A stretch of 64,000 nucleotides of DNA, taken from positions 372,001-436,000 of the forward strand of contig NZ_JAOYTH010000003.1 of assembly GCF_025847205.1 (NCBI RefSeq), given 5' to 3'. The DNA is from Pararhizobium sp. YC-54. Lineage in GTDB: Bacteria > Pseudomonadota > Alphaproteobacteria > Rhizobiales > Rhizobiaceae. The notes beneath the pieces are model-generated. The model was not told where the DNA came from. It did no database searches and saw nothing but the letters and a program-made list of their open reading frames with translations. The translations under genes were made by a program, and so were the position numbers. Each line of letters starts with the position of its first letter. Position 1 is the stretch's first letter. Shown one piece after another: positions 1 to 64,000 of the stretch.

Positions 1-219
1 GCGCCCACGGAACGGATGAGTTTCCGTACTGGTCGTTCCATCGGCAGGACCGAAGATATCCCTTGGAAGTTACTCACGTTCGGACAGCCTCGCCCGTTCC
101 GGCGGGAACTGACAGTCCGCGCACAATTCTTTCCAGAACTGCATTTTCCTTGAACGGAAGTTGCGTTAAGAACGCGCCAACATCTGACAAGCCCACCCTT
201 CGATCAAGAGGAATGCCCC
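1..219. other. Upstream flank of leuB, no gene called
   Basis: I see no convincing gene here. Short open frames run through it, including one that continues into leuB in another frame, but none has a family signature. The last part carries the leuB ribosome binding site AAGAGGAA at 206-213. No leucine-rich leader peptide or terminator hairpin is obvious ahead of leuB. Confidence 0.4.
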
Positions 220-1332
<1,113 letters not shown>

Positions 1333-1358
1333 ATTTCGCCGGATCGAACATATTGGGC

Positions 1359-1395
1359 GGCATCCGGGTCATGGGCCCGGATGCCGTTTTTGTTT
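1359..1395 (+). terminator. Rho-independent terminator of leuB
   Basis: A perfect 10-bp stem (GGCATCCGGG / CCCGGATGCC) with a 7-nt loop is followed by a T-rich run at 1386-1395. Confidence 0.85.
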
Positions 1396-1456
1396 GATGG
1401 ACTTGATTGGTTGCCCACGAGGTAACAGATAGGTCTAACGGTTGCCATTCTCCCCG

Positions 1457-1485
1457 GTCATCCTCGGGCTTGACCCGAGGATGAC
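1457..1485. repeat. Palindromic intergenic repeat (copy 1)
   Basis: A 12-bp perfect inverted repeat, GTCATCCTCGGG and its complement, around the loop CTTGA. The same core returns at 21420-21440. It has the form of the short palindromes dispersed between genes in rhizobial genomes. The family name is not established here. Confidence 0.75.
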
Positions 1486-1553
1486 GGAAAACGGGGACCG
1501 GACAACGAAAAGCAGCGAAGGCCGCGCGTAAAACAATTCGAGAAACCGCCTCC

Positions 1554-2252
1554 ATGGACCGACCGCTTTCCTCTTCCCTCTGGCTTTTGCTGGCGGCGGC
1601 CGTTCTGGTCGCCGCGCTGCTTCCCTTTGACGGTACGATTTCGCAGTGGGCGCAGGGGCTGCCGGGTGGGATTGTTTCCTTCAACGAACGGATCACCGAT
1701 TTCGGCACATTTGCCTGGATGATCTACGGTTCCGGTTCGATCGTCATCATCGCCTATATCCTGCATCGTGTGGTGCACAGCGACGGGTTTTCCTCAAAAG
1801 CCAAGACCGCCTGGCGGTTGGCGCTGTATTTCTTCGTGACGATCGGCAGCGCCAGCGCTCTGGTTCACCTCCTGAAACTGATCATCGGGCGAGCCCGACC
1901 GGAACTTTTCCTGGAGTATGGCGCCCATAGCCTGACGCCCCTTGCCAACGAATGGCTGTTCGAGAGCTTTCCCTCCGGCCATTCGGCCGCGGTCGGATCG
2001 TTCTTCGGCGCCTTTGCGATGCTGGCGCCGCGGCTGAGGATCGTCTTTGCGCTCGGCGCGCTGACAATCGGCATCACCCGGATCGTCGTTGGCGCGCATT
2101 ATCCCAGTGACGTGGCGGCCGGCCTTCTGGTGGGTCTTTGGACGGCGCTGATGACCGCCTTTTTCTTTGCCCGGCAGGAATGGCTGTTCCGGCTGGACGA
2201 GAAGGGCTGGCCCCGGCCGAAGAACAGTTTTCACCCGGCGTCCTCGGCCTGA
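1554..2252 (+). CDS. PAP2-family membrane phosphatase
   Basis: Type 2 phosphatidic acid phosphatase superfamily protein of 232 residues, an inner-membrane enzyme whose likely substrates are lipid phosphates or undecaprenyl diphosphate. All three phosphatase motifs are present: K108-x6-R115-P116, PSGH at 140-143, and R176-x5-H182-x3-D186. About six hydrophobic segments are visible, the first at residues 8-23. The substrate cannot be told from the sequence. It stands alone between a dispersed palindrome and a terminator shared with the convergent MFS gene. Start is the ATG at 1554; the Shine-Dalgarno sequence is weak. Confidence 0.88.
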   Translation: MDRPLSSSLWLLLAAAVLVAALLPFDGTISQWAQGLPGGIVSFNERITDFGTFAWMIYGSGSIVIIAYILHRVVHSDGFSSKAKTAWRLALYFFVTIGSASALVHLLKLIIGRARPELFLEYGAHSLTPLANEWLFESFPSGHSAAVGSFFGAFAMLAPRLRIVFALGALTIGITRIVVGAHYPSDVAAGLLVGLWTALMTAFFFARQEWLFRLDEKGWPRPKNSFHPASSA

Positions 2253-2273
2253 CGGCACGCAGCGGCAATGAAA

Positions 2274-2300
2274 AGCCCGGCGCAAGGGCTGCGCCGGGCT
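2274..2300. terminator. Bidirectional terminator between PAP2 and MFS genes
   Basis: An 11-bp perfect stem (AGCCCGGCGCA and its complement) with loop AGGGC. On the minus strand it is followed by CTTTT, so it suits the MFS gene best. Confidence 0.75.
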
Positions 2301-2325
2301 CTTCCGTTACCGATATCCGCCGGGA

Positions 2326-4212
2326 TCAATCCATGGCGTTGATATCGCGGTCCTTGGTTTCGGGCAGGAACAGCATGCCGATCACCAGCGTGATGCCGGC
2401 AAACACGATCGGGTACCAGAGGCCGTAGTAGATATCGCCCTGGGCAGCGCTCATGGCGAAGGCCGTTGCCGGAAGCAGACCGCCGAACCAGCCGTTACCG
2501 ATATGGTAGGGCAGGGACATGCCGGTGTAGCGGATGCGGGTCGGGAAGAGTTCGACCAAAAGTGCGGCGATCGGGCCATAGACCATCGTCACATAGATGA
2601 CGAGGACGGTCAGAACCGCGATGATGGTGATCCAGTTGACCCGGGCCGGATCGGCGACCATGGCGAACGCGCCGCCCTTGTCGATGGTGTAAACAGGCAT
2701 TTCGGTGACACCGGTTGCTTCTTCGGCCGTCAAAAGCTTGGCCGCAACCAGCTGTTCGCCGGTCATGGTTGCCTTGTCGCCGCCGCGAACGGCTGCGGCA
2801 TCGAGCGCCAGCTCCGGATTGGCGGCAACGAAGCCGTCCAGCTTGCTTTCCGGGACCTTGGCGGCGGCACGAACCAACGGATAACCGCTACCCTGGAGCG
2901 CCATGTTGATCTGCTTTTCGAAGGCGCCGCCCATGGCCTTGGCCTTGTCGCCTGCGGCAACGGCATCGTAACCGGTGATGGTCGTATCGCCGATCTTGAC
3001 GGTTGCAGCCGAGCCGGCGGCGCCGGGAACGACGTCGTACGGAACCGAATTGCGCGTCAGGAACGAGGTCGCGATATCGCAGGATGTCGTGAACTTTGCC
3101 GTGCCTGTCGGGTTGAACTGGAACTTGCAGTCGCCCGGAGCGGCAGTGACGGTTGCACGGATGGTTTCCTGCGCTTCGGCCAGGGCCGGATTGCCGGCCC
3201 AGGTCAGCGCCTTGAACAGCGGGAAGTAGGTGACCATGGCGAGCAGCAGGCCGGCCATGATGATCGGCTTGCGGCCGATCTTGTCGGAAAGCCAGCCGAA
3301 GAACACGAAGAAGCCGGTGCCGATGAGCAGCGATGCGGCGACCATGATGTTTGCCGACTGGCCGTCCACCTTCAGGATGTTCTGCAGGAAGAACAGCGCA
3401 TAGAACTGGCCGGAATACCAGACGACGGCCTGGCCGACGACGGCACCGAACAGCGCCAGAAGCGCGATCTTGGCGTTTCTCCACTGGCCGAAGGCTTCCG
3501 TCAACGGGGCCTTGGAGCCCTTGCCCTCTTCCTTCATCTTCTTGAAGGCGGGCGATTCATTCATTTTCAGACGAATCCAGACGGATACGCCAAGCAGGAG
3601 GCAGGAGAGCAGGAACGGAATGCGCCAGCCCCAGGCCGCGAAGGCTTCCTTGCCAAGCAGCATCTGCACGGAAACGATGACCACCAGCGACAGGAACAGC
3701 CCGAGCGTCGCCGTCGTCTGGATCCACGAGGTGAAATAACCGCGTTTTCCATGTGGCGCGTGTTCGGCGACATAGGTCGCGGCACCGCCATACTCGCCGC
3801 CGAGCGCCAGGCCCTGCAGCATGCGCAGTGCGATCAGAAGGATCGGAGCGGCAATGCCGATCGAGGCGGCACCGGGCAGGATGCCGACGAGGAAGGTCGA
3901 CAGGCCCATGATCACGATGGTGACGAGGAAGGTATATTTGCGGCCGACGAGATCGCCGAGCCGGCCGAAGACCAGCGCCCCGAACGGACGGACGAGGAAG
4001 CCTGCTGCAAACGCCAGCAGGGCGAAGATGTTACGGGTGGTTTCAGGATATTGGGAAAAGAAGGTTGCGCCGATATAGACGGCCAGCGAACCATAGAGAT
4101 AGAAATCGTACCACTCGAAGATCGTGCCGAGCGAAGAGGCGAAGATCACCTTCTTCTGCTCGCCTGTCATGGGGGCGGCCTTGGCTCTGCCCACTGTTGC
4201 AATATCTGCCAT
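2326..4212 (-). CDS. MFS transporter, MHS type, with a large extracytoplasmic insertion
   Basis: Inner-membrane proton symporter of the metabolite:H+ symporter branch (relatives carry proline/betaine, citrate, alpha-ketoglutarate, shikimate). Family marks are the N-terminal FEWYDFYLYG (32-41), the loop GRLGDLVGRKY (83-93) and its counterpart GWLSDKIGRKP (316-326), and the C-terminal PETKDRD. At 628 residues it is roughly 190 longer than usual. The surplus is a soluble stretch at about 338-524, between two hydrophobic segments of the second half, with two cysteines (362, 378) that could pair outside the membrane. A terminator follows the gene on the minus strand. Substrate is unknown and no catabolic neighbour suggests one. 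Confidence 0.88.
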   Translation of the reverse strand: MADIATVGRAKAAPMTGEQKKVIFASSLGTIFEWYDFYLYGSLAVYIGATFFSQYPETTRNIFALLAFAAGFLVRPFGALVFGRLGDLVGRKYTFLVTIVIMGLSTFLVGILPGAASIGIAAPILLIALRMLQGLALGGEYGGAATYVAEHAPHGKRGYFTSWIQTTATLGLFLSLVVIVSVQMLLGKEAFAAWGWRIPFLLSCLLLGVSVWIRLKMNESPAFKKMKEEGKGSKAPLTEAFGQWRNAKIALLALFGAVVGQAVVWYSGQFYALFFLQNILKVDGQSANIMVAASLLIGTGFFVFFGWLSDKIGRKPIIMAGLLLAMVTYFPLFKALTWAGNPALAEAQETIRATVTAAPGDCKFQFNPTGTAKFTTSCDIATSFLTRNSVPYDVVPGAAGSAATVKIGDTTITGYDAVAAGDKAKAMGGAFEKQINMALQGSGYPLVRAAAKVPESKLDGFVAANPELALDAAAVRGGDKATMTGEQLVAAKLLTAEEATGVTEMPVYTIDKGGAFAMVADPARVNWITIIAVLTVLVIYVTMVYGPIAALLVELFPTRIRYTGMSLPYHIGNGWFGGLLPATAFAMSAAQGDIYYGLWYPIVFAGITLVIGMLFLPETKDRDINAMD

Positions 4213-4372
4213 TTCGTTTGTCCTCCACTCAAAAACGGCTTGTGCGCACCCTCAGTTGCTTCCGAATCCTCCCTGATTCCGAAGCGGAATGCGCCATGAG
4301 AACAAAATGGCAGAAAACACCCTGAGGTGGCAGAGCGGCTTTGGGATTATGACTTTAGTCGAATGCCGCAGA

Positions 4373-5653
4373 TCAGGCGCGAAGGGCAGCGGCCGGTGAC
4401 TGGCGATAGGCCAGAAGTGCCGGCGCAAGCGCAAGGATGGCGGAGAACACGGCGATGACGGCCAAGCTTTTCAGATCGTCGCGGATAAAGCCGACCGGCA
4501 GGACGATGCCGCTTTCGCCTGAAAGCATCATCGACAGCATCGTCGCCGCGCCGTAGCCGATGGCAAAGCCGAAGGCAATACCGAGCGCGATGAGGATGAA
4601 AAGTTCCAGCCAGACGACCATAAGCACGGCCGATTGCGGCGCGCCAAACGCCCGCAGCGCACCGATCTGCCGGCGGCGCTGGCCGATATGCATGACGGTG
4701 ACCATCAGGACGGCGGCGGCAACCAGGATCTGCGCACCGGCGGCGACCGCCGACAGCACCCGTTTGGCATCCCCGAGCGTCGCATAGAGATTGGTCAGGA
4801 CTTCGCCGGGAAAGACCGCGAGCGTGCCATTGCTGCGGTAGTCCTGGCGCAGCTTATAGGCGTCGGCGATGGTTTTCGGCTTGACGAGGATTGCCGGAAG
4901 GCCGGGAGTTTTGGCCGTCCAGTGTTCATCAAGTGGCGCATCGGGATCAACATGGGCATGCTCGTGACCATCAGCGTGATCATCATGTCCGGGGTCTTCC
5001 GCGTGATGAGCCCCGCCCGCTTCGGCAGCGCGATCGTGATCATCCTCATGCGCAGCCATTCCATGCAGGTTCCAGACCGACTGGATCGGCACCAGGATCG
5101 CCCGGTCCCAGGATGTGCCGGTTGGCGCCATCCGGCCCGTGACGCGATAGGCGAGTTCCGTATGGGTTTCGCCGCCGAGCGTGGCGAGCCCATGTGCCGG
5201 TTTCACCTCGTAGCCGAGCGGCAGCGTCACGGCGGCACCGGCGACGGCTTCGCCGGCCTTTGAGAACACCCGCCCCTCCGCCAGTGCTGACAGATTGGCG
5301 GTGAGTGCTGTGGATGTTCCGACGATCGGATAGCCGGAGAAGGAATCGCCGAAGCCGATGGGTGCTGCCCAGGAGACGCGCGGATCGGCGGCAAGCTTGG
5401 CCAACACATCGCCCGGCATCAGGGGCAAGGGCGACGGCTGCAGGAAAACCGAGGAGAGCAGCAGCTGCGTTTCGCTACCCGGCGCGCCGACCACCAGATC
5501 GAACCGGTCGGCTGCACGGGCACTGCCGAGCCTGAGTGCCCGCTCCTGCAGCGTGACGGCAACACCGAGTGCCGTGGCAAAGGCGATCAAAAGGACGACG
5601 ACCAGCGAACCGGCCCACAGACGGCGCAGATCGGCAAGGATGAAACGGGTCAT
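4373..5653 (-). CDS. ABC transporter permease (FtsX/MacB type) with His-rich loop
   Basis: A 426-residue permease of the FtsX/MacB fold: one N-terminal membrane segment (about 15-33), a large periplasmic domain, then three membrane segments in the last 130 residues. The periplasmic part has a loop with 11 histidines between residues 197 and 244, mixed with Asp and Glu, which looks like a divalent-metal-binding stretch. It overlaps the ATPase gene by 4 bp, so the pair is translationally coupled. With the DUF3299 gene upstream, the trio resembles zinc-responsive operons I recall from Pseudomonas (PA4064-PA4066) and Vibrio (zrg). A metal-related role is inferred, not shown. Confidence 0.85.
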   Translation of the reverse strand: MTRFILADLRRLWAGSLVVVLLIAFATALGVAVTLQERALRLGSARAADRFDLVVGAPGSETQLLLSSVFLQPSPLPLMPGDVLAKLAADPRVSWAAPIGFGDSFSGYPIVGTSTALTANLSALAEGRVFSKAGEAVAGAAVTLPLGYEVKPAHGLATLGGETHTELAYRVTGRMAPTGTSWDRAILVPIQSVWNLHGMAAHEDDHDRAAEAGGAHHAEDPGHDDHADGHEHAHVDPDAPLDEHWTAKTPGLPAILVKPKTIADAYKLRQDYRSNGTLAVFPGEVLTNLYATLGDAKRVLSAVAAGAQILVAAAVLMVTVMHIGQRRRQIGALRAFGAPQSAVLMVVWLELFILIALGIAFGFAIGYGAATMLSMMLSGESGIVLPVGFIRDDLKSLAVIAVFSAILALAPALLAYRQSPAAALRA

Positions 5654-6342
5654 GCCGCCATCTCCCGGTGCTCGCGATCCGACGCGATCCGGCCGGCCGA
5701 CAGGGTGATGCGGCGATCGAGCCTGTCGGTCAATCGCGGATCGTGCGAGACGACAATGAGCGTGCTCTCATTGCTGACGGACAGATCGATCAACAGACGG
5801 GCAACGGCATCACCGCTGTCGCTGTCGAGGCTTGCCGTCGGCTCGTCGGCGATCAGCACGCCCGGCTTTCGAAGCAGCGCCCGGGCAATCGCGACGCGCT
5901 GCATTTCGCCGCGCGACATGGTTTCGACCTTCTGCCCGGCGCGGCAAAGACCGACGGCATAAAGCAGCATCAGCGCCCGATCCGGATCGCCCGGCTGCAT
6001 CGCGCGTGACAAGCGGGCGGGCAGAAGGATGTTATCGACCGCGCTCAAGCCCGGGAAAAGATGGAAATCCTGCATCACGAGGCCGATATGGGCGCCGCGC
6101 CAGCGATCGCGGCTGCGCTCGGACATCGCAGCGATATCGGTGCCGCCCCATCGGATGGAGCCACCGGCGGCGCAGTGCTCGAGCCCGGTCAGGATATTGA
6201 CCAACGTGCTTTTGCCCGAGCCCGAAGCGCCGGTGACCACGACCCGGCTTCCGGCGACGATGGAAAGAGAGGGGATATCCAGGACCGGGGAGAGGAGGCC
6301 CGGATAGGAAACGGAAATCTGGCTAAGGTCGAGTGGCAGCAT
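5650..6342 (-). CDS. ABC transporter ATP-binding protein (LolD/MacB-like)
   Basis: Cytoplasmic ATPase of about 230 residues that powers the downstream FtsX-type permease. Walker A GASGSGKST, a signature-like SRGEMQRVAIARAL and Walker B VLIADEPTASLD are present, followed by the switch His in VVSHD. The ATG at 6342 is preferred over an upstream start because it begins just 2 bp after the DUF3299 stop, and translation then opens with the normal family N-terminus. The 3' end overlaps the permease start. Substrate is unknown; the His-rich partner suggests a metal or a metal-dependent process. Confidence 0.9.
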   Translation of the reverse strand: MLPLDLSQISVSYPGLLSPVLDIPSLSIVAGSRVVVTGASGSGKSTLVNILTGLEHCAAGGSIRWGGTDIAAMSERSRDRWRGAHIGLVMQDFHLFPGLSAVDNILLPARLSRAMQPGDPDRALMLLYAVGLCRAGQKVETMSRGEMQRVAIARALLRKPGVLIADEPTASLDSDSGDAVARLLIDLSVSNESTLIVVSHDPRLTDRLDRRITLSAGRIASDREHREMAA

Positions 6343-6344
6343 CG

Positions 6345-6809
6345 CTAGACCGAGGCGTATTCGGCGTTGCGCAGCCGCAGCAGGCTGACGAAACCGGTTT
6401 CCGGATCGGTCCACGACCCGAACTCGAGAGTACCCCGTGCCTCGATCGTCTGCGACGGTTGCACGAAAGTCTGTTTTTCGCCGAGATAGACGACGACGAT
6501 ATTGTCCGGCCAGTCGGCATCGGACGAGCAGAAGGGACAGATCGACATCGGAATTTCGGTGAGCACGAAGAAGGCGGCTTCGGCCTTGAGCGGCGGCGCC
6601 ATGAAGCCCTTGATCGTTATCTCCTGACCGGCCAGCGACTTCACCTTTTCGGAGAACTCCAGCCCGAGAACACCGAACTTGCTGTAGAGCTCATCGAACG
6701 ACAGGGACGGAACGGCCGCTGCGGCCGGCCGGGTCATCGCCAGAAGCGGCAAGCCTGCGATCAGCGACAAGACGGTGCGCCGGGTCGTGTATGGGTCAAG
6801 ACGGATCAT
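6345..6809 (-). CDS. DUF3299 family exported protein
   Basis: A 154-residue protein with a TTRR-containing N-terminus, a hydrophobic stretch and AAAA cleavage-like site (residues 8-34), so probably exported, perhaps via Tat. The mature part carries CPFCSSDADWP, a CxxC pair typical of DUF3299. The ATG at 6809 has AGGAG eight bases upstream; longer starts lack this. It is the first gene of a tight operon with the ABC ATPase (2-bp gap) and permease. DUF3299 genes sit in the zinc-responsive ABC operons I know from Pseudomonas and Vibrio, but the His-rich DUF2796 protein normally at the head of those operons is absent here. Molecular function is unknown. Confidence 0.8.
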   Translation of the reverse strand: MIRLDPYTTRRTVLSLIAGLPLLAMTRPAAAAVPSLSFDELYSKFGVLGLEFSEKVKSLAGQEITIKGFMAPPLKAEAAFFVLTEIPMSICPFCSSDADWPDNIVVVYLGEKQTFVQPSQTIEARGTLEFGSWTDPETGFVSLLRLRNAEYASV

Positions 6810-6829
6810 AGGCGATCTCCTTGCGGAGC

Positions 6830-6852
6830 GGCCGTGGCTTGAAACCACGGCC
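6830..6852. other. Hairpin upstream of the DUF3299 gene
   Basis: GGCCGTGG and its exact complement around a 7-nt loop, between the phoA terminator and the DUF3299 ribosome binding site. It could be a leader structure or an operator. No Zur consensus could be recognised by eye. Confidence 0.45.
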
Positions 6853-6870
6853 GGAACCAGAAAAGCGGAA

Positions 6871-6900
6871 TCCGGCGGGCTGTCGTACAAGCCCGCCGGA
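6871..6900 (-). terminator. Terminator downstream of alkaline phosphatase
   Basis: An inverted repeat with 11-base arms around TGTCGTACA-type loop sequence (TCCGGCGGGCT... and complement) begins 12 bp after the phosphatase stop. On the minus strand it is followed by TTCCGCTTTT, so termination is likely but may be incomplete. Confidence 0.65.
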
Positions 6901-6912
6901 CGCGATGACAGA

Positions 6913-8670
6913 TCAGTTGGTCTGTTTTACACCAAGCGCCAGGGTATCGGCGAGAACGCGGTAGATATCGCTTTCTTCCATATAGCCCTTGAAGTCTTCG
7001 GCACCCGGACCGGCTGCCTGAAGAACCACGTCATCAACGGAATGCACGCCGCTATCGCCGCTCTTCGGGATATTGCCCTGCACGAAGACGGCGCCGGGAA
7101 CATCCTTGTAGGCTTCGTTGGCGATGTATTCCTTCTTTTCGTTCTGGATCGCCGGAACGAAAGGCCCATCGAGCTTCGGGCGGAAGGTCTCGTAGTGATC
7201 CGGACCGTTATTGGCGCTCAGGAACAGGCGGCGCGTGACGTCGATCTTGTCCGGATAACCATCCTTGTTTTCGTCGGTATAGTTCGGGAATCCGGCTTCG
7301 GCGTATGTCCCGACCTTTTCGCGCATTTCGGTGCCCGGCTTTTCGTCATCGACGGTGCCGATGATCGAAACGCCGTGGGCATGGTCACCGGTGACGACGA
7401 CCAGCGTGTCGGGGTGGCTCGCGGCGAACTCGCGGGCAACGCCGACCGCCTTGTCGAACTCGATGGTTTCGACGAGGGCGCGATCCCAGTCCAGCGGGTG
7501 GGACATCTTGTCGATGTTGGCGCCTTCAACCATCAGGAAGAAGCCTTCGTCATTCTTCGACAGTTCGCCGAGCGCAGCCTTGGTCATGTCGACCAGGCCC
7601 GGCTGGTTCGGGAACTTTTCGACCGTGCCCTTTTTCAGAAACTCGCGGTCCAGCGCCGTATCCATGTTGCCGGTGTGAAAGAGGCCGAGAATCTTGCCGG
7701 TGTTGGTGCCGGTTGCGGTCTGCAGCTCGGACTTGTCGGTGGCAAGCGTGTAGCCGGCTTCCTGGAACAGCTTGATATAGTCCTTATCGTCCTTGCGCTT
7801 CGAGCCGGGGATATCCTTGCTGAGGAAATAGGCCGATCCACCGCCGAGGACGACATCGGGCTTGACGTCGAACATCATGCCGACGATCTGTTCCTTGTCG
7901 GCGCGCTTGCGGGTATGGGCAACGACGGCAGCCGGCGTCGCATCCTCGACCTCGGCATTCGAGACGATGCCGATCGACTTTTTCGTCTGGCGGCGAATGG
8001 CTTCGGCGATTGTTTCCACCTTCGGGTCGTCGAGGGTGTCGGGCGTGCGGTCGCCATAAACGCCAAGCGCGTTGACGGCGGTCTTGTGGCCGGTCATGTA
8101 GGCCGACATGGTGTTGGCGCTGTCGGTGGCGATCGCTTCGGTCGATGAGGTGCCGACGAAGGCCATATGGTCGAGGTCGTCCATGTTGAGGCGGCCATTG
8201 GCCTTACCTTCGGTCATGCCCTTGGACATGATGCGGGCGCCGGTGCGATGGGCAACGGACAGGCCGTCGCCGAGCAGGAAGATGATGTTCTTGGCCTTCT
8301 GGGTTTCGCCGGTGTTGTAGACGTCCCAGGTGACAGACTTCGATTCTGCGCCGGCGGTCACTTCGATCTTGTAGGCGCCTTCGGTCGGCAGGATGAGACC
8401 GCGAGCGATAACGGCCGAGCCCAGGATCTTGTCTTCCTTGCCTTTTTCTTCGGCAACGAATTCAGCTTCCTTGCCCAGCACAGTCTTGTAGTCCTGACCG
8501 TTGACGGTGATCTTGACGTCTTCCGGCTTGACCACGGACTTGAACTCGACCTTGAAGTCGAACGGCGAACCGGCAAGAATCGTTGCACGATCGAGCGGAT
8601 AGACGGTGGCGGCCTGTGCGGCCCCAGCGAGGAATGTCGTGGCGGCAAGCGCCGACAGAAGCATACGCAT
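6913..8670 (-). CDS. phoA: Alkaline phosphatase, PhoA family, with extra N-terminal domain
   Basis: Exported phosphomonoesterase that frees phosphate in the periplasm. Signal peptide at residues 1-21 ending AGAAQA. An additional beta-rich domain occupies about 22-120, and the metalloenzyme core starts at NIIFLLGDG (metal ligand D135). The nucleophile is Ser184 in TDSANTMSA, and later metal ligands are seen in VEGANIDKMSH and TGDHAHG. At 585 residues it is longer than E. coli PhoA because of the N-terminal domain. The ATG follows AAGGGGG. A Pho box 56 bp upstream predicts induction by PhoB in phosphate starvation. A zinc-type ABC/DUF3299 operon follows on the same strand, notable because the enzyme family needs zinc. 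Confidence 0.93.
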   Translation of the reverse strand: MRMLLSALAATTFLAGAAQAATVYPLDRATILAGSPFDFKVEFKSVVKPEDVKITVNGQDYKTVLGKEAEFVAEEKGKEDKILGSAVIARGLILPTEGAYKIEVTAGAESKSVTWDVYNTGETQKAKNIIFLLGDGLSVAHRTGARIMSKGMTEGKANGRLNMDDLDHMAFVGTSSTEAIATDSANTMSAYMTGHKTAVNALGVYGDRTPDTLDDPKVETIAEAIRRQTKKSIGIVSNAEVEDATPAAVVAHTRKRADKEQIVGMMFDVKPDVVLGGGSAYFLSKDIPGSKRKDDKDYIKLFQEAGYTLATDKSELQTATGTNTGKILGLFHTGNMDTALDREFLKKGTVEKFPNQPGLVDMTKAALGELSKNDEGFFLMVEGANIDKMSHPLDWDRALVETIEFDKAVGVAREFAASHPDTLVVVTGDHAHGVSIIGTVDDEKPGTEMREKVGTYAEAGFPNYTDENKDGYPDKIDVTRRLFLSANNGPDHYETFRPKLDGPFVPAIQNEKKEYIANEAYKDVPGAVFVQGNIPKSGDSGVHSVDDVVLQAAGPGAEDFKGYMEESDIYRVLADTLALGVKQTN

Positions 8671-8725
8671 GGAAAACCCCCTTGTGGTTTCGTTTCGAGC
8701 TGACGGCCCGCAATAGTCACCGCGA

Positions 8726-8743
8726 ATGACATCGGCATGACAC
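8726..8743 (-). promoter_or_regulatory. Pho box (PhoB operator) of the alkaline phosphatase gene
   Basis: On the minus strand the site reads GTGTCATGCCGATGTCAT: two TGTCAT half-repeats spaced by five bases, matching the 18-bp PhoB consensus (CTGTCAT-N4-CTGTCAT) except at the first base of each unit and in the spacer. About ten bases downstream lies GACTATTGC as a possible -10. It ends 56 bp from the phosphatase start codon. Confidence 0.8.
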
Positions 8744-8806
8744 TTCAGTAACGTTTTGACGGCAGGGGTGCGGCACGCCTTCCTGCCGGGCGTTCTCAGC
8801 TTTCTG

Positions 8807-8834
8807 TTGACTCTACGTCAAAACCGCGTATGAG
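8807..8834 (+). promoter_or_regulatory. Candidate sigma-70 promoter for the asd leader and asd
   Basis: TTGACT at 8807-8812 and TATGAG at 8829-8834 with a 16-bp spacer. It would start the transcript shortly before the leader ORF. Found by eye only. Confidence 0.4.
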
Positions 8835-8856
8835 CAGCAGCGGAAAAGGAACCGCC

Positions 8857-8976
8857 ATGCACCGTTTTGGTTACGCCATCGCTGCGCTGATCGCCCCGGC
8901 ATTCGCTGCCGGGCGGGTTCGTTCTTTCTCGATTTTTTCCAAAACAACGGCCAAAACGACGACGAAAACCGTCTGA
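8857..8976 (+). CDS. Putative Thr/Lys leader peptide of asd
   Basis: A 39-residue ORF ahead of asd. AAAGGA lies six bases before its ATG. The first 28 residues are unremarkable, but the last eleven read KTTAKTTTKTV: six Thr and three Lys codons out of eleven, immediately before the stop. Asd makes the common precursor of threonine, lysine and methionine, so this is the classic layout of a translation-sensing attenuator peptide such as thrL. Strong hairpins at 8998-9014 and 9020-9046 follow. No poly-U run follows them, so control might act on translation initiation instead. The function is inferred; the ORF, its ribosome binding site and its codon content are directly visible. Confidence 0.6.
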   Translation: MHRFGYAIAALIAPAFAAGRVRSFSIFSKTTAKTTTKTV

Positions 8977-8997
8977 CGTCTCTGGCCACCGCTCTCT

Positions 8998-9046
8998 CCC
9001 CGGTACGGCCGGGGACCTGAAACCCGCGCCCTTGGCCGGCGGGTTT
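8998..9046 (+). promoter_or_regulatory. Tandem hairpins in the asd leader RNA
   Basis: Hairpin A: CCCCGG / CCGGGG at 8998-9014 with a 5-nt loop. Hairpin B: AAACCCGC / GCGGGTTT at 9020-9046, with further internal pairing. Just before them CTCTCT (8992-8997) is complementary to AGAGAG (9075-9080), the probable asd Shine-Dalgarno region. Also GTCTCT (8978-8983) can pair with AGAGAC (9065-9070). These pairings could compete and respond to a ribosome stalled on the leader peptide. Confidence 0.5.
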
Positions 9047-9088
9047 CTCCCCAAAGCCCCGCGGAGAGACAGAAAGAGAGCAAAGACA

Positions 9089-10123
9089 ATGGGTTTCAAG
9101 ATTGCCATCGTAGGTGCGACCGGAAACGTCGGCCGCGAAATGCTGAATATCCTGGAAGAGCGCGGCTTTCCGGCTGACGAAGTCGTGGCACTGGCCTCGG
9201 CCCGCAGCCAGGGCACTGAAGTTTCCTTCGGCGACAAGACGCTGAAGGTGAAGAACCTCGAGAATTACGACTTCTCCGACACCGACATCTGCCTGATGTC
9301 GGCCGGCGGCGCCGTATCGCTCAAGTGGTCGCCAAAGATCGGCGCGCAAGGGTGCGTCGTCATCGATAACTCGTCCGCCTGGCGCTACGACCAGGACGTG
9401 CCGCTGATCGTTCCGGAAGTAAACCCGGACGCCATCACCCAGTTCACCAAGCGCAACATCATCGCCAACCCGAATTGCTCGACCGCGCAGCTCGTGGTCG
9501 CGCTGAAGCCGCTGCATGATTTCGCCAAGATCAAGCGCGTCGTCGTTTCGACCTACCAGTCGGTTTCCGGCGCCGGCAAGGAAGGCATGGACGAACTGTT
9601 CAACCAGACCCGCGCCGTCTTCGTCGCCGATCCGGTCGAATCGAAGAAGTTCACCAAGCGCATCGCCTTCAACGTCATCCCGCACATCGATGTGTTCATG
9701 GAGGACGGCTATACGAAGGAAGAGTGGAAGGTTCTGGCCGAGACCAAGAAGATGCTAGACCCGAAGATCAAGGTCACCTGCACCGCCGTGCGCGTTCCGG
9801 TCTTCATCGGCCATTCGGAATCGGTCAACATCGAATTCGAAAACGAGATCAGTGCCGACCAGGCCCGCGACATTCTGCGCGAAGCGCCGGGTTGCCTCGT
9901 CATCGACAAGCATGAGAACGGCGGCTACATCACGCCTTACGAAAGCGCTGGCGAAGACGCGACCTATATTTCGCGTATCCGCGAAGACGCAACTGTCGAG
10001 AACGGCCTGAACATCTGGGTCGTTTCCGACAACCTGCGCAAGGGCGCCGCCTTGAACGCCATCCAGATTGCCGAGCTTCTCGTCAATCGCGGCCTCATCA
10101 AGGCGAAGAAGCAGGCCGCCTGA
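9089..10123 (+). CDS. asd: Aspartate-semialdehyde dehydrogenase
   Basis: Cytoplasmic NADP-dependent enzyme reducing aspartyl phosphate to aspartate semialdehyde, the branch point to lysine/diaminopimelate, threonine and methionine. The 344-residue product begins with the Rossmann motif VGATGNVGREML and has the catalytic Cys130 in NPNCSTAQLV; substrate-binding segments such as AFNVIPHID are also present. The ATG at 9089 is chosen over 9032 because translation then starts at MGFKIAIVGATG and AGAGAG lies about eight bases upstream. It follows a Thr/Lys-rich leader peptide, which suggests end-product control. A terminator follows. Confidence 0.97.
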   Translation: MGFKIAIVGATGNVGREMLNILEERGFPADEVVALASARSQGTEVSFGDKTLKVKNLENYDFSDTDICLMSAGGAVSLKWSPKIGAQGCVVIDNSSAWRYDQDVPLIVPEVNPDAITQFTKRNIIANPNCSTAQLVVALKPLHDFAKIKRVVVSTYQSVSGAGKEGMDELFNQTRAVFVADPVESKKFTKRIAFNVIPHIDVFMEDGYTKEEWKVLAETKKMLDPKIKVTCTAVRVPVFIGHSESVNIEFENEISADQARDILREAPGCLVIDKHENGGYITPYESAGEDATYISRIREDATVENGLNIWVVSDNLRKGAALNAIQIAELLVNRGLIKAKKQAA

Positions 10124-10142
10124 TATAAAGTCTAACGAATAA

Positions 10143-10183
10143 AAGCCTCGCATGATCCGTTAATCGGGATGCGGGGCTTCTTT
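10143..10183 (+). terminator. Terminator of asd
   Basis: An 11-bp stem with one G-T pair (AAGCCTCGCAT / ATGCGGGGCTT), followed by CTTTGT. Confidence 0.75.
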
Positions 10184-10223
10184 GTAGAAAGGCAACTGCG
10201 ACGATTTTTCATAGTCAAAAGGA

Positions 10224-10239
10224 GGATTCACGTGAAACA
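10224..10239. other. Degenerate parS-like site
   Basis: GGATTCACGTGAAACA matches the chromosomal parS consensus TGTTTCACGTGAAACA at 14 of 16 bases. It is the weakest of the set and the farthest from parAB, so ParB binding is uncertain. Confidence 0.4.
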
Positions 10240-10333
10240 CGTCCTCCCGATACTGTGCCAACGTCGTGACAGGGACCGCAAAGACTGGCATTTTGCGGAC
10301 ACAAATTTGGATTCGGGCAATACGGGGTTTTTC

Positions 10334-11155
10334 ATGCACAAGGCAAAGTGCGTACTGGCAGGTTTCACGGCGATGATAGCGGCGGCAATTCTGCCGTCCG
10401 TTGCATCGGCCGCGCAATGCAGCAACACATCGGCAGGCTTCGACGCCTGGGTCGAGGACTTCAAGGGCGAAGCCGCAGGCCGCGGCATCAGCCCGGCTGC
10501 CCTCAACAAGGCCTTCGCCAACGTCACCTACAACAAGGCGACGATCCGCGCCGACCGTGGCCAGAAGAGCTTCAAGCTGTCGCTCAACCAGTTCATGCAG
10601 AAGCGTGGCGGCCAGACGATCATTTCGCGCGGCAAGAAGATGAAAGCGCAGAACGCTGCTCTCTTCGATTCGATCGAAAGCCGCTACGGCGTTCCGGCCG
10701 GCCCGATCATCGCAATCTGGGGCATGGAAACCGGTTTCGGCGGCTTCATGGGCAAGGAGCATACGCTCTCGGCCGTCTCGACGCTGGCGTTTGACTGCCG
10801 CCGTTCCGACTATTTCACCGACCAGCTCTATGCGGCACTGGCCCTCGTGCAGCGCGGCGACCTCAGCCCGGACGCGCGTGGCGCCGCCCACGGCGAAATC
10901 GGCCAGACACAGTTCCTGCCCGCCAACGTGCTGAAATTCGGCGTCGATGGCGACGGCAACGGCCATATCGACATGGTCCGTTCCAAGGCTGACGCGCTTG
11001 CCTCGACCGCCAACTTCCTGCGCGGCCACGGCTGGAACGCCGGTGGCGGCTACCAGCCGGGCGAGGGCAATTTCGGCGCGATCCAGGGCTGGAACGCCGC
11101 CAGCGTCTACCAGCAGGCGATCGCCATCATCGGCGCCGAAATCGACGGCGGCTGA
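10334..11155 (+). CDS. Lytic murein transglycosylase, MltB/SLT type
   Basis: Periplasmic peptidoglycan-cleaving enzyme of 273 residues that forms 1,6-anhydro-muropeptides. Signal peptide at residues 1-25 (hydrophobic core GFTAMIAAAILPSVASA). The catalytic domain has the glutamate in GMETGFGGFMG followed by the GEIGQTQFLP and FLRGHGWN stretches of the MltB fold. The ATG at 10334 is used because it exposes the signal peptide; the open frame extends upstream without good sequence. No peptidoglycan-binding C-terminal domain is visible. It is bounded by terminators on both sides, so probably monocistronic. Confidence 0.9.
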   Translation: MHKAKCVLAGFTAMIAAAILPSVASAAQCSNTSAGFDAWVEDFKGEAAGRGISPAALNKAFANVTYNKATIRADRGQKSFKLSLNQFMQKRGGQTIISRGKKMKAQNAALFDSIESRYGVPAGPIIAIWGMETGFGGFMGKEHTLSAVSTLAFDCRRSDYFTDQLYAALALVQRGDLSPDARGAAHGEIGQTQFLPANVLKFGVDGDGNGHIDMVRSKADALASTANFLRGHGWNAGGGYQPGEGNFGAIQGWNAASVYQQAIAIIGAEIDGG

Positions 11156-11184
11156 CAGTCCACAGGGTCTCTGGAATGATATCC

Positions 11185-11220
11185 ATCCGCAGTCTGGGAA
11201 ACCGGACTGCGGATTTTTTG
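11185..11220 (+). terminator. Terminator of the lytic transglycosylase gene
   Basis: A 10-bp perfect stem (ATCCGCAGTC / GACTGCGGAT) followed by six T residues. Confidence 0.85.
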
Positions 11221-11224
11221 TTTA

Positions 11225-11255
11225 ATACCAAGTCTCGATGATAGAGACTTGGTAT
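11225..11255. repeat. Perfect 12-bp inverted repeat in a convergent intergenic region
   Basis: ATACCAAGTCTC and its exact complement around the loop GATGATA. It lies right after the transglycosylase terminator and 33 bp before the stop of the convergent oxidoreductase. There is no T-run, so it looks more like a dispersed palindrome or processing site than a terminator. Confidence 0.6.
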
Positions 11256-11287
11256 GAGGTGCTGGCGCAGGCGCGCAGACGATACCA

Positions 11288-12331
11288 TCACACGGGTATG
11301 GCGGGCTTATAGGCAAGGTGTCGTGGCGCCAGGCTCTGCAGGAATTGCCCGGCATCGAAGAGTTGGCCAGGGGCGAAAACACCGCCTTTTTCAATTGGAT
11401 CGCGGAGAAGACGCTGCACGGCTTCGACGATCAGTGGAGCCGTGACCGCGTAGATGTCGCGTCCCGTCACGCAGGTGCGACGAACCTCTCCCTTGCGCTG
11501 CGCGACAACTTCCATCAGGAAAACCTGGGCTGATCGCCCCGTTTCATCCGCAGCTTCGGGCGGTGGCGTATTGACATCGCGAAGGTCACGAAGCGGCGTC
11601 AAGTTGAGATAGTTGTGAAACGCGCCCACCTTCAGATGCCTGGAAATCAGGATCGTTTCCGAAAACGGCAGTTCGATCATGTCCTGGCTGTCGAACGGCG
11701 ATGCAAAGCGCCAGGACGTGGTGGGCGCGGGGCTTGGCAGGGGCTGCAATTGTCCGTCGCCAATGACGAGGCGATGGGCGGTGTTGCGTTCTCCGGTTCG
11801 CCGCGTGCCCTGCGTCGGCAACCAGCTGTCGAGTGCAATGGCGATGCGCAGATCGTCAACCGAGGTCCAGTCTCCGATTGCAGCCGTTGCCAGCAGATCG
11901 CCCAGGCCGCCATAGAACCCCATGGCCGGGACGATGGCGATCCCCGCCGCCTTGGCAGGCTCGGCAAAACGCTCGAAGATGGACAGCACGGCGGGCTGCT
12001 CGGCCGACATGTCGAGATAGGCAATACGCGCCCGCAGCGCAGCCGAGATTACCGGTTCTGCCGTATCAAGGAATGGCCCGGCGCAATTGATCACGACCGC
12101 CGCTCCTTCAAGGGCGCGATCAAGCGATGAAGGATCCTCGACGGCGGCCAGTCTGGCTTCGACGCTGCCGTTTCCCTCCGCAAGGTTTGCCAGCCTCTCC
12201 TTATCCCGGCCGATTGCGATGACATCGAATCCGCGCCGCAACAATTCGGCGACCACGAAACGCCCCGTGTGCCCCGCGGCCCCGAAGACGGCCACTTTCT
12301 GTCCCTGCGTGTTTCCTGAATGATCGAGCAT
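11288..12331 (-). CDS. Saccharopine dehydrogenase-like NAD(P)-binding oxidoreductase
   Basis: A 347-residue cytoplasmic protein whose N-terminus is a Rossmann fold, VAVFGAAGHTGRFV, as in saccharopine dehydrogenase-like and trans-acting enoyl reductase families. The substrate is unknown. The ATG at 12331 is chosen because GGAGG lies seven bases upstream; the open frame runs further but through the regulator's operator region. It is transcribed divergently from a TetR-family gene, with two palindromic operator candidates between them, so it is probably the regulator's target. Confidence 0.8.
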   Translation of the reverse strand: MLDHSGNTQGQKVAVFGAAGHTGRFVVAELLRRGFDVIAIGRDKERLANLAEGNGSVEARLAAVEDPSSLDRALEGAAVVINCAGPFLDTAEPVISAALRARIAYLDMSAEQPAVLSIFERFAEPAKAAGIAIVPAMGFYGGLGDLLATAAIGDWTSVDDLRIAIALDSWLPTQGTRRTGERNTAHRLVIGDGQLQPLPSPAPTTSWRFASPFDSQDMIELPFSETILISRHLKVGAFHNYLNLTPLRDLRDVNTPPPEAADETGRSAQVFLMEVVAQRKGEVRRTCVTGRDIYAVTAPLIVEAVQRLLRDPIEKGGVFAPGQLFDAGQFLQSLAPRHLAYKPAIPV

Positions 12332-12357
12332 ATTCGCCTCCTGCAATACCAAACGAT

Positions 12358-12371
12358 ACAGACCTGTCTGT
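12358..12371. promoter_or_regulatory. TetR-type operator candidate 1
   Basis: ACAGACCTGTCTGT is a perfect 6-bp inverted repeat with a 2-base centre, between the divergent oxidoreductase and TetR genes. Confidence 0.65.
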
Positions 12372-12382
12372 TCACAAGCGAT

Positions 12383-12396
12383 ACAAACAAGTCTGT
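12383..12396. promoter_or_regulatory. TetR-type operator candidate 2
   Basis: ACAAACAAGTCTGT repeats operator 1 with one arm mismatch, 25 bp downstream. Both are preceded by CGAT, so the two form an imperfect direct repeat of about 25 bp. Confidence 0.6.
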
Positions 12397-12444
12397 AGCG
12401 TGTCAAGCGAGGATATGCCATATTGGCCGCAAGGAGATCAGCTG

Positions 12445-13095
12445 ATGACGTTAGCCAACAAAACCACCACGCCTGACGGGAAGGCGGAAACCAATCCCGA
12501 GGTCAGATTGCGGGTCCTGGAAACGGCTTCAGAGCTGTTCTATCGCTTGGGCGTGCGCGCCGTCGGGGTCGATATGATCGTGGCGGAAGCGGGTGTGGCG
12601 AAAACCAGCCTCTATCGGCATTTCCGCACCAAGGACGACCTCATTGCCGCATTCCTGCAGCGCGAGGACGAAGATTTCTGGAGAGTGTGGGACGAGGTCG
12701 CGCAACGCCATGCAGGCGATGCGGGGGGGCACACGGGCGATGCCGAAGGGCACGCGGGCGATGCCGAAGCCGAACTTGAAGCGCATATGGCCTGGATCGG
12801 CGAACGCGCCGGCCGTCCCAACTATCGCGGCTGCCCGCAGATCAATGTCGCGGCGGAGTTTCCCGACCCCGCGCACCCGGCACGGGCCGTGGCACGGATG
12901 CACAAGGAAGAACTGAGGCAGCGGCTGAAAGCGATAGCAGAGCGCCTGGGGGTCAAGCGCCCGGAGGAACTGGCCTTGCAGCTGGCGCTGGTCATCAACG
13001 GCGCCTTTGTCAGCACAACGCTGTTTTCGGCGCAGAATGCGATCCCGACCTTGCTGGCCATGTCGCGCTCGCTCGTGGCAACGGCGCGCATCTGA
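12445..13095 (+). CDS. TetR/AcrR family transcriptional regulator
   Basis: A 216-residue ligand-responsive repressor. The N-terminal helix-turn-helix is clear: ETASELFYRLG, then VDMIVAEAGVAKTSLYRHF and TKDDLIAAFL (about residues 15-70). The C-terminal ligand domain is not assignable to a ligand. The ATG at 12445 has AAGGAG eight bases upstream and is preferred to the ATG at 12400, which nearly abuts operator 2. Residues 89-109 are three 7-residue repeats (HAGDAGG, HTGDAEG, HAGDAEA) encoded by a 21-bp tandem repeat, absent from typical relatives as I know them. It probably represses the divergent oxidoreductase and itself. Confidence 0.9.
   Translation: MTLANKTTTPDGKAETNPEVRLRVLETASELFYRLGVRAVGVDMIVAEAGVAKTSLYRHFRTKDDLIAAFLQREDEDFWRVWDEVAQRHAGDAGGHTGDAEGHAGDAEAELEAHMAWIGERAGRPNYRGCPQINVAAEFPDPAHPARAVARMHKEELRQRLKAIAERLGVKRPEELALQLALVINGAFVSTTLFSAQNAIPTLLAMSRSLVATARI
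12709..12771 (+). repeat. In-frame 21-bp tandem repeat, three copies
   Basis: Three imperfect copies of a 21-bp unit inside the TetR gene encode His-rich, Asp/Gly-rich heptapeptides. The unit length keeps the reading frame, so copy-number change would not disrupt the gene. Confidence 0.75.
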
Positions 13096-13129
13096 AGCGC
13101 GCCGCCTCGCGAAAACGCCGCGCGAAAAA

Positions 13130-13771
13130 TCACATGCCGGGACGGACGAAATCGCCGGTCTTGGGGTCCATCACCCAAAGCTCGCCGGTCGATATGTCGA
13201 ACCAGGAGCCATGCAGCTGCAGCTTGCCGCGCTGTTCGAGGATCTGGACGCAGGGAAACGTGCGCAGATTGGCGATGGAATTGCGGATGGACACCCGCTC
13301 CAGCGCCCGCTGGCGTTCCGCGGCGGTCATGATGTCATTGCTGTGGATCTGCTCGGCAGCGGGTTTGAGGAGATTCATCCAGCGGCCGATGAAATCGCCG
13401 GGCGACAACGGCTCGGCATCCATATCGAGCGCCGCCTTGATGCCACCGCAGCGGCCATGACCCATGACGACGATATCGCTGACCTTCAGAACCTGGACGG
13501 CGAACTCAAGAGCGGCCGACGTCGAGTGATAATGACCATCCGGTTCGTAAGGGGGCATCATGTTCGCCACGTTGCGCACCACGAACAATTCGCCGGGTCC
13601 GCTGTCGAAGATGGTTTCCGGCGCCGCCCGGCTGTCACAACAGGCAATAACAAGCGTCTTCGGCTGCTGGCCGCTCTCGGCCAAGGCCTTGTAACGCTTC
13701 TGCTGCTCATTGAAGCGGCCGCTCATGAAGTTGTTGTAGCCGTTCAGCAAATGGTCCGGGAAACGCTGCAT
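13130..13771 (-). CDS. Beta-class carbonic anhydrase
   Basis: Zinc enzyme interconverting CO2 and bicarbonate in the cytoplasm, supplying bicarbonate to carboxylases. The 213 residues show the beta-class signature: Cys44 with Asp46 and Arg48 in ACCDSR, and His105 and Cys108 in GHGRCGG, so all zinc ligands are present. No signal peptide is seen. It is convergent with the TetR gene and on the same strand as the pyridoxal kinase 217 bp upstream. Confidence 0.95.
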   Translation of the reverse strand: MQRFPDHLLNGYNNFMSGRFNEQQKRYKALAESGQQPKTLVIACCDSRAAPETIFDSGPGELFVVRNVANMMPPYEPDGHYHSTSAALEFAVQVLKVSDIVVMGHGRCGGIKAALDMDAEPLSPGDFIGRWMNLLKPAAEQIHSNDIMTAAERQRALERVSIRNSIANLRTFPCVQILEQRGKLQLHGSWFDISTGELWVMDPKTGDFVRPGM

Positions 13772-13988
13772 GGTGCTCGATCACTCCAACTATTTAAGAC
13801 AATTGAGATGTACATTTGCATGTCAGCCGCACGCGACATACCATCTTCGTGCGCCGCACACAGCCAAATTTACGGCAGCCCGCGCCGCCGGTGACATCCG
13901 TGAAATTCTCCGTATCGTTTTGCGTAGGGTGGAAACGGTTTATTCGCTCAAGGCATGGGCTGGCAAGGGGTAGATAGGCCGACCGAGA

Positions 13989-14864
13989 TCACGACCGGCG
14001 TTTCTGGCCGGGATGCATCAATCGTCGCATCTGAACCATGGCCATCGGCGTCGCAAGACTGGACGCATCCCGCGCGAGCGTCAATTCGTCGGCACCGCGC
14101 TTGCCGGTGCGGGCGATGATCTCGAAGACGCTGGCTGTCGCCAGTTGCAAGGCCCGCTCTTCATTCAACCCCTCCAGAAGCCGGGCGACAAACAGCGCCG
14201 CCAGAAGATCGCCCGTGCCGTTGGGTGGATTGTCGATCAGCCGATGTTCGGCAAGCAGCGCGTGATTGCCGGAAAGATAGAGATTGCCGGTGCTGCCCTG
14301 CATCATCGGGAAGGCCGAGGTAACGAGCATGCGAGGCGGCCCGAGCGACAGGGCAGCCTCGAGGATAGCGGCATTTGTGTCAAGATCGGCACCACAGAGC
14401 CAGGACAGTTCGAACCGGTTCGGCGTGGCAAGAGAGGCAAGCGGCAGCAACCGGTCGCGCATCGCAATTGCCGTCGCCTCAGGCACATAAAGCCCTCCGG
14501 CATCGCCCATCACCGGATCGCAGGCATAAAACAGATCGGGATTTTTCTCCCGCAAGGCCTCGACCAGGCGCGCAACGCCTTCCGCCTGGTGGGCAGCACC
14601 AAGATAGCCGGAGAGGACAGCGCGAACTTCGCCCGTCCATGGAGCGCGGATCAGATCATCGATCAGCCTCCCGAAATCCTCTTCGCCTACCGTCACCCGC
14701 GTCGACGGGCCATGGCCGGGATGCCAGGGCAGGATGACCGTCGGCACGGCCCAGACCGGATAGCCCAGTGTCTCAAGCGCAAAGACGGCCGCGCGATTGC
14801 CGACCGAGCCGCGAATCACATGGCTTGAAATGACGATGACGGCGCCGGGTGCAGGCTCGGACAT
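13989..14864 (-). CDS. pdxY: Pyridoxal kinase
   Basis: Salvage enzyme phosphorylating pyridoxal to pyridoxal 5'-phosphate. The 291-residue ribokinase-fold protein has the N-terminal VIVISSHVIRGSVGNRAA substrate segment, the central YACDPVMGDAGGLYV and the nucleotide/anion-hole motif NPPNGTGDLLAALF near residue 215. This fits the PdxY/PdxK family in length and motifs. It is divergent from NAD-glutamate dehydrogenase across a 285-bp AT-rich gap that must hold both promoters. Confidence 0.92.
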   Translation of the reverse strand: MSEPAPGAVIVISSHVIRGSVGNRAAVFALETLGYPVWAVPTVILPWHPGHGPSTRVTVGEEDFGRLIDDLIRAPWTGEVRAVLSGYLGAAHQAEGVARLVEALREKNPDLFYACDPVMGDAGGLYVPEATAIAMRDRLLPLASLATPNRFELSWLCGADLDTNAAILEAALSLGPPRMLVTSAFPMMQGSTGNLYLSGNHALLAEHRLIDNPPNGTGDLLAALFVARLLEGLNEERALQLATASVFEIIARTGKRGADELTLARDASSLATPMAMVQMRRLMHPGQKRRS

Positions 14865-15149
14865 GTCTGGTTTTCCGCTGTTTCGACCTGCCCAGATCGC
14901 CCGACAGTCATGCCGCTGTCAACTGCGGCTGACAAAAGATCAAAAGGGTTGATTTCCGGCTCATTCATGAGAACAACAAAATATGCGAATACAACCGATT
15001 GAATCTGAAAATCGGCGAATCTTTGCCAAAAATTTCATAAAACCATTCCGATTTGGATCAATCTGGCCGAAAAATAGCCATAAAAACAATCGCCATGAGC
15101 AATTCTTCTGTTAGGTTCGGCCAAAATGGTGATTGCGGGGAGATACGTC

Positions 15150-18100
15150 ATGGGCACCAAATACAATCCAAAAAAAGACCGTCATTTCGAAGCGGTGAGC
15201 GAAGCCGGCAAAGCGGCGGGGCTGAAAATGCTCTCTCCGGAGATCCTCTTTCGCCGCGCCAGCCACGACGATCTCGATGCCTATACGCCCGACATGCTGG
15301 CGCTGACGGCTGCCCATGCGCTGACGGCAATCAGCCACAAGGAAAGCGACCGGCCGGTAATCAGCGTTGAGACCGTCGAGGGTATCGCACCCAACGGCGA
15401 CGACATTTCAATCCTGTCCGTGACTGATCGCAACATGCCGTTTCTGTACGATTCGATCATGGGCGAGGTGACGAGCACGCACCGCGATATTCATCTTGCC
15501 GTACATCCCATTCTGGTTATCGAGGCAGGCAAGCCGGCTAAGATTTTCGATCCGGAAGAGAAGAGCGATCCCGCCACCCGGATCAGTCATATCCAGATTC
15601 ACCTCTCCAAGCTGACCAGAGCAGAAACGGAAGACCTGAAGGAACGCGTCGCCAACGTGCTGTCGCAGGTTCACCAGGCCGTCGGCGACTGGGGCCAGAT
15701 GACGGCGCTGCTCGACCAGGCGATGAATGAGCTGGAAAACCATGCACCGAGCCGCAAGAAGGGCGACCGCGACGAGGCGCTGGCCTTCCTGCGCTGGCTG
15801 CGCGGCAACAATTTCACATTCCTCGGCATGCGCGAATACACCTATTCCGGCAAGGGCGACGATGCCGTGGTCGAACGCGGCGAAGGCCGCGGTCTCGGCA
15901 TCCTCTCCAATCCCGATGTGCGCGTGCTGCGCCAGGGCAAGGACGCCGTACTGACGACGCCGGAAATCCTTGCCTTCCTCAACGGCCCGGACTTCCTCAT
16001 CGTCACCAAGGCCAATGTCAAATCGGTGGTGCACCGCCGCGCCTACATGGACTATATCGGCGTCAAGCGCTTCGACGAAGCGGGCAATGTCACCGGCGAA
16101 CTGCGCATTGTCGGTCTGTTCACCTCGAGCGCCTATACGCGGCCGGCAGCGGACATTCCGCTTTTGCGCTTCAAGGTCGAAAAGATCGTTGATCATTTCG
16201 GCTTCGATCCACAGAGCCATTCCGGCAAGATGCTGGCCAATACACTGGAATCCTACCCTCGCGACGACCTGTTCCAGATCGATGTCAGCCTTTTGGCAAG
16301 CTTCTGCGAGCAGATCAACGAACTGGCCGACCGGCCGCGAATCCGGGTTCTGCCGCGCATCGACCATTTCGATCGTTTCGTTTCCGTTATCGTCTACGTG
16401 CCGCGCGAACAGTATGATTCCGATGTGCGCGAAAAGATCGGGCGCTATCTGAAGACTGTCTATGACGGCCGCGTTTCTGCCTACTACCCGGCTTTCCCGG
16501 AGGGCGGGTTGGCGCGGGTGCATTTCATCATCGGCCGTTCCGGCGGCAAGACGCCGCGTGTGGCGCAGGTGAAGCTTGAAGACGCGGTCCGCGACATCGT
16601 CACCCGCTGGATCGACCGGTTCAACCTGCTCGCCCGCCATGACGGCGTGTCGATCACCGTCAACGAAGCCTATCAGGCCGCCTTCACGCCAGCCGAGGCC
16701 CATGCCGATCTCGCTGATATCGCCGCCTGCTCGCCGGGCGACCCGATCCGCATCGCCTTCTACCAGAAGCGCGGCAAGGGACCGGAATCGCTGGAGCTGA
16801 AGATTTTCCACGCCGGCGAGCCGGTCTCGCTGTCGCATCGCGTTCCGCTGCTTGAAAACCTCGGCTTCCGGGTCATCAGCGAGCAGACCCACGATATTGC
16901 CGTTTCCTGTGCAACGGCTGGCGAGCGCCTCGTTGTTCTGCACGATATGGAATTGGTCCATCGTGACGGGCATCTGCTCGATCTCAACAAGACCGGACCG
17001 ATGCTGGAGGAAGCCTATCTTGCCGCCTGGAACGGCGTGATCGAGGACGACAGCTTCAACCGGCTGATCCTGCTTGCCGGACTGACCGCGCGCGAAGTGA
17101 CGGTTCTGCGCGCTTATGCGCGCTATTTGCGCCAGACCGGCATCACCTATTCCCAGGGCTATCTCGCTGACACGCTGAACAAGTATCCGGCTATTGCTTC
17201 GGATATTTTCAAGCTTTTCGTCACCCGCATGGACCCTGTGCTCGAAGACAAGCCGAAGACCAAGCGCATTGCCGCGCTGAGCGCCGCCATCGAAGAGGCC
17301 CTGAACGCCGTTCCGAGCCTTGACGAGGACCAGATCCTGCGCCGGTACGTCAATGTCGTGCAATCGACCCTGCGCACCAACTATTTCCAGCGCGATGCAA
17401 GCGGAAATCCGAAGGTGATGCTGGCCTTCAAACTCGATCCGAAGGCGCTGGAAGGACTGCCGGAACCGCGCCCCTTCCGCGAAATCTTCGTTTACGGCAC
17501 CGAGGTCGAAGGCGTTCACCTGCGCTTCGGCAAGGTGGCCCGGGGCGGACTTCGCTGGTCGGACCGGTCGCAGGATTACCGGACCGAAGTGCTCGGCCTT
17601 GTCAAGGCGCAGCAGGTCAAGAATGCCGTGATCGTCCCCGTCGGTGCCAAGGGCGGCTTCTATCCGAAGCAATTGCCGGCCGGCGGTACGCGCGACGACA
17701 TCTTCAAGGCGGGCACCGAGGCCTACAAGACCTATATCCGCACCATGCTGTCGATCACCGACAACATTGTCGGCCAGGATATCGTACCCCCGGCGAATAC
17801 GCTGCGCCTCGATGGCGACGATCCCTATTTCGTCGTTGCCGCCGACAAGGGCACGGCGACCTTCTCCGACACTGCCAACGGCCTGGCCCAGGAAGCCGGC
17901 TTCTGGCTGGACGACGCCTTTGCCTCCGGCGGTTCGGCCGGCTACGACCACAAGAAGATGGGCATCACCGCGCGCGGTGCCTGGGAAACGGTCAAGCGGC
18001 ATTTCCGCGAAATGGACATCGATATCCAGACGACACCCTTCAGCGTCGTCGGCGTTGGCGACATGTCCGGCGACGTCTTTGGCAACGGCATGCTTCTGTC

Positions 18101-19937
18101 GGAGAAAATCCGCCTGATCGCCGCCTTCGACCATCGCGACATCTTCATCGATCCTGATCCGGATATCGAAAAATCCTTTGCCGAGCGCAAGCGCATGTTC
18201 AACCTGCCGCGTTCCAGCTGGCAGGACTACGACCGCTCGACGCTTTCGGCGGGCGCCATGATCATTCCACGCTCGGAAAAATCGGTGACGCTGACGCCGC
18301 AGGCGATGGCGGCAATCGGCCTTGAGAAGAGCCAGGCGACACCGTCCGAGATCATGACGGCGATCCTGAAGAGCCCGGCCGACCTGCTCTGGTTCGGCGG
18401 TATCGGCACTTACGTGCGCGGCCCAAGCGAAACCGATGCAGAAGTCGGCGACCGCGCCAACGACCCGATCCGCATCACCGCCGACGAAGTCGGCGCCAAG
18501 GTGATCGGCGAGGGCGCCAATCTCGGCGTCACCCAGCGCGGCCGCATCGGCTTCGGCCTCAAGGGCGGACGCTGCAACTCCGACGCCATCGACAACTCGG
18601 CCGGTGTCAACTCCTCCGACTTCGAGGTCAACATCAAGATTGCACTCGCTTCGGCGATGCGCGACGAGCGCCTGACCCGTGCCAAGCGCAACACGCTTTT
18701 GGCTTCGATGACCGATGAAGTGGCAGCTCTGGTGCTGCGCAACAACTACGAGCAGTCCCTCTCCATCTCGCTGACGGAAATGCTGGGTGCCGGCAACCGG
18801 ACGGCTCTTGCCCGGCTTATGACCCGGCTGGAAGCCGACGGCCATCTCAACCGCAAGGTCGAGGTGCTGCCCAACGATCTGGCGCTGAGCGAACGCTATC
18901 AGAACGGCAAGGCGCTGACACGCGCCGAGATCGGCGTGCTCTTGTCCTATGCCAAGATCGTCCTGTTCGATGAGATCGTCGCCAGCGACCTGCCCGACGA
19001 CGCCTATCTGCTGACGACGCTGCGCGATTACTTCCCGGCCAAGATGCACAAGGCCCATGCCAGCGATATCAACGAGCACCGTCTGCGCCGCGAAATCATC
19101 GCGACGGTTCTGGCCAATGACGTCATCAACCGCGGCGGTCCGGCCTTCGTCTCGACGTTGATCGACCAGACGGGCTTCATGCCGGCGGATGTGGTGAAGG
19201 CTGCGGTGCTGACACGCGACGGCTACGACCTGAAGCGCATCTATTGCGAGATCGACGCGCTGGACAACGTCATCAGCGGTGCTGTGCAGAACGAACTCTA
19301 CCAGGAGGCGGCGCGCATCTTCGCCATCGTCACCGAACGGACACTCAGGACCAAGGCGATGCAAGCGCCGCTCGGCGAGGCGATCGGTGAGCTGCGCGAA
19401 GCGTTGCAGAAACTGAAATCCACCCTGCGAAGCTCGATTCCAGAGGACGCAACGACGGACGTGCGGCAAAGGGCTGCCTATTTCATCGAGCGTGGCGTTC
19501 CGCCGGCGCTTGCCGAGGAGATCGCCGCTCTCGCCGTGATGACCTTCGTGCCGGAAATCATCCAGATCGCCGCCGATACCGGCGTGACGCTGGCACGCAC
19601 GGCGCAGAGCTATTTTGGCGTGACACAGAAACTGCGGATCGCCCGGCTCCTGGCGGCCGCCGAGCGCGTTTCGGCAACCGAGCAATACGAGGCCATGGCC
19701 CTTTCGCGCAGCATCAACGACATCGCTACCGCGCGCAAGGACATCACCATCACGGCACTCACCGACAAGAAGGACGAGCGCAATCCGGTCGGTGCCTGGC
19801 GGGACAGCGACCACAGCCGGATTTCCCGCGTAACCGACCAGCTGACCCAGTTGACGGAGAAGGGCGAAACGACGCTCGCCAAGATCACCGTCGCAGCCGG
19901 GCTCCTCAGCGATCTTGCACAGAACAGGATGAGGTGA
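15150..19937 (+). CDS. gdh: NAD-specific glutamate dehydrogenase, large (180-kDa class)
   Basis: Oxidative deamination of glutamate to 2-oxoglutarate, linking amino-acid use to the TCA cycle. The protein is 1595 residues, in the range of the large GDH class. It has an N-terminal ACT-like regulatory half and a catalytic core with VARGGLRWSDR, the lysine-bearing GAKGGFYPKQLP, and the NAD-domain motif GEGANLGVTQRGR, then a long C-terminal helical part. The ATG at 15150 has GGGGAG seven bases upstream and is favoured over 15126. It is followed after 30 bp by a UMF1-family carrier. A huge open frame on the opposite strand is a compositional shadow. Confidence 0.95.
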   Translation: MGTKYNPKKDRHFEAVSEAGKAAGLKMLSPEILFRRASHDDLDAYTPDMLALTAAHALTAISHKESDRPVISVETVEGIAPNGDDISILSVTDRNMPFLYDSIMGEVTSTHRDIHLAVHPILVIEAGKPAKIFDPEEKSDPATRISHIQIHLSKLTRAETEDLKERVANVLSQVHQAVGDWGQMTALLDQAMNELENHAPSRKKGDRDEALAFLRWLRGNNFTFLGMREYTYSGKGDDAVVERGEGRGLGILSNPDVRVLRQGKDAVLTTPEILAFLNGPDFLIVTKANVKSVVHRRAYMDYIGVKRFDEAGNVTGELRIVGLFTSSAYTRPAADIPLLRFKVEKIVDHFGFDPQSHSGKMLANTLESYPRDDLFQIDVSLLASFCEQINELADRPRIRVLPRIDHFDRFVSVIVYVPREQYDSDVREKIGRYLKTVYDGRVSAYYPAFPEGGLARVHFIIGRSGGKTPRVAQVKLEDAVRDIVTRWIDRFNLLARHDGVSITVNEAYQAAFTPAEAHADLADIAACSPGDPIRIAFYQKRGKGPESLELKIFHAGEPVSLSHRVPLLENLGFRVISEQTHDIAVSCATAGERLVVLHDMELVHRDGHLLDLNKTGPMLEEAYLAAWNGVIEDDSFNRLILLAGLTAREVTVLRAYARYLRQTGITYSQGYLADTLNKYPAIASDIFKLFVTRMDPVLEDKPKTKRIAALSAAIEEALNAVPSLDEDQILRRYVNVVQSTLRTNYFQRDASGNPKVMLAFKLDPKALEGLPEPRPFREIFVYGTEVEGVHLRFGKVARGGLRWSDRSQDYRTEVLGLVKAQQVKNAVIVPVGAKGGFYPKQLPAGGTRDDIFKAGTEAYKTYIRTMLSITDNIVGQDIVPPANTLRLDGDDPYFVVAADKGTATFSDTANGLAQEAGFWLDDAFASGGSAGYDHKKMGITARGAWETVKRHFREMDIDIQTTPFSVVGVGDMSGDVFGNGMLLSEKIRLIAAFDHRDIFIDPDPDIEKSFAERKRMFNLPRSSWQDYDRSTLSAGAMIIPRSEKSVTLTPQAMAAIGLEKSQATPSEIMTAILKSPADLLWFGGIGTYVRGPSETDAEVGDRANDPIRITADEVGAKVIGEGANLGVTQRGRIGFGLKGGRCNSDAIDNSAGVNSSDFEVNIKIALASAMRDERLTRAKRNTLLASMTDEVAALVLRNNYEQSLSISLTEMLGAGNRTALARLMTRLEADGHLNRKVEVLPNDLALSERYQNGKALTRAEIGVLLSYAKIVLFDEIVASDLPDDAYLLTTLRDYFPAKMHKAHASDINEHRLRREIIATVLANDVINRGGPAFVSTLIDQTGFMPADVVKAAVLTRDGYDLKRIYCEIDALDNVISGAVQNELYQEAARIFAIVTERTLRTKAMQAPLGEAIGELREALQKLKSTLRSSIPEDATTDVRQRAAYFIERGVPPALAEEIAALAVMTFVPEIIQIAADTGVTLARTAQSYFGVTQKLRIARLLAAAERVSATEQYEAMALSRSINDIATARKDITITALTDKKDERNPVGAWRDSDHSRISRVTDQLTQLTEKGETTLAKITVAAGLLSDLAQNRMR

Positions 19938-19967
19938 CACTGTTCGCTCCAACAGGGCGGACAGGCG

Positions 19968-21395
19968 GTGGAGAATCAGGTGAGCAGCATCACGGCAGGG
20001 GCTGGCGACGAGCCAAGGGTATCGCGCGCCGGCCTTTTCGGCTGGATGCTGTTCGACTGGGCAGCACAGCCGTTCTTCACCGTGATCATCACCTTCATCT
20101 TCGGCCCCTATTTCGTGTCCCGGCTCACCGACGACCCGGCCTACGGACAGGCAATGTGGGGCTATACGCTGACCATCTCCGGCATCGTCATCGCCGTGCT
20201 GTCGCCGGTGCTCGGTTCGATCGCCGACCAGACCGGCGCCCGCAAACCCTGGATCGCCTTCTTCGCCGTCATCAAGATCGTTTCGCTGGCGCTCCTTTGG
20301 TTTGCCGTGCCGGGATCGTCGCTGATCTACCCGTTCATCTTCATCATCCTGGCATCGATCGCGGCCGAATTCTCGATTGTTTTCAATGACTCGATGATGC
20401 CACGGCTGGTTGGTGAAAGGCAGATCGGCAAGATCTCCAACATAGCCTGGGGACTTGGCTATCTCGGCGGCATGATCGTATTGATCGCGGTCGTGGCGCT
20501 GCTTGCCGGAAGCCCGGAATCCGGCAAAACAATTCTTGGAATCGACCCGCTGTTCGGGCTCGATCCGGCAACCGGCGCCGACGCGCGGGTCACCGGGCCG
20601 ATCTCGGCCATCTGGTATCTCGTCTTCATCCTGCCGATGTTCCTGTTCACGCCCGACGCCCACAAGGCGGCCATGCCTGCGGCCGCTGCCGTGCGCGCCG
20701 GATTGGCGGAGCTGCGCCACACAATCGGCGAACTCCAGCACCGCTCCGGCATTTTGCGCTTTCTGATCGCCCGGATGATCTTTCAGGATGGGGTCAACGG
20801 CCTCTTGGCGCTTGGCGGCACGTTTGCGGCCAGCATGTTTGCCTGGCAGACGGTCGAGCTTGGTGTCTACGGCATCATTCTCAATGTCGTGGCGATCGGC
20901 GGCTGCCTCTATGCCAGCCGGCTAGACGCAAAACTCGGTTCGAAGGTGATCGTCACAGCCAGCCTGATCTGCCTGACCATCGCAACGCTCGGCATCGTCT
21001 CGACCGGCCCGGGCTATACCTTGTTCGGGCTGCTCCAGCTGCCGACAACCGATGCCGGCGGGCTTTTCGGCACCGCCGCGGAGAAAGCCTATATCGTCTT
21101 CGGTCTTCTGGTCGGGATTGCGTTCGGCCCGGTACAGGCCTCCTCCCGCTCCTACATGGCGCGCAGCGTCAGTGCTGACGAGGCGGGGCGATATTTCGGC
21201 ATCTATGCCCTGTCCGGACGGGCGACGACCTTTCTGGCACCCGCCGCCGTTGCCACCGTGACCCTGATGACGGGATCGGCCCGTATCGGCATGATGGCCC
21301 TGGTGGTCTTCCTGGCCGTCGGCCTGCTGATCCTGATCCGGACTCCTTACCCGGCGAATAACGTGGCGCGAAAAGCGGCTGTCGGGCAACGATAG
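19968..21395 (+). CDS. UMF1 (Atg22-like) family MFS transporter
   Basis: Inner-membrane carrier of 475 residues with about twelve hydrophobic segments. The opening [17 protein letters not shown] and the loop [17 protein letters not shown] are typical of the UMF1/Atg22-like branch, whose yeast member exports amino acids from the vacuole. The substrate here is unknown, but position right after glutamate dehydrogenase (30-bp gap) hints at amino-acid flux. The frame opens at a GTG (19968); a second GTG at 19980 lies seven bases after GGTGGAG and could be the real start, shortening the protein by four residues. Confidence 0.85.
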
Positions 21396-21414
21396 CCGAG
21401 GGGTTAGTCTCCAG

Positions 21415-21487
21415 CGTCATCCTCGGGCTTGACCCGAGGATCCATTTCCGGGACCTATGGATGGTCGGGTCAAGCCCGACCATGACG
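21415..21487. repeat. Composite palindromic intergenic repeat (copy 2)
   Basis: Two hairpins in tandem: TCCTCGGG/CCCGAGGA around CTTGA (21420-21440) and ATGGTCGGG/CCCGACCAT around TCAAG (21461-21483), flanked by CGTCAT and ATGACG. The first shares its core with the element at 1457-1485. It sits between two convergent genes. Confidence 0.75.
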
Positions 21488-21573
21488 GCGGGGTGGGAGC
21501 TTGGTGTTCGACGTTATACCCCTCCCTCGCCAGCAGTCCGTGGGCGAACCCACAAGGCTCAAGCGACCCGCCT

Positions 21574-23187
21574 TCAATGCCGGAAATGGCGCATGCCGGT
21601 AAACACCATGGCAACGCCGGCCTCGTCGGCGGCGGCGATGACTTCCGGATCGCGCATCGAGCCGCCGGGCTGAATGACGGACGTGGCACCGGCTGCGATC
21701 ATCGACAGGAGGCCATCGGCGAACGGCAGGAAGGCTTCCGAGGCAACGGCGGAACCGTGGGTGAGCGGCGCGGGAAGGCCGAGTGCCCTGGCGGCTTCTT
21801 CAGCTTTGAGGCCGGCGATGCGGGCGGAATCGACCCGGCTCATCTGGCCGGCGCCGATGCCGACGGTCTGGCCGTCCTTGGCGTAGACGACAGCATTGGA
21901 TTTCACATGCTTCGCCACCTTGAAGGCGAATTTCATGTCCTCCAGCTCCTGCGCTGTCGGCGCCCGTTTGGTCACGACCTTCAGCTCCAGGTCCTCGACC
22001 ATGCCATTGTCACGCGTCTGCACCAGCAGGCCGCCCGCAACCGTCTTTGCGGTCAGACCGGGGACACGCGGATCGGGAAGGGCGCCAGTGACGAGAAGGC
22101 GCAGGTTCGGCTTGCCAGCAACAATGCTCCTGGCGGCATCGCTGACCGAAGGCGCGATGATCACCTCGGTAAACAGCTTGACGATTTCCTCCGCCGTGGC
22201 GCCGTCAAGCTGCTGATTGAGCGCGATAATGCCGCCGAAAGCCGAGGTGGAATCGCAGGCCAGCGCGCGCTCATAGGCTTCAAGCAAAGTGGATCCCGTG
22301 GCAACGCCACAAGGATTGGCATGCTTGATGATGGCGACGGCCGGCGATTTTTCAGCCGGGAATTCGGCAACGAGCTCGAAGGCGGCGTCGGTGTCGTTAA
22401 TGTTGTTGTACGAGAGCTGCTTGCCCTGCAGCAGGGTGGCGGTGGCAACGCCCGGGCGGTTCTCGCCGGTGATATAGAATCCAGCCTTCTGATGGGGATT
22501 TTCACCGTAGCGCATCTCTTCCTTCAGGACCCCGCCGACCGTGCGGTGAAGCGGCATCGGCGTGTCGAGGACTTCGGCGAACCAGCCGGAAATCGCGGTG
22601 TCATAGGCAGCCGTGCGGGCATAGGCCTTGGCGGCCATCTTCTGGCGGAAGCTGAAGGACGTAGCGGCACCCGTGCCAAGCTCGGCGAGAAGCGCTGAAT
22701 AGTCGGACGCGTCGGTGATAACCGTGACATAGGCGTGGTTCTTGGCCGAGGCGCGGATCATCGCCGGGCCGCCGATATCGATATTCTCGACTGTCGTCGG
22801 GTAATCGCCGCCCTTGGCGCGGACATCCTCGAACGGATAGAGATTGATGACGGCCAGATCGATGCCGGTAATGCCATGTGTGGTCATTGCCTGGACATGA
22901 TCCTCATCGTCGCGGATCGCCAGAAGGCCGCCATGCACGCCCGGATGCAGCGTCTTTACCCGACCATCCATCACCTCCGGAAAGCCGGTGAGCTCGGATA
23001 CGTCGGTGACCGGCAGGCCGGCATCGGCAAGCACCTTGTGCGTGCCGCCGGTCGAAACCAGGTGAACGCCCTTCTGATGCAGCGCGCGCGCCAGATCGAC
23101 GATACCGGTCTTGTCGGAGACCGAGAGGAGGGCGGTGCGGACAGTGACCTGATCCGGGGCGGGAATCTTCTTGGAGGCGACAGCCAT
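21574..23187 (-). CDS. purH: Bifunctional AICAR formyltransferase / IMP cyclohydrolase
   Basis: Last two steps of de novo purine synthesis: AICAR to FAICAR with 10-formyl-THF, then closure to IMP. The 537 residues match the family. The N-terminal cyclohydrolase half has [14 protein letters not shown] and STGGTHKVL; the C-terminal transformylase half has [11 protein letters not shown] and [15 protein letters not shown]. The start at 23187 is preferred because AAGGAG lies seven bases upstream and the protein then begins MAVASKK; the adjacent ATG at 23190 is also possible. It follows the heparinase-like gene on the same strand with a 126-bp gap. No purine riboswitch is visible. Confidence 0.96.
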
Positions 23188-23313
23188 CATCAAGCTCCTT
23201 GGTAGGCGCCGGATATCGGGAGGGTCTTCCGGCAAATGTCCGCCTGCCGTTAACACAGCTTTCCGCGTGAAGAAACCGCAGTCACGGCGATGAACGGCCT
23301 ACCAGCGAGATTG

Positions 23314-24999
23314 TCACGCTTCGCGCGAAAAAATCCACTGGATTTCGGGCTGCGAGCCCGCTGCAAAGGTCACGGACAGCTGTGACGTCTTGCGCACGCC
23401 CGAAGGGTCGGCAAAGAAAATGTCTTCCTCGACCAGGACATCGCCATCGCGGCAGGTAAACAGCCAGACCTCACCATCCGGTGCGCTCAGGTAAACCTCA
23501 TGGGCGCTGTGCTGACGGATATTGATCGACGGATGAATATGAAACCGCGCGACAGCGACGGCGGTATGGGTTTGCGCCGGTTCCGCGCCATCCGGCTGAA
23601 CCAGCCGGTCGCGCCCACGGACAGCATTTCCCTGACCGTTGATGCCGATATCGCGCTCATGGACGAGGCCGAAGGCCTGGGCATAGCCATCATGGCTGGC
23701 AATAACAGCATCCGGCTGGCCGGCACGTTCCTCGCGCCGGACAGCGACCTTCGAGACGCCGCCGGTAACGATGGGACCGAGAAAACTAGACTGCGACAGT
23801 CGCGATGACGAACGATCGTTGATGGTCACCGTCGAATGCGCCGCCGTCAGGCGCGCCAGCTGGCGAAACCGGTCGCCGGCAAACTTTGGCGAACCGGAAT
23901 TGATGACGAAGCGGTGGCGTCCCGACGACATTTCGAACGACAGGCAGCCGGCATGTGCGGTTCGCGACAATTCCGCCGAAAGCGGTTTGCCCGTGTCCAT
24001 GATGACAACGACGTTGTTGTGCGCCAGGCGTTCGTACTGAAGGTGCGGCAACGCCTTGAAAGGCGCACCGGCAGTCTCGTCGTACCGCAGGACGGCCATG
24101 AGTTCATTGGCAAGCGTCGAGGTGGCGCCATTGAACAGGGCCAGTTCTCCGCCCTCATGGCGAAAGAAGCGCAGGGCCGGATACATCCGGTCGATGCAGG
24201 GGATCAGCCTGGCCGGCACGTCATGGCCGAGATTGACATAGGTCTGGCGCAGCGGCAGCAGATCGATCAGCAATTCCAGGCCGGTGCGTGGATTGCGCGA
24301 GCTGTGGCCGCCATCCGGCAGGATCTGACGGTCAAGTTCCTGATCAAGATTGCGCGCCGCCTTGCGGATCGTCGATTCCGACGCCGGCATGGCAACGGAG
24401 GCCATGGCAAGAGCAATGCGTGCCCGTAGCCGCGCTTCGCCGTCGCAGGTGGTGTCGGTGATATGGCGCAGATACCGCACCTGGAAGGCAAGGCTTTTGA
24501 GGAACCGGCGATAGAATGCATGCTCGGCATTGCGCAAAATGATCGGCGAATGCGACATCCACGCAATCAGTCGCTGGGAGATGATGTCGGCTTCCCAGGC
24601 GATGCCGCCGATATAGCCGCCATGCGTGACAATCCAGTCGTTGACGATATGGCGCAACCGGACGAAGGCCTCCTCCTCCTTGACCGAACGCATGTGGCGA
24701 ACCCAGCCGAAAGAATGAAGCCGCACGGCGAATTCCTGCGATGGGAGATCCATCTCGAATGGAGATTCACCATCGGTTTCAAGCACGCGGCCAGCCAGCG
24801 GAAAGCGCCCCTCCAGGATTTCCTGAGCGACGAAGGGATCGACCGCCCTGAGATCGGTCGGCGCGACAATCAGCCGATCCGGCGTTGTCCCGGCAAAGCG
24901 CAGGGCGGAATTCCGGCCCAAGGCAAGACGGCGCGAGAAGCGGCGCCAGCCCTCACGCACATACAGATAAAGAAGCCTTTGCCGGTCTGAAATCTGCAT
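23314..24999 (-). CDS. Heparinase II/III-like protein
   Basis: A 561-residue protein with the two-part layout of the heparinase II/III-like family: an alpha-helical N-terminal half (to about 330) and a C-terminal beta-sandwich with HAGCLSFEMSSGRHRFVINSG around 345-365. These folds are polysaccharide-lyase like, and rhizobial members may act on an envelope or acidic polysaccharide. No signal peptide is apparent at the ATG at 24999. The gene lies between rsmB and purH on the same strand, an order I recall from other rhizobia. Substrate and activity are unproven. Confidence 0.85.
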   Translation of the reverse strand: MQISDRQRLLYLYVREGWRRFSRRLALGRNSALRFAGTTPDRLIVAPTDLRAVDPFVAQEILEGRFPLAGRVLETDGESPFEMDLPSQEFAVRLHSFGWVRHMRSVKEEEAFVRLRHIVNDWIVTHGGYIGGIAWEADIISQRLIAWMSHSPIILRNAEHAFYRRFLKSLAFQVRYLRHITDTTCDGEARLRARIALAMASVAMPASESTIRKAARNLDQELDRQILPDGGHSSRNPRTGLELLIDLLPLRQTYVNLGHDVPARLIPCIDRMYPALRFFRHEGGELALFNGATSTLANELMAVLRYDETAGAPFKALPHLQYERLAHNNVVVIMDTGKPLSAELSRTAHAGCLSFEMSSGRHRFVINSGSPKFAGDRFRQLARLTAAHSTVTINDRSSSRLSQSSFLGPIVTGGVSKVAVRREERAGQPDAVIASHDGYAQAFGLVHERDIGINGQGNAVRGRDRLVQPDGAEPAQTHTAVAVARFHIHPSINIRQHSAHEVYLSAPDGEVWLFTCRDGDVLVEEDIFFADPSGVRKTSQLSVTFAAGSQPEIQWIFSREA

Positions 25000-25205
25000 T
25001 TTCGACGCCTGCGCGTCTCCTTACTCCCGGACTGGCCTCATGCGGCATTGAAAACCGGAATGACTGCAATCCGTACCAGATACTACCAGAACGACGATCG
25101 TGCCTGAAAAGTCGTTAAACTTTTATGGATCGCGCCTGTATTGTTTAGGCAAACGGACATGGAGCGTCAATTGACGCCCGCCATGTGCCTGTTGACAGGC
25201 TGTGG

Positions 25206-26624
25206 TTAAATCTTGCGACGAAGGACCACGGCGTAAAAACCGTCAAGGCCGCCGGAGAAACCGTCCTGCGGCTCGATCATTGCCGGTGTGGTGCGAAATT
25301 CACCCAGCGGCGTCACTGCATTTTCCAGACCCGGCCAGTCTTTTGGCGCGATTGCCACCCGTTCGCAGTTGCCATCGGCAAGCACACGTTGCGTTACCTC
25401 TTCACCTTCCCGCTTATCGAGTGAGCAGTTGGAAAAGACGACGAGACCGCCGGGCTTCACCAGCGTCAGCGCGTGGCGCAGCAGCTTTTCCTGCAGGACG
25501 GCCAGTTTCTCGATATCCTCCGGCCCCTTGGTCCACAGGACGTCCGGATGACGGCGGATCGTGCCGGTCGAGGAACACGGCGCATCGAGCAGGGCCGCAT
25601 CGAACAGGTCATCAGCACGGAAATCGGCCATGTTGATTTCCCGGGTGACCGCTTCCAGTCCCAGCCGGGCGAGATTGCCCTGAAGACGCTTGAGGCGGCT
25701 TGCTGACTGATCGAGTGCGGTGACCTCGGCTCCGGCGAGAATGAGCTGTGCCGTCTTGCCGCCGGGTGCAGCGCAGAGGTCGATCACGCGTTTGCCGGCG
25801 AGCGAACCGAAAAGCTGGGCGGGAAGGGCGGCGGCGGCATCCTGCACCCACCATTCGCCGTCATCGAAACCGTCAAGCGCCGGCACCGCGCCGGAAAAAC
25901 CGGCAAGACGGACCGAACCGGTCGGAAGAAGACGTCCGTTCAGACGTTCCGCCCAGCGTGGGGCATCCGACTTGACGGTCAGATCAATGGCTGCGGGCGT
26001 CAAAAGCGCTTCGGCGATGCGGGCGGCTTCATCGGCGCCGTAATAGGTTACCAGCCGTTTATGGAACCAGCCCGGAATCGCCGGGATTTTTTCACCGACA
26101 TTTTCCAGCAGATCCTGCTTTTCACGCGCCATGCGGCGCAGCACAGCGTTAACGAGGCTGGCAAAGCGCTTGTTGCGCGGATCGATCTGCGCCTGCTCGA
26201 CAGCGAGATCGACGGCGGAATGATCGGGAATATCGAGATAAAGGATCTGCGCGGCGGCCACCGTCAGCACGTGATCGAGCGCCCGGGCGCCTTCCGGCAG
26301 CGGATTTTGCAACAGCGAACCGATCATCGCCTCGATGCGTGGCAATTGCCGCAGCGCCGAGTTGAGGATAGCCCGAACCAGCGCGCGGTCGGCCTCGTTC
26401 AGTTCGCGATAGACCGGATTGCCGTTGCCGGCATCCAGCATGCCATCCAGCGATGTCTTGCGATCGACGACAGCGGCCAGCATCTTGGCAGCCGCCTGCC
26501 GGGCCCGGATTCCGGGCTTGTTGCTGCGTTCAAAGGCCGGATTCTCCGGAGACTGGCCGCGCAAGCGGGCCGGGCGGTTGTTTCGTTTCGGATGCGAAGC
26601 GTTCTTATGATCGTCAGACGTCAA
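25206..26624 (-). CDS. rsmB: 16S rRNA m5C methyltransferase, RsmB/Sun family
   Basis: SAM-dependent RNA cytosine-5 methyltransferase of 472 residues. A NusB-like helical N-terminal domain (about 35-170) precedes the Rossmann domain. The latter carries [15 protein letters not shown] (SAM binding), the DAPCSSTG motif and the catalytic [13 protein letters not shown] motif. This matches bacterial RsmB, which modifies C967 of 16S rRNA in E. coli. The stop codon side is separated from the heparinase gene by about 200 bp; the start overlaps the htpX stop by 4 bp (ATGA), so the two are translationally coupled with htpX first. Confidence 0.93.
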
Positions 26625-27580
26625 GACCAGGGACCTTTCGGTGGTTCGGAACCACCGCGACCCCAGCCTGTCGGCGGCACGGAGCGCGATTTGCGCACCG
26701 GATTATCAGCCCTGACCGGCGGCGTCGAGACCGACTGCATCTCTTGCGCCATCTGCTGCAATGCCGCGATGCGGTTTTCCGTGGCCGGATGGGTGGAGAA
26801 CAGATTGTCCATGCGCTCGCCGGAGAGCGGATTGATAATAAACATGTGTGCGGTGGCCGGATTGCGCTCAGCCTCGGCGTTCGGCACCTGATGGGCGAAG
26901 TTCGAGATCTTGGCGAGCGCAGATGCCAGCGCCAGCGGCTTGCCGCAAATTTCCGCGCCGCGCCGGTCGGCCGAATATTCGCGCGTCCGGCTGATCGCCA
27001 TCTGCACGATCGCAGCAGCCAACGGCGCGACGATCATCGCCACCAGGATGCCGATGAAGCCGAGCGGATTATTATTTTCGCGATTGCCGCCGAAGAAGAA
27101 GGCGAAGTTTCCAAGCATGGAGATCGCGCCCGCAAGCGTCGCGGTCAGCGTCATCGTCAGCGTGTCGCGGTTTTGCACGTGGGCGAGTTCATGCGCCATG
27201 ACACCAGCGACTTCATCATAGGACAGCGCGTTCAAAAGCCCGGTGGACGCCGCCACCGCCGCATTTTCAGGATTGCGTCCCGTGGCAAAGGCATTCGGCT
27301 GCGGATTGTCGATGACATAGACTTTCGGCATCGGCAGTCCGGCGTTCGCCGCAAGATCGCGGACAATGCCGTAATATTCCTGGGCCGAGCGCTCGTCGAC
27401 CTCCTGCGCGCGGTACATGCGCAGCACCATGCTGTCGGAGTTCCAGTAGGAAAAGAAGTTCATACCGGCGGCAATGACCAGAGCAATCATCATGCCACCC
27501 TTGCCGCCGATGAGAAAACCGACCGCCATGAACAGTGCGGTCATGAAGGCCAGAAGCATCGCGGTGCGCATAAGGTTCAT
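26621..27580 (-). CDS. htpX: Membrane zinc metalloprotease HtpX
   Basis: Inner-membrane M48 peptidase involved in quality control of membrane proteins. The 319-residue product shows two N-terminal membrane segments (about 6-45), the zinc site HELAH in [15 protein letters not shown] near residue 133, a further pair of membrane segments after it, and the third ligand region in [13 protein letters not shown]. The C-terminal tail is Pro/Arg/Gly rich. It is the first gene of the htpX-rsmB pair. A parS-like site lies 25 bp upstream of its start codon. Confidence 0.95.
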
Positions 27581-27604
27581 CAGTCGGTCTCCAACGTTTG
27601 CCGA

Positions 27605-27620
27605 TGTTTCACGTGAATCA
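27605..27620. other. parS-like site upstream of htpX
   Basis: TGTTTCACGTGAATCA matches the parS consensus TGTTTCACGTGAAACA at 15 of 16 bases. It lies in the divergent gap between htpX and the DUF1674 gene, 12 kb from parB and 20 kb from the putative oriC. Confidence 0.7.
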
Positions 27621-27697
27621 CGGGTTTCGCTTGAACAAAGGTTTCCTATATGATGGGGACATTAGGCGCTTTCTTCAACTTTTTCGCGGAAATTCAC

Positions 27698-27898
27698 ATG
27701 CAGAACGACAACGACAATTTGCCGGTGGAGCCGCGCAAACCTCTTTCGCCGGCGGCAGAGCGGGCGCTGGCCGAAGCTGAGGAACGCCGCAGGCTGCAAA
27801 AACCTGTCGAACTCCCGGAAGAACTGGGCGGACGCGGTGGGGCCGAGCCGTCTCGCTTCGGCGACTGGGAAATCAACGGCCGGGCGATCGATTTCTAA
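27698..27898 (+). CDS. DUF1674 / SDHAF4-like small protein
   Basis: A 66-residue soluble protein. The C-terminal stretch GGRGGAEPSRFGDWE followed by NGRAIDF is the hallmark of the DUF1674 family, the bacterial counterpart of mitochondrial SDHAF4, which helps mature the flavinated succinate dehydrogenase subunit. The N-terminal part is charged and probably helical (residues 18-33). The ATG at 27698 is favoured since the family begins near here; an earlier ATG at 27650 would add 16 hydrophobic residues. No sdh genes are nearby. Role in SDH assembly is inferred from the family. Confidence 0.82.
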   Translation: MQNDNDNLPVEPRKPLSPAAERALAEAEERRRLQKPVELPEELGGRGGAEPSRFGDWEINGRAIDF

Positions 27899-27948
27899 GG
27901 AAATAATTCCTGTTGAGTTCACGATAGGAACGGTATATTTTCCTATTC

Positions 27949-28416
27949 ATGATGTTTCGCCTGATCCCACACCTTATCGTCGCTCTCGCAGTGCTGTCGC
28001 CGGCTTCTCCTTCGTCTGCTTCTGAATCCGGCAAACGAATCGAGATCGCCGGGCCGGTGACCGCAGACGTCATTCGCGTCATTGATGGCGACACGATCCT
28101 GGTAGCGGCGAGACCCTGGCCGCAACAGACCATGGAAGTCTATGTGCGGCTGCGCGGCATCGATGCGCCGGAGCTGAAATCGGCCTGCGCAGCCACCCGG
28201 GATGCCGGCCGACAGGCACGTGCAGCGCTTGCGCACCTGACCAGCGATCAGGGCGAAATCCAGCTCACACATATTTCCGGCGACAAGTATTTTGGCAGGG
28301 TTGTCGCCGATATCAGCTTTTCCGACGGGCGGAATCCGGCTCAGGAAATGCTGTCGGCGGGCTACGTCTCGCCCTATGACGGCGGCCGCAAGTCGAAGGC
28401 CTGCTCTTCCTGGTAG
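27949..28416 (+). CDS. Secreted thermonuclease-family (SNase-like) protein
   Basis: A 155-residue protein with a signal peptide (residues 1-24, ending near SASES) and a staphylococcal-nuclease fold: VIRVIDGDTILV and RLRGIDAPELKS supply the metal-binding acidic residues and first catalytic arginine, and KYFGRVVADI the second arginine region. Probably a periplasmic or secreted calcium-dependent nuclease. The window between the DUF1674 gene and this one is 50 bp, so they may be cotranscribed. A hairpin follows the stop. Confidence 0.85.
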   Translation: MMFRLIPHLIVALAVLSPASPSSASESGKRIEIAGPVTADVIRVIDGDTILVAARPWPQQTMEVYVRLRGIDAPELKSACAATRDAGRQARAALAHLTSDQGEIQLTHISGDKYFGRVVADISFSDGRNPAQEMLSAGYVSPYDGGRKSKACSSW

Positions 28417-28420
28417 GTAT

Positions 28421-28448
28421 CCGAGCCATCCGACGTCGAATGGCTCGG
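28421..28448. terminator. Convergent hairpin between the nuclease gene and acs
   Basis: CCGAGCCAT and its complement (9 bp) around a 10-nt loop. No T-run is present, so it could be a weak bidirectional terminator. Confidence 0.5.
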
Positions 28449-28456
28449 AACTTGCG

Positions 28457-30406
28457 TCACTTCTTGTTTTGGCGATTGGCGATCAGGTCATCGACGACGG
28501 CCGGATCGGCGAGCGTCGAGGTATCGCCGAGCGAGCCGAAATCGTCCTCGGCGATCTTGCGCAGGATACGGCGCATGATCTTGCCGGAGCGGGTTTTCGG
28601 CAGGCCGGGCGCAAACTGGATCTTGTCCGGCGAAGCGATGGCACCGATTTCCTTGCGGACATGGGCGATAAGCTCTTTGCGCAGCTCTTCCGAGCCGGTC
28701 TGGCCAACCATCAGGGTGACATAACTATAAATGCCCTGTCCCTTGATATCATGCAAATAACCGACGACGGCGGCTTCAGACACTGCATCATGGCTGACAA
28801 GCGCCGATTCGACTTCGGCGGTGCCCATGCGATGGCCGGAGACATTCAGGACGTCATCGACCCGGCCGGTGATCCAGTAATAACCGTCCTCGTCGCGGCG
28901 GCAGCCGTCACCGGTGAAATATTTGCCCTTGTAAGTCGCGAAATAGGTCTGGATGAAGCGTTCGTGGTCGCCATAGACGGTGCGCATCTGGCCGGGCCAG
29001 CTGTCGGTGATGCAGAGATTGCCGTCGGCCGCTCCCTCGATCACCTTGCCTTCGCCATCAACCAGCTGCGGCTGTACGCCGAAGAAGGGACGGGTGGCCG
29101 AACCCGGCTTCAACGCCGTAGCGCCGGGCAGCGGGGTGATCAGGATGCCACCAGTCTCCGTCTGCCACCAGGTATCGACCACCGGGCAACGGCCGTCGCC
29201 GACCACTTGATAGTACCATTCCCAGGCTTCCGGATTGATCGGTTCGCCGACGGAGCCGAGCGTGCGCAGCGATTGTCGCTTGGAACGCGTCACGAAAGCG
29301 TCACCCTGGCCCATCAGCGCCCGGATTGCGGTCGGGGCGGTGTAGAAGATATTGACCTTGTGCTTGTCGACCACGTCCCACAGACGGCCGGCGTCCGGAT
29401 AGGTCGGGACGCCTTCGAACATCAGGGTCGTGGCGCCATTCGCCAGCGGGCCGTAGACGATATAGGAATGGCCGGTGACCCAGCCCACATCGGCGGTGCA
29501 CCAGTAGATATCGCCGTCGTGATAGTCGAAGACGTACTGATGCGTCATCGAGGCATAGACGAGATAGCCGCCGGTCGTGTGCAAAACGCCCTTCGGCTTG
29601 CCGGTCGAACCGGATGTGTAGAGAATGAACAGCGGGTCTTCCGCGTTCATCTTCGCCGGCGGACAATCGGCTTCGACATTGGCAACAGCCTGATGGTACC
29701 AGATGTCGCGCTCGGAAACCCAGGCGATCTTGCCCGCCGTGCGGCGTACCACAATCACCGACTTGACGTCGACGCCGCCGCGGCTGGCGATCTCGATGGC
29801 CTGGTCGGTATTGGCCTTCAGCGGGATCGGCTTGCCGCCGCGCAGGCCTTCATCGGCGGTGATGACGACAGTGGATTGGCAATCGACGATGCGGCCGGCC
29901 AGCGCGTCGGGCGAGAACCCGCCGAAAACGATGGAATGCACAGCCCCGATGCGGGTGCAGGCCAGCATCGCATAGGCCGCTTCCGGGATCATCGGCATAT
30001 AGATGGTGACGCGATCGCCTTTTTGGACGCCGTTTGCCTTCAGCACATTGGCGAGACGGCAGACATGCTCGTGGAGTTCGCGGTAGGTGATCTTCCTGTC
30101 GTCATAGGGATTGTCACCCTCCCAGATGATCGCCACCTGATCACCGCGCTTTTCCAGGTGCCGGTCGATGCAATTGTAGGAGACGTTGGTGACGCCATCC
30201 TCGAACCACTTGATCGAAACATCACCCTCGAAGGAGGTATTCTTGACCTTTGTATAGGGCGTAAACCAGTCGATACGCTTGCCATGTTCTCCCCAGAAGG
30301 CTTCAGGATCCGTGACGCTTTGCTCGTACCACGCCCGATAGGTCGTATCGTCGATAAGAGCACGTTTCCGGGCAGATTCCAGGATCGGATAGGTTTTGGC
30401 AGACAT
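28457..30406 (-). CDS. acs: Acetyl-CoA synthetase
   Basis: AMP-forming ligase activating acetate to acetyl-CoA. The 649 residues match the family. Seen are [10 protein letters not shown], the P-loop [19 protein letters not shown] (near 265), the WWQTETGG motif (near 414), and the regulatory lysine motif [10 protein letters not shown] close to the C-terminus, the usual acetylation site. It is transcribed divergently from trcR. A second, propionate-type synthetase lies about 1 kb away on the same strand but is distinct in sequence. Confidence 0.97.
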
Positions 30407-30642
30407 AATGATTTCCTCCCTGCGCAGGCAGTTTCAGGCGGCACATCTCCTCGTGCGCACCCGTTTCGGGCGCCATACATATCAGGTCAAGACACGGCGT
30501 CCATTAGACAAAAGGTCATTTATTCAAGAAGAATTGCATTTCTACGACGACGAGGGTATAGAGGCGCTAATTTCCCGGAAATTAAAGTGGTTACACCCCA
30601 CGGCCCGCGACACCGGCGCGGACGGACAGAAGGACTATATCC

Positions 30643-31344
30643 ATGGCTCAACAACTGCTTATGCCCAAAGCGACGGCCGTATGGCTTGTTGACAACACTG
30701 CTCTGTCGTTCGAACAGATCGCCACGTTCTGCAAGCTGCACCCGCTTGAAGTCAAGGCAATCGCCGACGGTGAATCCGCGCAGGGCATCAAGGGCCTCGA
30801 CCCGATCGCCACCGGTCAGCTGTCGCGCGACGAGATCGCCCGCGCCGAGGGCAATCCGAACCACAAGCTGAAGATTTCCGAACCGAAGGTTCGCGTCCCC
30901 GACAGCAAGCGCAAGGGCCCGCGTTATACCCCGGTCTCCAAGCGCCAGGACCGCCCGAACGCCATTTTGTGGCTGGTGCGCAATCATCCTGAACTGAAGG
31001 ACGCCCAGATCTCGCGTCTCGTCGGCACCACCAAGTCGACGATCGAGCAGATCCGCGAGCGCACCCACTGGAACTCGACCAACCTGACCGCGATGGACCC
31101 GGTGACGCTTGGCCTGTGCACGCAGATCGACCTCGACCTTGAAGTCGAACGCGCGTCCAAGGGCCGCCCGCTGCCAACCGCCGCCGAACTGGGCGCGACG
31201 CTGGAAGCCTCGAAGGAAACGGAAAAACTGCCATTTTCCTATGAGCGCGAGGAGGAAAAGGAAATCGACGCCGACGCCGTTTTCTCCAAGCTCAAGGCCC
31301 TCAAGTCCGACCGCAAGGACGAGGACGAGGACGACGCCTACTGA
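30643..31344 (+). CDS. trcR: DUF1013 cell-cycle transcription factor TrcR
   Basis: A 233-residue alphaproteobacterial protein. The N-terminus MAQQLLMPKATAVWLVDNTA and the central RFVGTTKSTI-like helix-turn-helix region (ISRLVGTTKSTIEQIRER near 124) are the DUF1013 signature. The Caulobacter homologue TrcR is reported to travel with RNA polymerase and affect cell-cycle transcription; this is recalled knowledge. The tail is acidic (DRKDEDEDDAY). AGAAGGA precedes the ATG. It is single, divergent from acs, and has its own strong terminator. Confidence 0.9.
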   Translation: MAQQLLMPKATAVWLVDNTALSFEQIATFCKLHPLEVKAIADGESAQGIKGLDPIATGQLSRDEIARAEGNPNHKLKISEPKVRVPDSKRKGPRYTPVSKRQDRPNAILWLVRNHPELKDAQISRLVGTTKSTIEQIRERTHWNSTNLTAMDPVTLGLCTQIDLDLEVERASKGRPLPTAAELGATLEASKETEKLPFSYEREEEKEIDADAVFSKLKALKSDRKDEDEDDAY

Positions 31345-31369
31345 TTGGAGCGCATCGCTCCCGACGAGA

Positions 31370-31395
31370 AAACCCGGATCGCTCCGGGTTTTTTT
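31370..31395 (+). terminator. Terminator of trcR
   Basis: AAACCCGGA / TCCGGGTTT with the tetraloop TCGC, continuing into seven T residues in all. Confidence 0.9.
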
Positions 31396-31467
31396 GTGCC
31401 TTGAGACTTCTGTGATGCGTTTCAGCAGTGAACGATGAGACTCCGGCTAAGGATCGCCGGTCCTCAG

Positions 31468-33375
31468 CTATACGCCGATACCTCGGGCATGCAGGGCGGC
31501 AGCGATTTCCTCAAGCACGGCCGGGTCGTCGATCGTTGCCGGCATCTTCCAGCTCTCACGATCGGCGATCTTCTGCATCGTACCGCGCAGGATTTTTCCC
31601 GATCGCGTCTTGGGCAGACGCTTGACGCAGATCACCGTCTTGAACGCGGCGACCGGTCCGATGCGCTCGCGAACAAGACCGACAACCTCTTTTTCGATAT
31701 CCGCTGTTTCACGGGAAACATTGGCATTGATGACCAGAAAGCCGGCGGGCACCTGGCCCTTGATGGGATCGGCAATGCCGATGACGGCACATTCGGCCAC
31801 GTCGGCATGGCTGGCACAGATTTCCTCCATCGCGCCGGTGGACAGGCGGTGGCCGGCGACATTGATGATGTCGTCGGTGCGCGACATGATGAAAATGTAG
31901 CCGTCCTCGTCGATGTAGCCGGCGTCCGCCGTGCGGTAGTAGCCGGGAAATTCGGCAAGGCAGGTGTCACGAAACCGTTGATCGGCATTCCAGAATGTCG
32001 GCAGGCAGCCGGGCGGCATCGGCAGCTTGATGACGATATTGCCCAGCGTTCCGGACCCCACGGGATGACCGGCATCATCCAGCACCCGAACGTCATATCC
32101 CGGCAAGGGCACTGCGGCCGAACCATATTTCACCGGCAGCAAACCGAGCCCGATCGGATTTCCGGCCACCGGCCAGCCCGTTTCCGTCTGCCACCAGTTA
32201 TCGATGACGGGAACCTTCAGTTTTGCTTCCGCCCAGGCGACCGTGTCCGGGTCTGCGCGTTCGCCTGCCAGAAACAACGCCCTGAATTTCGCAAGATCGC
32301 GCCGGCGGATTAACTCGCCCTGCGGATCCTCCTTGCGGATGGCGCGAAAGGCTGTCGGCGCGGTAAACAGCGTGGTCACGCCGTGCTGCTCGATAACCCG
32401 CCAATAGGCGCCGGCGTCGGGCGTGCCCACCGGCTTCCCCTCATAGAGAATTGCCGTGCTGCCATTCAACAGCGGTCCATAGACGATGTAGCAGTGACCG
32501 ACGACCCAGCCGATATCGGACGCCGCCCAGAAAACTTCGCCCGGCTTGATGCCGAAGAAGTGCTGCATCGACCATTTGAGCGCAACCATGTGGCCGCCAT
32601 TGTCGCGCACAACGCCTTTCGGCTGGCCGGTCGTCCCTGATGTATACAGGATATAGAGCGGATCGGTCGCCAGAACCGGCGTACAGGAAACCTCGGCGCG
32701 CCGCTGTTTTGCCGACGCCACAACGGCGGCGAAATCGATGTCACGTCCCATCTGCAACTCGGCCTTCAACATTGTCCGTTGAAAGACAAGGCAGTGCGCC
32801 GGCTTGTGCCGGCTGATCCCGATGGCCGCGTCGAGCAACGGTTTGTAGGCGATCGTTTTTCCGGCCTCGATGCCGCAACTGGCCGACACAACCAGTTTCG
32901 CCTCGCTGTCGGTGATGCGCGTCGCCAGTTCGCTTGCCGCGAAACCGCCGAAAACGACCGAGTGAACAGCGCCGATGCGGGCAGCCGCCAGCATGGCGAA
33001 CACAGCCTGCGGGATCATCGGCATGTAGATAATGATCCGGTCGCCCTTGCCGATACCCAGATCCTGATAGACGGACGCGAGTGCGACGACCTCATCAAGC
33101 ATGGCACCATAGGTCCAGTGCTCAATTGTGCCGGTGACGGGACTGTCATAGATCAGGGCATTCTGATCGGCCAGGCCCCGGGCAACCTGACGGTCCAGAC
33201 AATTGAAGCAGGTACTGGTTTCGCCGCCGGGAAACCAGCGTCCGTAAACGCCGAGGCTTGGATCGAAAACCTGATCAAACGGCCGGAACCAGTCAATCTC
33301 CCGCGCCGCTTCAGACCAGAAAGTTTCGGGATCCTGTTTCCACGCGCCGTAAACGTCGGAATAGCTGCTCGCCAT
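31468..33375 (-). CDS. prpE: Propionyl-CoA synthetase (acetyl-CoA synthetase-like)
   Basis: AMP-forming ligase of 635 residues, most like PrpE. The N-terminal YGAWKQDPETFWSEAA, P-loop YTSGTTGQPKGVVRDNGGH, the PrpE-style ALKWSMQHFFGIKPGE, WWQTETGWP and the terminal regulatory KTRSGKILRG are all present. It activates propionate and probably other short acids. The ATG at 33375 has GGAGGAGA upstream, better than the ATG at 33396. No other prp genes adjoin it, so it is not in a methylcitrate operon. A parS-like sequence lies inside the coding region at 31705-31720. Confidence 0.9.
   Translation of the reverse strand: MASSYSDVYGAWKQDPETFWSEAAREIDWFRPFDQVFDPSLGVYGRWFPGGETSTCFNCLDRQVARGLADQNALIYDSPVTGTIEHWTYGAMLDEVVALASVYQDLGIGKGDRIIIYMPMIPQAVFAMLAAARIGAVHSVVFGGFAASELATRITDSEAKLVVSASCGIEAGKTIAYKPLLDAAIGISRHKPAHCLVFQRTMLKAELQMGRDIDFAAVVASAKQRRAEVSCTPVLATDPLYILYTSGTTGQPKGVVRDNGGHMVALKWSMQHFFGIKPGEVFWAASDIGWVVGHCYIVYGPLLNGSTAILYEGKPVGTPDAGAYWRVIEQHGVTTLFTAPTAFRAIRKEDPQGELIRRRDLAKFRALFLAGERADPDTVAWAEAKLKVPVIDNWWQTETGWPVAGNPIGLGLLPVKYGSAAVPLPGYDVRVLDDAGHPVGSGTLGNIVIKLPMPPGCLPTFWNADQRFRDTCLAEFPGYYRTADAGYIDEDGYIFIMSRTDDIINVAGHRLSTGAMEEICASHADVAECAVIGIADPIKGQVPAGFLVINANVSRETADIEKEVVGLVRERIGPVAAFKTVICVKRLPKTRSGKILRGTMQKIADRESWKMPATIDDPAVLEEIAAALHARGIGV
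31705..31720. other. parS-like site inside prpE
   Basis: TGTTTCACGGGAAACA matches parS at 15 of 16 bases, but the mismatch falls at the central T of CACGTG, which breaks the palindrome. Binding by ParB is therefore uncertain. Confidence 0.45.
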
Positions 33376-33490
33376 CACCGTCTCCTCCACTCCCAATACC
33401 GGACAAGCCGGCCTCCGCAGGGAGCATAGGAGATTGGCGCGGCACGGAGAAGCCAGACGAAAGCGTTAGACCATTTAGCCGCTCAGCAGA

Positions 33491-34150
33491 CTAACGTGTG
33501 CCGAAGATCGCCGAACCGACGCGCACGCCGGTCGCGCCAAATTGAACCGCTACATCAAAATCGCCGGACATGCCCATGGAGAGCTTTTCCAGGCCGCAGC
33601 GTTCGGCAAGCTTGGCAAGCAGCGCAAAATGCGGGCCGGGGTTTTCGTCCGCCGGCGGGATGCACATCAATCCTTCGACGGGGATGCCGATCGTTTCGCG
33701 GCACAGCGTGACGAAGGTCACAGTATCATCCGGCGCGATACCCGCCTTCTGCGGCTCAAGCCCGGTATTAACCTGGACATACAGGCGAACGGGCTTGCCC
33801 TGCAGGGCGATTTCAGCGGCGACGGCACGTGCGATCTTCTCCCGGTCTATGGTCTCGATGACATCGAACAAGGCCACGGCATCCGCCGCCTTGTTGGATT
33901 GCAGCGGGCCGATCAGGTGAAGCTCGATATTAGCGTTTTCCGCCTTCAGCTCAGGCCACTTGCCCTGCGCCTCCTGCACCCGGTTTTCGCCGAAAATCCG
34001 CTGCCCCGCCGCAAGCACGGGACGGACCGCATCGGCATCGAAAGTCTTGGAGACTGCAACGAGCGATGCGGCGCCCAAGGGACGATTGGCGCTATCCTCT
34101 GCATCGCGAATCCGGCTCAAGACATCGTTCAACCGTTCTTCCACGCTCAT
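33491..34150 (-). CDS. YggS/PLPBP-family pyridoxal phosphate homeostasis protein
   Basis: A 219-residue PLP-binding protein of the YggS family, which controls free PLP and amino-acid balance without a known catalytic activity. The PLP lysine sits in LVAVSKTFDADAV near residue 35, and the phosphate-binding end MGMSGDFDVAVQFGATGVRVG is typical (shown in part: MGMSGDFDVA). The start at 34150 gives the usual N-terminus; upstream starts add an unusual extension. It stands divergent from leuS, with about 210 bp between. Confidence 0.92.
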   Translation of the reverse strand: MSVEERLNDVLSRIRDAEDSANRPLGAASLVAVSKTFDADAVRPVLAAGQRIFGENRVQEAQGKWPELKAENANIELHLIGPLQSNKAADAVALFDVIETIDREKIARAVAAEIALQGKPVRLYVQVNTGLEPQKAGIAPDDTVTFVTLCRETIGIPVEGLMCIPPADENPGPHFALLAKLAERCGLEKLSMGMSGDFDVAVQFGATGVRVGSAIFGTR

Positions 34151-34363
34151 CACCATCGTCTCCATCACGTTCCGGTCCGCCTGGCGCAATAGTCAAACTG
34201 AATGCGACTGCCAAGCCGTAATCGCCGGATGCCTGCCAAATGCCGCAAAGTTTCGCCTCAAAGCCTTCCAAAACTTGACGCTACGCTTGTTTCATGGTGA
34301 AGGTCACGCCAAATATCCAGGGGATTGATTTCCCCTCGCCCAAATTTCCGGAACATCGATCAT

Positions 34364-36994
34364 ATGGCTACCGAACGTTACAATCCGCGCGATTCTGAAC
34401 CCCGCTGGCAACAGGAATGGGAGCAGAAGAACGTCTTCACCACAGACAACGACGACCCGCGCGAAAAATATTACGTGCTCGAGATGTTCCCCTATCCGTC
34501 GGGCCGGATCCACATGGGCCATGTCCGCAACTACGCCATGGGCGACGTTGTCGCGCGCTACAAGCGGGCACGGGGCTACAATGTGCTGCATCCGATGGGC
34601 TGGGACGCTTTCGGCATGCCGGCCGAAAATGCCGCCATGGAGCGCGGCGTGCATCCGGCCGCCTGGACCTATCAGAACATTGCCTCGATGAAGGCGCAGC
34701 TGAAGGTGATGGGCCTGTCGCTCGACTGGTCGCGCGAGTTCGCCACCTGCGATGTTGAATACTACCAGCACCAGCAGCACCTGTTCGTGGATTTCCTCGA
34801 AAAGGGCCTCGTCTACCGCAAACAGTCGAAGGTCAACTGGGACCCGGTCGACAACACGGTTTTGGCCAACGAGCAGGTGATCGACGGGCGCGGCTGGCGC
34901 TCCGGCGCCCTGGTCGAACAGCGCGAACTCACTCAGTGGTTCTTCCGCATCACCGATTTCAACCAGGACCTGCTCGATTCGCTCGACACGCTGGACCAGT
35001 GGCCGGAAAAGGTCCGGCTGATGCAAAAAAACTGGATCGGCCGCTCTGAAGGCCTGACCATCCGCTGGGAGATCGTACCGGGCACCGGTGCTACGGACGA
35101 AACCGAGGTCACTGTTTATACGACCCGTCCCGATACGCTGTTTGGCGCCTCCTTCCTGGCGATTGCCGCCGATCACCCGCTGGCCCGGCAGGCCGCCGCA
35201 GGAAACCCGGAGATCGAGGCTTTCTGCGAGGAAACCCGTCGCGCCGGCACGTCGTTGGCAGCGCTGGAGACGGCTGAGAAAAAGGGCATAGACACCGGCA
35301 TTCGCGTGAAGCATCCGCTCGATCCGAGCTGGGAACTGCCCGTTTACGTCGCCAATTTCGTGTTGATGGATTACGGTACCGGCGCAATTTTCGGCTGCCC
35401 CTCCGGCGACCAGCGCGACCTCGATTTCGCCCGCAAATACGATCTCCCGGTCGTGGCCGTGGTGATGCCGAAAGACGGCGACGCGGCAAGCTTTGCCATT
35501 GGCAGCGAAGCCTATATCGGCGACGGCGTCATGATCAATTCGCGATTTCTGAACGGCCTGACGATCGAAGACGCCTTTGAAAAGGTGGCATCGACGCTGG
35601 AACAGGCCACGATCGGCGATGCGCCTCAGGCCGAGCGCAAGGTCAATTTTCGCCTGCGTGACTGGGGTATCTCCCGGCAGCGCTATTGGGGTTGCCCGAT
35701 CCCGGTCATCCATTGCGACGACTGCGGCGTCATACCGGTGCCGAAGGCTGATCTTCCGGTGAAACTGCCTGATGACGTGACCTTCGACAAGCCGGGCAAT
35801 CCGCTCGACCGGCACCCGACCTGGCGCCACGTTTCCTGCCCGCAATGCGGCAAGGACGCGCGCCGCGAGACCGACACGATGGATACATTTGTCGATTCGT
35901 CCTGGTATTTCGCCCGTTTCACCGCACCCTGGGAAAGCAAGCCGACCAATCCGGCCGCCGTTGATCACTGGCTGCCCGTTGATCAATACATCGGCGGCAT
36001 TGAGCACGCGATCCTCCACCTGCTCTATTCGCGGTTCTTTACCCGGGCAATGAAAGCCACGGGCCATGCCGGCCTCGACGAGCCCTTCAAGGGCCTGTTC
36101 ACGCAGGGCATGGTCGTGCATGAAACCTATAGCCGCGGGCAGGGCGCCCAGCGCGAATGGGTGACGCCGGCCGAAATCATCATCGTCGAGACCGATGGCA
36201 AGCGGCAGGCCAGCCTGATCGAAACCGGCGAACCGATTACCATCGGCTCGATCGAGAAAATGTCGAAGTCGAAAAAGAACGTTGTCGACCCCGACGATAT
36301 CATTGCCTCCTATGGCGCTGATACCGCGCGGTTCTTCGTTCTCTCCGACTCGCCGCCTGATCGCGATGTGATCTGGTCGGAGGCCGGCGTCGAAGGCGCA
36401 CACCGGTTCGTCCAGCGCCTGTGGCGGCTGATTTCGGAAGCATCCGATGCGCTGAAGGCGACCGAAGCAAAGCCTGCATCCGGCGGTCCGGCTCTTGCGG
36501 TCTCGCAGCTGACCCACAAGACGCTGAAGGCCGTTCAGGCCGACTACGACAAGCTCGCCTTCAACAAAGCCGTGGCGCGGCTCTATGAGCTCGTCAATGC
36601 CCTTGCCAACCCGCTGACACAGGTTGCGGCGGGTACCGCAGATCAGGCGACGACCGCGGCCGTCAAGGACGCCGTATCGATCCTGATCAGCCTGGTGGCG
36701 CCGATGATGCCGCATCTGGCCGAGCAGTGCTGGCAGGAGATCGGCGGAACGGGGCTGATTGCCCAGACGACATGGCCGGTTTACAGCGAAGCGCTGGTGG
36801 CTGAAAACGAAGTAACCATGCCGGTGCAGATCAACGGCAAGAAGCGCGCCGATTTGACAATTGCGCGCGATGCGGATCAGACTGCGATCGAGAACGCCGT
36901 TCTGGCGCTCGACCCCGTCAGGACTGCATTGAACGGACAAAGCCCGAAGAAGATCATCGTCGTGCCGCAGAGGATCGTGAATGTCGTTGTCTGA
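34364..36994 (+). CDS. leuS: Leucyl-tRNA synthetase
   Basis: Class Ia aminoacyl-tRNA synthetase charging tRNA-Leu in the cytoplasm. The 876 residues match bacterial LeuRS. HIGH-type motif is [12 protein letters not shown] (near 50), the CP1 editing domain follows with [12 protein letters not shown] (about 258-270), a zinc-finger-like CDDCGVIP and CPQCGKD pair is in the middle, and the KMSKS loop is in [14 protein letters not shown]. The ATG at 34364 gives the normal N-terminus. It overlaps the 5' end of lptE by 14 bp, and lptE is followed by holA, a common order in these bacteria. Confidence 0.98.
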
Positions 36995-37514
36995 AAAAGC
37001 TCAAAGATACGCGCAGATTCTGGCTTTCGGCACACTCGCGGCCCTGGCAGGCTGCCAGGTCAAGCCGCTCTATTCGGACGGCCCCCAGGGAAAGCCCGCC
37101 CAGGCGCTCGCATCGATCGAAATCTCCGACGCTGACGACCGCGTCGAGCAGGAAGTACGCAATGCGCTGATCTTCCTGACATCTGGCGGCGCAGGCGAAC
37201 CGGCGAACCCGCAATACAAGCTGGCTCTGAACATCACCAGCGAGATCCAGGGCGTTCTGTATGATCAGAACACCACCGACGACAATACCGATACCGCCGG
37301 TGCCGGCCGCGTCGTCGTCATGGCCGATTATAACCTGACACGCGCCGATACGGGCGAAACCGTGCGCTCCGGCAATCGCAGCGCCGTCTCGCTGGTCGAC
37401 TTTCCAAATCAGGAATTTGCCAAGGTTCGCGCCAGACGCGATGGCGAAAAGCGGGCTGCCAAGGAACTGGCCGAAATTATCCGCGCCGATCTCGCAGCGG
37501 CGCTCGGCCGCTGA
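36981..37514 (+). CDS. lptE: LPS assembly lipoprotein LptE
   Basis: Outer-membrane lipoprotein that plugs LptD and helps insert lipopolysaccharide. The 177-residue product has a lipoprotein signal with the lipobox LAALAGC, so Cys25 would be acylated. The following KPLYSDG and the beta-rich body match LptE/RlpB-like alphaproteobacterial proteins. Its start lies within the last 14 bp of leuS, so expression is coupled. The family is poorly conserved; the assignment rests on the lipobox, the size, and the leuS-lptE-holA order. Confidence 0.88.
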
Positions 37515-37539
37515 GCAATCAGCCTCATAAGGTGGCGGT

Positions 37540-38574
37540 ATGACCGAGATCAAATCGCACGAATTCGAGCAGTTCCTGCAGCGTCCGCTGCGGGATGACC
37601 GTATCTACCTGATCTACGGTCCCGACCGCGGCCTGGTTTCGGAGCGCGCCGCCCAGATTGCAGCCAAAAGCGGCGTCGCTCTCGACGACCCGTTTTCGCT
37701 GATCCGGCTCGACGGTTCCGACCTGCAGCAAAACCCGGGTCGCCTTATGGACGAGGTCAATACGATCGGTCTGTTCGGTGGCGAAAAACTCGTCTGGCTT
37801 CGCACGTCGGGGACGGAGAAAGCGCTGGTCGATAGCCTCACCGCGCTCTCAAAGGAGCCGCCGGAGGCCAGCTATGTCGTCATCGAAGCTGGCGATCTCA
37901 AAAAGGGAACTGGCATTCGCAAGATCGGCGAAACCAGTCGGTCGGTGATATCGATCGCCTGCTACAGCGACGACGCACGTGCGCTGAATGGCCTGATCGA
38001 TCAGGAACTTGGACTGGAAGGCCTGCGCATCTCGCCCGCGGCGCGCGAGCGGCTGAATGAAGCCCTTGGCGGCGACCGGATCGCCTCGCGCAACGAGATC
38101 CGCAAACTGGCGCTCTATTGCCGGGGCATGACCTTGATCGAAGAAGAACATGTGCTGGAGATCGTCGGCGACGCTAGCGCCATTTCAGTCGATGATGCGA
38201 TAGACGCTGTCCTCAAGGGCGACACGGATGGCCTTCAGCATGCCATCCGCAAGATCGTCGCATCGAAGACGGCGATCTTTCTGGTGCTGCAGGCCTGTCT
38301 CAAGCAGTTTCAACTGCTGGACCTGATGCGGGCGGAAATGGACGACAAGCGGCAACAGCCCACCCAGGTTGTGGCCACGCTCGGCCGCCATTTGCATTTC
38401 CGTCGCAAGCCACTGATCGAAGCTGCCTTGAAAACCTGGACCCTGCCGGCCATCCGGCGGGAACTCGGCCGGCTGCAGGCGGCGATCTTTCAAAGCCGCA
38501 CCCGGCAGAGCCTGGAAAACAGTATCGCCATGCAGACATTGCTGGCGATTACACTGCAATCGGCGCGCAGATAG
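37540..38574 (+). CDS. holA: DNA polymerase III subunit delta
   Basis: Clamp-loader subunit that opens the beta clamp. The 344 residues begin IKSHEFEQFLQRPL and contain YLIYGPDRGLVSERA, the degenerate nucleotide-binding region of delta. The C-terminal helical collar ends AIFQSRTRQSLENSIAMQTLL. This fits the HolA family. It is third in the leuS-lptE-holA run with a 25-bp gap, and is convergent with parB (57-bp gap). Confidence 0.93.
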   Translation: MTEIKSHEFEQFLQRPLRDDRIYLIYGPDRGLVSERAAQIAAKSGVALDDPFSLIRLDGSDLQQNPGRLMDEVNTIGLFGGEKLVWLRTSGTEKALVDSLTALSKEPPEASYVVIEAGDLKKGTGIRKIGETSRSVISIACYSDDARALNGLIDQELGLEGLRISPAARERLNEALGGDRIASRNEIRKLALYCRGMTLIEEEHVLEIVGDASAISVDDAIDAVLKGDTDGLQHAIRKIVASKTAIFLVLQACLKQFQLLDLMRAEMDDKRQQPTQVVATLGRHLHFRRKPLIEAALKTWTLPAIRRELGRLQAAIFQSRTRQSLENSIAMQTLLAITLQSARR

Positions 38575-38631
38575 AGCTTATCTAGCTGATAATATTAGAT
38601 CTTAATGATTTGTTTCGGGAACGAATCGATC

Positions 38632-39519
38632 TCAACGCCGCTCGAGAAGCCGGCAGATCTCTTCGAGCTGGTCGAGCGTCTTATACGAAATCCGCAGCTG
38701 CCCGCCTGATACCTTGTGATTGACCGTAACGTCCAGCCCCAAGCTGTCGGACAATGTGCGCTCGAGCGCCAGCGTGTCGGCATCCTTTTCCTCCTTGGGG
38801 GAGGGCTTGCCATAGCTCGGGTCGTTCTGGGCACGGATATCGTTCTGCGCCAGCCGCTCGGTATCACGCACGGACAGGCCCTTGGCGACGATCGAACGGG
38901 CCAGAGTCACCGGATCGGACGTCGGAATAAGCGCGCGCGCATGGCCGGCGGATAATGTGCCGGATGACAGCATGTCACGGACCGGCTCCGGCAGCTTCAG
39001 GAGCCGCAGGCTATTGGCCACATGACTCCGGCTCTTGCCGATGATTTCGCCGAGATCATTCTGCGTATACCCATGTTCCGCGATCAGCTGATCGTAGCCG
39101 AGCGCTTCTTCGAGCGGATTAAGGTCGGATCGCTGAACGTTTTCAACAATGGCGATCTCAAGCGCCGTGCGATCATCGACATCGCGAACGATAACGGGAA
39201 TATCGGTAAACCCGGCCAACTGAGCGGCGCGCCAGCGACGCTCGCCCGCAATAATCTCGTAGCGTTCGTCAGCGATGGTGCGAACGACGACGGGCTGCAC
39301 GATGCCATGCTGGCGAATGGAGCTTGCCAGGTCCTGCAATTCGGCTTCGTCAAAGGTCCGCCGTGGATTGCGCGGGTTGCGAGCGACAAACTCGATCGGA
39401 ATACGTCTGTCGGCGTTGACGGGAGCCACAGGGCTGCTCGCCTGCAAGGGCTGGTCCATCTCGCCGATCAAGGCCGCGAGGCCGCGGCCAAGTCTTCTTC
39501 TCGAATTGTCGTCATTCAT
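38632..39519 (-). CDS. parB: Chromosome partition protein ParB
   Basis: CTP-dependent DNA clamp that loads at parS sites and spreads along DNA to form the segregation complex. The 295 residues have the N-terminal ParA-interaction segment RRRLGRGLAALIGE, the CTPase motif GERRWRAAQLAG, and the helix-turn-helix at YTQNDLGEIIGKSRSHVANSL (about 150-170), then a C-terminal dimerisation domain. The ATG at 39519 gives the usual start. It lies downstream of parA with a 46-bp gap. Five strong and one weaker parS-like sites occur in this window. Confidence 0.97.
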   Translation of the reverse strand: MNDDNSRRRLGRGLAALIGEMDQPLQASSPVAPVNADRRIPIEFVARNPRNPRRTFDEAELQDLASSIRQHGIVQPVVVRTIADERYEIIAGERRWRAAQLAGFTDIPVIVRDVDDRTALEIAIVENVQRSDLNPLEEALGYDQLIAEHGYTQNDLGEIIGKSRSHVANSLRLLKLPEPVRDMLSSGTLSAGHARALIPTSDPVTLARSIVAKGLSVRDTERLAQNDIRAQNDPSYGKPSPKEEKDADTLALERTLSDSLGLDVTVNHKVSGGQLRISYKTLDQLEEICRLLERR

Positions 39520-39565
39520 CGTCTGCACTCACACTTATTCGTTACGATGTCGAATCGATTGCTGC

Positions 39566-40360
39566 TCAGGCTGCCTTCCGCAGCCGTTCGCGCTGGATTA
39601 CTTCGGACGCCAGCTGAAGGTAGGCCTGGCTACCGGCGCATTTGAGATCATACAGGATCGCCGGCTTACCGTAGGAGGGAGCCTCGGACACGCGAACATT
39701 GCGCGGTATCAACGTATGATAGACCTTTTCACCAAGGTGGGTCCGGACGTCATTGACCACCTGTTGTGCCAGATTGTTGCGGGAATCAAACATGGTGAGG
39801 ACAATGCCCTGAATATCAAGCGTCGGGTTGACCGTTCGGCGCACCTGATCGACGGTTTCGAGCAGCTGGCTGAGCCCTTCCAGTGCGAAGAACTCGCATT
39901 GCAACGGCACCAGGACCGAATGGGCCGCAGCCATCGCGTTCATCGTCAGGAGATTGAATGAAGGGGGGCAATCAACGAGGACATAGGAATAGGCAAGCGC
40001 CTCAGGGGAGGCGAGGGCCTTGCGCAGACGGAACACCCGGTCGCTGGCTGAAGAAATCTCCATCTCGACGCCGAGAAGGTCCATGGTCGATGGCACGATC
40101 GAGAGATTGGGAACGACCGTATCCTGGACGATATCCGCAATACTGTGAGAACCGATCATCAGTTCGTAGGAGGAGAGCTTTCGATCGCGCCGCTGGATGC
40201 CGAGACCTGTGCTTGCATTGCCCTGCGGATCCAGATCGACGATCAGGACTTTTTCGCCGATGGCAGCCAAAGCGGTTGCAAGATTGATGGCGGTGGTGGT
40301 TTTCCCCACTCCGCCCTTTTGATTAGCAATCGTGATAATCCGGTTTTTCTTGCCTATCAT
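39566..40360 (-). CDS. parA: Chromosome partition ATPase ParA
   Basis: Deviant Walker-type ATPase that moves the ParB-parS complex, and so the origin, to the new cell pole. The 264 residues carry the deviant Walker A KGGVGKTTTAINLATALA near residue 16, Walker A' and B motifs IVDLDPQGNAST and VLVDCPPSFN. It is 17 bp downstream of rsmG in the long minus-strand operon and followed by parB. No plasmid replication gene is adjacent, so this is the chromosomal set. Confidence 0.97.
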   Translation of the reverse strand: MIGKKNRIITIANQKGGVGKTTTAINLATALAAIGEKVLIVDLDPQGNASTGLGIQRRDRKLSSYELMIGSHSIADIVQDTVVPNLSIVPSTMDLLGVEMEISSASDRVFRLRKALASPEALAYSYVLVDCPPSFNLLTMNAMAAAHSVLVPLQCEFFALEGLSQLLETVDQVRRTVNPTLDIQGIVLTMFDSRNNLAQQVVNDVRTHLGEKVYHTLIPRNVRVSEAPSYGKPAILYDLKCAGSQAYLQLASEVIQRERLRKAA

Positions 40361-40377
40361 GCCGCAGTCCGCCGTTA

Positions 40378-41013
40378 TTAGATTTTCCGCGAAAGGTTTG
40401 CGATTTCGAGAACCACGGAGTCCGCCTCGACGACGCTCTGATGTTTTACCAGATCAAACTGAAAGCGGCTAACGGCTTTATCGACTTCCAGCTGATAATC
40501 CCGGCCTTTGTGGAAGAATGCACGCGGTTTATTCTCCGCAGTCATCCAGGGCGCACAGTAATCGAGGAGTTGGCTGAGGTCAGCCAGCGCTCGCGCGGAG
40601 ACGGCATCGCATTGCGGGATCACGCTCACCGCATCCTCGATCCGAATCGGATGGACCGAGCCCCGCGCACCCGTTTCGTTCAACGCCACGCGCAGGAACG
40701 CGGCCTTCTTATTGTTGCTCTCGACGAGATGAACCCAGCCGTCGCCCAGTTCAGCCAGAAAAATGGCGGTGATGATCCCGGGGAATCCCCCACCGCTGCC
40801 GAGATCCACCCATCGCTTCGGGCCTGGAAACAGCTGAAAGATTTGCGCGCTGTCAGATATGTGACGCTGCCATAAGTCTGACAGCGTCGATGGCGCAACC
40901 AGGTTGATCGACTTGGCCCATTTCTGAAAGAGGCTGGCAAAATGTTCGAGTCTGTCTGACGTTTCACGTGAAACACGCAATCCGTTTAGCTCACGGGAAG
41001 GACTCGCAATCAT
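40378..41013 (-). CDS. rsmG: 16S rRNA 7-methylguanosine methyltransferase RsmG (GidB)
   Basis: SAM-dependent methylation of G527 in 16S rRNA; loss gives low-level streptomycin resistance in other bacteria. The 211 residues contain [17 protein letters not shown] (SAM binding, near 67) and the RIEDAV segment. It overlaps the mnmG stop by 4 bp (ATGA) and precedes parA by 17 bp. A 15/16 parS-like site lies inside its first 20 codons, encoding the VSRETS residues. Confidence 0.96.
40960..40975. other. parS site in rsmG
   Basis: CGTTTCACGTGAAACA matches the parS consensus at 15 of 16 bases, with an intact CACGTG core and GAAAC arms. It sits just 1.4 kb from parB. Confidence 0.85.
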
Positions 41014-42893
41014 TGAATCGCCTGCTTGGAATACGCCGTTGAAGTGTGATTTGCCTTGCGGATATGCGCCAGGATCAGGGATATAGCCGACGGTGTGATC
41101 CCGTCGACCTTCATGGCCTGCGCCAAATTGCGCGGTTTTGCCGCTCTTAGTTTTTGCTTCAACTCATTCGACAGACCGGACAGTGAATCGAAATCGAAGT
41201 CATCCGGGATGAGGCGGCCTTCTTCGCTGCGGACACCGGCAATATCCGATGCCTGCCGGTCCATGTAGACCGCATAGGTCGCATCAATCTCCAGAGCCTC
41301 GGCGAGCTTTCTGTCAATCGCTGCCAGTTCCGGCCACACCGCGCTCAGCGATTGAATGGAATGGTCGGCATAGGATAAGAGCTCGAATGCCGATCGGCGC
41401 TGACCATCCAGGTTCAGCTTCAATCCATATGTCCGCCCTTCGGTTGGCGTCACGGTCAAAGATTTCAACAACTGCCTGTTGCTAGCAATATCGGCAACCC
41501 ATTTGCTGAACTTGGCCGTCCGGTCAGCAGAGACGCAACCGAGCGACATTGCCTCAGGAGTGAGGCGGATATCCGCATTGTCAGCCCGCAGGGACAGACG
41601 ATACTCGGCACGCGAGGTAAACATCCGGTAGGGCTCGGCAACGCCGCGCGACGTCAGGTCGTCGATCATCACACCGATGTAAGAATTGGTGCGGCTGAAC
41701 ACGTGCGGTGCATTTCCAGCGCAAAGCAAGGCGGCATTCAAGCCGGCGACCAGACCTTGAGCGCCAGCTTCCTCGTAGCCGGTGGTGCCATTGATTTGCC
41801 CGGCAAGAAACAATCCCGGGATTTTGCGGACTTCCAAGGACAAAGAAAGCTCGCGCGGATCAACGTGGTCGTACTCGATGGCGTAGCCTGGCTGCAGGAT
41901 AGTGACCCGTTCCAGCCCGGGAATTGTCTGAATGAAAGCCTGCTGAACATCCTCCGGCAGTGATGTCGAAATTCCGTTGGGATAAACCGTATCGTCATCG
42001 AGGCCTTCCGGCTCCAGAAAAATCTGGTGGCCGTCCCGCTCACCGAACTTAACGATTTTGTCTTCAATAGACGGACAATATCGCGGGCCAACACCCTCGA
42101 TCTGGCCGGAATACATTGCGGATTTACCCAGGTTATCAGAGATGATTTTGTGCGTCGCATCGGTCGTCCGCGTAACACCACATTCGATCTGCCGGTTGAC
42201 GATTGTCTCTGTCATGAAGGAGAATGGAACAGGGTCTTCATCGGCGCCCTGCCGGCCGACGGATTGCCAGTCAATGGTCTTACCATCCAGCCGGGCTGGT
42301 GTGCCTGTCTTCAGGCGGCCGAGACGCAGGCCGCAACGCTCCAGCGTTCCGGATAGCCCGAGCGACGGGTCTTCCCCGACGCGGCCGGCGGGGATTTTGC
42401 GATTACCGATATGAATAAGGCCGCGCAAAAAGGTTCCCGTGGTCAGCACGGCCGCACCGCAGGAAATATGCCGTCCGCTCGCGAGAATAATTCCGCTGAC
42501 GCGACCGCCTTGCAGCTGCAGGTCAAACGCATCGCCTTCGACAACATCAAGGTTTTCGATCGCCTGAATTTCCGCCTGCATCGCTTGGCGATAAAGTTTC
42601 CGGTCCGCCTGGGTACGGGGGCCACGCACTGCGGGACCCTTCCGGCGGTTCAGCAACCGAAACTGAATCCCGGCAGCATCCGCGACACGCCCCATGAGAC
42701 CATCCATGGCATCGATCTCACGAACAAGATGACCTTTCCCCAAGCCGCCGATGGCGGGATTGCAGGACATGATCCCGATCGTGTCGCGCTTATGCGTCAC
42801 CAAAGCAGTTTTTGCGCCCATCCGGGCGGCTGCACTTGCCGCTTCGCAGCCGGCATGGCCACCGCCAATAACAATGACATCATAATCGTACAT
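41010..42893 (-). CDS. mnmG: tRNA uridine-5-carboxymethylaminomethyl modification enzyme MnmG (GidA)
   Basis: FAD-dependent partner of MnmE in making cmnm5U at wobble position 34 of several tRNAs. The 627 residues start with the dinucleotide-binding motif [21 protein letters not shown]. MnmG signatures [14 protein letters not shown] and GTGTFLRG-type segment ([13 protein letters not shown]) are present, and the C-terminal helical domain binds MnmE. The order mnmE-mnmG-rsmG-parA-parB is classic for origin-proximal DNA. Confidence 0.97.
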
Positions 42894-42928
42894 TAAACCG
42901 TCTCCATCACGGTATTACGGAAGCGAAT

Positions 42929-42944
42929 CGTTTCACGTGAAACA
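42929..42944. other. parS site between mnmE and mnmG
   Basis: CGTTTCACGTGAAACA, identical to the rsmG copy and 15 of 16 to the consensus, in the 90-bp gap between mnmE and mnmG. Confidence 0.85.
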
Positions 42945-42983
42945 TCCAGTTAGACTCGCCAGCGTTGTATTAGGGATTGCATC

Positions 42984-44309
42984 TTATTTTCCGATGCAAA
43001 ACTCCGAAAAGATCACACCAAGCAGATCCTCGACATCAACCCGTCCGGTGATCCGTCCGAGGGCGTCTCCCGCCTGCCGCAAATACTCGGCCTGAATATC
43101 AAGCCCGCGATTTGATTGCGTCAAACTCATATCGATCGCTGAACGAGCCTGCTGCAAGCAACTCACATGCCTTTTTCGGGTCGGCAAAGACAGCGCGTTC
43201 CGACCGGACAAATCAGGCAGAAAAGCCGTGACGACCTCTATAAGCCGTTCAATGCCTTCACCCGTGACTGTCGAAATCAGCACGTCGGCGCTGGCGCTGG
43301 CCTTATCCCACAAAAGAGGTGCCCGATCAATCTTGGTCCCGACACGAACAATGGGCTTGCCCTGATCAAATCCCGCCAGCTGCGCGAAACCTTCGGGTGT
43401 ATCCGCCAGCAACAGGATTACATCCGCCTGATCCATTGTCAGGCGAGCACGGCGAATCCCTTCCTGCTCGATCCTGTCATCCGTCTCCCGGAGACCTGCG
43501 GTATCGAATAATTGAACGCTGAATCCGGCTAAGGATAGGTCGACCGACAGGACATCCCGTGTCGTGCCGGCAATATCGGTCACGATGGCCACATCGCGGC
43601 GGGCCAAATGGTTGAGAAGACTGGATTTTCCGGCATTCGGTTCACCGGCGATGACAATCTTCAAGCCGTCCCGGATGATTTCAGCGATGCCGGCGCCTTC
43701 CAGGTGGTCAGCAATCTCTACCTTGAGATTGCGCATATCGTCCCAGATCTTCGCGGCGACAGAGCCGGGTACGTCGTCCTCATCGGCGAAATCCAGTTCT
43801 GCCTCGATCATCGCCCTTGCATGCGTCAGCCTGCGGGCCCATCCCTCGTAGATCGCCGAGAGATGACCGCTCGAATGCTCCTGTGCCAGGCGCCGCTGCA
43901 TTTCCGTTTCGGCTGAAATCAAATCGGCCAGGCCCTCGACTTCGACAAGATCAAGTTTGTCATTGTGGAACGCACGGCGGGCGAACTCGCCGGCTTCCGC
44001 ATGTCTGAGCCCCGGAAGAGCCTCCAGTTCCGAAAGAATGGCATTGACCACGGCACGGCCGCCGTGAACCTGCAGTTCCGCGCAATCTTCGCCGGTAAAG
44101 GATGCCGGCGCTGCGAAATAGAGAACAAGTCCCTGGTCGATGACATCACCGTTTCGATTGCGAATCGATCGCAGAACGGCTTGCCGCGGTGACGGCAACA
44201 CACCGCACAACCCGGCAACGACCTCAGCCGTGCGCGGACCACTGATACGAACGACGGCCAGTCCCGCCGGCAAGGCGCCGGATGACAGAGCATAGATCGT
44301 ATCAGACAT
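42984..44309 (-). CDS. mnmE: tRNA modification GTPase MnmE (TrmE)
   Basis: GTPase that works with MnmG on the wobble uridine. The 441 residues show the tetrahydrofolate-binding N-terminus (DTIYALSSGALPAGLAVVR), the G1 loop GEPNAGKSSLLN, G3 DTAGLRETDD, and the conserved C-terminal CIGK where the cysteine is essential. The ATG at 44309 is preferred; an upstream TTG at 44330 would add an MNQQQQA-like tail. It follows rho on the same strand. Confidence 0.95.
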   Translation of the reverse strand: MSDTIYALSSGALPAGLAVVRISGPRTAEVVAGLCGVLPSPRQAVLRSIRNRNGDVIDQGLVLYFAAPASFTGEDCAELQVHGGRAVVNAILSELEALPGLRHAEAGEFARRAFHNDKLDLVEVEGLADLISAETEMQRRLAQEHSSGHLSAIYEGWARRLTHARAMIEAELDFADEDDVPGSVAAKIWDDMRNLKVEIADHLEGAGIAEIIRDGLKIVIAGEPNAGKSSLLNHLARRDVAIVTDIAGTTRDVLSVDLSLAGFSVQLFDTAGLRETDDRIEQEGIRRARLTMDQADVILLLADTPEGFAQLAGFDQGKPIVRVGTKIDRAPLLWDKASASADVLISTVTGEGIERLIEVVTAFLPDLSGRNALSLPTRKRHVSCLQQARSAIDMSLTQSNRGLDIQAEYLRQAGDALGRITGRVDVEDLLGVIFSEFCIGK

Positions 44310-44440
44310 GGCCTGTTGCTGTTGGTTCAACGTCGAAGATACCTTGTTTGACCATATCCGCTGAAGCCGCGGAATTCTTTTTCAAATGATTTGAATCCGG
44401 CAAAGGAATCCGGCTACGCAGATTTTCTGCAGAAACACAA

Positions 44441-44463
44441 AAGCCCAGGATAAACCTGGGCTT
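44441..44463 (-). terminator. Terminator of rho
   Basis: AAGCCCAGG / CCTGGGCTT around ATAAA (9-bp stem), 23 bp after the rho stop and followed on the minus strand by TTGTGTTT. It probably separates rho from mnmE. Confidence 0.75.
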
Positions 44464-44485
44464 CGTGCAAAAATATGACCATCGG

Positions 44486-45751
<1,266 letters not shown>

Positions 45752-45945
45752 GAAGGGGACCACACTTGGAAATCGGAAAGGAAAGTCGGCGTGCTTGATG
45801 TAAGGGGAGCTGCAGCGGAAGGGGCAGGCTCGTAACGTTTACACATGCCACGAAAGAGGAGATGGCGGGAAAATAGCGATTCACTCGTTGCGCCGCAAGG
45901 GGTCAACGAAAATTCCCGAAAGTTTCCTGAAAGAGCGTTCCATGC

Positions 45946-46485
45946 TCAAAAAGGTTTCACCACAGCCATGATGACGATGAGGATCATCAGCAGCGTCGGC
46001 GCCTCGTTCATCAGCCGCCAATAACGGGCGCTGCGGGTGTTTTCATCCCGCGCAAAGGCCCTGACCGCCCGGCTGAACATCACGTGGACACCGGTCAGAA
46101 GAACGACAAGCAAAAGCTTGATGTGCAGCCAACCGCCCTGAAAGCCGTAGACGCTCCAGGCCAGATAGAGCCCCAGCACCCAGGTGATCATCATCGCCGG
46201 GTTCATGATGACCTTCAAAAGCCGCTGTTCCATCATCTTGAAGGTCTCCGACTGCGCCGAGCCCGGCGCTGCGTCGGTGTGGTAGATGAACAATCGCGGC
46301 ATGTAGAGCAGGGCAGCCATCCAGGACATCACGGCAATGATGTGCAGCGCCTTGATCCACAGGTAGAGATTGTCCGGCTGCCAGACAAACAACCCGGCAA
46401 GCAGGGCCACGAACAAACCAATCGCGATGAAAGCGCGGGTGCGGGCCTTTTTCCCCGGCAGCATATCCGTCTGACGCTCAATCAT
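45946..46485 (-). CDS. hemJ: Protoporphyrinogen oxidase HemJ
   Basis: Inner-membrane enzyme of heme synthesis converting protoporphyrinogen IX to protoporphyrin IX, found in bacteria without HemG/HemY. The 179-residue protein has four to five membrane segments. Conserved residues appear in [20 protein letters not shown] and the [12 protein letters not shown] stretch. The ATG at 46485 overlaps the hemE stop (ATGA), so the two heme genes are coupled. A second ATG at 46464 is possible. Confidence 0.9.
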
Positions 46486-47516
46486 TGGCCGGTCCCACGG
46501 ACACGGGCAACCAACTGCGAGACATGGGCTGGATCAGCCTGCGGCGTAATTCCGTGGCCCAGGTTGAAGATCAGCGGCCCATTCCCAAGCGTCTGCAGTA
46601 TCGCGTCGATACCGTCATCAAGCGATTGCCCACCCGCCACGACGCGCATTGGATCGAGATTGCCCTGCACTGGGCCATCTTTCTGAAGCTCAGCGGCAAA
46701 GGACAAGGGAACCGACCAGTCGAGACCGATCGCATCGGCGTTGGTTGCCTGCCGGTAATCCTTCAGGAGGATTCCGGCGCCCTTGGCAAAAGCAATGATC
46801 TTCGCGTGTGGCCGGCGGGCACGAACGTTGTCGATCATCCGGCGTACCGGCTCGACGGCGTAGCGGCGGAATTCCTCCTCGCCCAAAACACCCGCCCAGG
46901 AATCGAATATCTGCACGGCATCGGCGCCGGCATCGATCTGCTCGACCAGATAGTCCGCAGAAACCTCGGCAAGCACCGCCAGCAGCCGATCGAAAGCTTC
47001 GGGGTGCTGATAGCCAAAAAGCCGTGCCGGTGCCTGGTCCGGCGTTCCCTGCCCGGCAATCATGTAGGTGGCGACAGTCCAGGGGGCGCCGCAGAAGCCG
47101 AGCAGTGTCGTTTCATCCGGCAGTTCGCGGCGCAGACGGCGAACAGTTTCGATGACGGGCTGCAAGTGGCCGGATACCGGCCGGACGTCGAGCTTGGCGA
47201 TTTCTGAAACGGCAATCGGATCCATCCGTGGTCCATGCCCTTCCTCAAAGCGAACATTGCGCTTCAGGGCATCGGGTATGACGAGGATATCTGAAAACAG
47301 GATGGCTGCGTCAAAGCCATATCGCCGGATCGGCTGGAGGGTCACTTCCACAGCCATGTCTGGCGAATAACAGAGATCGAGAAAACTGCCTGCCTTCGCA
47401 CGGGTCTGCCGGTATTCCGGAAGATATCGACCTGCTTGCCGCATCAGCCAGATTGGGGGAGGTGAGAGGGTTTCACCGTTCAACACCTGTAGCACCTTGC
47501 GGCTTTGCGCAGTCAC
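46482..47516 (-). CDS. hemE: Uroporphyrinogen decarboxylase
   Basis: Cytoplasmic heme-pathway enzyme decarboxylating uroporphyrinogen III to coproporphyrinogen III. The 344 residues show the signature [16 protein letters not shown] near 22 and the [13 protein letters not shown] stretch. The start codon is GTG at 47516, with GGGAGAA upstream. It forms the left edge of the putative oriC and is transcribed away from it. The hemE-oriC link is known from Caulobacter and other alphaproteobacteria. Confidence 0.97.
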
Positions 47517-47920
47517 CGGACACGTTCTCCCACTATAAAAGATATCTATATCTAAGGATTCTATTTCTTAGAGTCTGTGACTATCAAGGATTAAAGCCCA
47601 TCCGACTCTTTTCCACATGCTCGCCCGTTCAATAGAATCCCTTGGGCAATTTTGCCATGCGACAGATGGGAGCGGGGAACATTTCGAAAAATTGTGAAGA
47701 GTCATACGCTTCGGTCGTTGTTTGATGCGATGCCAGGATGTGGACAGCATGTGGATAACACCCAGTCTTCGCAACACGATGAGTCTTCTCCACATAGGCC
47801 CCGAATCCCGGTCCCCGGAATCCGGATTGTGAATAACTCGCCGGTTTTCCCCTTGCCTTTGAACCCCCGCGGTCCTTAGCTATTGCTGTCCCGGTTTATC
47901 AACAGCCATCGGAGAATAGC
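47517..47920. other. Putative chromosomal replication origin (oriC)
   Basis: The 404-bp gap between hemE and the PPDK-regulator gene has no ORF. It starts with an AT-rich tract (47531-47570, 9 G/C of 40). DnaA-box-like sequences: TTTTCCACA (47609-47617), a perfect TTATCCACA on the minus strand (47750-47758), TTCTCCACA (47786-47794), TTATTCACA on the minus strand (47828-47836) and TTATCAACA (47896-47904). Eight GANTC sites lie at 47557, 47571, 47604, 47635, 47699, 47781, 47803 and 47818. Genes on both sides point away. This matches alphaproteobacterial origins in position and content; function is inferred. Confidence 0.8.
47531..47570. other. AT-rich tract, possible DNA unwinding element
   Basis: Only 9 of 40 bases are G or C in an otherwise GC-rich region, with repeated ATATCT units. 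It lies at the hemE side of the putative oriC. Confidence 0.55.
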
Positions 47921-48745
47921 GTGGAGAATCAGAAAAACTATTTCCACCTGCACCTGATCTCCGATTCGACCGGCGAAACGCTGATCGCTGCGGGCAGGGC
48001 TGCGGCGTCCCAATTCCAGTCGGCGCATGCGCTCGAACATGTCTATCCGCTGATCCGCAACCGCAAGCAGCTGATGCAGGTGATAGAGGCGGTGGATGGC
48101 GCGCCGGGGATCGTGCTCTACACGATCGTCGATCGCGAGCTTGCCGATATTATCGCTGTGACCTGCAAGGAGATGGGGCTGCCTTGCGTCTCGGTGCTGG
48201 AACCGATCATCGATCTCTTCCAGTCCTATCTGGGCGCGACGTCGCGGCGGCGCTCAGGCGCGCAACATGTGATGGACGCCGATTATTTCGCGCGCATCGA
48301 CGCCCTGAATTTCACAATGGATCATGACGACGGGCAATTGCCGGCCGATTTCAACGACGCGGATGTCGTGCTGATCGGTATCAGCCGGACCTCGAAAACG
48401 CCGACAAGCATCTATCTCGCCAATCGTGGCATCAAGACCGCCAACATCCCGATCGTGCCGGGCGTCTCCCTGCCAGACCGGCTGATGCAGGCGACCAAGC
48501 CGCTGATAGTCGGTCTGATCGCCACGGCGGACCGCATTTCACAGGTCCGTCAAAACCGCGTTCTGGGCACGGCATCGCATAGTTATCATGCGGAGGAATA
48601 TGTCGACCGTGCCTCGATCGCCGAGGAACTGAAATATGCACGCTCGCTTTGTGCGCGCAACAACTGGCCGATGATCGATGTGACGCGCCGCTCGATCGAG
48701 GAAACGGCAGCCGCAATCGTTGCTCTGAGGCCCCGGCTGCGCTAA
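47921..48745 (+). CDS. ppsR: Pyruvate, phosphate dikinase regulatory protein
   Basis: Bifunctional ADP-dependent kinase and Pi-dependent phosphorylase controlling PPDK or PEP synthetase (DUF299 family). The 274 residues carry [14 protein letters not shown] at the N-terminus and the P-loop [15 protein letters not shown] near residue 150. The start codon is GTG at 47921 after GGAGAAT. It borders the putative oriC, as its homologue does in other alphaproteobacteria. It leads the run ppsR-maf-aroE-coaE-dnaQ. Confidence 0.93.
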
Positions 48746-48776
48746 GGCGATCCTGTTCAATTAGGTTAGGACGACA

Positions 48777-49376
48777 ATGGCAGGCACTCTTGTCCTCGCG
48801 TCAGCGAGCCCGTTCCGGCGCATGCTTTTGGAAAATGCCGGTATCCCTTTTCAGGCGAGGGCCGCCGACATCGACGAACGGGCGATCGAAAGTCAGGCCG
48901 AGCGGCAGGGCGTGGCTCCGGAAGAGGTGGCGCTCATTCTTGCCGAAGCCAAGGCCAGGAATGTCGGATCTGCATTCCCGGCCGATATCATCATCGGGTC
49001 GGACCAGACCATGTCACTCGGGGCGAGGGTTTATCACAAGCCACGGGACATGGACGAGGCGCGTGACCATCTGCTGTCGCTGTCCGGGCAGGTTCATCAA
49101 CTGAACAGCGGCATTGTTCTGACGCAGGGCGATGCGGTGCTTTGGCGGCATGTGTCTTCAGCCCGGATGTCGGTCAGAACCTTGAGCGCCGCGTTTATCG
49201 AGGCTCATCTCTTGCGGGTCGGGACAAAGGCCCTATCGAGCGTCGGCGCCTACCAGCTGGAGGGCGAGGGGATCCAGCTGTTCGAGAAAATCGACGGTGA
49301 CTATTTCACCATCCTCGGACTTCCGATGCTGCCGCTGCTTGCAAAACTCAGGGAACTGAAGGTGATCGATGCGTGA
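48777..49376 (+). CDS. maf: Maf-family nucleotide pyrophosphatase
   Basis: House-cleaning nucleoside triphosphate pyrophosphatase (dTTP/UTP or m7GTP type). The 199 residues start with the family motif [16 protein letters not shown] and include IIGSDQTM and the [15 protein letters not shown] stretch. Substrate class is not decided from sequence. It overlaps aroE by 8 bp; the overlap contains a parS-like site. Confidence 0.92.
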
Positions 49377-50229
49377 TTCACGTGAAACATTTGTTAACCA
49401 CGCCTTCGTCACAGGCTATCCGATCAAGCATTCGCGCTCGCCGCTGATCCACGGATACTGGCTGAAACAGCTGGGTCTGGAGGGAAGCTACCGCGCAATG
49501 GAGGTTTCGCCGGAGGCTTTTCCCGATTTCATCGCTTCGCTCAAAAGCGGACAATCGGGTTTTACGGGCGGCAATGTGACGATCCCGCATAAGGAACTCG
49601 CTTTCGCATTGTCCGACCGGCCGGACCGGTTGAGCACCGAACTCGGTGCATCCAACACCCTGTGGGTGGAGAATGGTCTGGTGCATGCGACCAACACGGA
49701 CGGCCATGGCTTCACTGCCAATCTCGATGAACGGGCACCCGGTTGGGACAATTGCCAGACCGCGATTGTGCTTGGTGCCGGCGGCGCCAGCCGCGCGGTG
49801 ATCCAGGCCGTCCGCGATCGCGGCGTCAAGACGATCCATGTCGTCAACCGCACGGCCGCCCGCGCCCAGGAACTGGCCGACCGCTTCGGCCCGGCAGTCC
49901 ACGCGCAGCCGATGGAGGCACTGCCGGAGGTAATGAAAGACGCCGGGCTCTTTATCAATACGACGTCGCTCGGAATGGACGGGTCAGCGGTACCGGAGAT
50001 TGACTTCACCGTCATGAGCCCTGGAAGCGTCGTGACGGACATTGTTTATGTGCCGCTGAAAACGCCGATCCTCGCGCAAGCCGAAGCGCAGGGTTTTGCC
50101 ACGGTTGACGGCCTTGGAATGTTGTTGCACCAGGCAGCACCCGGTTTTGAAAAATGGTTCGGCAAAAGACCGACGGTCGACGCGGTTTTGCGCCAGATCA
50201 TCATCGACGACATGGCGAGCCACGCATGA
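49369..50229 (+). CDS. aroE: Shikimate dehydrogenase
   Basis: NADPH-dependent reduction of 3-dehydroshikimate to shikimate, on the way to aromatic amino acids. The 286 residues carry [17 protein letters not shown] (shikimate site), NVTIPHKE with the catalytic lysine, the NADP loop [11 protein letters not shown] and the terminal [14 protein letters not shown]. The ATG lies inside the end of maf (8-bp overlap). coaE begins in its last bases (ATGA). Confidence 0.96.
49374..49389. other. parS site in the maf/aroE overlap
   Basis: TGATTCACGTGAAACA matches the parS consensus at 15 of 16 bases, with the CACGTG core intact. It straddles the maf stop and aroE start, 1.6 kb to the right of the putative oriC. 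Confidence 0.8.
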
Positions 50230-50819
50230 TCATCCTTGGGCTCACCGGATCGATCGGCATGGGCAAGTCGACCACTGCCAAGATGTTTGCGAAGATGGGC
50301 GTCCCGGTGAATGATGCCGATGCCGCCGTGCACGCGCTCTATCAAGACGAAGCCGTGGCGCCGATCGAAGCGGCGTTTCCGGGGACGACGAAGACGGGCA
50401 GCGTCGACAGGGCGGAACTCTCCCGGCAACTGGCTAATGATCCGTCTTTGTTCAAGACGCTTGAGGCCATCGTCCATCCGCTGGTGCGCGAAAAGGAGCG
50501 GGTATTTCTTCAACGCAACCGTGATGCAGGCGCACCGCTTGTCGTGCTCGACATCCCGCTCTTGTTCGAGACAAAGGCCGAGGGCCGGGTCGATGCGGTC
50601 GCCGTCGTCACCTGCGATCCGGAGATACAAAAGGAGCGGGTGCTGAAAAGGCCGGGGATGACGGAGGAAAAATTCGCCCTCATCCTCTCCCGCCAGGTTC
50701 CAGATCAGGAAAAACGTGCGAAAGCGGATTACATCATCGATACGAGCCACGCGCTTGATTCGACCCGCAGCCAAGTCGCGGCGATCGTCCAGACGCTCAC
50801 CAGCCAGAAGAGGCCATGA
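50226..50819 (+). CDS. coaE: Dephospho-CoA kinase
   Basis: Final step of coenzyme A synthesis, phosphorylating dephospho-CoA at the 3' hydroxyl. The 197 residues start [20 protein letters not shown] with the P-loop, and have DADAAVH and the lid region with [19 protein letters not shown]. The ATG at 50226 overlaps the aroE stop by 4 bp, which decides the start over a longer frame. dnaQ begins in its last 4 bp. Confidence 0.96.
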
Positions 50820-51523
50820 TGCGCGAAATCATCTTCGATACGGAAACGACAGGTCTCGATAACAAGCTGGACCGGGTCATCGAAATCGGCGGCATCGAAC
50901 TCGACAATCATTTCCCGACCGGGCGGTCGTTCCACGTCTACATCAACCCCGGCGACCGCAAGGTTCATCCGGACGCTCTGGCGATCCATGGTATCTCGGA
51001 CGAATCCCTGAAGGACAAACCGAATTTCGCCGGCATCGTCGATGAATTGCTCGCATTTTTCGGCGACGCCCGATGGGTGGCGCACAACGCGACCTTCGAT
51101 ATGGGCTTCATGAACGCCGAATTTGCCCGGCTCGGCCTGCCGGCGATCACCAATGATCTGGTCACGGATACGCTGGCTCTCGCCCGCCGCAAACATCCGA
51201 TGGGTCCGAACTCGCTCGATGCGCTTTGCCGGCGCTACGGCGTCGACAATTCGCACCGCACGAAGCACGGCGCGCTGCTCGACTCCGAACTTTTGGCGGA
51301 AGTCTATATCGAGCTGATCGGCGGCCGGCAGACGACGTTCGGTCTGCACTCCAGCGACAATCGCGGTCAGGCATCGGAGGTGGATGATGTCATCGTGGTT
51401 AGCGGACAAAGGCCGCATCCGTTGGGCTCCCGCCTGACCCTGGAAGAAGAGGCAGCCCACGCGGCGCTTGTCGCCAAGATGGGTGCGAAAGCCATCTGGG
51501 CCAGATACGAAGCCGCCAAATGA
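50816..51523 (+). CDS. dnaQ: DNA polymerase III epsilon subunit (proofreading exonuclease)
   Basis: 3'-5' exonuclease of the replicative polymerase. The 235 residues have ExoI IFDTETTGLD, ExoII NATFDMGFMNAEF and ExoIII (HRTKHGALLDSELLAEVY), so all DEDDh residues are present. It starts at either of two adjacent ATGs (50816 or 50819) overlapping the coaE stop. It ends the ppsR-to-dnaQ run, and a shared hairpin follows. Confidence 0.96.
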   Translation: MMREIIFDTETTGLDNKLDRVIEIGGIELDNHFPTGRSFHVYINPGDRKVHPDALAIHGISDESLKDKPNFAGIVDELLAFFGDARWVAHNATFDMGFMNAEFARLGLPAITNDLVTDTLALARRKHPMGPNSLDALCRRYGVDNSHRTKHGALLDSELLAEVYIELIGGRQTTFGLHSSDNRGQASEVDDVIVVSGQRPHPLGSRLTLEEEAAHAALVAKMGAKAIWARYEAAK

Positions 51524-51524
51524 A

Positions 51525-51549
51525 AATGCCCGGTCAGGGACCGGGCATT
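51525..51549. terminator. Bidirectional hairpin between dnaQ and secB
   Basis: An 11-bp perfect stem (AATGCCCGGTC / GACCGGGCATT) with a 3-nt loop between the convergent genes. T-run weak. Confidence 0.7.
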
Positions 51550-51578
51550 GAAACAATCACATTCAGGCTAAAACGGGA

Positions 51579-52070
51579 TCAGTTCGCGGTCGTCGAAACC
51601 TGCGAGCGAACCTTTTCCTCAGCCATGCGCTGGGTGAACATCTGGGCGAAATCGATCGGATCGATCATCAGCGGCGGGAAGCCACCGTTGCGGGTCGCGT
51701 CGGAAACGATCTGGCGGGCAAACGGGAAGAGCAGGCGCGGGCACTCGATGAAGAGCAGCGGCAGCATGTGCTCCTGCGGGAAGCCGGTGACGCGGAAGAC
51801 GCCGCCATAGGACAGCTCGACATTGAACAGCACCTTGTCGCCGTCCTTGGCCTCGGCATTCAGCGTCAGGATGACGTCGAATTCCGAATCCGACAGCGGA
51901 TTGGCGTTGACGTTGACATTGATGTTGATTGCCGGAGCCTTTTCGCGCGCCTGAAGCGAACGCGGCGCACCCGGATTTTCAAACGAAAGGTCCTTGATGT
52001 ACTGGGCCAGGATGTTCAGGGACGGGCTTTCGGCAGCGCCGCCGTTTGTCGGGGATGCGGTATCGGTCAT
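51579..52070 (-). CDS. secB: Protein-export chaperone SecB
   Basis: Tetrameric cytoplasmic chaperone that keeps preproteins export-competent and hands them to SecA. The 163 residues contain [19 protein letters not shown] and the conserved [19 protein letters not shown] (as [18 protein letters not shown]). The ATG at 52070 follows AAGGAAA by nine bases; longer starts at 52115 and nearby look less likely. Convergent with dnaQ and upstream of fxsA on the same strand. Confidence 0.96.
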
Positions 52071-52148
52071 AAGGGCATTTCCTTCGGACATGAAATTTGG
52101 TGAGGCATCTAGCATTTCGCACCCGGGCTTACAACCCGGTGCCGCCGT

Positions 52149-52676
52149 TCACTTGAGGCGATCGCGCTCGTTCGGATCGGTGCGGCCCCGGCCATCGGTG
52201 CGGGAAAACTCGTCCTCATCAAGGTCGATCACCTGGGGACCGGCGCGGCGATCTGCGTCGCGGTCCGGTTCGGGCCTGCGAGAAAAGCCACGCTCACCGG
52301 TCGCCATGCCGGTCGTGACAATCGTCAGGCGATTCTTGACGAAGGACCAGCCGAAATCCCTGACGGCCGGTATAAAGAGCAGCAATCCGATGATGTCGCT
52401 GATGAACCCTGGAATGATCAACAGGAAGGCGGCAATCACGATCATGACGCCATGCACCAGCTGCCGCCCGGGATCGGTGCCGGCTTGCGAAGCCTGTTGA
52501 ATCTTCCGCAGAACGCCCAACCCCTGGATCCGCAGCAGCACCGCGCCGGCAATCGCACTGGCGAGAACCAGAAGCAGCGTCATGCCGACCCCAACTTCGC
52601 GGCCAACGAAAATGAAGGCAGCAATCTCCGCAAGCGGCATCAGAAGGAAGAGGATCGGTATAATCAGGGATCGCAT
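52149..52676 (-). CDS. fxsA: FxsA family membrane protein
   Basis: Small inner-membrane protein of 175 residues. The N-terminal part has three to four hydrophobic segments and the FxsA pattern PLAEIAAFIFVGREVG, then LLIIPGFISDIIGLLLFIP. The C-terminal 45 residues are hydrophilic and rich in Arg and Asp. E. coli FxsA limits F-exclusion of phage T7; the general function is unclear. It is divergent from the Tim44-like gene. Confidence 0.9.
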   Translation of the reverse strand: MRSLIIPILFLLMPLAEIAAFIFVGREVGVGMTLLLVLASAIAGAVLLRIQGLGVLRKIQQASQAGTDPGRQLVHGVMIVIAAFLLIIPGFISDIIGLLLFIPAVRDFGWSFVKNRLTIVTTGMATGERGFSRRPEPDRDADRRAGPQVIDLDEDEFSRTDGRGRTDPNERDRLK

Positions 52677-52809
52677 TGTGCTGACTCAAAGGTAAGATGC
52701 GCCAGTTCCAGGCGAACCGGCAATTGCAAAGAAGTGATATAGCCATTTGAATGATCGTGCCATGCAGACTATATGGGATGATCGCACGGCATATTAACAG
52801 CGGTTCTGG

Positions 52810-53514
52810 GTGGAAATGGGCTCTTTCGACTTCATCACATTGTTTTTCCTGGTCGCCGCGGTGATCATATTCCTCCAATTGCGCAGTGTCTTGGGCAAGC
52901 GGACCGGCAACGAACGTCCGCCGGTGGATCCCTATTCGCCACGCGAGACGGCTGAAGGTCCCGAAGCGTCCGGCAAGGTGGTGCAATTGCCACGCCGCGA
53001 CGGTGCCGGCGAAGATATTTCCCGCTATGCCGAAATCGACGCCTTCACCAAGGCCGGCACGCCGCTGAACGACGCGCTGCGCCGGATGGCCGACGCCGAT
53101 CCGGCCTTTGACCCGAAGGAATTCGTCAATGGCGCCAAGATGGCCTATGAGATGATCGTCATGGCTTTCGCCGACGGCGACCGCAAGACGCTCAAGGGTC
53201 TTCTGTCGCGCGAAGTTTATGAAGGCTTCGACGCCGCCATTTCCGAACGCGAAAGCAAGGGCGAAGTCGTCAAGTCGACCTTCGTCGGCATCGAGAAGGC
53301 CGACATGGTGCATGCCGAGATCAAGGACAGCGAAGCCAGCATCACGCTGCGCATCGTCAGCCAGCTGATTTCGGCGACCTACGACAAGGCCGGCGCGATC
53401 GTCGATGGCGATGCCGAAGCGGTCTCCGAGGTCAATGACCTCTGGACGTTCTCGCGCGATACCCGTTCCCGCGATCCGAACTGGAAGCTGATTGCGACGG
53501 AATCGGAAAACTGA
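52810..53514 (+). CDS. Tim44-like domain protein (TimA type)
   Basis: A 234-residue membrane-anchored protein with one N-terminal hydrophobic segment (FITLFFLVAAVIIFLQL) and a C-terminal Tim44-like NTF2 fold, seen in FVNGAKMAYEMIVMAFADGD and the final WTFSRDTRSRDPNWKLIATE. Tim44 drives mitochondrial import; the bacterial role is not settled. Start is GTG at 52810, with an in-frame ATG at 52816 as an alternative. It heads the tight run with mltA, smr and the XRE gene. Confidence 0.87.
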   Translation: MEMGSFDFITLFFLVAAVIIFLQLRSVLGKRTGNERPPVDPYSPRETAEGPEASGKVVQLPRRDGAGEDISRYAEIDAFTKAGTPLNDALRRMADADPAFDPKEFVNGAKMAYEMIVMAFADGDRKTLKGLLSREVYEGFDAAISERESKGEVVKSTFVGIEKADMVHAEIKDSEASITLRIVSQLISATYDKAGAIVDGDAEAVSEVNDLWTFSRDTRSRDPNWKLIATESEN

Positions 53515-53529
53515 TCGGGACTGGCGGCG

Positions 53530-54639
53530 ATGGATTTCGATTTGCAACGGGTCGACTTTTCCGACCTTCCCGGTTGGCAGGCCGACGATCCATCACCGCT
53601 TTTGCCGGCGCTTGAGCGCTGTCGCCGCCAGGTCACTGACGTCAAGCCGCACAAGACGGCGTCACTGGGCATTTCCACCGCCGACCTGATGCCCGCCTAC
53701 GAGGCAGCCTCAGAAGCCCCGGCGCACGATGCTGGCAATGCGCGCGCTTTCTTCCAAGACCATTTCGTTCCGTTCAAGATCGTCCGCAGCGATGGCAAAC
53801 CGGGTTTTGTCACCGCTTTTTTCGAGCCGGAGGTTCTTGTCAGCGCGATAAAGGATGAGACCTTCAGGTTTCCCTTCTATCGCCGCCCTGACGATCTGAT
53901 CGATATCGATGGCAGCAATCGTCCCGAGGGTATGGACCCCTATTTTGCCTTTGGTCAGCAAAAGGACGGCGCGATCAGCGAATATCCGGACCGCAAGGCC
54001 ATCGAGCAGGGCTATCTTGCCGGCCGTGGGCTGGAGATCGCCTATTCCAAATCGAAGACCGATGTGTTCTTCGCCCATGTTCAAGGCGCTGCCCGGCTGG
54101 TCTTTCCCGATGGTTCGATGAAGCGGGTGACCTATGCGGCCAAGACCGGTCACTATTTTTCCGCCACCGGCAAGCTTCTGATCGAACGCGGCAAGATCGA
54201 TGCAGCGACAGTGTCGATGCAGACGATCAAGCAATGGCTTGACGATCATCCGGACGAAGCCGACGAAGTGCTGTGGCACAATCGGTCGTTCATTTTTTTC
54301 CGCGAGGCCAATGTCGGTGATATCGGGCTTGGACCGGTCGCGGCCGCAAAGGTGGCGCTGGAACCCGGCCGATCGCTTGCGGTCGACCGGCTCATCCATA
54401 CGTTCGGCGTTCCCTTTTTCATCTCGAGTGACAGCCTGACCTCCATTGAGGGCGGCCGTCCCTTCCACCGGCTGATGCTGGCGCTCGATACCGGCTCGGC
54501 CATTGTTGGCCCGGCGCGTGGCGATATCTTTACCGGCTCCGGCGACGAGGCCGGACGCCTGGCTGGTGCTGTGCGCAACGAGGCCGACTTTTTCATTTTC
54601 ATTCCGAAGGCCGCGGCGGCAAGATACGGCCATGGTTAA
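53530..54639 (+). CDS. mltA: Lytic murein transglycosylase A
   Basis: Peptidoglycan-cleaving enzyme of the MltA family (3D/double-psi barrel domain). The 369 residues include FVTAFFEPEVL, the DVFFAHVQGAARLVFPDG stretch and the end AIVGPARGDIFTGSGDEAG with the catalytic Asp region. Notably the N-terminus (MDFDLQRVDFSDL) has no signal peptide, and the frame is blocked upstream by the tim44-like stop (53512-53514), so the start cannot be extended. It overlaps smr by 8 bp. Confidence 0.92.
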   Translation: MDFDLQRVDFSDLPGWQADDPSPLLPALERCRRQVTDVKPHKTASLGISTADLMPAYEAASEAPAHDAGNARAFFQDHFVPFKIVRSDGKPGFVTAFFEPEVLVSAIKDETFRFPFYRRPDDLIDIDGSNRPEGMDPYFAFGQQKDGAISEYPDRKAIEQGYLAGRGLEIAYSKSKTDVFFAHVQGAARLVFPDGSMKRVTYAAKTGHYFSATGKLLIERGKIDAATVSMQTIKQWLDDHPDEADEVLWHNRSFIFFREANVGDIGLGPVAAAKVALEPGRSLAVDRLIHTFGVPFFISSDSLTSIEGGRPFHRLMLALDTGSAIVGPARGDIFTGSGDEAGRLAGAVRNEADFFIFIPKAAAARYGHG

Positions 54640-55201
54640 GGCAAAGAAGCTCACCAGCGAAGACCGGATATTGTGGGGCAAGGTCGCGCGCACCACCCGC
54701 CCGCTGCCGGGACGCATGGACGAGCTTGCGGAATTTGAAGAGCCCAAACCCGAGCCCGAGCCGGAAAAACGGCCGGTACCGGTAATCAAAGAAGGCAAGT
54801 CGCTCACTGAGGCCTTCGGCAGCGCTCCGCCGGAAGCCGCAAAACGGCCTGCCCGTATCCATCATCCGCTGGAAAAACCGGTGAAGCGCAAGCTCGCGAA
54901 AGGCCATCTGGCGATCGAGGCGCGGATCGACCTGCATGGCATGATCCAGAGCGAGGCGCATGGCCTGCTGTTGCATTTCCTGATGCGGGCTTATGACCGG
55001 GGTTTGCGGCATGTGTTGGTCATCACTGGCAAGGGAACGTCGCTTGGCAGCGACGGTGCCCTCAAGCGGGCGGTTCCGATGTGGTTTTCGCTGCCGGAAT
55101 TCCGCATGCTGATTTCGTCCTACGAGCCTGCCGCCCGCAATCACGGGGGCGACGGCGCGCTTTACGTCCGACTATCACGGCCAAGGGGCACGGCGCCATG
55201 A
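54632..55201 (+). CDS. Smr (MutS2-type) domain protein
   Basis: A 189-residue protein with a disordered Pro/Glu/Lys-rich N-terminal half and a C-terminal Smr domain, marked by IDLHGMIQSEAHGLLLHFL and VLVITGKGTSLGSDGAL. Smr domains often nick branched or structured nucleic acids. The target is unknown. The ATG at 54632 lies inside the end of mltA, and its stop overlaps the XRE start (ATGA), so all three are coupled. Confidence 0.9.
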   Translation: MVKAKKLTSEDRILWGKVARTTRPLPGRMDELAEFEEPKPEPEPEKRPVPVIKEGKSLTEAFGSAPPEAAKRPARIHHPLEKPVKRKLAKGHLAIEARIDLHGMIQSEAHGLLLHFLMRAYDRGLRHVLVITGKGTSLGSDGALKRAVPMWFSLPEFRMLISSYEPAARNHGGDGALYVRLSRPRGTAP

Positions 55202-55572
55202 CGCCGTTCGGAGAGGCGATGCGCCAGCTGCGGCAAAAAAAGGGCGTCTCGCAGAAACAGATGGCGGCGGCCATCGGCGTATCGCCTGCCTATCTCTCGG
55301 CCCTGGAGCACGGAAAACGCGGCGCTCCGAGTTTTGAATTCCTGCAAAGGGTCGCCGGATATTTCAATGTCATCTGGGACGATGCCGACGAACTGTTCGG
55401 CTTGGCAGCCCTTTCGGATCCCAAAGTAGTGCTGGATACATCCGGTCTGCCGTCGACGCACACGGCCTTTGCCAATCGCCTTGCAGGCCGTATTCGCACC
55501 TTATCCGGCGAAACCATCCGTATCCTGGAAGATGTTTTGGAAAAAGCCCGCTTTCCTGATAAGGAACTCTGA
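55198..55572 (+). CDS. XRE-family helix-turn-helix regulator
   Basis: A 124-residue DNA-binding protein: the N-terminal HTH MRQLRQKKGVSQKQMAAAIG and SPAYLSALEHGKRG (residues 8-43) is of Cro/C1 type. The C-terminal half has no recognised domain. It ends the tim44-like-mltA-smr-xre run. No target site is obvious; it may control this operon. Conserved in rhizobia as far as I recall. Confidence 0.9.
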   Translation: MTPFGEAMRQLRQKKGVSQKQMAAAIGVSPAYLSALEHGKRGAPSFEFLQRVAGYFNVIWDDADELFGLAALSDPKVVLDTSGLPSTHTAFANRLAGRIRTLSGETIRILEDVLEKARFPDKEL

Positions 55573-55699
55573 TGATCCCCTGATTTCTGCCGCTTTCAGG
55601 CTGCATGGGATTTGGAACTATCGACAAAATCCCTATATTCGGGGAGCGCCATCGAGGGTGATTCGCACGGAATCCGATCCCGAAGACATGGCATCGTAA

Positions 55700-58156
<2,457 letters not shown>

Positions 58157-58189
58157 AGCAGGCGGCACGGCCGCTTCTTCATTCCATTG

Positions 58190-58230
58190 AAAACCGCGCC
58201 TCCCATCTGGAAGGCGCGGTTTTCTTTTTA
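58190..58230. terminator. Bidirectional terminator of gyrB and the nitroreductase gene
   Basis: A 12-bp perfect stem AAAACCGCGCCT / AGGCGCGGTTTT, followed by CTTTTTA on the plus strand and by T-rich sequence on the minus. Confidence 0.85.
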
Positions 58231-58235
58231 TCTGC

Positions 58236-58838
58236 TCAATCTGCCTTGAAAGTGCCGTTGAAGGCAATTTCGGAGAGCGGGCGGCGCGGGCTTGGCGTTT
58301 CGCGCTCCTGCAGGAAGTCCGGCAGTTGGGTTTTGTCGCCCAGACGGCCGATGGCTGCTGCAGCCTCGACGCGATAACCGTCGGGAATGCCGAGTATTTC
58401 AACGGCCTTGTCGAAATGAAGACCGGTCATGCCGTGGGCCTGGAAGCCAAGCAGCTGTGCCTGATGGGCAAGCGAGCCCCAGGCGGCGCCAGTATCGAAG
58501 CTATGACTATAGGACGGCTTTTCCTCGGTGGTGCCCGGTGCTGCAAAATGGGTCTTCGAAATCATGATGACGAGCGCAGAGGCGGATTTTGCCCAGCTCT
58601 GGTTGAATTCGTTGAGGATTGGGAAGATCCTGTCCCATTGCTCGGTGCCACGCAGCGCATAGACGAAGCGCCATGGCTGCGAATTGTAAGCCGAAGGCGC
58701 CCAGCGGCCGGCTTCGAGGATCGTCAGCAGTTCGGTTTCGGAAATGGTCTCACCGGTGAAGGCGCGCGGAGACCAGCGGTTGAGAAAGCCAGGCTCGATG
58801 GGATAGTCTGCCTGGCGGTAGTTGCTGGAAGTTGCCAT
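58236..58838 (-). CDS. Nitroreductase family protein
   Basis: FMN-dependent oxidoreductase of 200 residues. FNRWSPRAFTGETIS (FMN-binding Arg/Ser) and RWAPSAYNSQPWRFVYA near 45-60 are typical, as is the C-terminal GRLGDKTQLPDFLQERE. Physiological substrate unknown; relatives reduce nitroaromatics, quinones or malonic semialdehyde. The ATG at 58838 follows AGGA and is favoured over the ATG at 58919. It is divergent from gabD across 256 bp. Confidence 0.9.
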   Translation of the reverse strand: MATSSNYRQADYPIEPGFLNRWSPRAFTGETISETELLTILEAGRWAPSAYNSQPWRFVYALRGTEQWDRIFPILNEFNQSWAKSASALVIMISKTHFAAPGTTEEKPSYSHSFDTGAAWGSLAHQAQLLGFQAHGMTGLHFDKAVEILGIPDGYRVEAAAAIGRLGDKTQLPDFLQERETPSPRRPLSEIAFNGTFKAD

Positions 58839-59094
58839 TTGTAAATTCCTGTCTCGGGAGGTCCGGAGTTTGGGAGGTCGTTGAAACGGACACAGTCCGT
58901 ATATGGCGATCGCGTGCACGTCGGATAGGCGGCGAATTGGAGACGGAATGTTTCCAAAATGAGGACAACGATCCGGCAGTCGCGATCATTGGGGCTGATA
59001 CCGATGATAAAAGCGCGCTTGGGGTTATTGTCGAACGCCAGAAAAAAGTTGTATAAGTTCTGTAGATTTTTTCGAAGCAAAGGATTTGCTGCTG

Positions 59095-60555
59095 ATGACC
59101 GTGACCTTGAAAGACCCTTCGCTGTTCCGCCAGGCCGCGCTCGTCGGCGGAAACTGGATCGAGGCCGATCCGAAGAACGCCATCGACGTGAACAATCCGG
59201 CGACTGGCGAGATCATCGGCCGCGTGCCGAAGCTCGGCGCGTCTGAGACCAAGGCGGCCATCGAGGCGGCACGGATCGCGCAGAAGGGCTGGGCGGCAAA
59301 GACCGCCAAGGAGCGCTGCGCCGTGCTGCGCAAATGGTACGACCTGATGATCGAGAACAAGGACGATCTCGGCCGCATCCTGACGCTCGAGCAGGGCAAG
59401 CCGCTGGCAGAAGCGACGGGCGAAATCGTCTATGGCGCCAGCTTCATCGAATGGTTTGCCGAGGAAGGCCGCCGCATCTATGGCGACATGATTCCCGGTC
59501 ACCAGCCGGACAAGCGCATCATGGTGATGAAACAGCCGATCGGCGTCGTCGCGGCGATCACGCCGTGGAACTTCCCGAACGCGATGATCACCCGCAAGGC
59601 CGGCCCGGCCTTTGCTGCCGGTTGCGCCATGGTATTGAAGCCGGCTTCGCAGACGCCGTTCTCGGCCATCGCGATCGCCGTTCTGGCTGAGCGCGCCGGC
59701 CTGCCGAAGGGGCTGTTCAGCGTCATCACCGGGTCGGCCGTGGCCATCGGCGGCGAAATGACCTCCAACCCGACCGTGCGCAAGCTGACCTTTACCGGTT
59801 CGACGGAAATCGGCACCGAACTCTACAAGCAGAGCGCGCCGACCATCAAGAAACTCGGTCTGGAACTCGGTGGCAACGCGCCCTTCATCGTTTTCGATGA
59901 CGCCGACCTCGACGCCGCCGTCGAAGGCGCACTGATCGCCAAATACCGCAACAACGGCCAGACCTGCGTCTGCGCCAACCGCATCTATGTTCAGGACGGC
60001 GTCTACGACGCCTTCGCCGAAAAGCTGGCAACGGCCGTCGGCAAACTGAAGACCGGCAACGGTTTCGACGAAGGTGTGATCCTTGGCCCGCTGATCGACA
60101 AGGCAGCGCTGAACAAGGTCGAGGAACACATTGCCGACGCCGTGAAGAAGGGTGCGCGCATCCTGCAGGGCGGCAAGCCGCATCCGCTCGGCGGCACTTT
60201 CTTCGAAGCGACGATCCTGGCCGATGTCACCAAGGACATGGCGGTCGCCCGCGAAGAAACCTTCGGCCCGCTGGCCCCACTGTTCCGCTTCAAAAACGAA
60301 TCGGATGTCGTCGAACAGGCCAATGATACCGAGTTCGGTCTCGCATCCTATTTTTACGCCAAGGATCTGTCGCGCGTCTTCCGGGTTGCCGAAGCGTTGG
60401 AATATGGCATGGTCGGCGTCAATACCGGCCTGATTTCAACAGCCGAAGCGCCGTTTGGCGGCGTCAAGCTGTCCGGGCTTGGGCGCGAGGGCTCGAAATA
60501 CGGCATCGAGGAATTCACCGAGATCAAGTATGTCTGCCTCGGCGGCATTGCCTGA
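59095..60555 (+). CDS. gabD: NAD(P)-dependent succinate-semialdehyde dehydrogenase
   Basis: Oxidises succinate semialdehyde to succinate, ending the GABA route. The 486 residues have the catalytic glutamate in LELGGNAPFIVFDDADLD and cysteine in NNGQTCVCANRIY, with NAD motif FTGSTEIGTEL. Closest to GabD, though related semialdehyde dehydrogenases (e.g. 2-oxoglutarate semialdehyde) cannot be excluded, especially near hexuronate genes. The ATG at 59095 follows AAAGGA; TTG at 59086 is weaker. Confidence 0.88.
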   Translation: MTVTLKDPSLFRQAALVGGNWIEADPKNAIDVNNPATGEIIGRVPKLGASETKAAIEAARIAQKGWAAKTAKERCAVLRKWYDLMIENKDDLGRILTLEQGKPLAEATGEIVYGASFIEWFAEEGRRIYGDMIPGHQPDKRIMVMKQPIGVVAAITPWNFPNAMITRKAGPAFAAGCAMVLKPASQTPFSAIAIAVLAERAGLPKGLFSVITGSAVAIGGEMTSNPTVRKLTFTGSTEIGTELYKQSAPTIKKLGLELGGNAPFIVFDDADLDAAVEGALIAKYRNNGQTCVCANRIYVQDGVYDAFAEKLATAVGKLKTGNGFDEGVILGPLIDKAALNKVEEHIADAVKKGARILQGGKPHPLGGTFFEATILADVTKDMAVAREETFGPLAPLFRFKNESDVVEQANDTEFGLASYFYAKDLSRVFRVAEALEYGMVGVNTGLISTAEAPFGGVKLSGLGREGSKYGIEEFTEIKYVCLGGIA

Positions 60556-60597
60556 CCTGCAAGTCGGGGCTGGTCTGCCGGCCGGGTTTTGAACGGG

Positions 60598-60627
60598 ACC
60601 GGCCGGATAAGCTCTGGCCGGTTTTTT
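60598..60627 (+). terminator. Terminator of gabD
   Basis: ACCGGCC / GGCCGGT with an 11-nt loop, followed by six T residues. Confidence 0.75.
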
Positions 60628-60667
60628 CGTTTGCCGGTACAACCAGTAAGGACAGCAGGAGACAGCC

Positions 60668-61471
60668 ATGCCCGCCTTGAAAAATACCTTCAAAGCCGCG
60701 ATCCGCGAGGATCGTTTTCAGCTGGGCCTCTGGGTCGCATTGGCAAGCCCCTATGCGGCGGAAATCGTCTCGGGCAGCGGTTATGACTGGCTGCTGATCG
60801 ATGGTGAGCATGGGCCGAACGATATCCCGCTTCTGTCGGCACAGGTCCAGGCCGTGGCCCGCTCCGGCAGCCATCCGATGGTCCGGCTGCCGGTCGGCGA
60901 AACCTGGCTGATCAAGCAAATCCTCGATACCGGCGCCCAGACGCTGTTGATCCCGATGGTGGAAAGCGTCGAGCAGGCACAGGCTCTGGTGCGCGCCGTG
61001 CGTTATCCGCCGCATGGCGTGCGCGGCGTCGGTGCCGCGCTCGGACGCGCGTCCCAATTTAGCCGGATCACCGACTATCTCGAAACAGCCAACGACGAAA
61101 TCTGCCTGATCGTGCAGATCGAGAGCCGTGCCGGTTTGGCGGCCCTGGATGATATTGCAGCGCTTGAGGGGATCGACGGGCTGTTCATTGGTCCGTCCGA
61201 TCTGGCGGCCGATATGGGATATCTTGGCCAGCCGGGGCATCCCGAGGTCACGGCGGCGATCAAGGATGCGTTCGATCGCATCGGCAAGGCTGGAAAGGCG
61301 CGCGGCATCATGACGCTGAGCCTCGATCAGGCCCATATGTACCGTAAGATGGGCGCGACGTTCATGGCAATCGGCACGGATGTGACGCTTCTTGTCAGCG
61401 CCACGACCCGGTTGCGGGAGGATTTCCTGTCCGGTGGGAAAAACGACGCCAAGCCGGTTGCCGGCTACTGA
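60668..61471 (+). CDS. HpcH/HpaI-family aldolase
   Basis: Class II pyruvate aldolase of 267 residues, resembling 4-hydroxy-2-oxoheptanedioate or 2-keto-3-deoxysugar acid aldolases. Motifs are GSGYDWLLIDGEHGPND near 35, VRLPVGETWLIKQILDTGAQ and IGPSDLAADMG, with metal ligands in IVQIESRAGL. The natural substrate is not determined; next to hexuronate-type genes a keto-deoxy sugar acid is plausible. It converges tail to tail with the oxidoreductase gene, stop codons touching. Confidence 0.88.
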   Translation: MPALKNTFKAAIREDRFQLGLWVALASPYAAEIVSGSGYDWLLIDGEHGPNDIPLLSAQVQAVARSGSHPMVRLPVGETWLIKQILDTGAQTLLIPMVESVEQAQALVRAVRYPPHGVRGVGAALGRASQFSRITDYLETANDEICLIVQIESRAGLAALDDIAALEGIDGLFIGPSDLAADMGYLGQPGHPEVTAAIKDAFDRIGKAGKARGIMTLSLDQAHMYRKMGATFMAIGTDVTLLVSATTRLREDFLSGGKNDAKPVAGY

Positions 61472-62563
61472 TCATCGGTTGTCGATGATCGCCGTCAACT
61501 TCGGCATGGCGACATCCGGGCTCCAGGCTCTGAAATCGGCGAGCCGCCGGGTGATTTTTTCAGCGTGATGATTGGCGATATCGCGAATGCGGTGGTCCAG
61601 AAACGGATTGCCGAACCGGTCGAGCGTCAGCGCCACGTAACTGGCGGCTTCGCTACCCAGGTTTCTTGCGGCAAAGCCCGGAAGGACCTCGGTTTCATAG
61701 ATATCCATCAGCTTTGCGAGAATGTCGCGATCTTTCAGGATGGCTTTGACGGTTTCGTCGTGCTGCCGCCCGGCTTTCAGCCAGAGATCGGCAAGCACAG
61801 TGTGACCGAGATTGAGGATATGCAGCTTGAGTTTCTCATAAGGGGAGAGATCATCGACCAGCAGAATGGAGGGATGGGTGCAGGGAGGTTTTAGCCCGGG
61901 TTGCGCCTCGATCGCCCACAGCGCATAGGGTTCAGCCACCGCTCCGGCCGGTTGCAGCGGCTCGGAGACGATCCGGTCCACCAGCGTGTTACCCCAGATG
62001 ACCCGGGTCGACAGCCATTCACCGAAATCCTGGTCGGCGATCCGTTCGGCTTGAAGATCAAGCATGACCTTCTTCAGCGTATCGCCGTTGCGCGCGACGA
62101 GCTCGCAGGGCAGGATCGTCAGGGGCTTGCCGCCAGCGCGGTAGCGTCCGTGCAAAAGGATCAGCAGCTTGCCGGGAAACGAGGCCGGAAATTCCGTCAC
62201 GAGATCGTCAGGGCCGACTGCATAGCCGGTATCGCCGGTGTTGGAGATCAGCACCTCGGCTTCCGTCGCCACGATCCGCTTCACCTCATCCCAGTCGTCC
62301 GCCGTCGATAAGGCGCGCGCGACGCTGGTCACCTGTTGCGCACGATCGATTTCGGCACCCTTCACAAGACCGCGGGTGATGACCGGAAAACCCTCCGGCG
62401 CTGCCAGCGCCGTCAGGCGTCCAGCGCGCTCCGCCGAGCCCGTGGTCTGGACGACGGTGATCCTGCCGATGGCCTCGCCCCGTTCCAGCGCCTCGCTGAC
62501 AAAGAGATCGGCATGGGCCTGCAGGAAACGGCTGGTTCCAAATTGGACGATGGGCGTGATCAT
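61472..62563 (-). CDS. Mannitol-dehydrogenase family oxidoreductase (tagaturonate/fructuronate reductase-like)
   Basis: NAD(H)-dependent polyol/hexuronate oxidoreductase of 363 residues. The N-terminal VQFGTSRFLQAHADLF and the catalytic K-x4-N-x2-H motif in KLKLHILNLGHT (about residue 270) are seen. It is shorter than E. coli UxaB. The ATG at 62563 is taken because the protein then starts MITPIVQFG; the open frame runs 59 residues further without family sequence. It begins 17 bp after the GntR stop, so the pair forms an operon, probably for hexuronate or altronate metabolism. Confidence 0.87.
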   Translation of the reverse strand: MITPIVQFGTSRFLQAHADLFVSEALERGEAIGRITVVQTTGSAERAGRLTALAAPEGFPVITRGLVKGAEIDRAQQVTSVARALSTADDWDEVKRIVATEAEVLISNTGDTGYAVGPDDLVTEFPASFPGKLLILLHGRYRAGGKPLTILPCELVARNGDTLKKVMLDLQAERIADQDFGEWLSTRVIWGNTLVDRIVSEPLQPAGAVAEPYALWAIEAQPGLKPPCTHPSILLVDDLSPYEKLKLHILNLGHTVLADLWLKAGRQHDETVKAILKDRDILAKLMDIYETEVLPGFAARNLGSEAASYVALTLDRFGNPFLDHRIRDIANHHAEKITRRLADFRAWSPDVAMPKLTAIIDNR

Positions 62564-62580
62564 GATGCTTATGAATCCGG

Positions 62581-63459
62581 CTATTGAATGGATTGGAGTA
62601 GGGTTTCGCGCGCCGACCTCAGATGGCGGCGGCAGGCGGCTTCGACGCGTGCTGGATCGCGGGAACGAAGGGCTGCGATGTAATCGAGATGTTCCTCGAG
62701 CGCCCGGGCGTTGCGCTCGCGCGCATTCGTCTTGTTCCACTGGTAGTGATAGTGGAAGACGATGGTGATGATGTCGTAGAAATCGACGATGAACCGGTTG
62801 CTGGACGATGTGTGCACCAGAAGATGGAAGCGCTCGTCGAGTTCGGAGAATTCCTTGTAGCGATTGTCGATATCGGCGAGGATTTCGTGGTGCAGGGCTT
62901 CGATCCGGTCAAGCTCGCTCCAGGCTGGATGATCAGGGGCAAGGGCTGCAAAGCTTGCGGCCGAGCGCAACTCGAACATTTCACGCACTTCCGTCAGCTC
63001 CAGTGCAAACTCGCGGGTAAAACCCTTGAGAATCCAGTGGCTGTTCGGCCGTTTCTCGATCAGGCCGAACCGGCTGAACCGGATCAGGAATTCGCGCACG
63101 CTGGTCGTGCCGGTGCCGATGTCGCGGGCCAGCTCCAGCTCGTTGATCTGCATGCCGGGCTCGGCACCGCCGGCCAGAATCCGGCGCATGAAGCTGCGCT
63201 CGATAATGTCGGACAGCGAATCGGTTTCTTCCGGCGGGTAATAGTCTTCCGGCTTCGGCTGGCGCAAAACCACCTTTGTCCGCTTGTCCCAGGCAAGCAG
63301 CTGCAGCTCTTCCATGCGTGTCAGGATGGCGCGGATGGTGGTGCGGCTGACGCCAAGCGTCGTACCAAGCTCCGGCTCCGAAGGCAGGCACGAGGTTTCC
63401 GCAAGCAGCTTGAGGCAGCGGTTGAAGGCGTCCTTGAAGACGGTATTCTGTTTCGCCAT
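62581..63459 (-). CDS. GntR (FCD) regulator with two winged-helix domains
   Basis: A 292-residue regulator. A first winged helix (about 9-66, with SEPELGTTLGVSRTTIRAI) is followed by a second (about 84-146, with MQINELELARDIGTGTTSVRE), then the helical FCD effector domain (about 149-285). FCD members usually have one winged helix, so this is unusual. It is divergent from the uxaA-like gene and upstream of the hexuronate oxidoreductase, probably their regulator. Effector likely a sugar acid; inferred. Confidence 0.88.
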   Translation of the reverse strand: MAKQNTVFKDAFNRCLKLLAETSCLPSEPELGTTLGVSRTTIRAILTRMEELQLLAWDKRTKVVLRQPKPEDYYPPEETDSLSDIIERSFMRRILAGGAEPGMQINELELARDIGTGTTSVREFLIRFSRFGLIEKRPNSHWILKGFTREFALELTEVREMFELRSAASFAALAPDHPAWSELDRIEALHHEILADIDNRYKEFSELDERFHLLVHTSSSNRFIVDFYDIITIVFHYHYQWNKTNARERNARALEEHLDYIAALRSRDPARVEAACRRHLRSARETLLQSIQ

Positions 63460-63644
63460 GATGTGACCGACCGGATGAGGGTTTCTATGGGCCCGACGAA
63501 CGGGCAGGGTTTTGCCGGTGCTCTATCCGGTCCACCCGATCTTGTCTCTGGCTTTGCTTTGCAGTTCCATGGTTGTTTTATCCCTGATTTCATTTTGGCG
63601 CGGCCGCGGCCTTTTCGCTGCACACCCCAAGCGCATAATACCCA

Positions 63645-63673
63645 TTGACGGCAAACTGTCTATTGTGGATAAA
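63645..63673 (+). promoter_or_regulatory. Candidate promoter of the uxaA-like gene
   Basis: TTGACG (63645-63650), a 17-bp spacer and GATAAA (63668-63673), 58 bp ahead of the GTG start. Seen by eye only. Confidence 0.5.
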
Positions 63674-63678
63674 AGACA
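63657..63678. promoter_or_regulatory. Possible GntR operator overlapping the -10
   Basis: TGTCT and AGACA arms with 12 bases between (22 bp in all) cover the -10 hexamer of the uxaA-like promoter. The divergent regulator is the obvious candidate to bind it. Arms are short, so this is tentative. Confidence 0.35.
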
Positions 63679-63731
63679 AAATGAATGAGAAGAGCTCATT
63701 CGGATAAAAAGCGTCCAGGGAGATTACAAGG

Positions 63732-64000
63732 GTGACCGCACCTTCCTTCATCGTTTTGTCGCCGGACGACAATGTCGCCGTCGCATCGCTCGCTATCGGG
63801 CCTGGCGGTGAGCTACCGGGCGGTGTTCGCGCCGCGGCCAGAATTGAGCCTGGTCACAAGGTGGCGATTCATCCGGTCCATATCGGCGAACCGGTGGTGA
63901 AATACGGCCAGGCGATCGGCCGTGCGACGGCGGAGATCGCTCCGGGCGATCATGTTCATTCGCACAATCTGGCCTTCGATCAGGACCGGCTGTCGATCGG
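63732..64000 (+). CDS. UxaA-like altronate dehydratase, N-terminal part (cut by window end)
   Basis: Starts at GTG 63732 and is open to the end of the window (89 residues). The SAF-domain sequence GHKVAIHPVHIGEPVVKYGQ and the AIGRATAEIAPGDHVHSHN segment match the N-terminus of altronate/galactarate dehydratases (UxaA/GarD). The full enzyme dehydrates altronate to 2-keto-3-deoxygluconate. It is divergent from the GntR gene and fits a hexuronate pathway with the oxidoreductase. The rest lies outside the window. Confidence 0.8.
   Translation, partial: MTAPSFIVLSPDDNVAVASLAIGPGGELPGGVRAAARIEPGHKVAIHPVHIGEPVVKYGQAIGRATAEIAPGDHVHSHNLAFDQDRLSI

Follow-up and report, generated by a model that had tools for sequence, protein, structure and literature searches.

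A putative threonine/lysine-codon leader peptide and coevolving RNA helices upstream of asd in Rhizobiales: a candidate translational attenuator

Asd, the aspartate-semialdehyde dehydrogenase, performs a step shared by the routes to lysine, threonine, methionine, isoleucine and diaminopimelate. In enteric bacteria, the thr operon leader thrL encodes a peptide rich in Thr and Ile codons and controls thrABC via an intrinsic terminator. In ermC-type translational attenuation, it is the position of the ribosome on a leader ORF that sets access to the next ribosome-binding site, with an arrest that is drug-induced. For S. meliloti, trpL/rnTrpL is outlined as the tryptophan attenuator, its 14-aa peptide being leaderless (PMC10117765), while the asd RNA motif RF01732 is assigned to Lactobacillales (PMC2864571). 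Closest to the locus considered here is the SEP5 sORF of S. meliloti (RefSeq 2017), which is reported to be translated, includes six Thr and three Lys codons in its final part and was proposed in 2023 as a possible leader peptide (PMC10117765). The passages on SEP5 site it in the 5′ UTR of a gene named there as aspartate dehydrogenase, state its conservation as confined to Sinorhizobium, and give no RNA structure or mechanism (PMC10117765), whereas the leader described here extends over many families and is accompanied by coevolving helices. In three Sinorhizobium loci (L073, L075 and L080), the ORF before asd ends in the tail SKTTAKTTTKTV, with six Thr and three Lys, and because this is the same Thr/Lys composition in the same place, SEP5 is, judging by codon counts and position, very likely the S. 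meliloti version of the asd leader ORF. A sequence-only reading of the locus had known of no such attenuator for asd in rhizobia; SEP5 precedes it as far as the leader peptide is concerned. We regard as new the conservation across many families, the coevolution of four RNA segments (S1-S4), the preference for AAA as the Lys codon and the contrast with terminators found outside the order, none of which was found described in the open-access literature; the same literature yielded no asd control of this kind in rhizobia, agrobacteria, Ochrobactrum and their relatives, save the one S. meliloti remark.

The window, by which we mean the whole 64,000-nt stretch of Pararhizobium sp. YC-54 DNA that was analysed, carries asd on its forward strand at 9089-10123, with the ATG at 9089 and with matches to NF011456 (530 bits) and TIGR01296 (476 bits) that both exceed the cut-off. 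Upstream on the same strand, at 8857-8976, lies a leader peptide ORF of 39 codons that ends at a TGA stop (8974-8976), is preceded by the Shine-Dalgarno sequence AAAAGGA (8844-8850) and encodes the tail KTTAKTTTKTV, where Thr and Lys account for nine of the final 11 residues, in agreement with the sequence-only reading. The control codons, AAA ACA ACG GCC AAA ACG ACG ACG AAA ACC, occupy 8941-8970 (+), with AAA used at all three Lys positions. In essence, a short ORF rich in codons for the products of the pathway sits directly 5′ of a biosynthetic gene, which is the general arrangement of an amino-acid attenuator. A promoter-like site, TTGACT-16 nt-TATGAG, is recognizable 5′ of the leader ORF at 8807-8834 (+), and transcription is therefore expected to start upstream of the leader, near 8841. 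A generic sigma-70 scan reported no promoter at the window's locus, and 14 of the 28 loci inspected, which are hand-picked and counted without a chance control, show a loose TTGAC-box pattern 49-52 nt 5′ of the leader ATG. Further upstream, an alkaline-phosphatase-like ORF runs divergently at 6913-8670 on the reverse strand, with a PRK10518 match below the cut-off.

The leader stop is separated from the asd start by 112 nt of GC-rich sequence, in which the four segments are all read on the forward strand. Immediately 3′ of the stop is S1 (GUCUCUGGCC, 8978-8987), followed by S2 (CUCUCUCCCCGG, 8992-9003), whose 5′ part can pair with S4 and whose 3′ part can pair with S3, and by S3 (GGCCGGGGAC, 9007-9016), which can pair either with S1 over 10 pairs or with S2 via 9009-9014. 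A variable hairpin V (GAAACCCGC...GCGGGUUUC) is predicted at 9019-9047 (+), and is followed by S4 (GGAGAGA, 9063-9069), which pairs with S2 at 8993-8999 and is located 20-26 nt 5′ of the asd ATG. The presumed asd Shine-Dalgarno sequence, AGAGAGC at 9075-9081 (+), is an alternative partner for S2 in the Rhizobiaceae consensus fold. Two GC-rich hairpins had been placed in this stretch by the earlier reading: the one at 9019-9047 is present in the window's own predicted fold, while the one at 8998-9014 appears in a consensus fold computed from 20 relatives. In the minimum-energy structure predicted for the window's locus this second hairpin is missing, and S3 pairs instead with a C-rich stretch just past 9047. 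Taken alone, the 127-nt stretch has a folding energy that is mildly unusual (z of -1.73), and the structural case therefore rests on comparison.

Set against the described systems, the asd leader resembles thrL in encoding a peptide rich in codons for the end products of its pathway, and differs from it in reading Thr and Lys, in preceding asd, in lacking a terminator and in having no Rfam match; Thr_leader itself gave no match at the gathering level in the window, nor at E up to 5 in 8740-9150. With trpL/rnTrpL it would share leader-peptide attenuation within the same bacterial group, but it appears to have a 5′ UTR with a Shine-Dalgarno sequence, and no U-run terminator follows. The RF01732 motif and the asd leader are both tied to asd, the former coming from another phylum, and RF01732 was matched neither in the window at the gathering level nor in 8740-9150 at E up to 5. 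At the gathering level, no Rfam family matched in the window or in the loci of seven relatives, and a relaxed search of 8740-9150 returned three weak matches only, all to unrelated families. The likeness to ermC lies in the position of the leader ribosome, which would govern access to the downstream ribosome-binding site; the differences lie in the amino-acid codons of the asd leader and in the order of the segments (S1:S3 vs S2:S3/S2:S4).

The sequence-only reading had proposed comparing asd loci across the order for conserved Thr/Lys codons and covarying stems, and both are found. Within the 300 nt searched upstream of asd, an ORF with at least six Thr or Lys in its last 12 residues is present at 79 of 80 named loci. 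Among 2868 control windows, each 300 nt long and drawn from both strands of the sequence flanking these loci, a single one contains such an ORF, and its presence upstream of asd is therefore not due to chance; the antisense strand of the asd upstream regions holds no Thr/Lys-tailed ORF. Loci of the window's genus all carry the tail (25/25, the window included), each with at least eight Thr or Lys in the last 12 residues, while the threshold of at least six is reached by 57 of 111 additional loci within the order and by 3 of 26 that belong to other orders of the class. When the 47 sampled families of the order are considered, the leader is found in 22, five Thr/Lys in four more, and none in 21. 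The asd upstream stretches compared are part of all asd matches (80 in the order and 60 in the class, besides loci gathered otherwise), and those that could not be anchored at the asd start were dropped (L153, L156, L184, L198, L203, L314 and L341). A covariance model built on 34 relatives has a single match in the window's genome, upstream of asd, this search finding no second copy of the leader RNA there, and in the family to which the window belongs it has a match in 135 of the 199 genomes. In all six genomes comparable by asd coordinates (G000, G005, G024, G047, G090 and G122), the top match runs up to the asd start. Weak second matches, which span model positions 34-131 only and may be chance, occur at G047:C1138:41991-42081, G346:C1:1830606-1830706 and G411:C56:275483-275583. 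One member of this family with a genome of 1.5 Mb (L202) lacks a Thr/Lys leader ahead of its asd, which may reflect a loss through genome reduction.

Coevolution of the segments was assessed with an alignment-free test, where the duplex energy of each clade's own segments is compared with that of segments swapped between clades over 2000 permutations. Across 35 clades of the order, no permutation was as good for S1:S3 (z of -6.2) or for S2:S4 (z of -3.7), while S2:S3, the weakest of the three, had a z of -2.5 with 20 of 2000 permutations as good, or 33 of 2000 with non-overlapping windows. The other 11 segment pairs, including S1:S4, S1:SD, S2:SD and the codon region with S1, showed no coevolution in these clades (at least 297 of 2000). 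Adding three out-of-order loci to make 38 clades gave 0, 1 and 3 of 2000 for S1:S3, S2:S4 and S2:S3, respectively, and at least 179 for the others. The S1:S3 pairing is exemplified by GUCUCUGGCC:GGCCGGGGAC in the window, UUUCCCUUAUA:UAUGAGGGAGA in L124 and GUGCCUCUCGU:ACGAGGGGCGC in L115, and S2:S4 by UCUCUCC:GGAGAGA in the window, AUGCUCUCCCG:UGGGAGAGCAU in L134 and CGCUCCCC:GGGGAGCG in L115. The per-locus segment search skipped leader-to-asd segments shorter than 60 or longer than 160 nt; L100 and L173 were excluded by length from a set of 162 sequences, which was then thinned to 89. The coevolving helices include the mutually exclusive S1:S3 and, less surely, S2:S3, in addition to S2:S4.

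In a MAFFT alignment of 34 sequences, 90.2% of the cells of S1:S3 plus S2:S4 are paired. Double changes occupy 15 cells against a shuffled mean of 6.9 (0 of 500 shuffles), a comparison in which values above the shuffles can also arise from relatedness, and five pairs show a double change against 3.0 in the shuffles (24/500). Within 20 Rhizobiaceae, the S1-S4 helices hardly vary and no double changes are seen. Shuffling of single sequences gave mixed results, mostly 0-8 of 100 for S1:S3 in Rhizobiaceae and mostly 15-40 of 100 for S2:S4 there, with many other clades being unremarkable. The best S1, sought as a gapless helix in a 22-nt search window, begins no more than 8 nt from the stop in 23 of 35 clades, and 1 nt from it in the window, while S4 ends 7-37 nt 5′ of the asd ATG across clades, usually off the Shine-Dalgarno sequence. 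Two further pairings were considered and set aside. A classic hairpin of the control codons (GGCC, 8949-8952) with S1 has columns that are nearly invariant in the Rhizobiaceae alignment, yet it lacks cross-clade coevolution, and direct masking of the Shine-Dalgarno sequence by S1 or S2 is permitted by the folds without support from coevolution.

We consider it fairly probable that 8857-9088 is a ribosome-sensing attenuator of asd with a translational output. Here, transcription would begin near 8841 and the leader ORF would be translated. With charged tRNA-Thr and tRNA-Lys at hand, the ribosome would reach the stop codon and cover S1, upon which S2 would pair with S3 and S4, setting a structure against the asd ribosome-binding site and keeping the translation of asd low. 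Under a shortage of either amino acid, the ribosome would instead stall on the AAA/ACN run with S1 free, and S1 would pair with S3 once S3 is made, keeping S2 in the loop, leaving S4 and the ribosome-binding site open and yielding more Asd. A ribosome at a stop codon would mask an S1 this near, and stalling on the Thr/Lys codons farther 5′ would leave it uncovered. What the data bear out in this scheme is a conserved ORF with a conserved Thr/Lys tail, the coevolution of S1:S3 and S2:S4 and, less surely, of S2:S3, the absence of strong terminators among the same-order loci scanned and, in four families of other orders, their presence on comparable asd leaders. That the ribosome stalls, which way the switch works and that asd is controlled at translation are what we infer, with the output in this order probably being translational. 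In essence, a tiny Thr/Lys-rich gene and a folding RNA, common in root-nodule bacteria and their relatives, probably let a stalled ribosome raise asd under shortage.

Strong U-run terminators are found in none of 92 same-order asd leaders (0.20 expected), and weaker terminator-like sites in five of them (3.4 expected). At the window's locus, a terminator scan found nothing between 8976 and 9089, and there is no U-run after the hairpins, just as had been read from the sequence. An intrinsic terminator, as in a classical transcription attenuator of the trp/thr type, was accordingly rejected for this order, being absent both there and, in its strong form, from the 92 loci. The idea that the mechanism may be translational, also raised by the sequence-only reading, fits this absence, while energetics across loci fail to bear it out, and it stands short of proof. 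A weak terminator-like site does occur at 8901-8918 (+), inside the leader ORF and 5′ of the control codons, with one more on the opposite strand.

Outside the order, 15 asd leaders with Thr/Lys tails were gathered from seven families, three of them (L145, L164 and L165) from 26 loci and 12 more from 76; the second set numbered 79 loci with three same-order ones included, and its thirteenth Thr/Lys leader, L269, belongs to the window's order and was excluded. A strong terminator lies between the leader and asd in eight of the 15 (0.10 expected), which come from four families (L164 and L290-L292; L165; L304 and L306; L312), while no U-run terminator was detected in seven (L145, L282, L283, L284, L303, L305 and L307). 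In six of the eight (L164, L290, L291, L304, L306 and L312; duplexes read by eye), the best S1 duplex falls on the 5′ arm of the terminator, which is the antiterminator position, and a free S1 should therefore mean expression there; in L165 and L292 it falls elsewhere on the terminator hairpin. The leaders inside and outside the order may share a common origin. We put forward tentatively, at somewhat less than even chances, that a Thr+Lys asd attenuator belongs to several alphaproteobacterial orders and that the Rhizobiales line lost the terminator and gained S4, its sensor becoming a translational switch.

With no strong terminator among the 92 same-order loci and with an S4 that coevolves with S2, translational attenuation is the first choice and Rho-dependent control its main rival. 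Under this rival, the sensing is the same and the output transcriptional: once the leader is fully translated, the C/U-rich S1-S2 stretch would load Rho, or a GC-rich hairpin lacking a U-run would terminate, with S1:S3 counteracting either. The stretch after the stop appears pyrimidine-rich in most of the same-order loci inspected (by eye, uncounted), some out-of-order leaders carry transcription terminators, and the energetics give a translational output no general support. However, the terminator counts of the order, strong and weaker alike, speak against it, and it leaves unexplained why S4, located 5′ of the start codon, should coevolve with S2, so that we hold it to be unlikely, if the most serious of the alternatives.

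For translational attenuation, our preferred reading, the predicted energetics are mixed. At the window's locus, an RNA that ends at S3 is predicted to fold as S1:S3; at most other loci of a hand-picked set of 29, the co-transcriptional measure is high for S1:S3 and S2:S3 alike, and it therefore discriminates at a few loci only. Opening of -25..+3 at the window's locus takes 6.8 kcal/mol with S1:S3 forced versus 15.2 with S1 masked, forcing S1:S3 costs 7.2 kcal/mol relative to the ensemble, and the full-length RNA favours S2:S4 whether S1 is present or not. Among 23 hand-picked loci, the S1:S3 state eases the opening of -25..+3 in 13 and of -14..+3 in eight. When S1 is masked at 48 hand-picked loci, S2:S4 increases in 19 and decreases in 13 (p of 0.25), and the accessibility of -25..+3 rises in 18 and falls in two (p of 3e-5), the latter being opposite to the switch model. 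Equilibrium energetics was consequently set aside as proof of switching, the three approaches being indecisive and partly contrary, and since it gives the switch no direction, the direction is taken from the comparison with the terminator-bearing leaders.

That comparison also bears on a second rival, where the direction is reversed, with a pseudoknot of S1:S3 and S2:S4 as the repressed state, or where the peptide itself is the sensor, through nascent-chain arrest on KTV-stop. The two helices share no bases, both coevolve and could coexist as a pseudoknot, and the rise in predicted site accessibility upon S1 masking agrees with a reversed switch, but S1 sits at the antiterminator position in six of the eight terminator-bearing leaders. 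As for the peptide, the terminal Val is nearly constant, being found in 82 of 83 Rhizobiaceae-type tails, but in other families the last residue is A, G, T, I or yet another, and there is therefore no fixed arrest motif. We judge both forms of this rival, taken together, to be quite improbable.

The N-termini of the leader peptides differ among genera while the Thr/Lys tail is kept. At the freest control position of the 83 Rhizobiaceae-type tails (xxxAKTT...), T occurs 40 times, K 32, M 10 and A once, and two further positions vary mostly between T and I, the rows of these counts, as of same-clade genomes, not being independent. T, K, M and I all derive from aspartate semialdehyde, and the substitutions in the tail appear to stay mostly among aspartate-family residues. 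The attenuator layout recognized by the sequence-only reading is borne out by these patterns, with a tail conserved as the N-terminus drifts and substitutions within the aspartate family, as well as by the coevolving alternative helices. Lys codons in the leader tails are AAA in 72 cases and AAG in 16 (38 clades), versus 64 AAA and 1747 AAG within 80 asd genes and 161 AAA and 454 AAG in 38 long, mechanically picked ORFs of the window. That the ORF is instead a functional small protein whose location before asd is incidental is very improbable, since, although tagged SEP5 was detected in the soluble fraction of S. meliloti (PMC10117765), the N-terminal part is unconserved and the tail conserved, the peptide has no NCBIfam match, and at two Hoeflea-type loci it measures 10-11 residues from the nearest ATG, longer in-frame starts existing, and consists almost entirely of control codons.

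A leader that counts both Thr and Lys codons would place a metabolic branch point under RNA-level control by two amino acids. Set beside the terminator-bearing asd leaders outside the order, it offers a case in which the shift of an attenuator from transcriptional to translational output could be examined. The S1-S4 arrangement defines the exact mutations with which the asd switch can be tested. In the window's genome, no clear similar leader was found near the hom, AA-kinase, dapA-like and thrC genes; homoserine dehydrogenase has two matches there (L248 and L249), neither with a Thr/Lys leader. The scan around hom, AA-kinase, dapA-like and thrC genes did bring up two short ORFs with six Thr/Lys in their last 14 residues, in L253 and L261.
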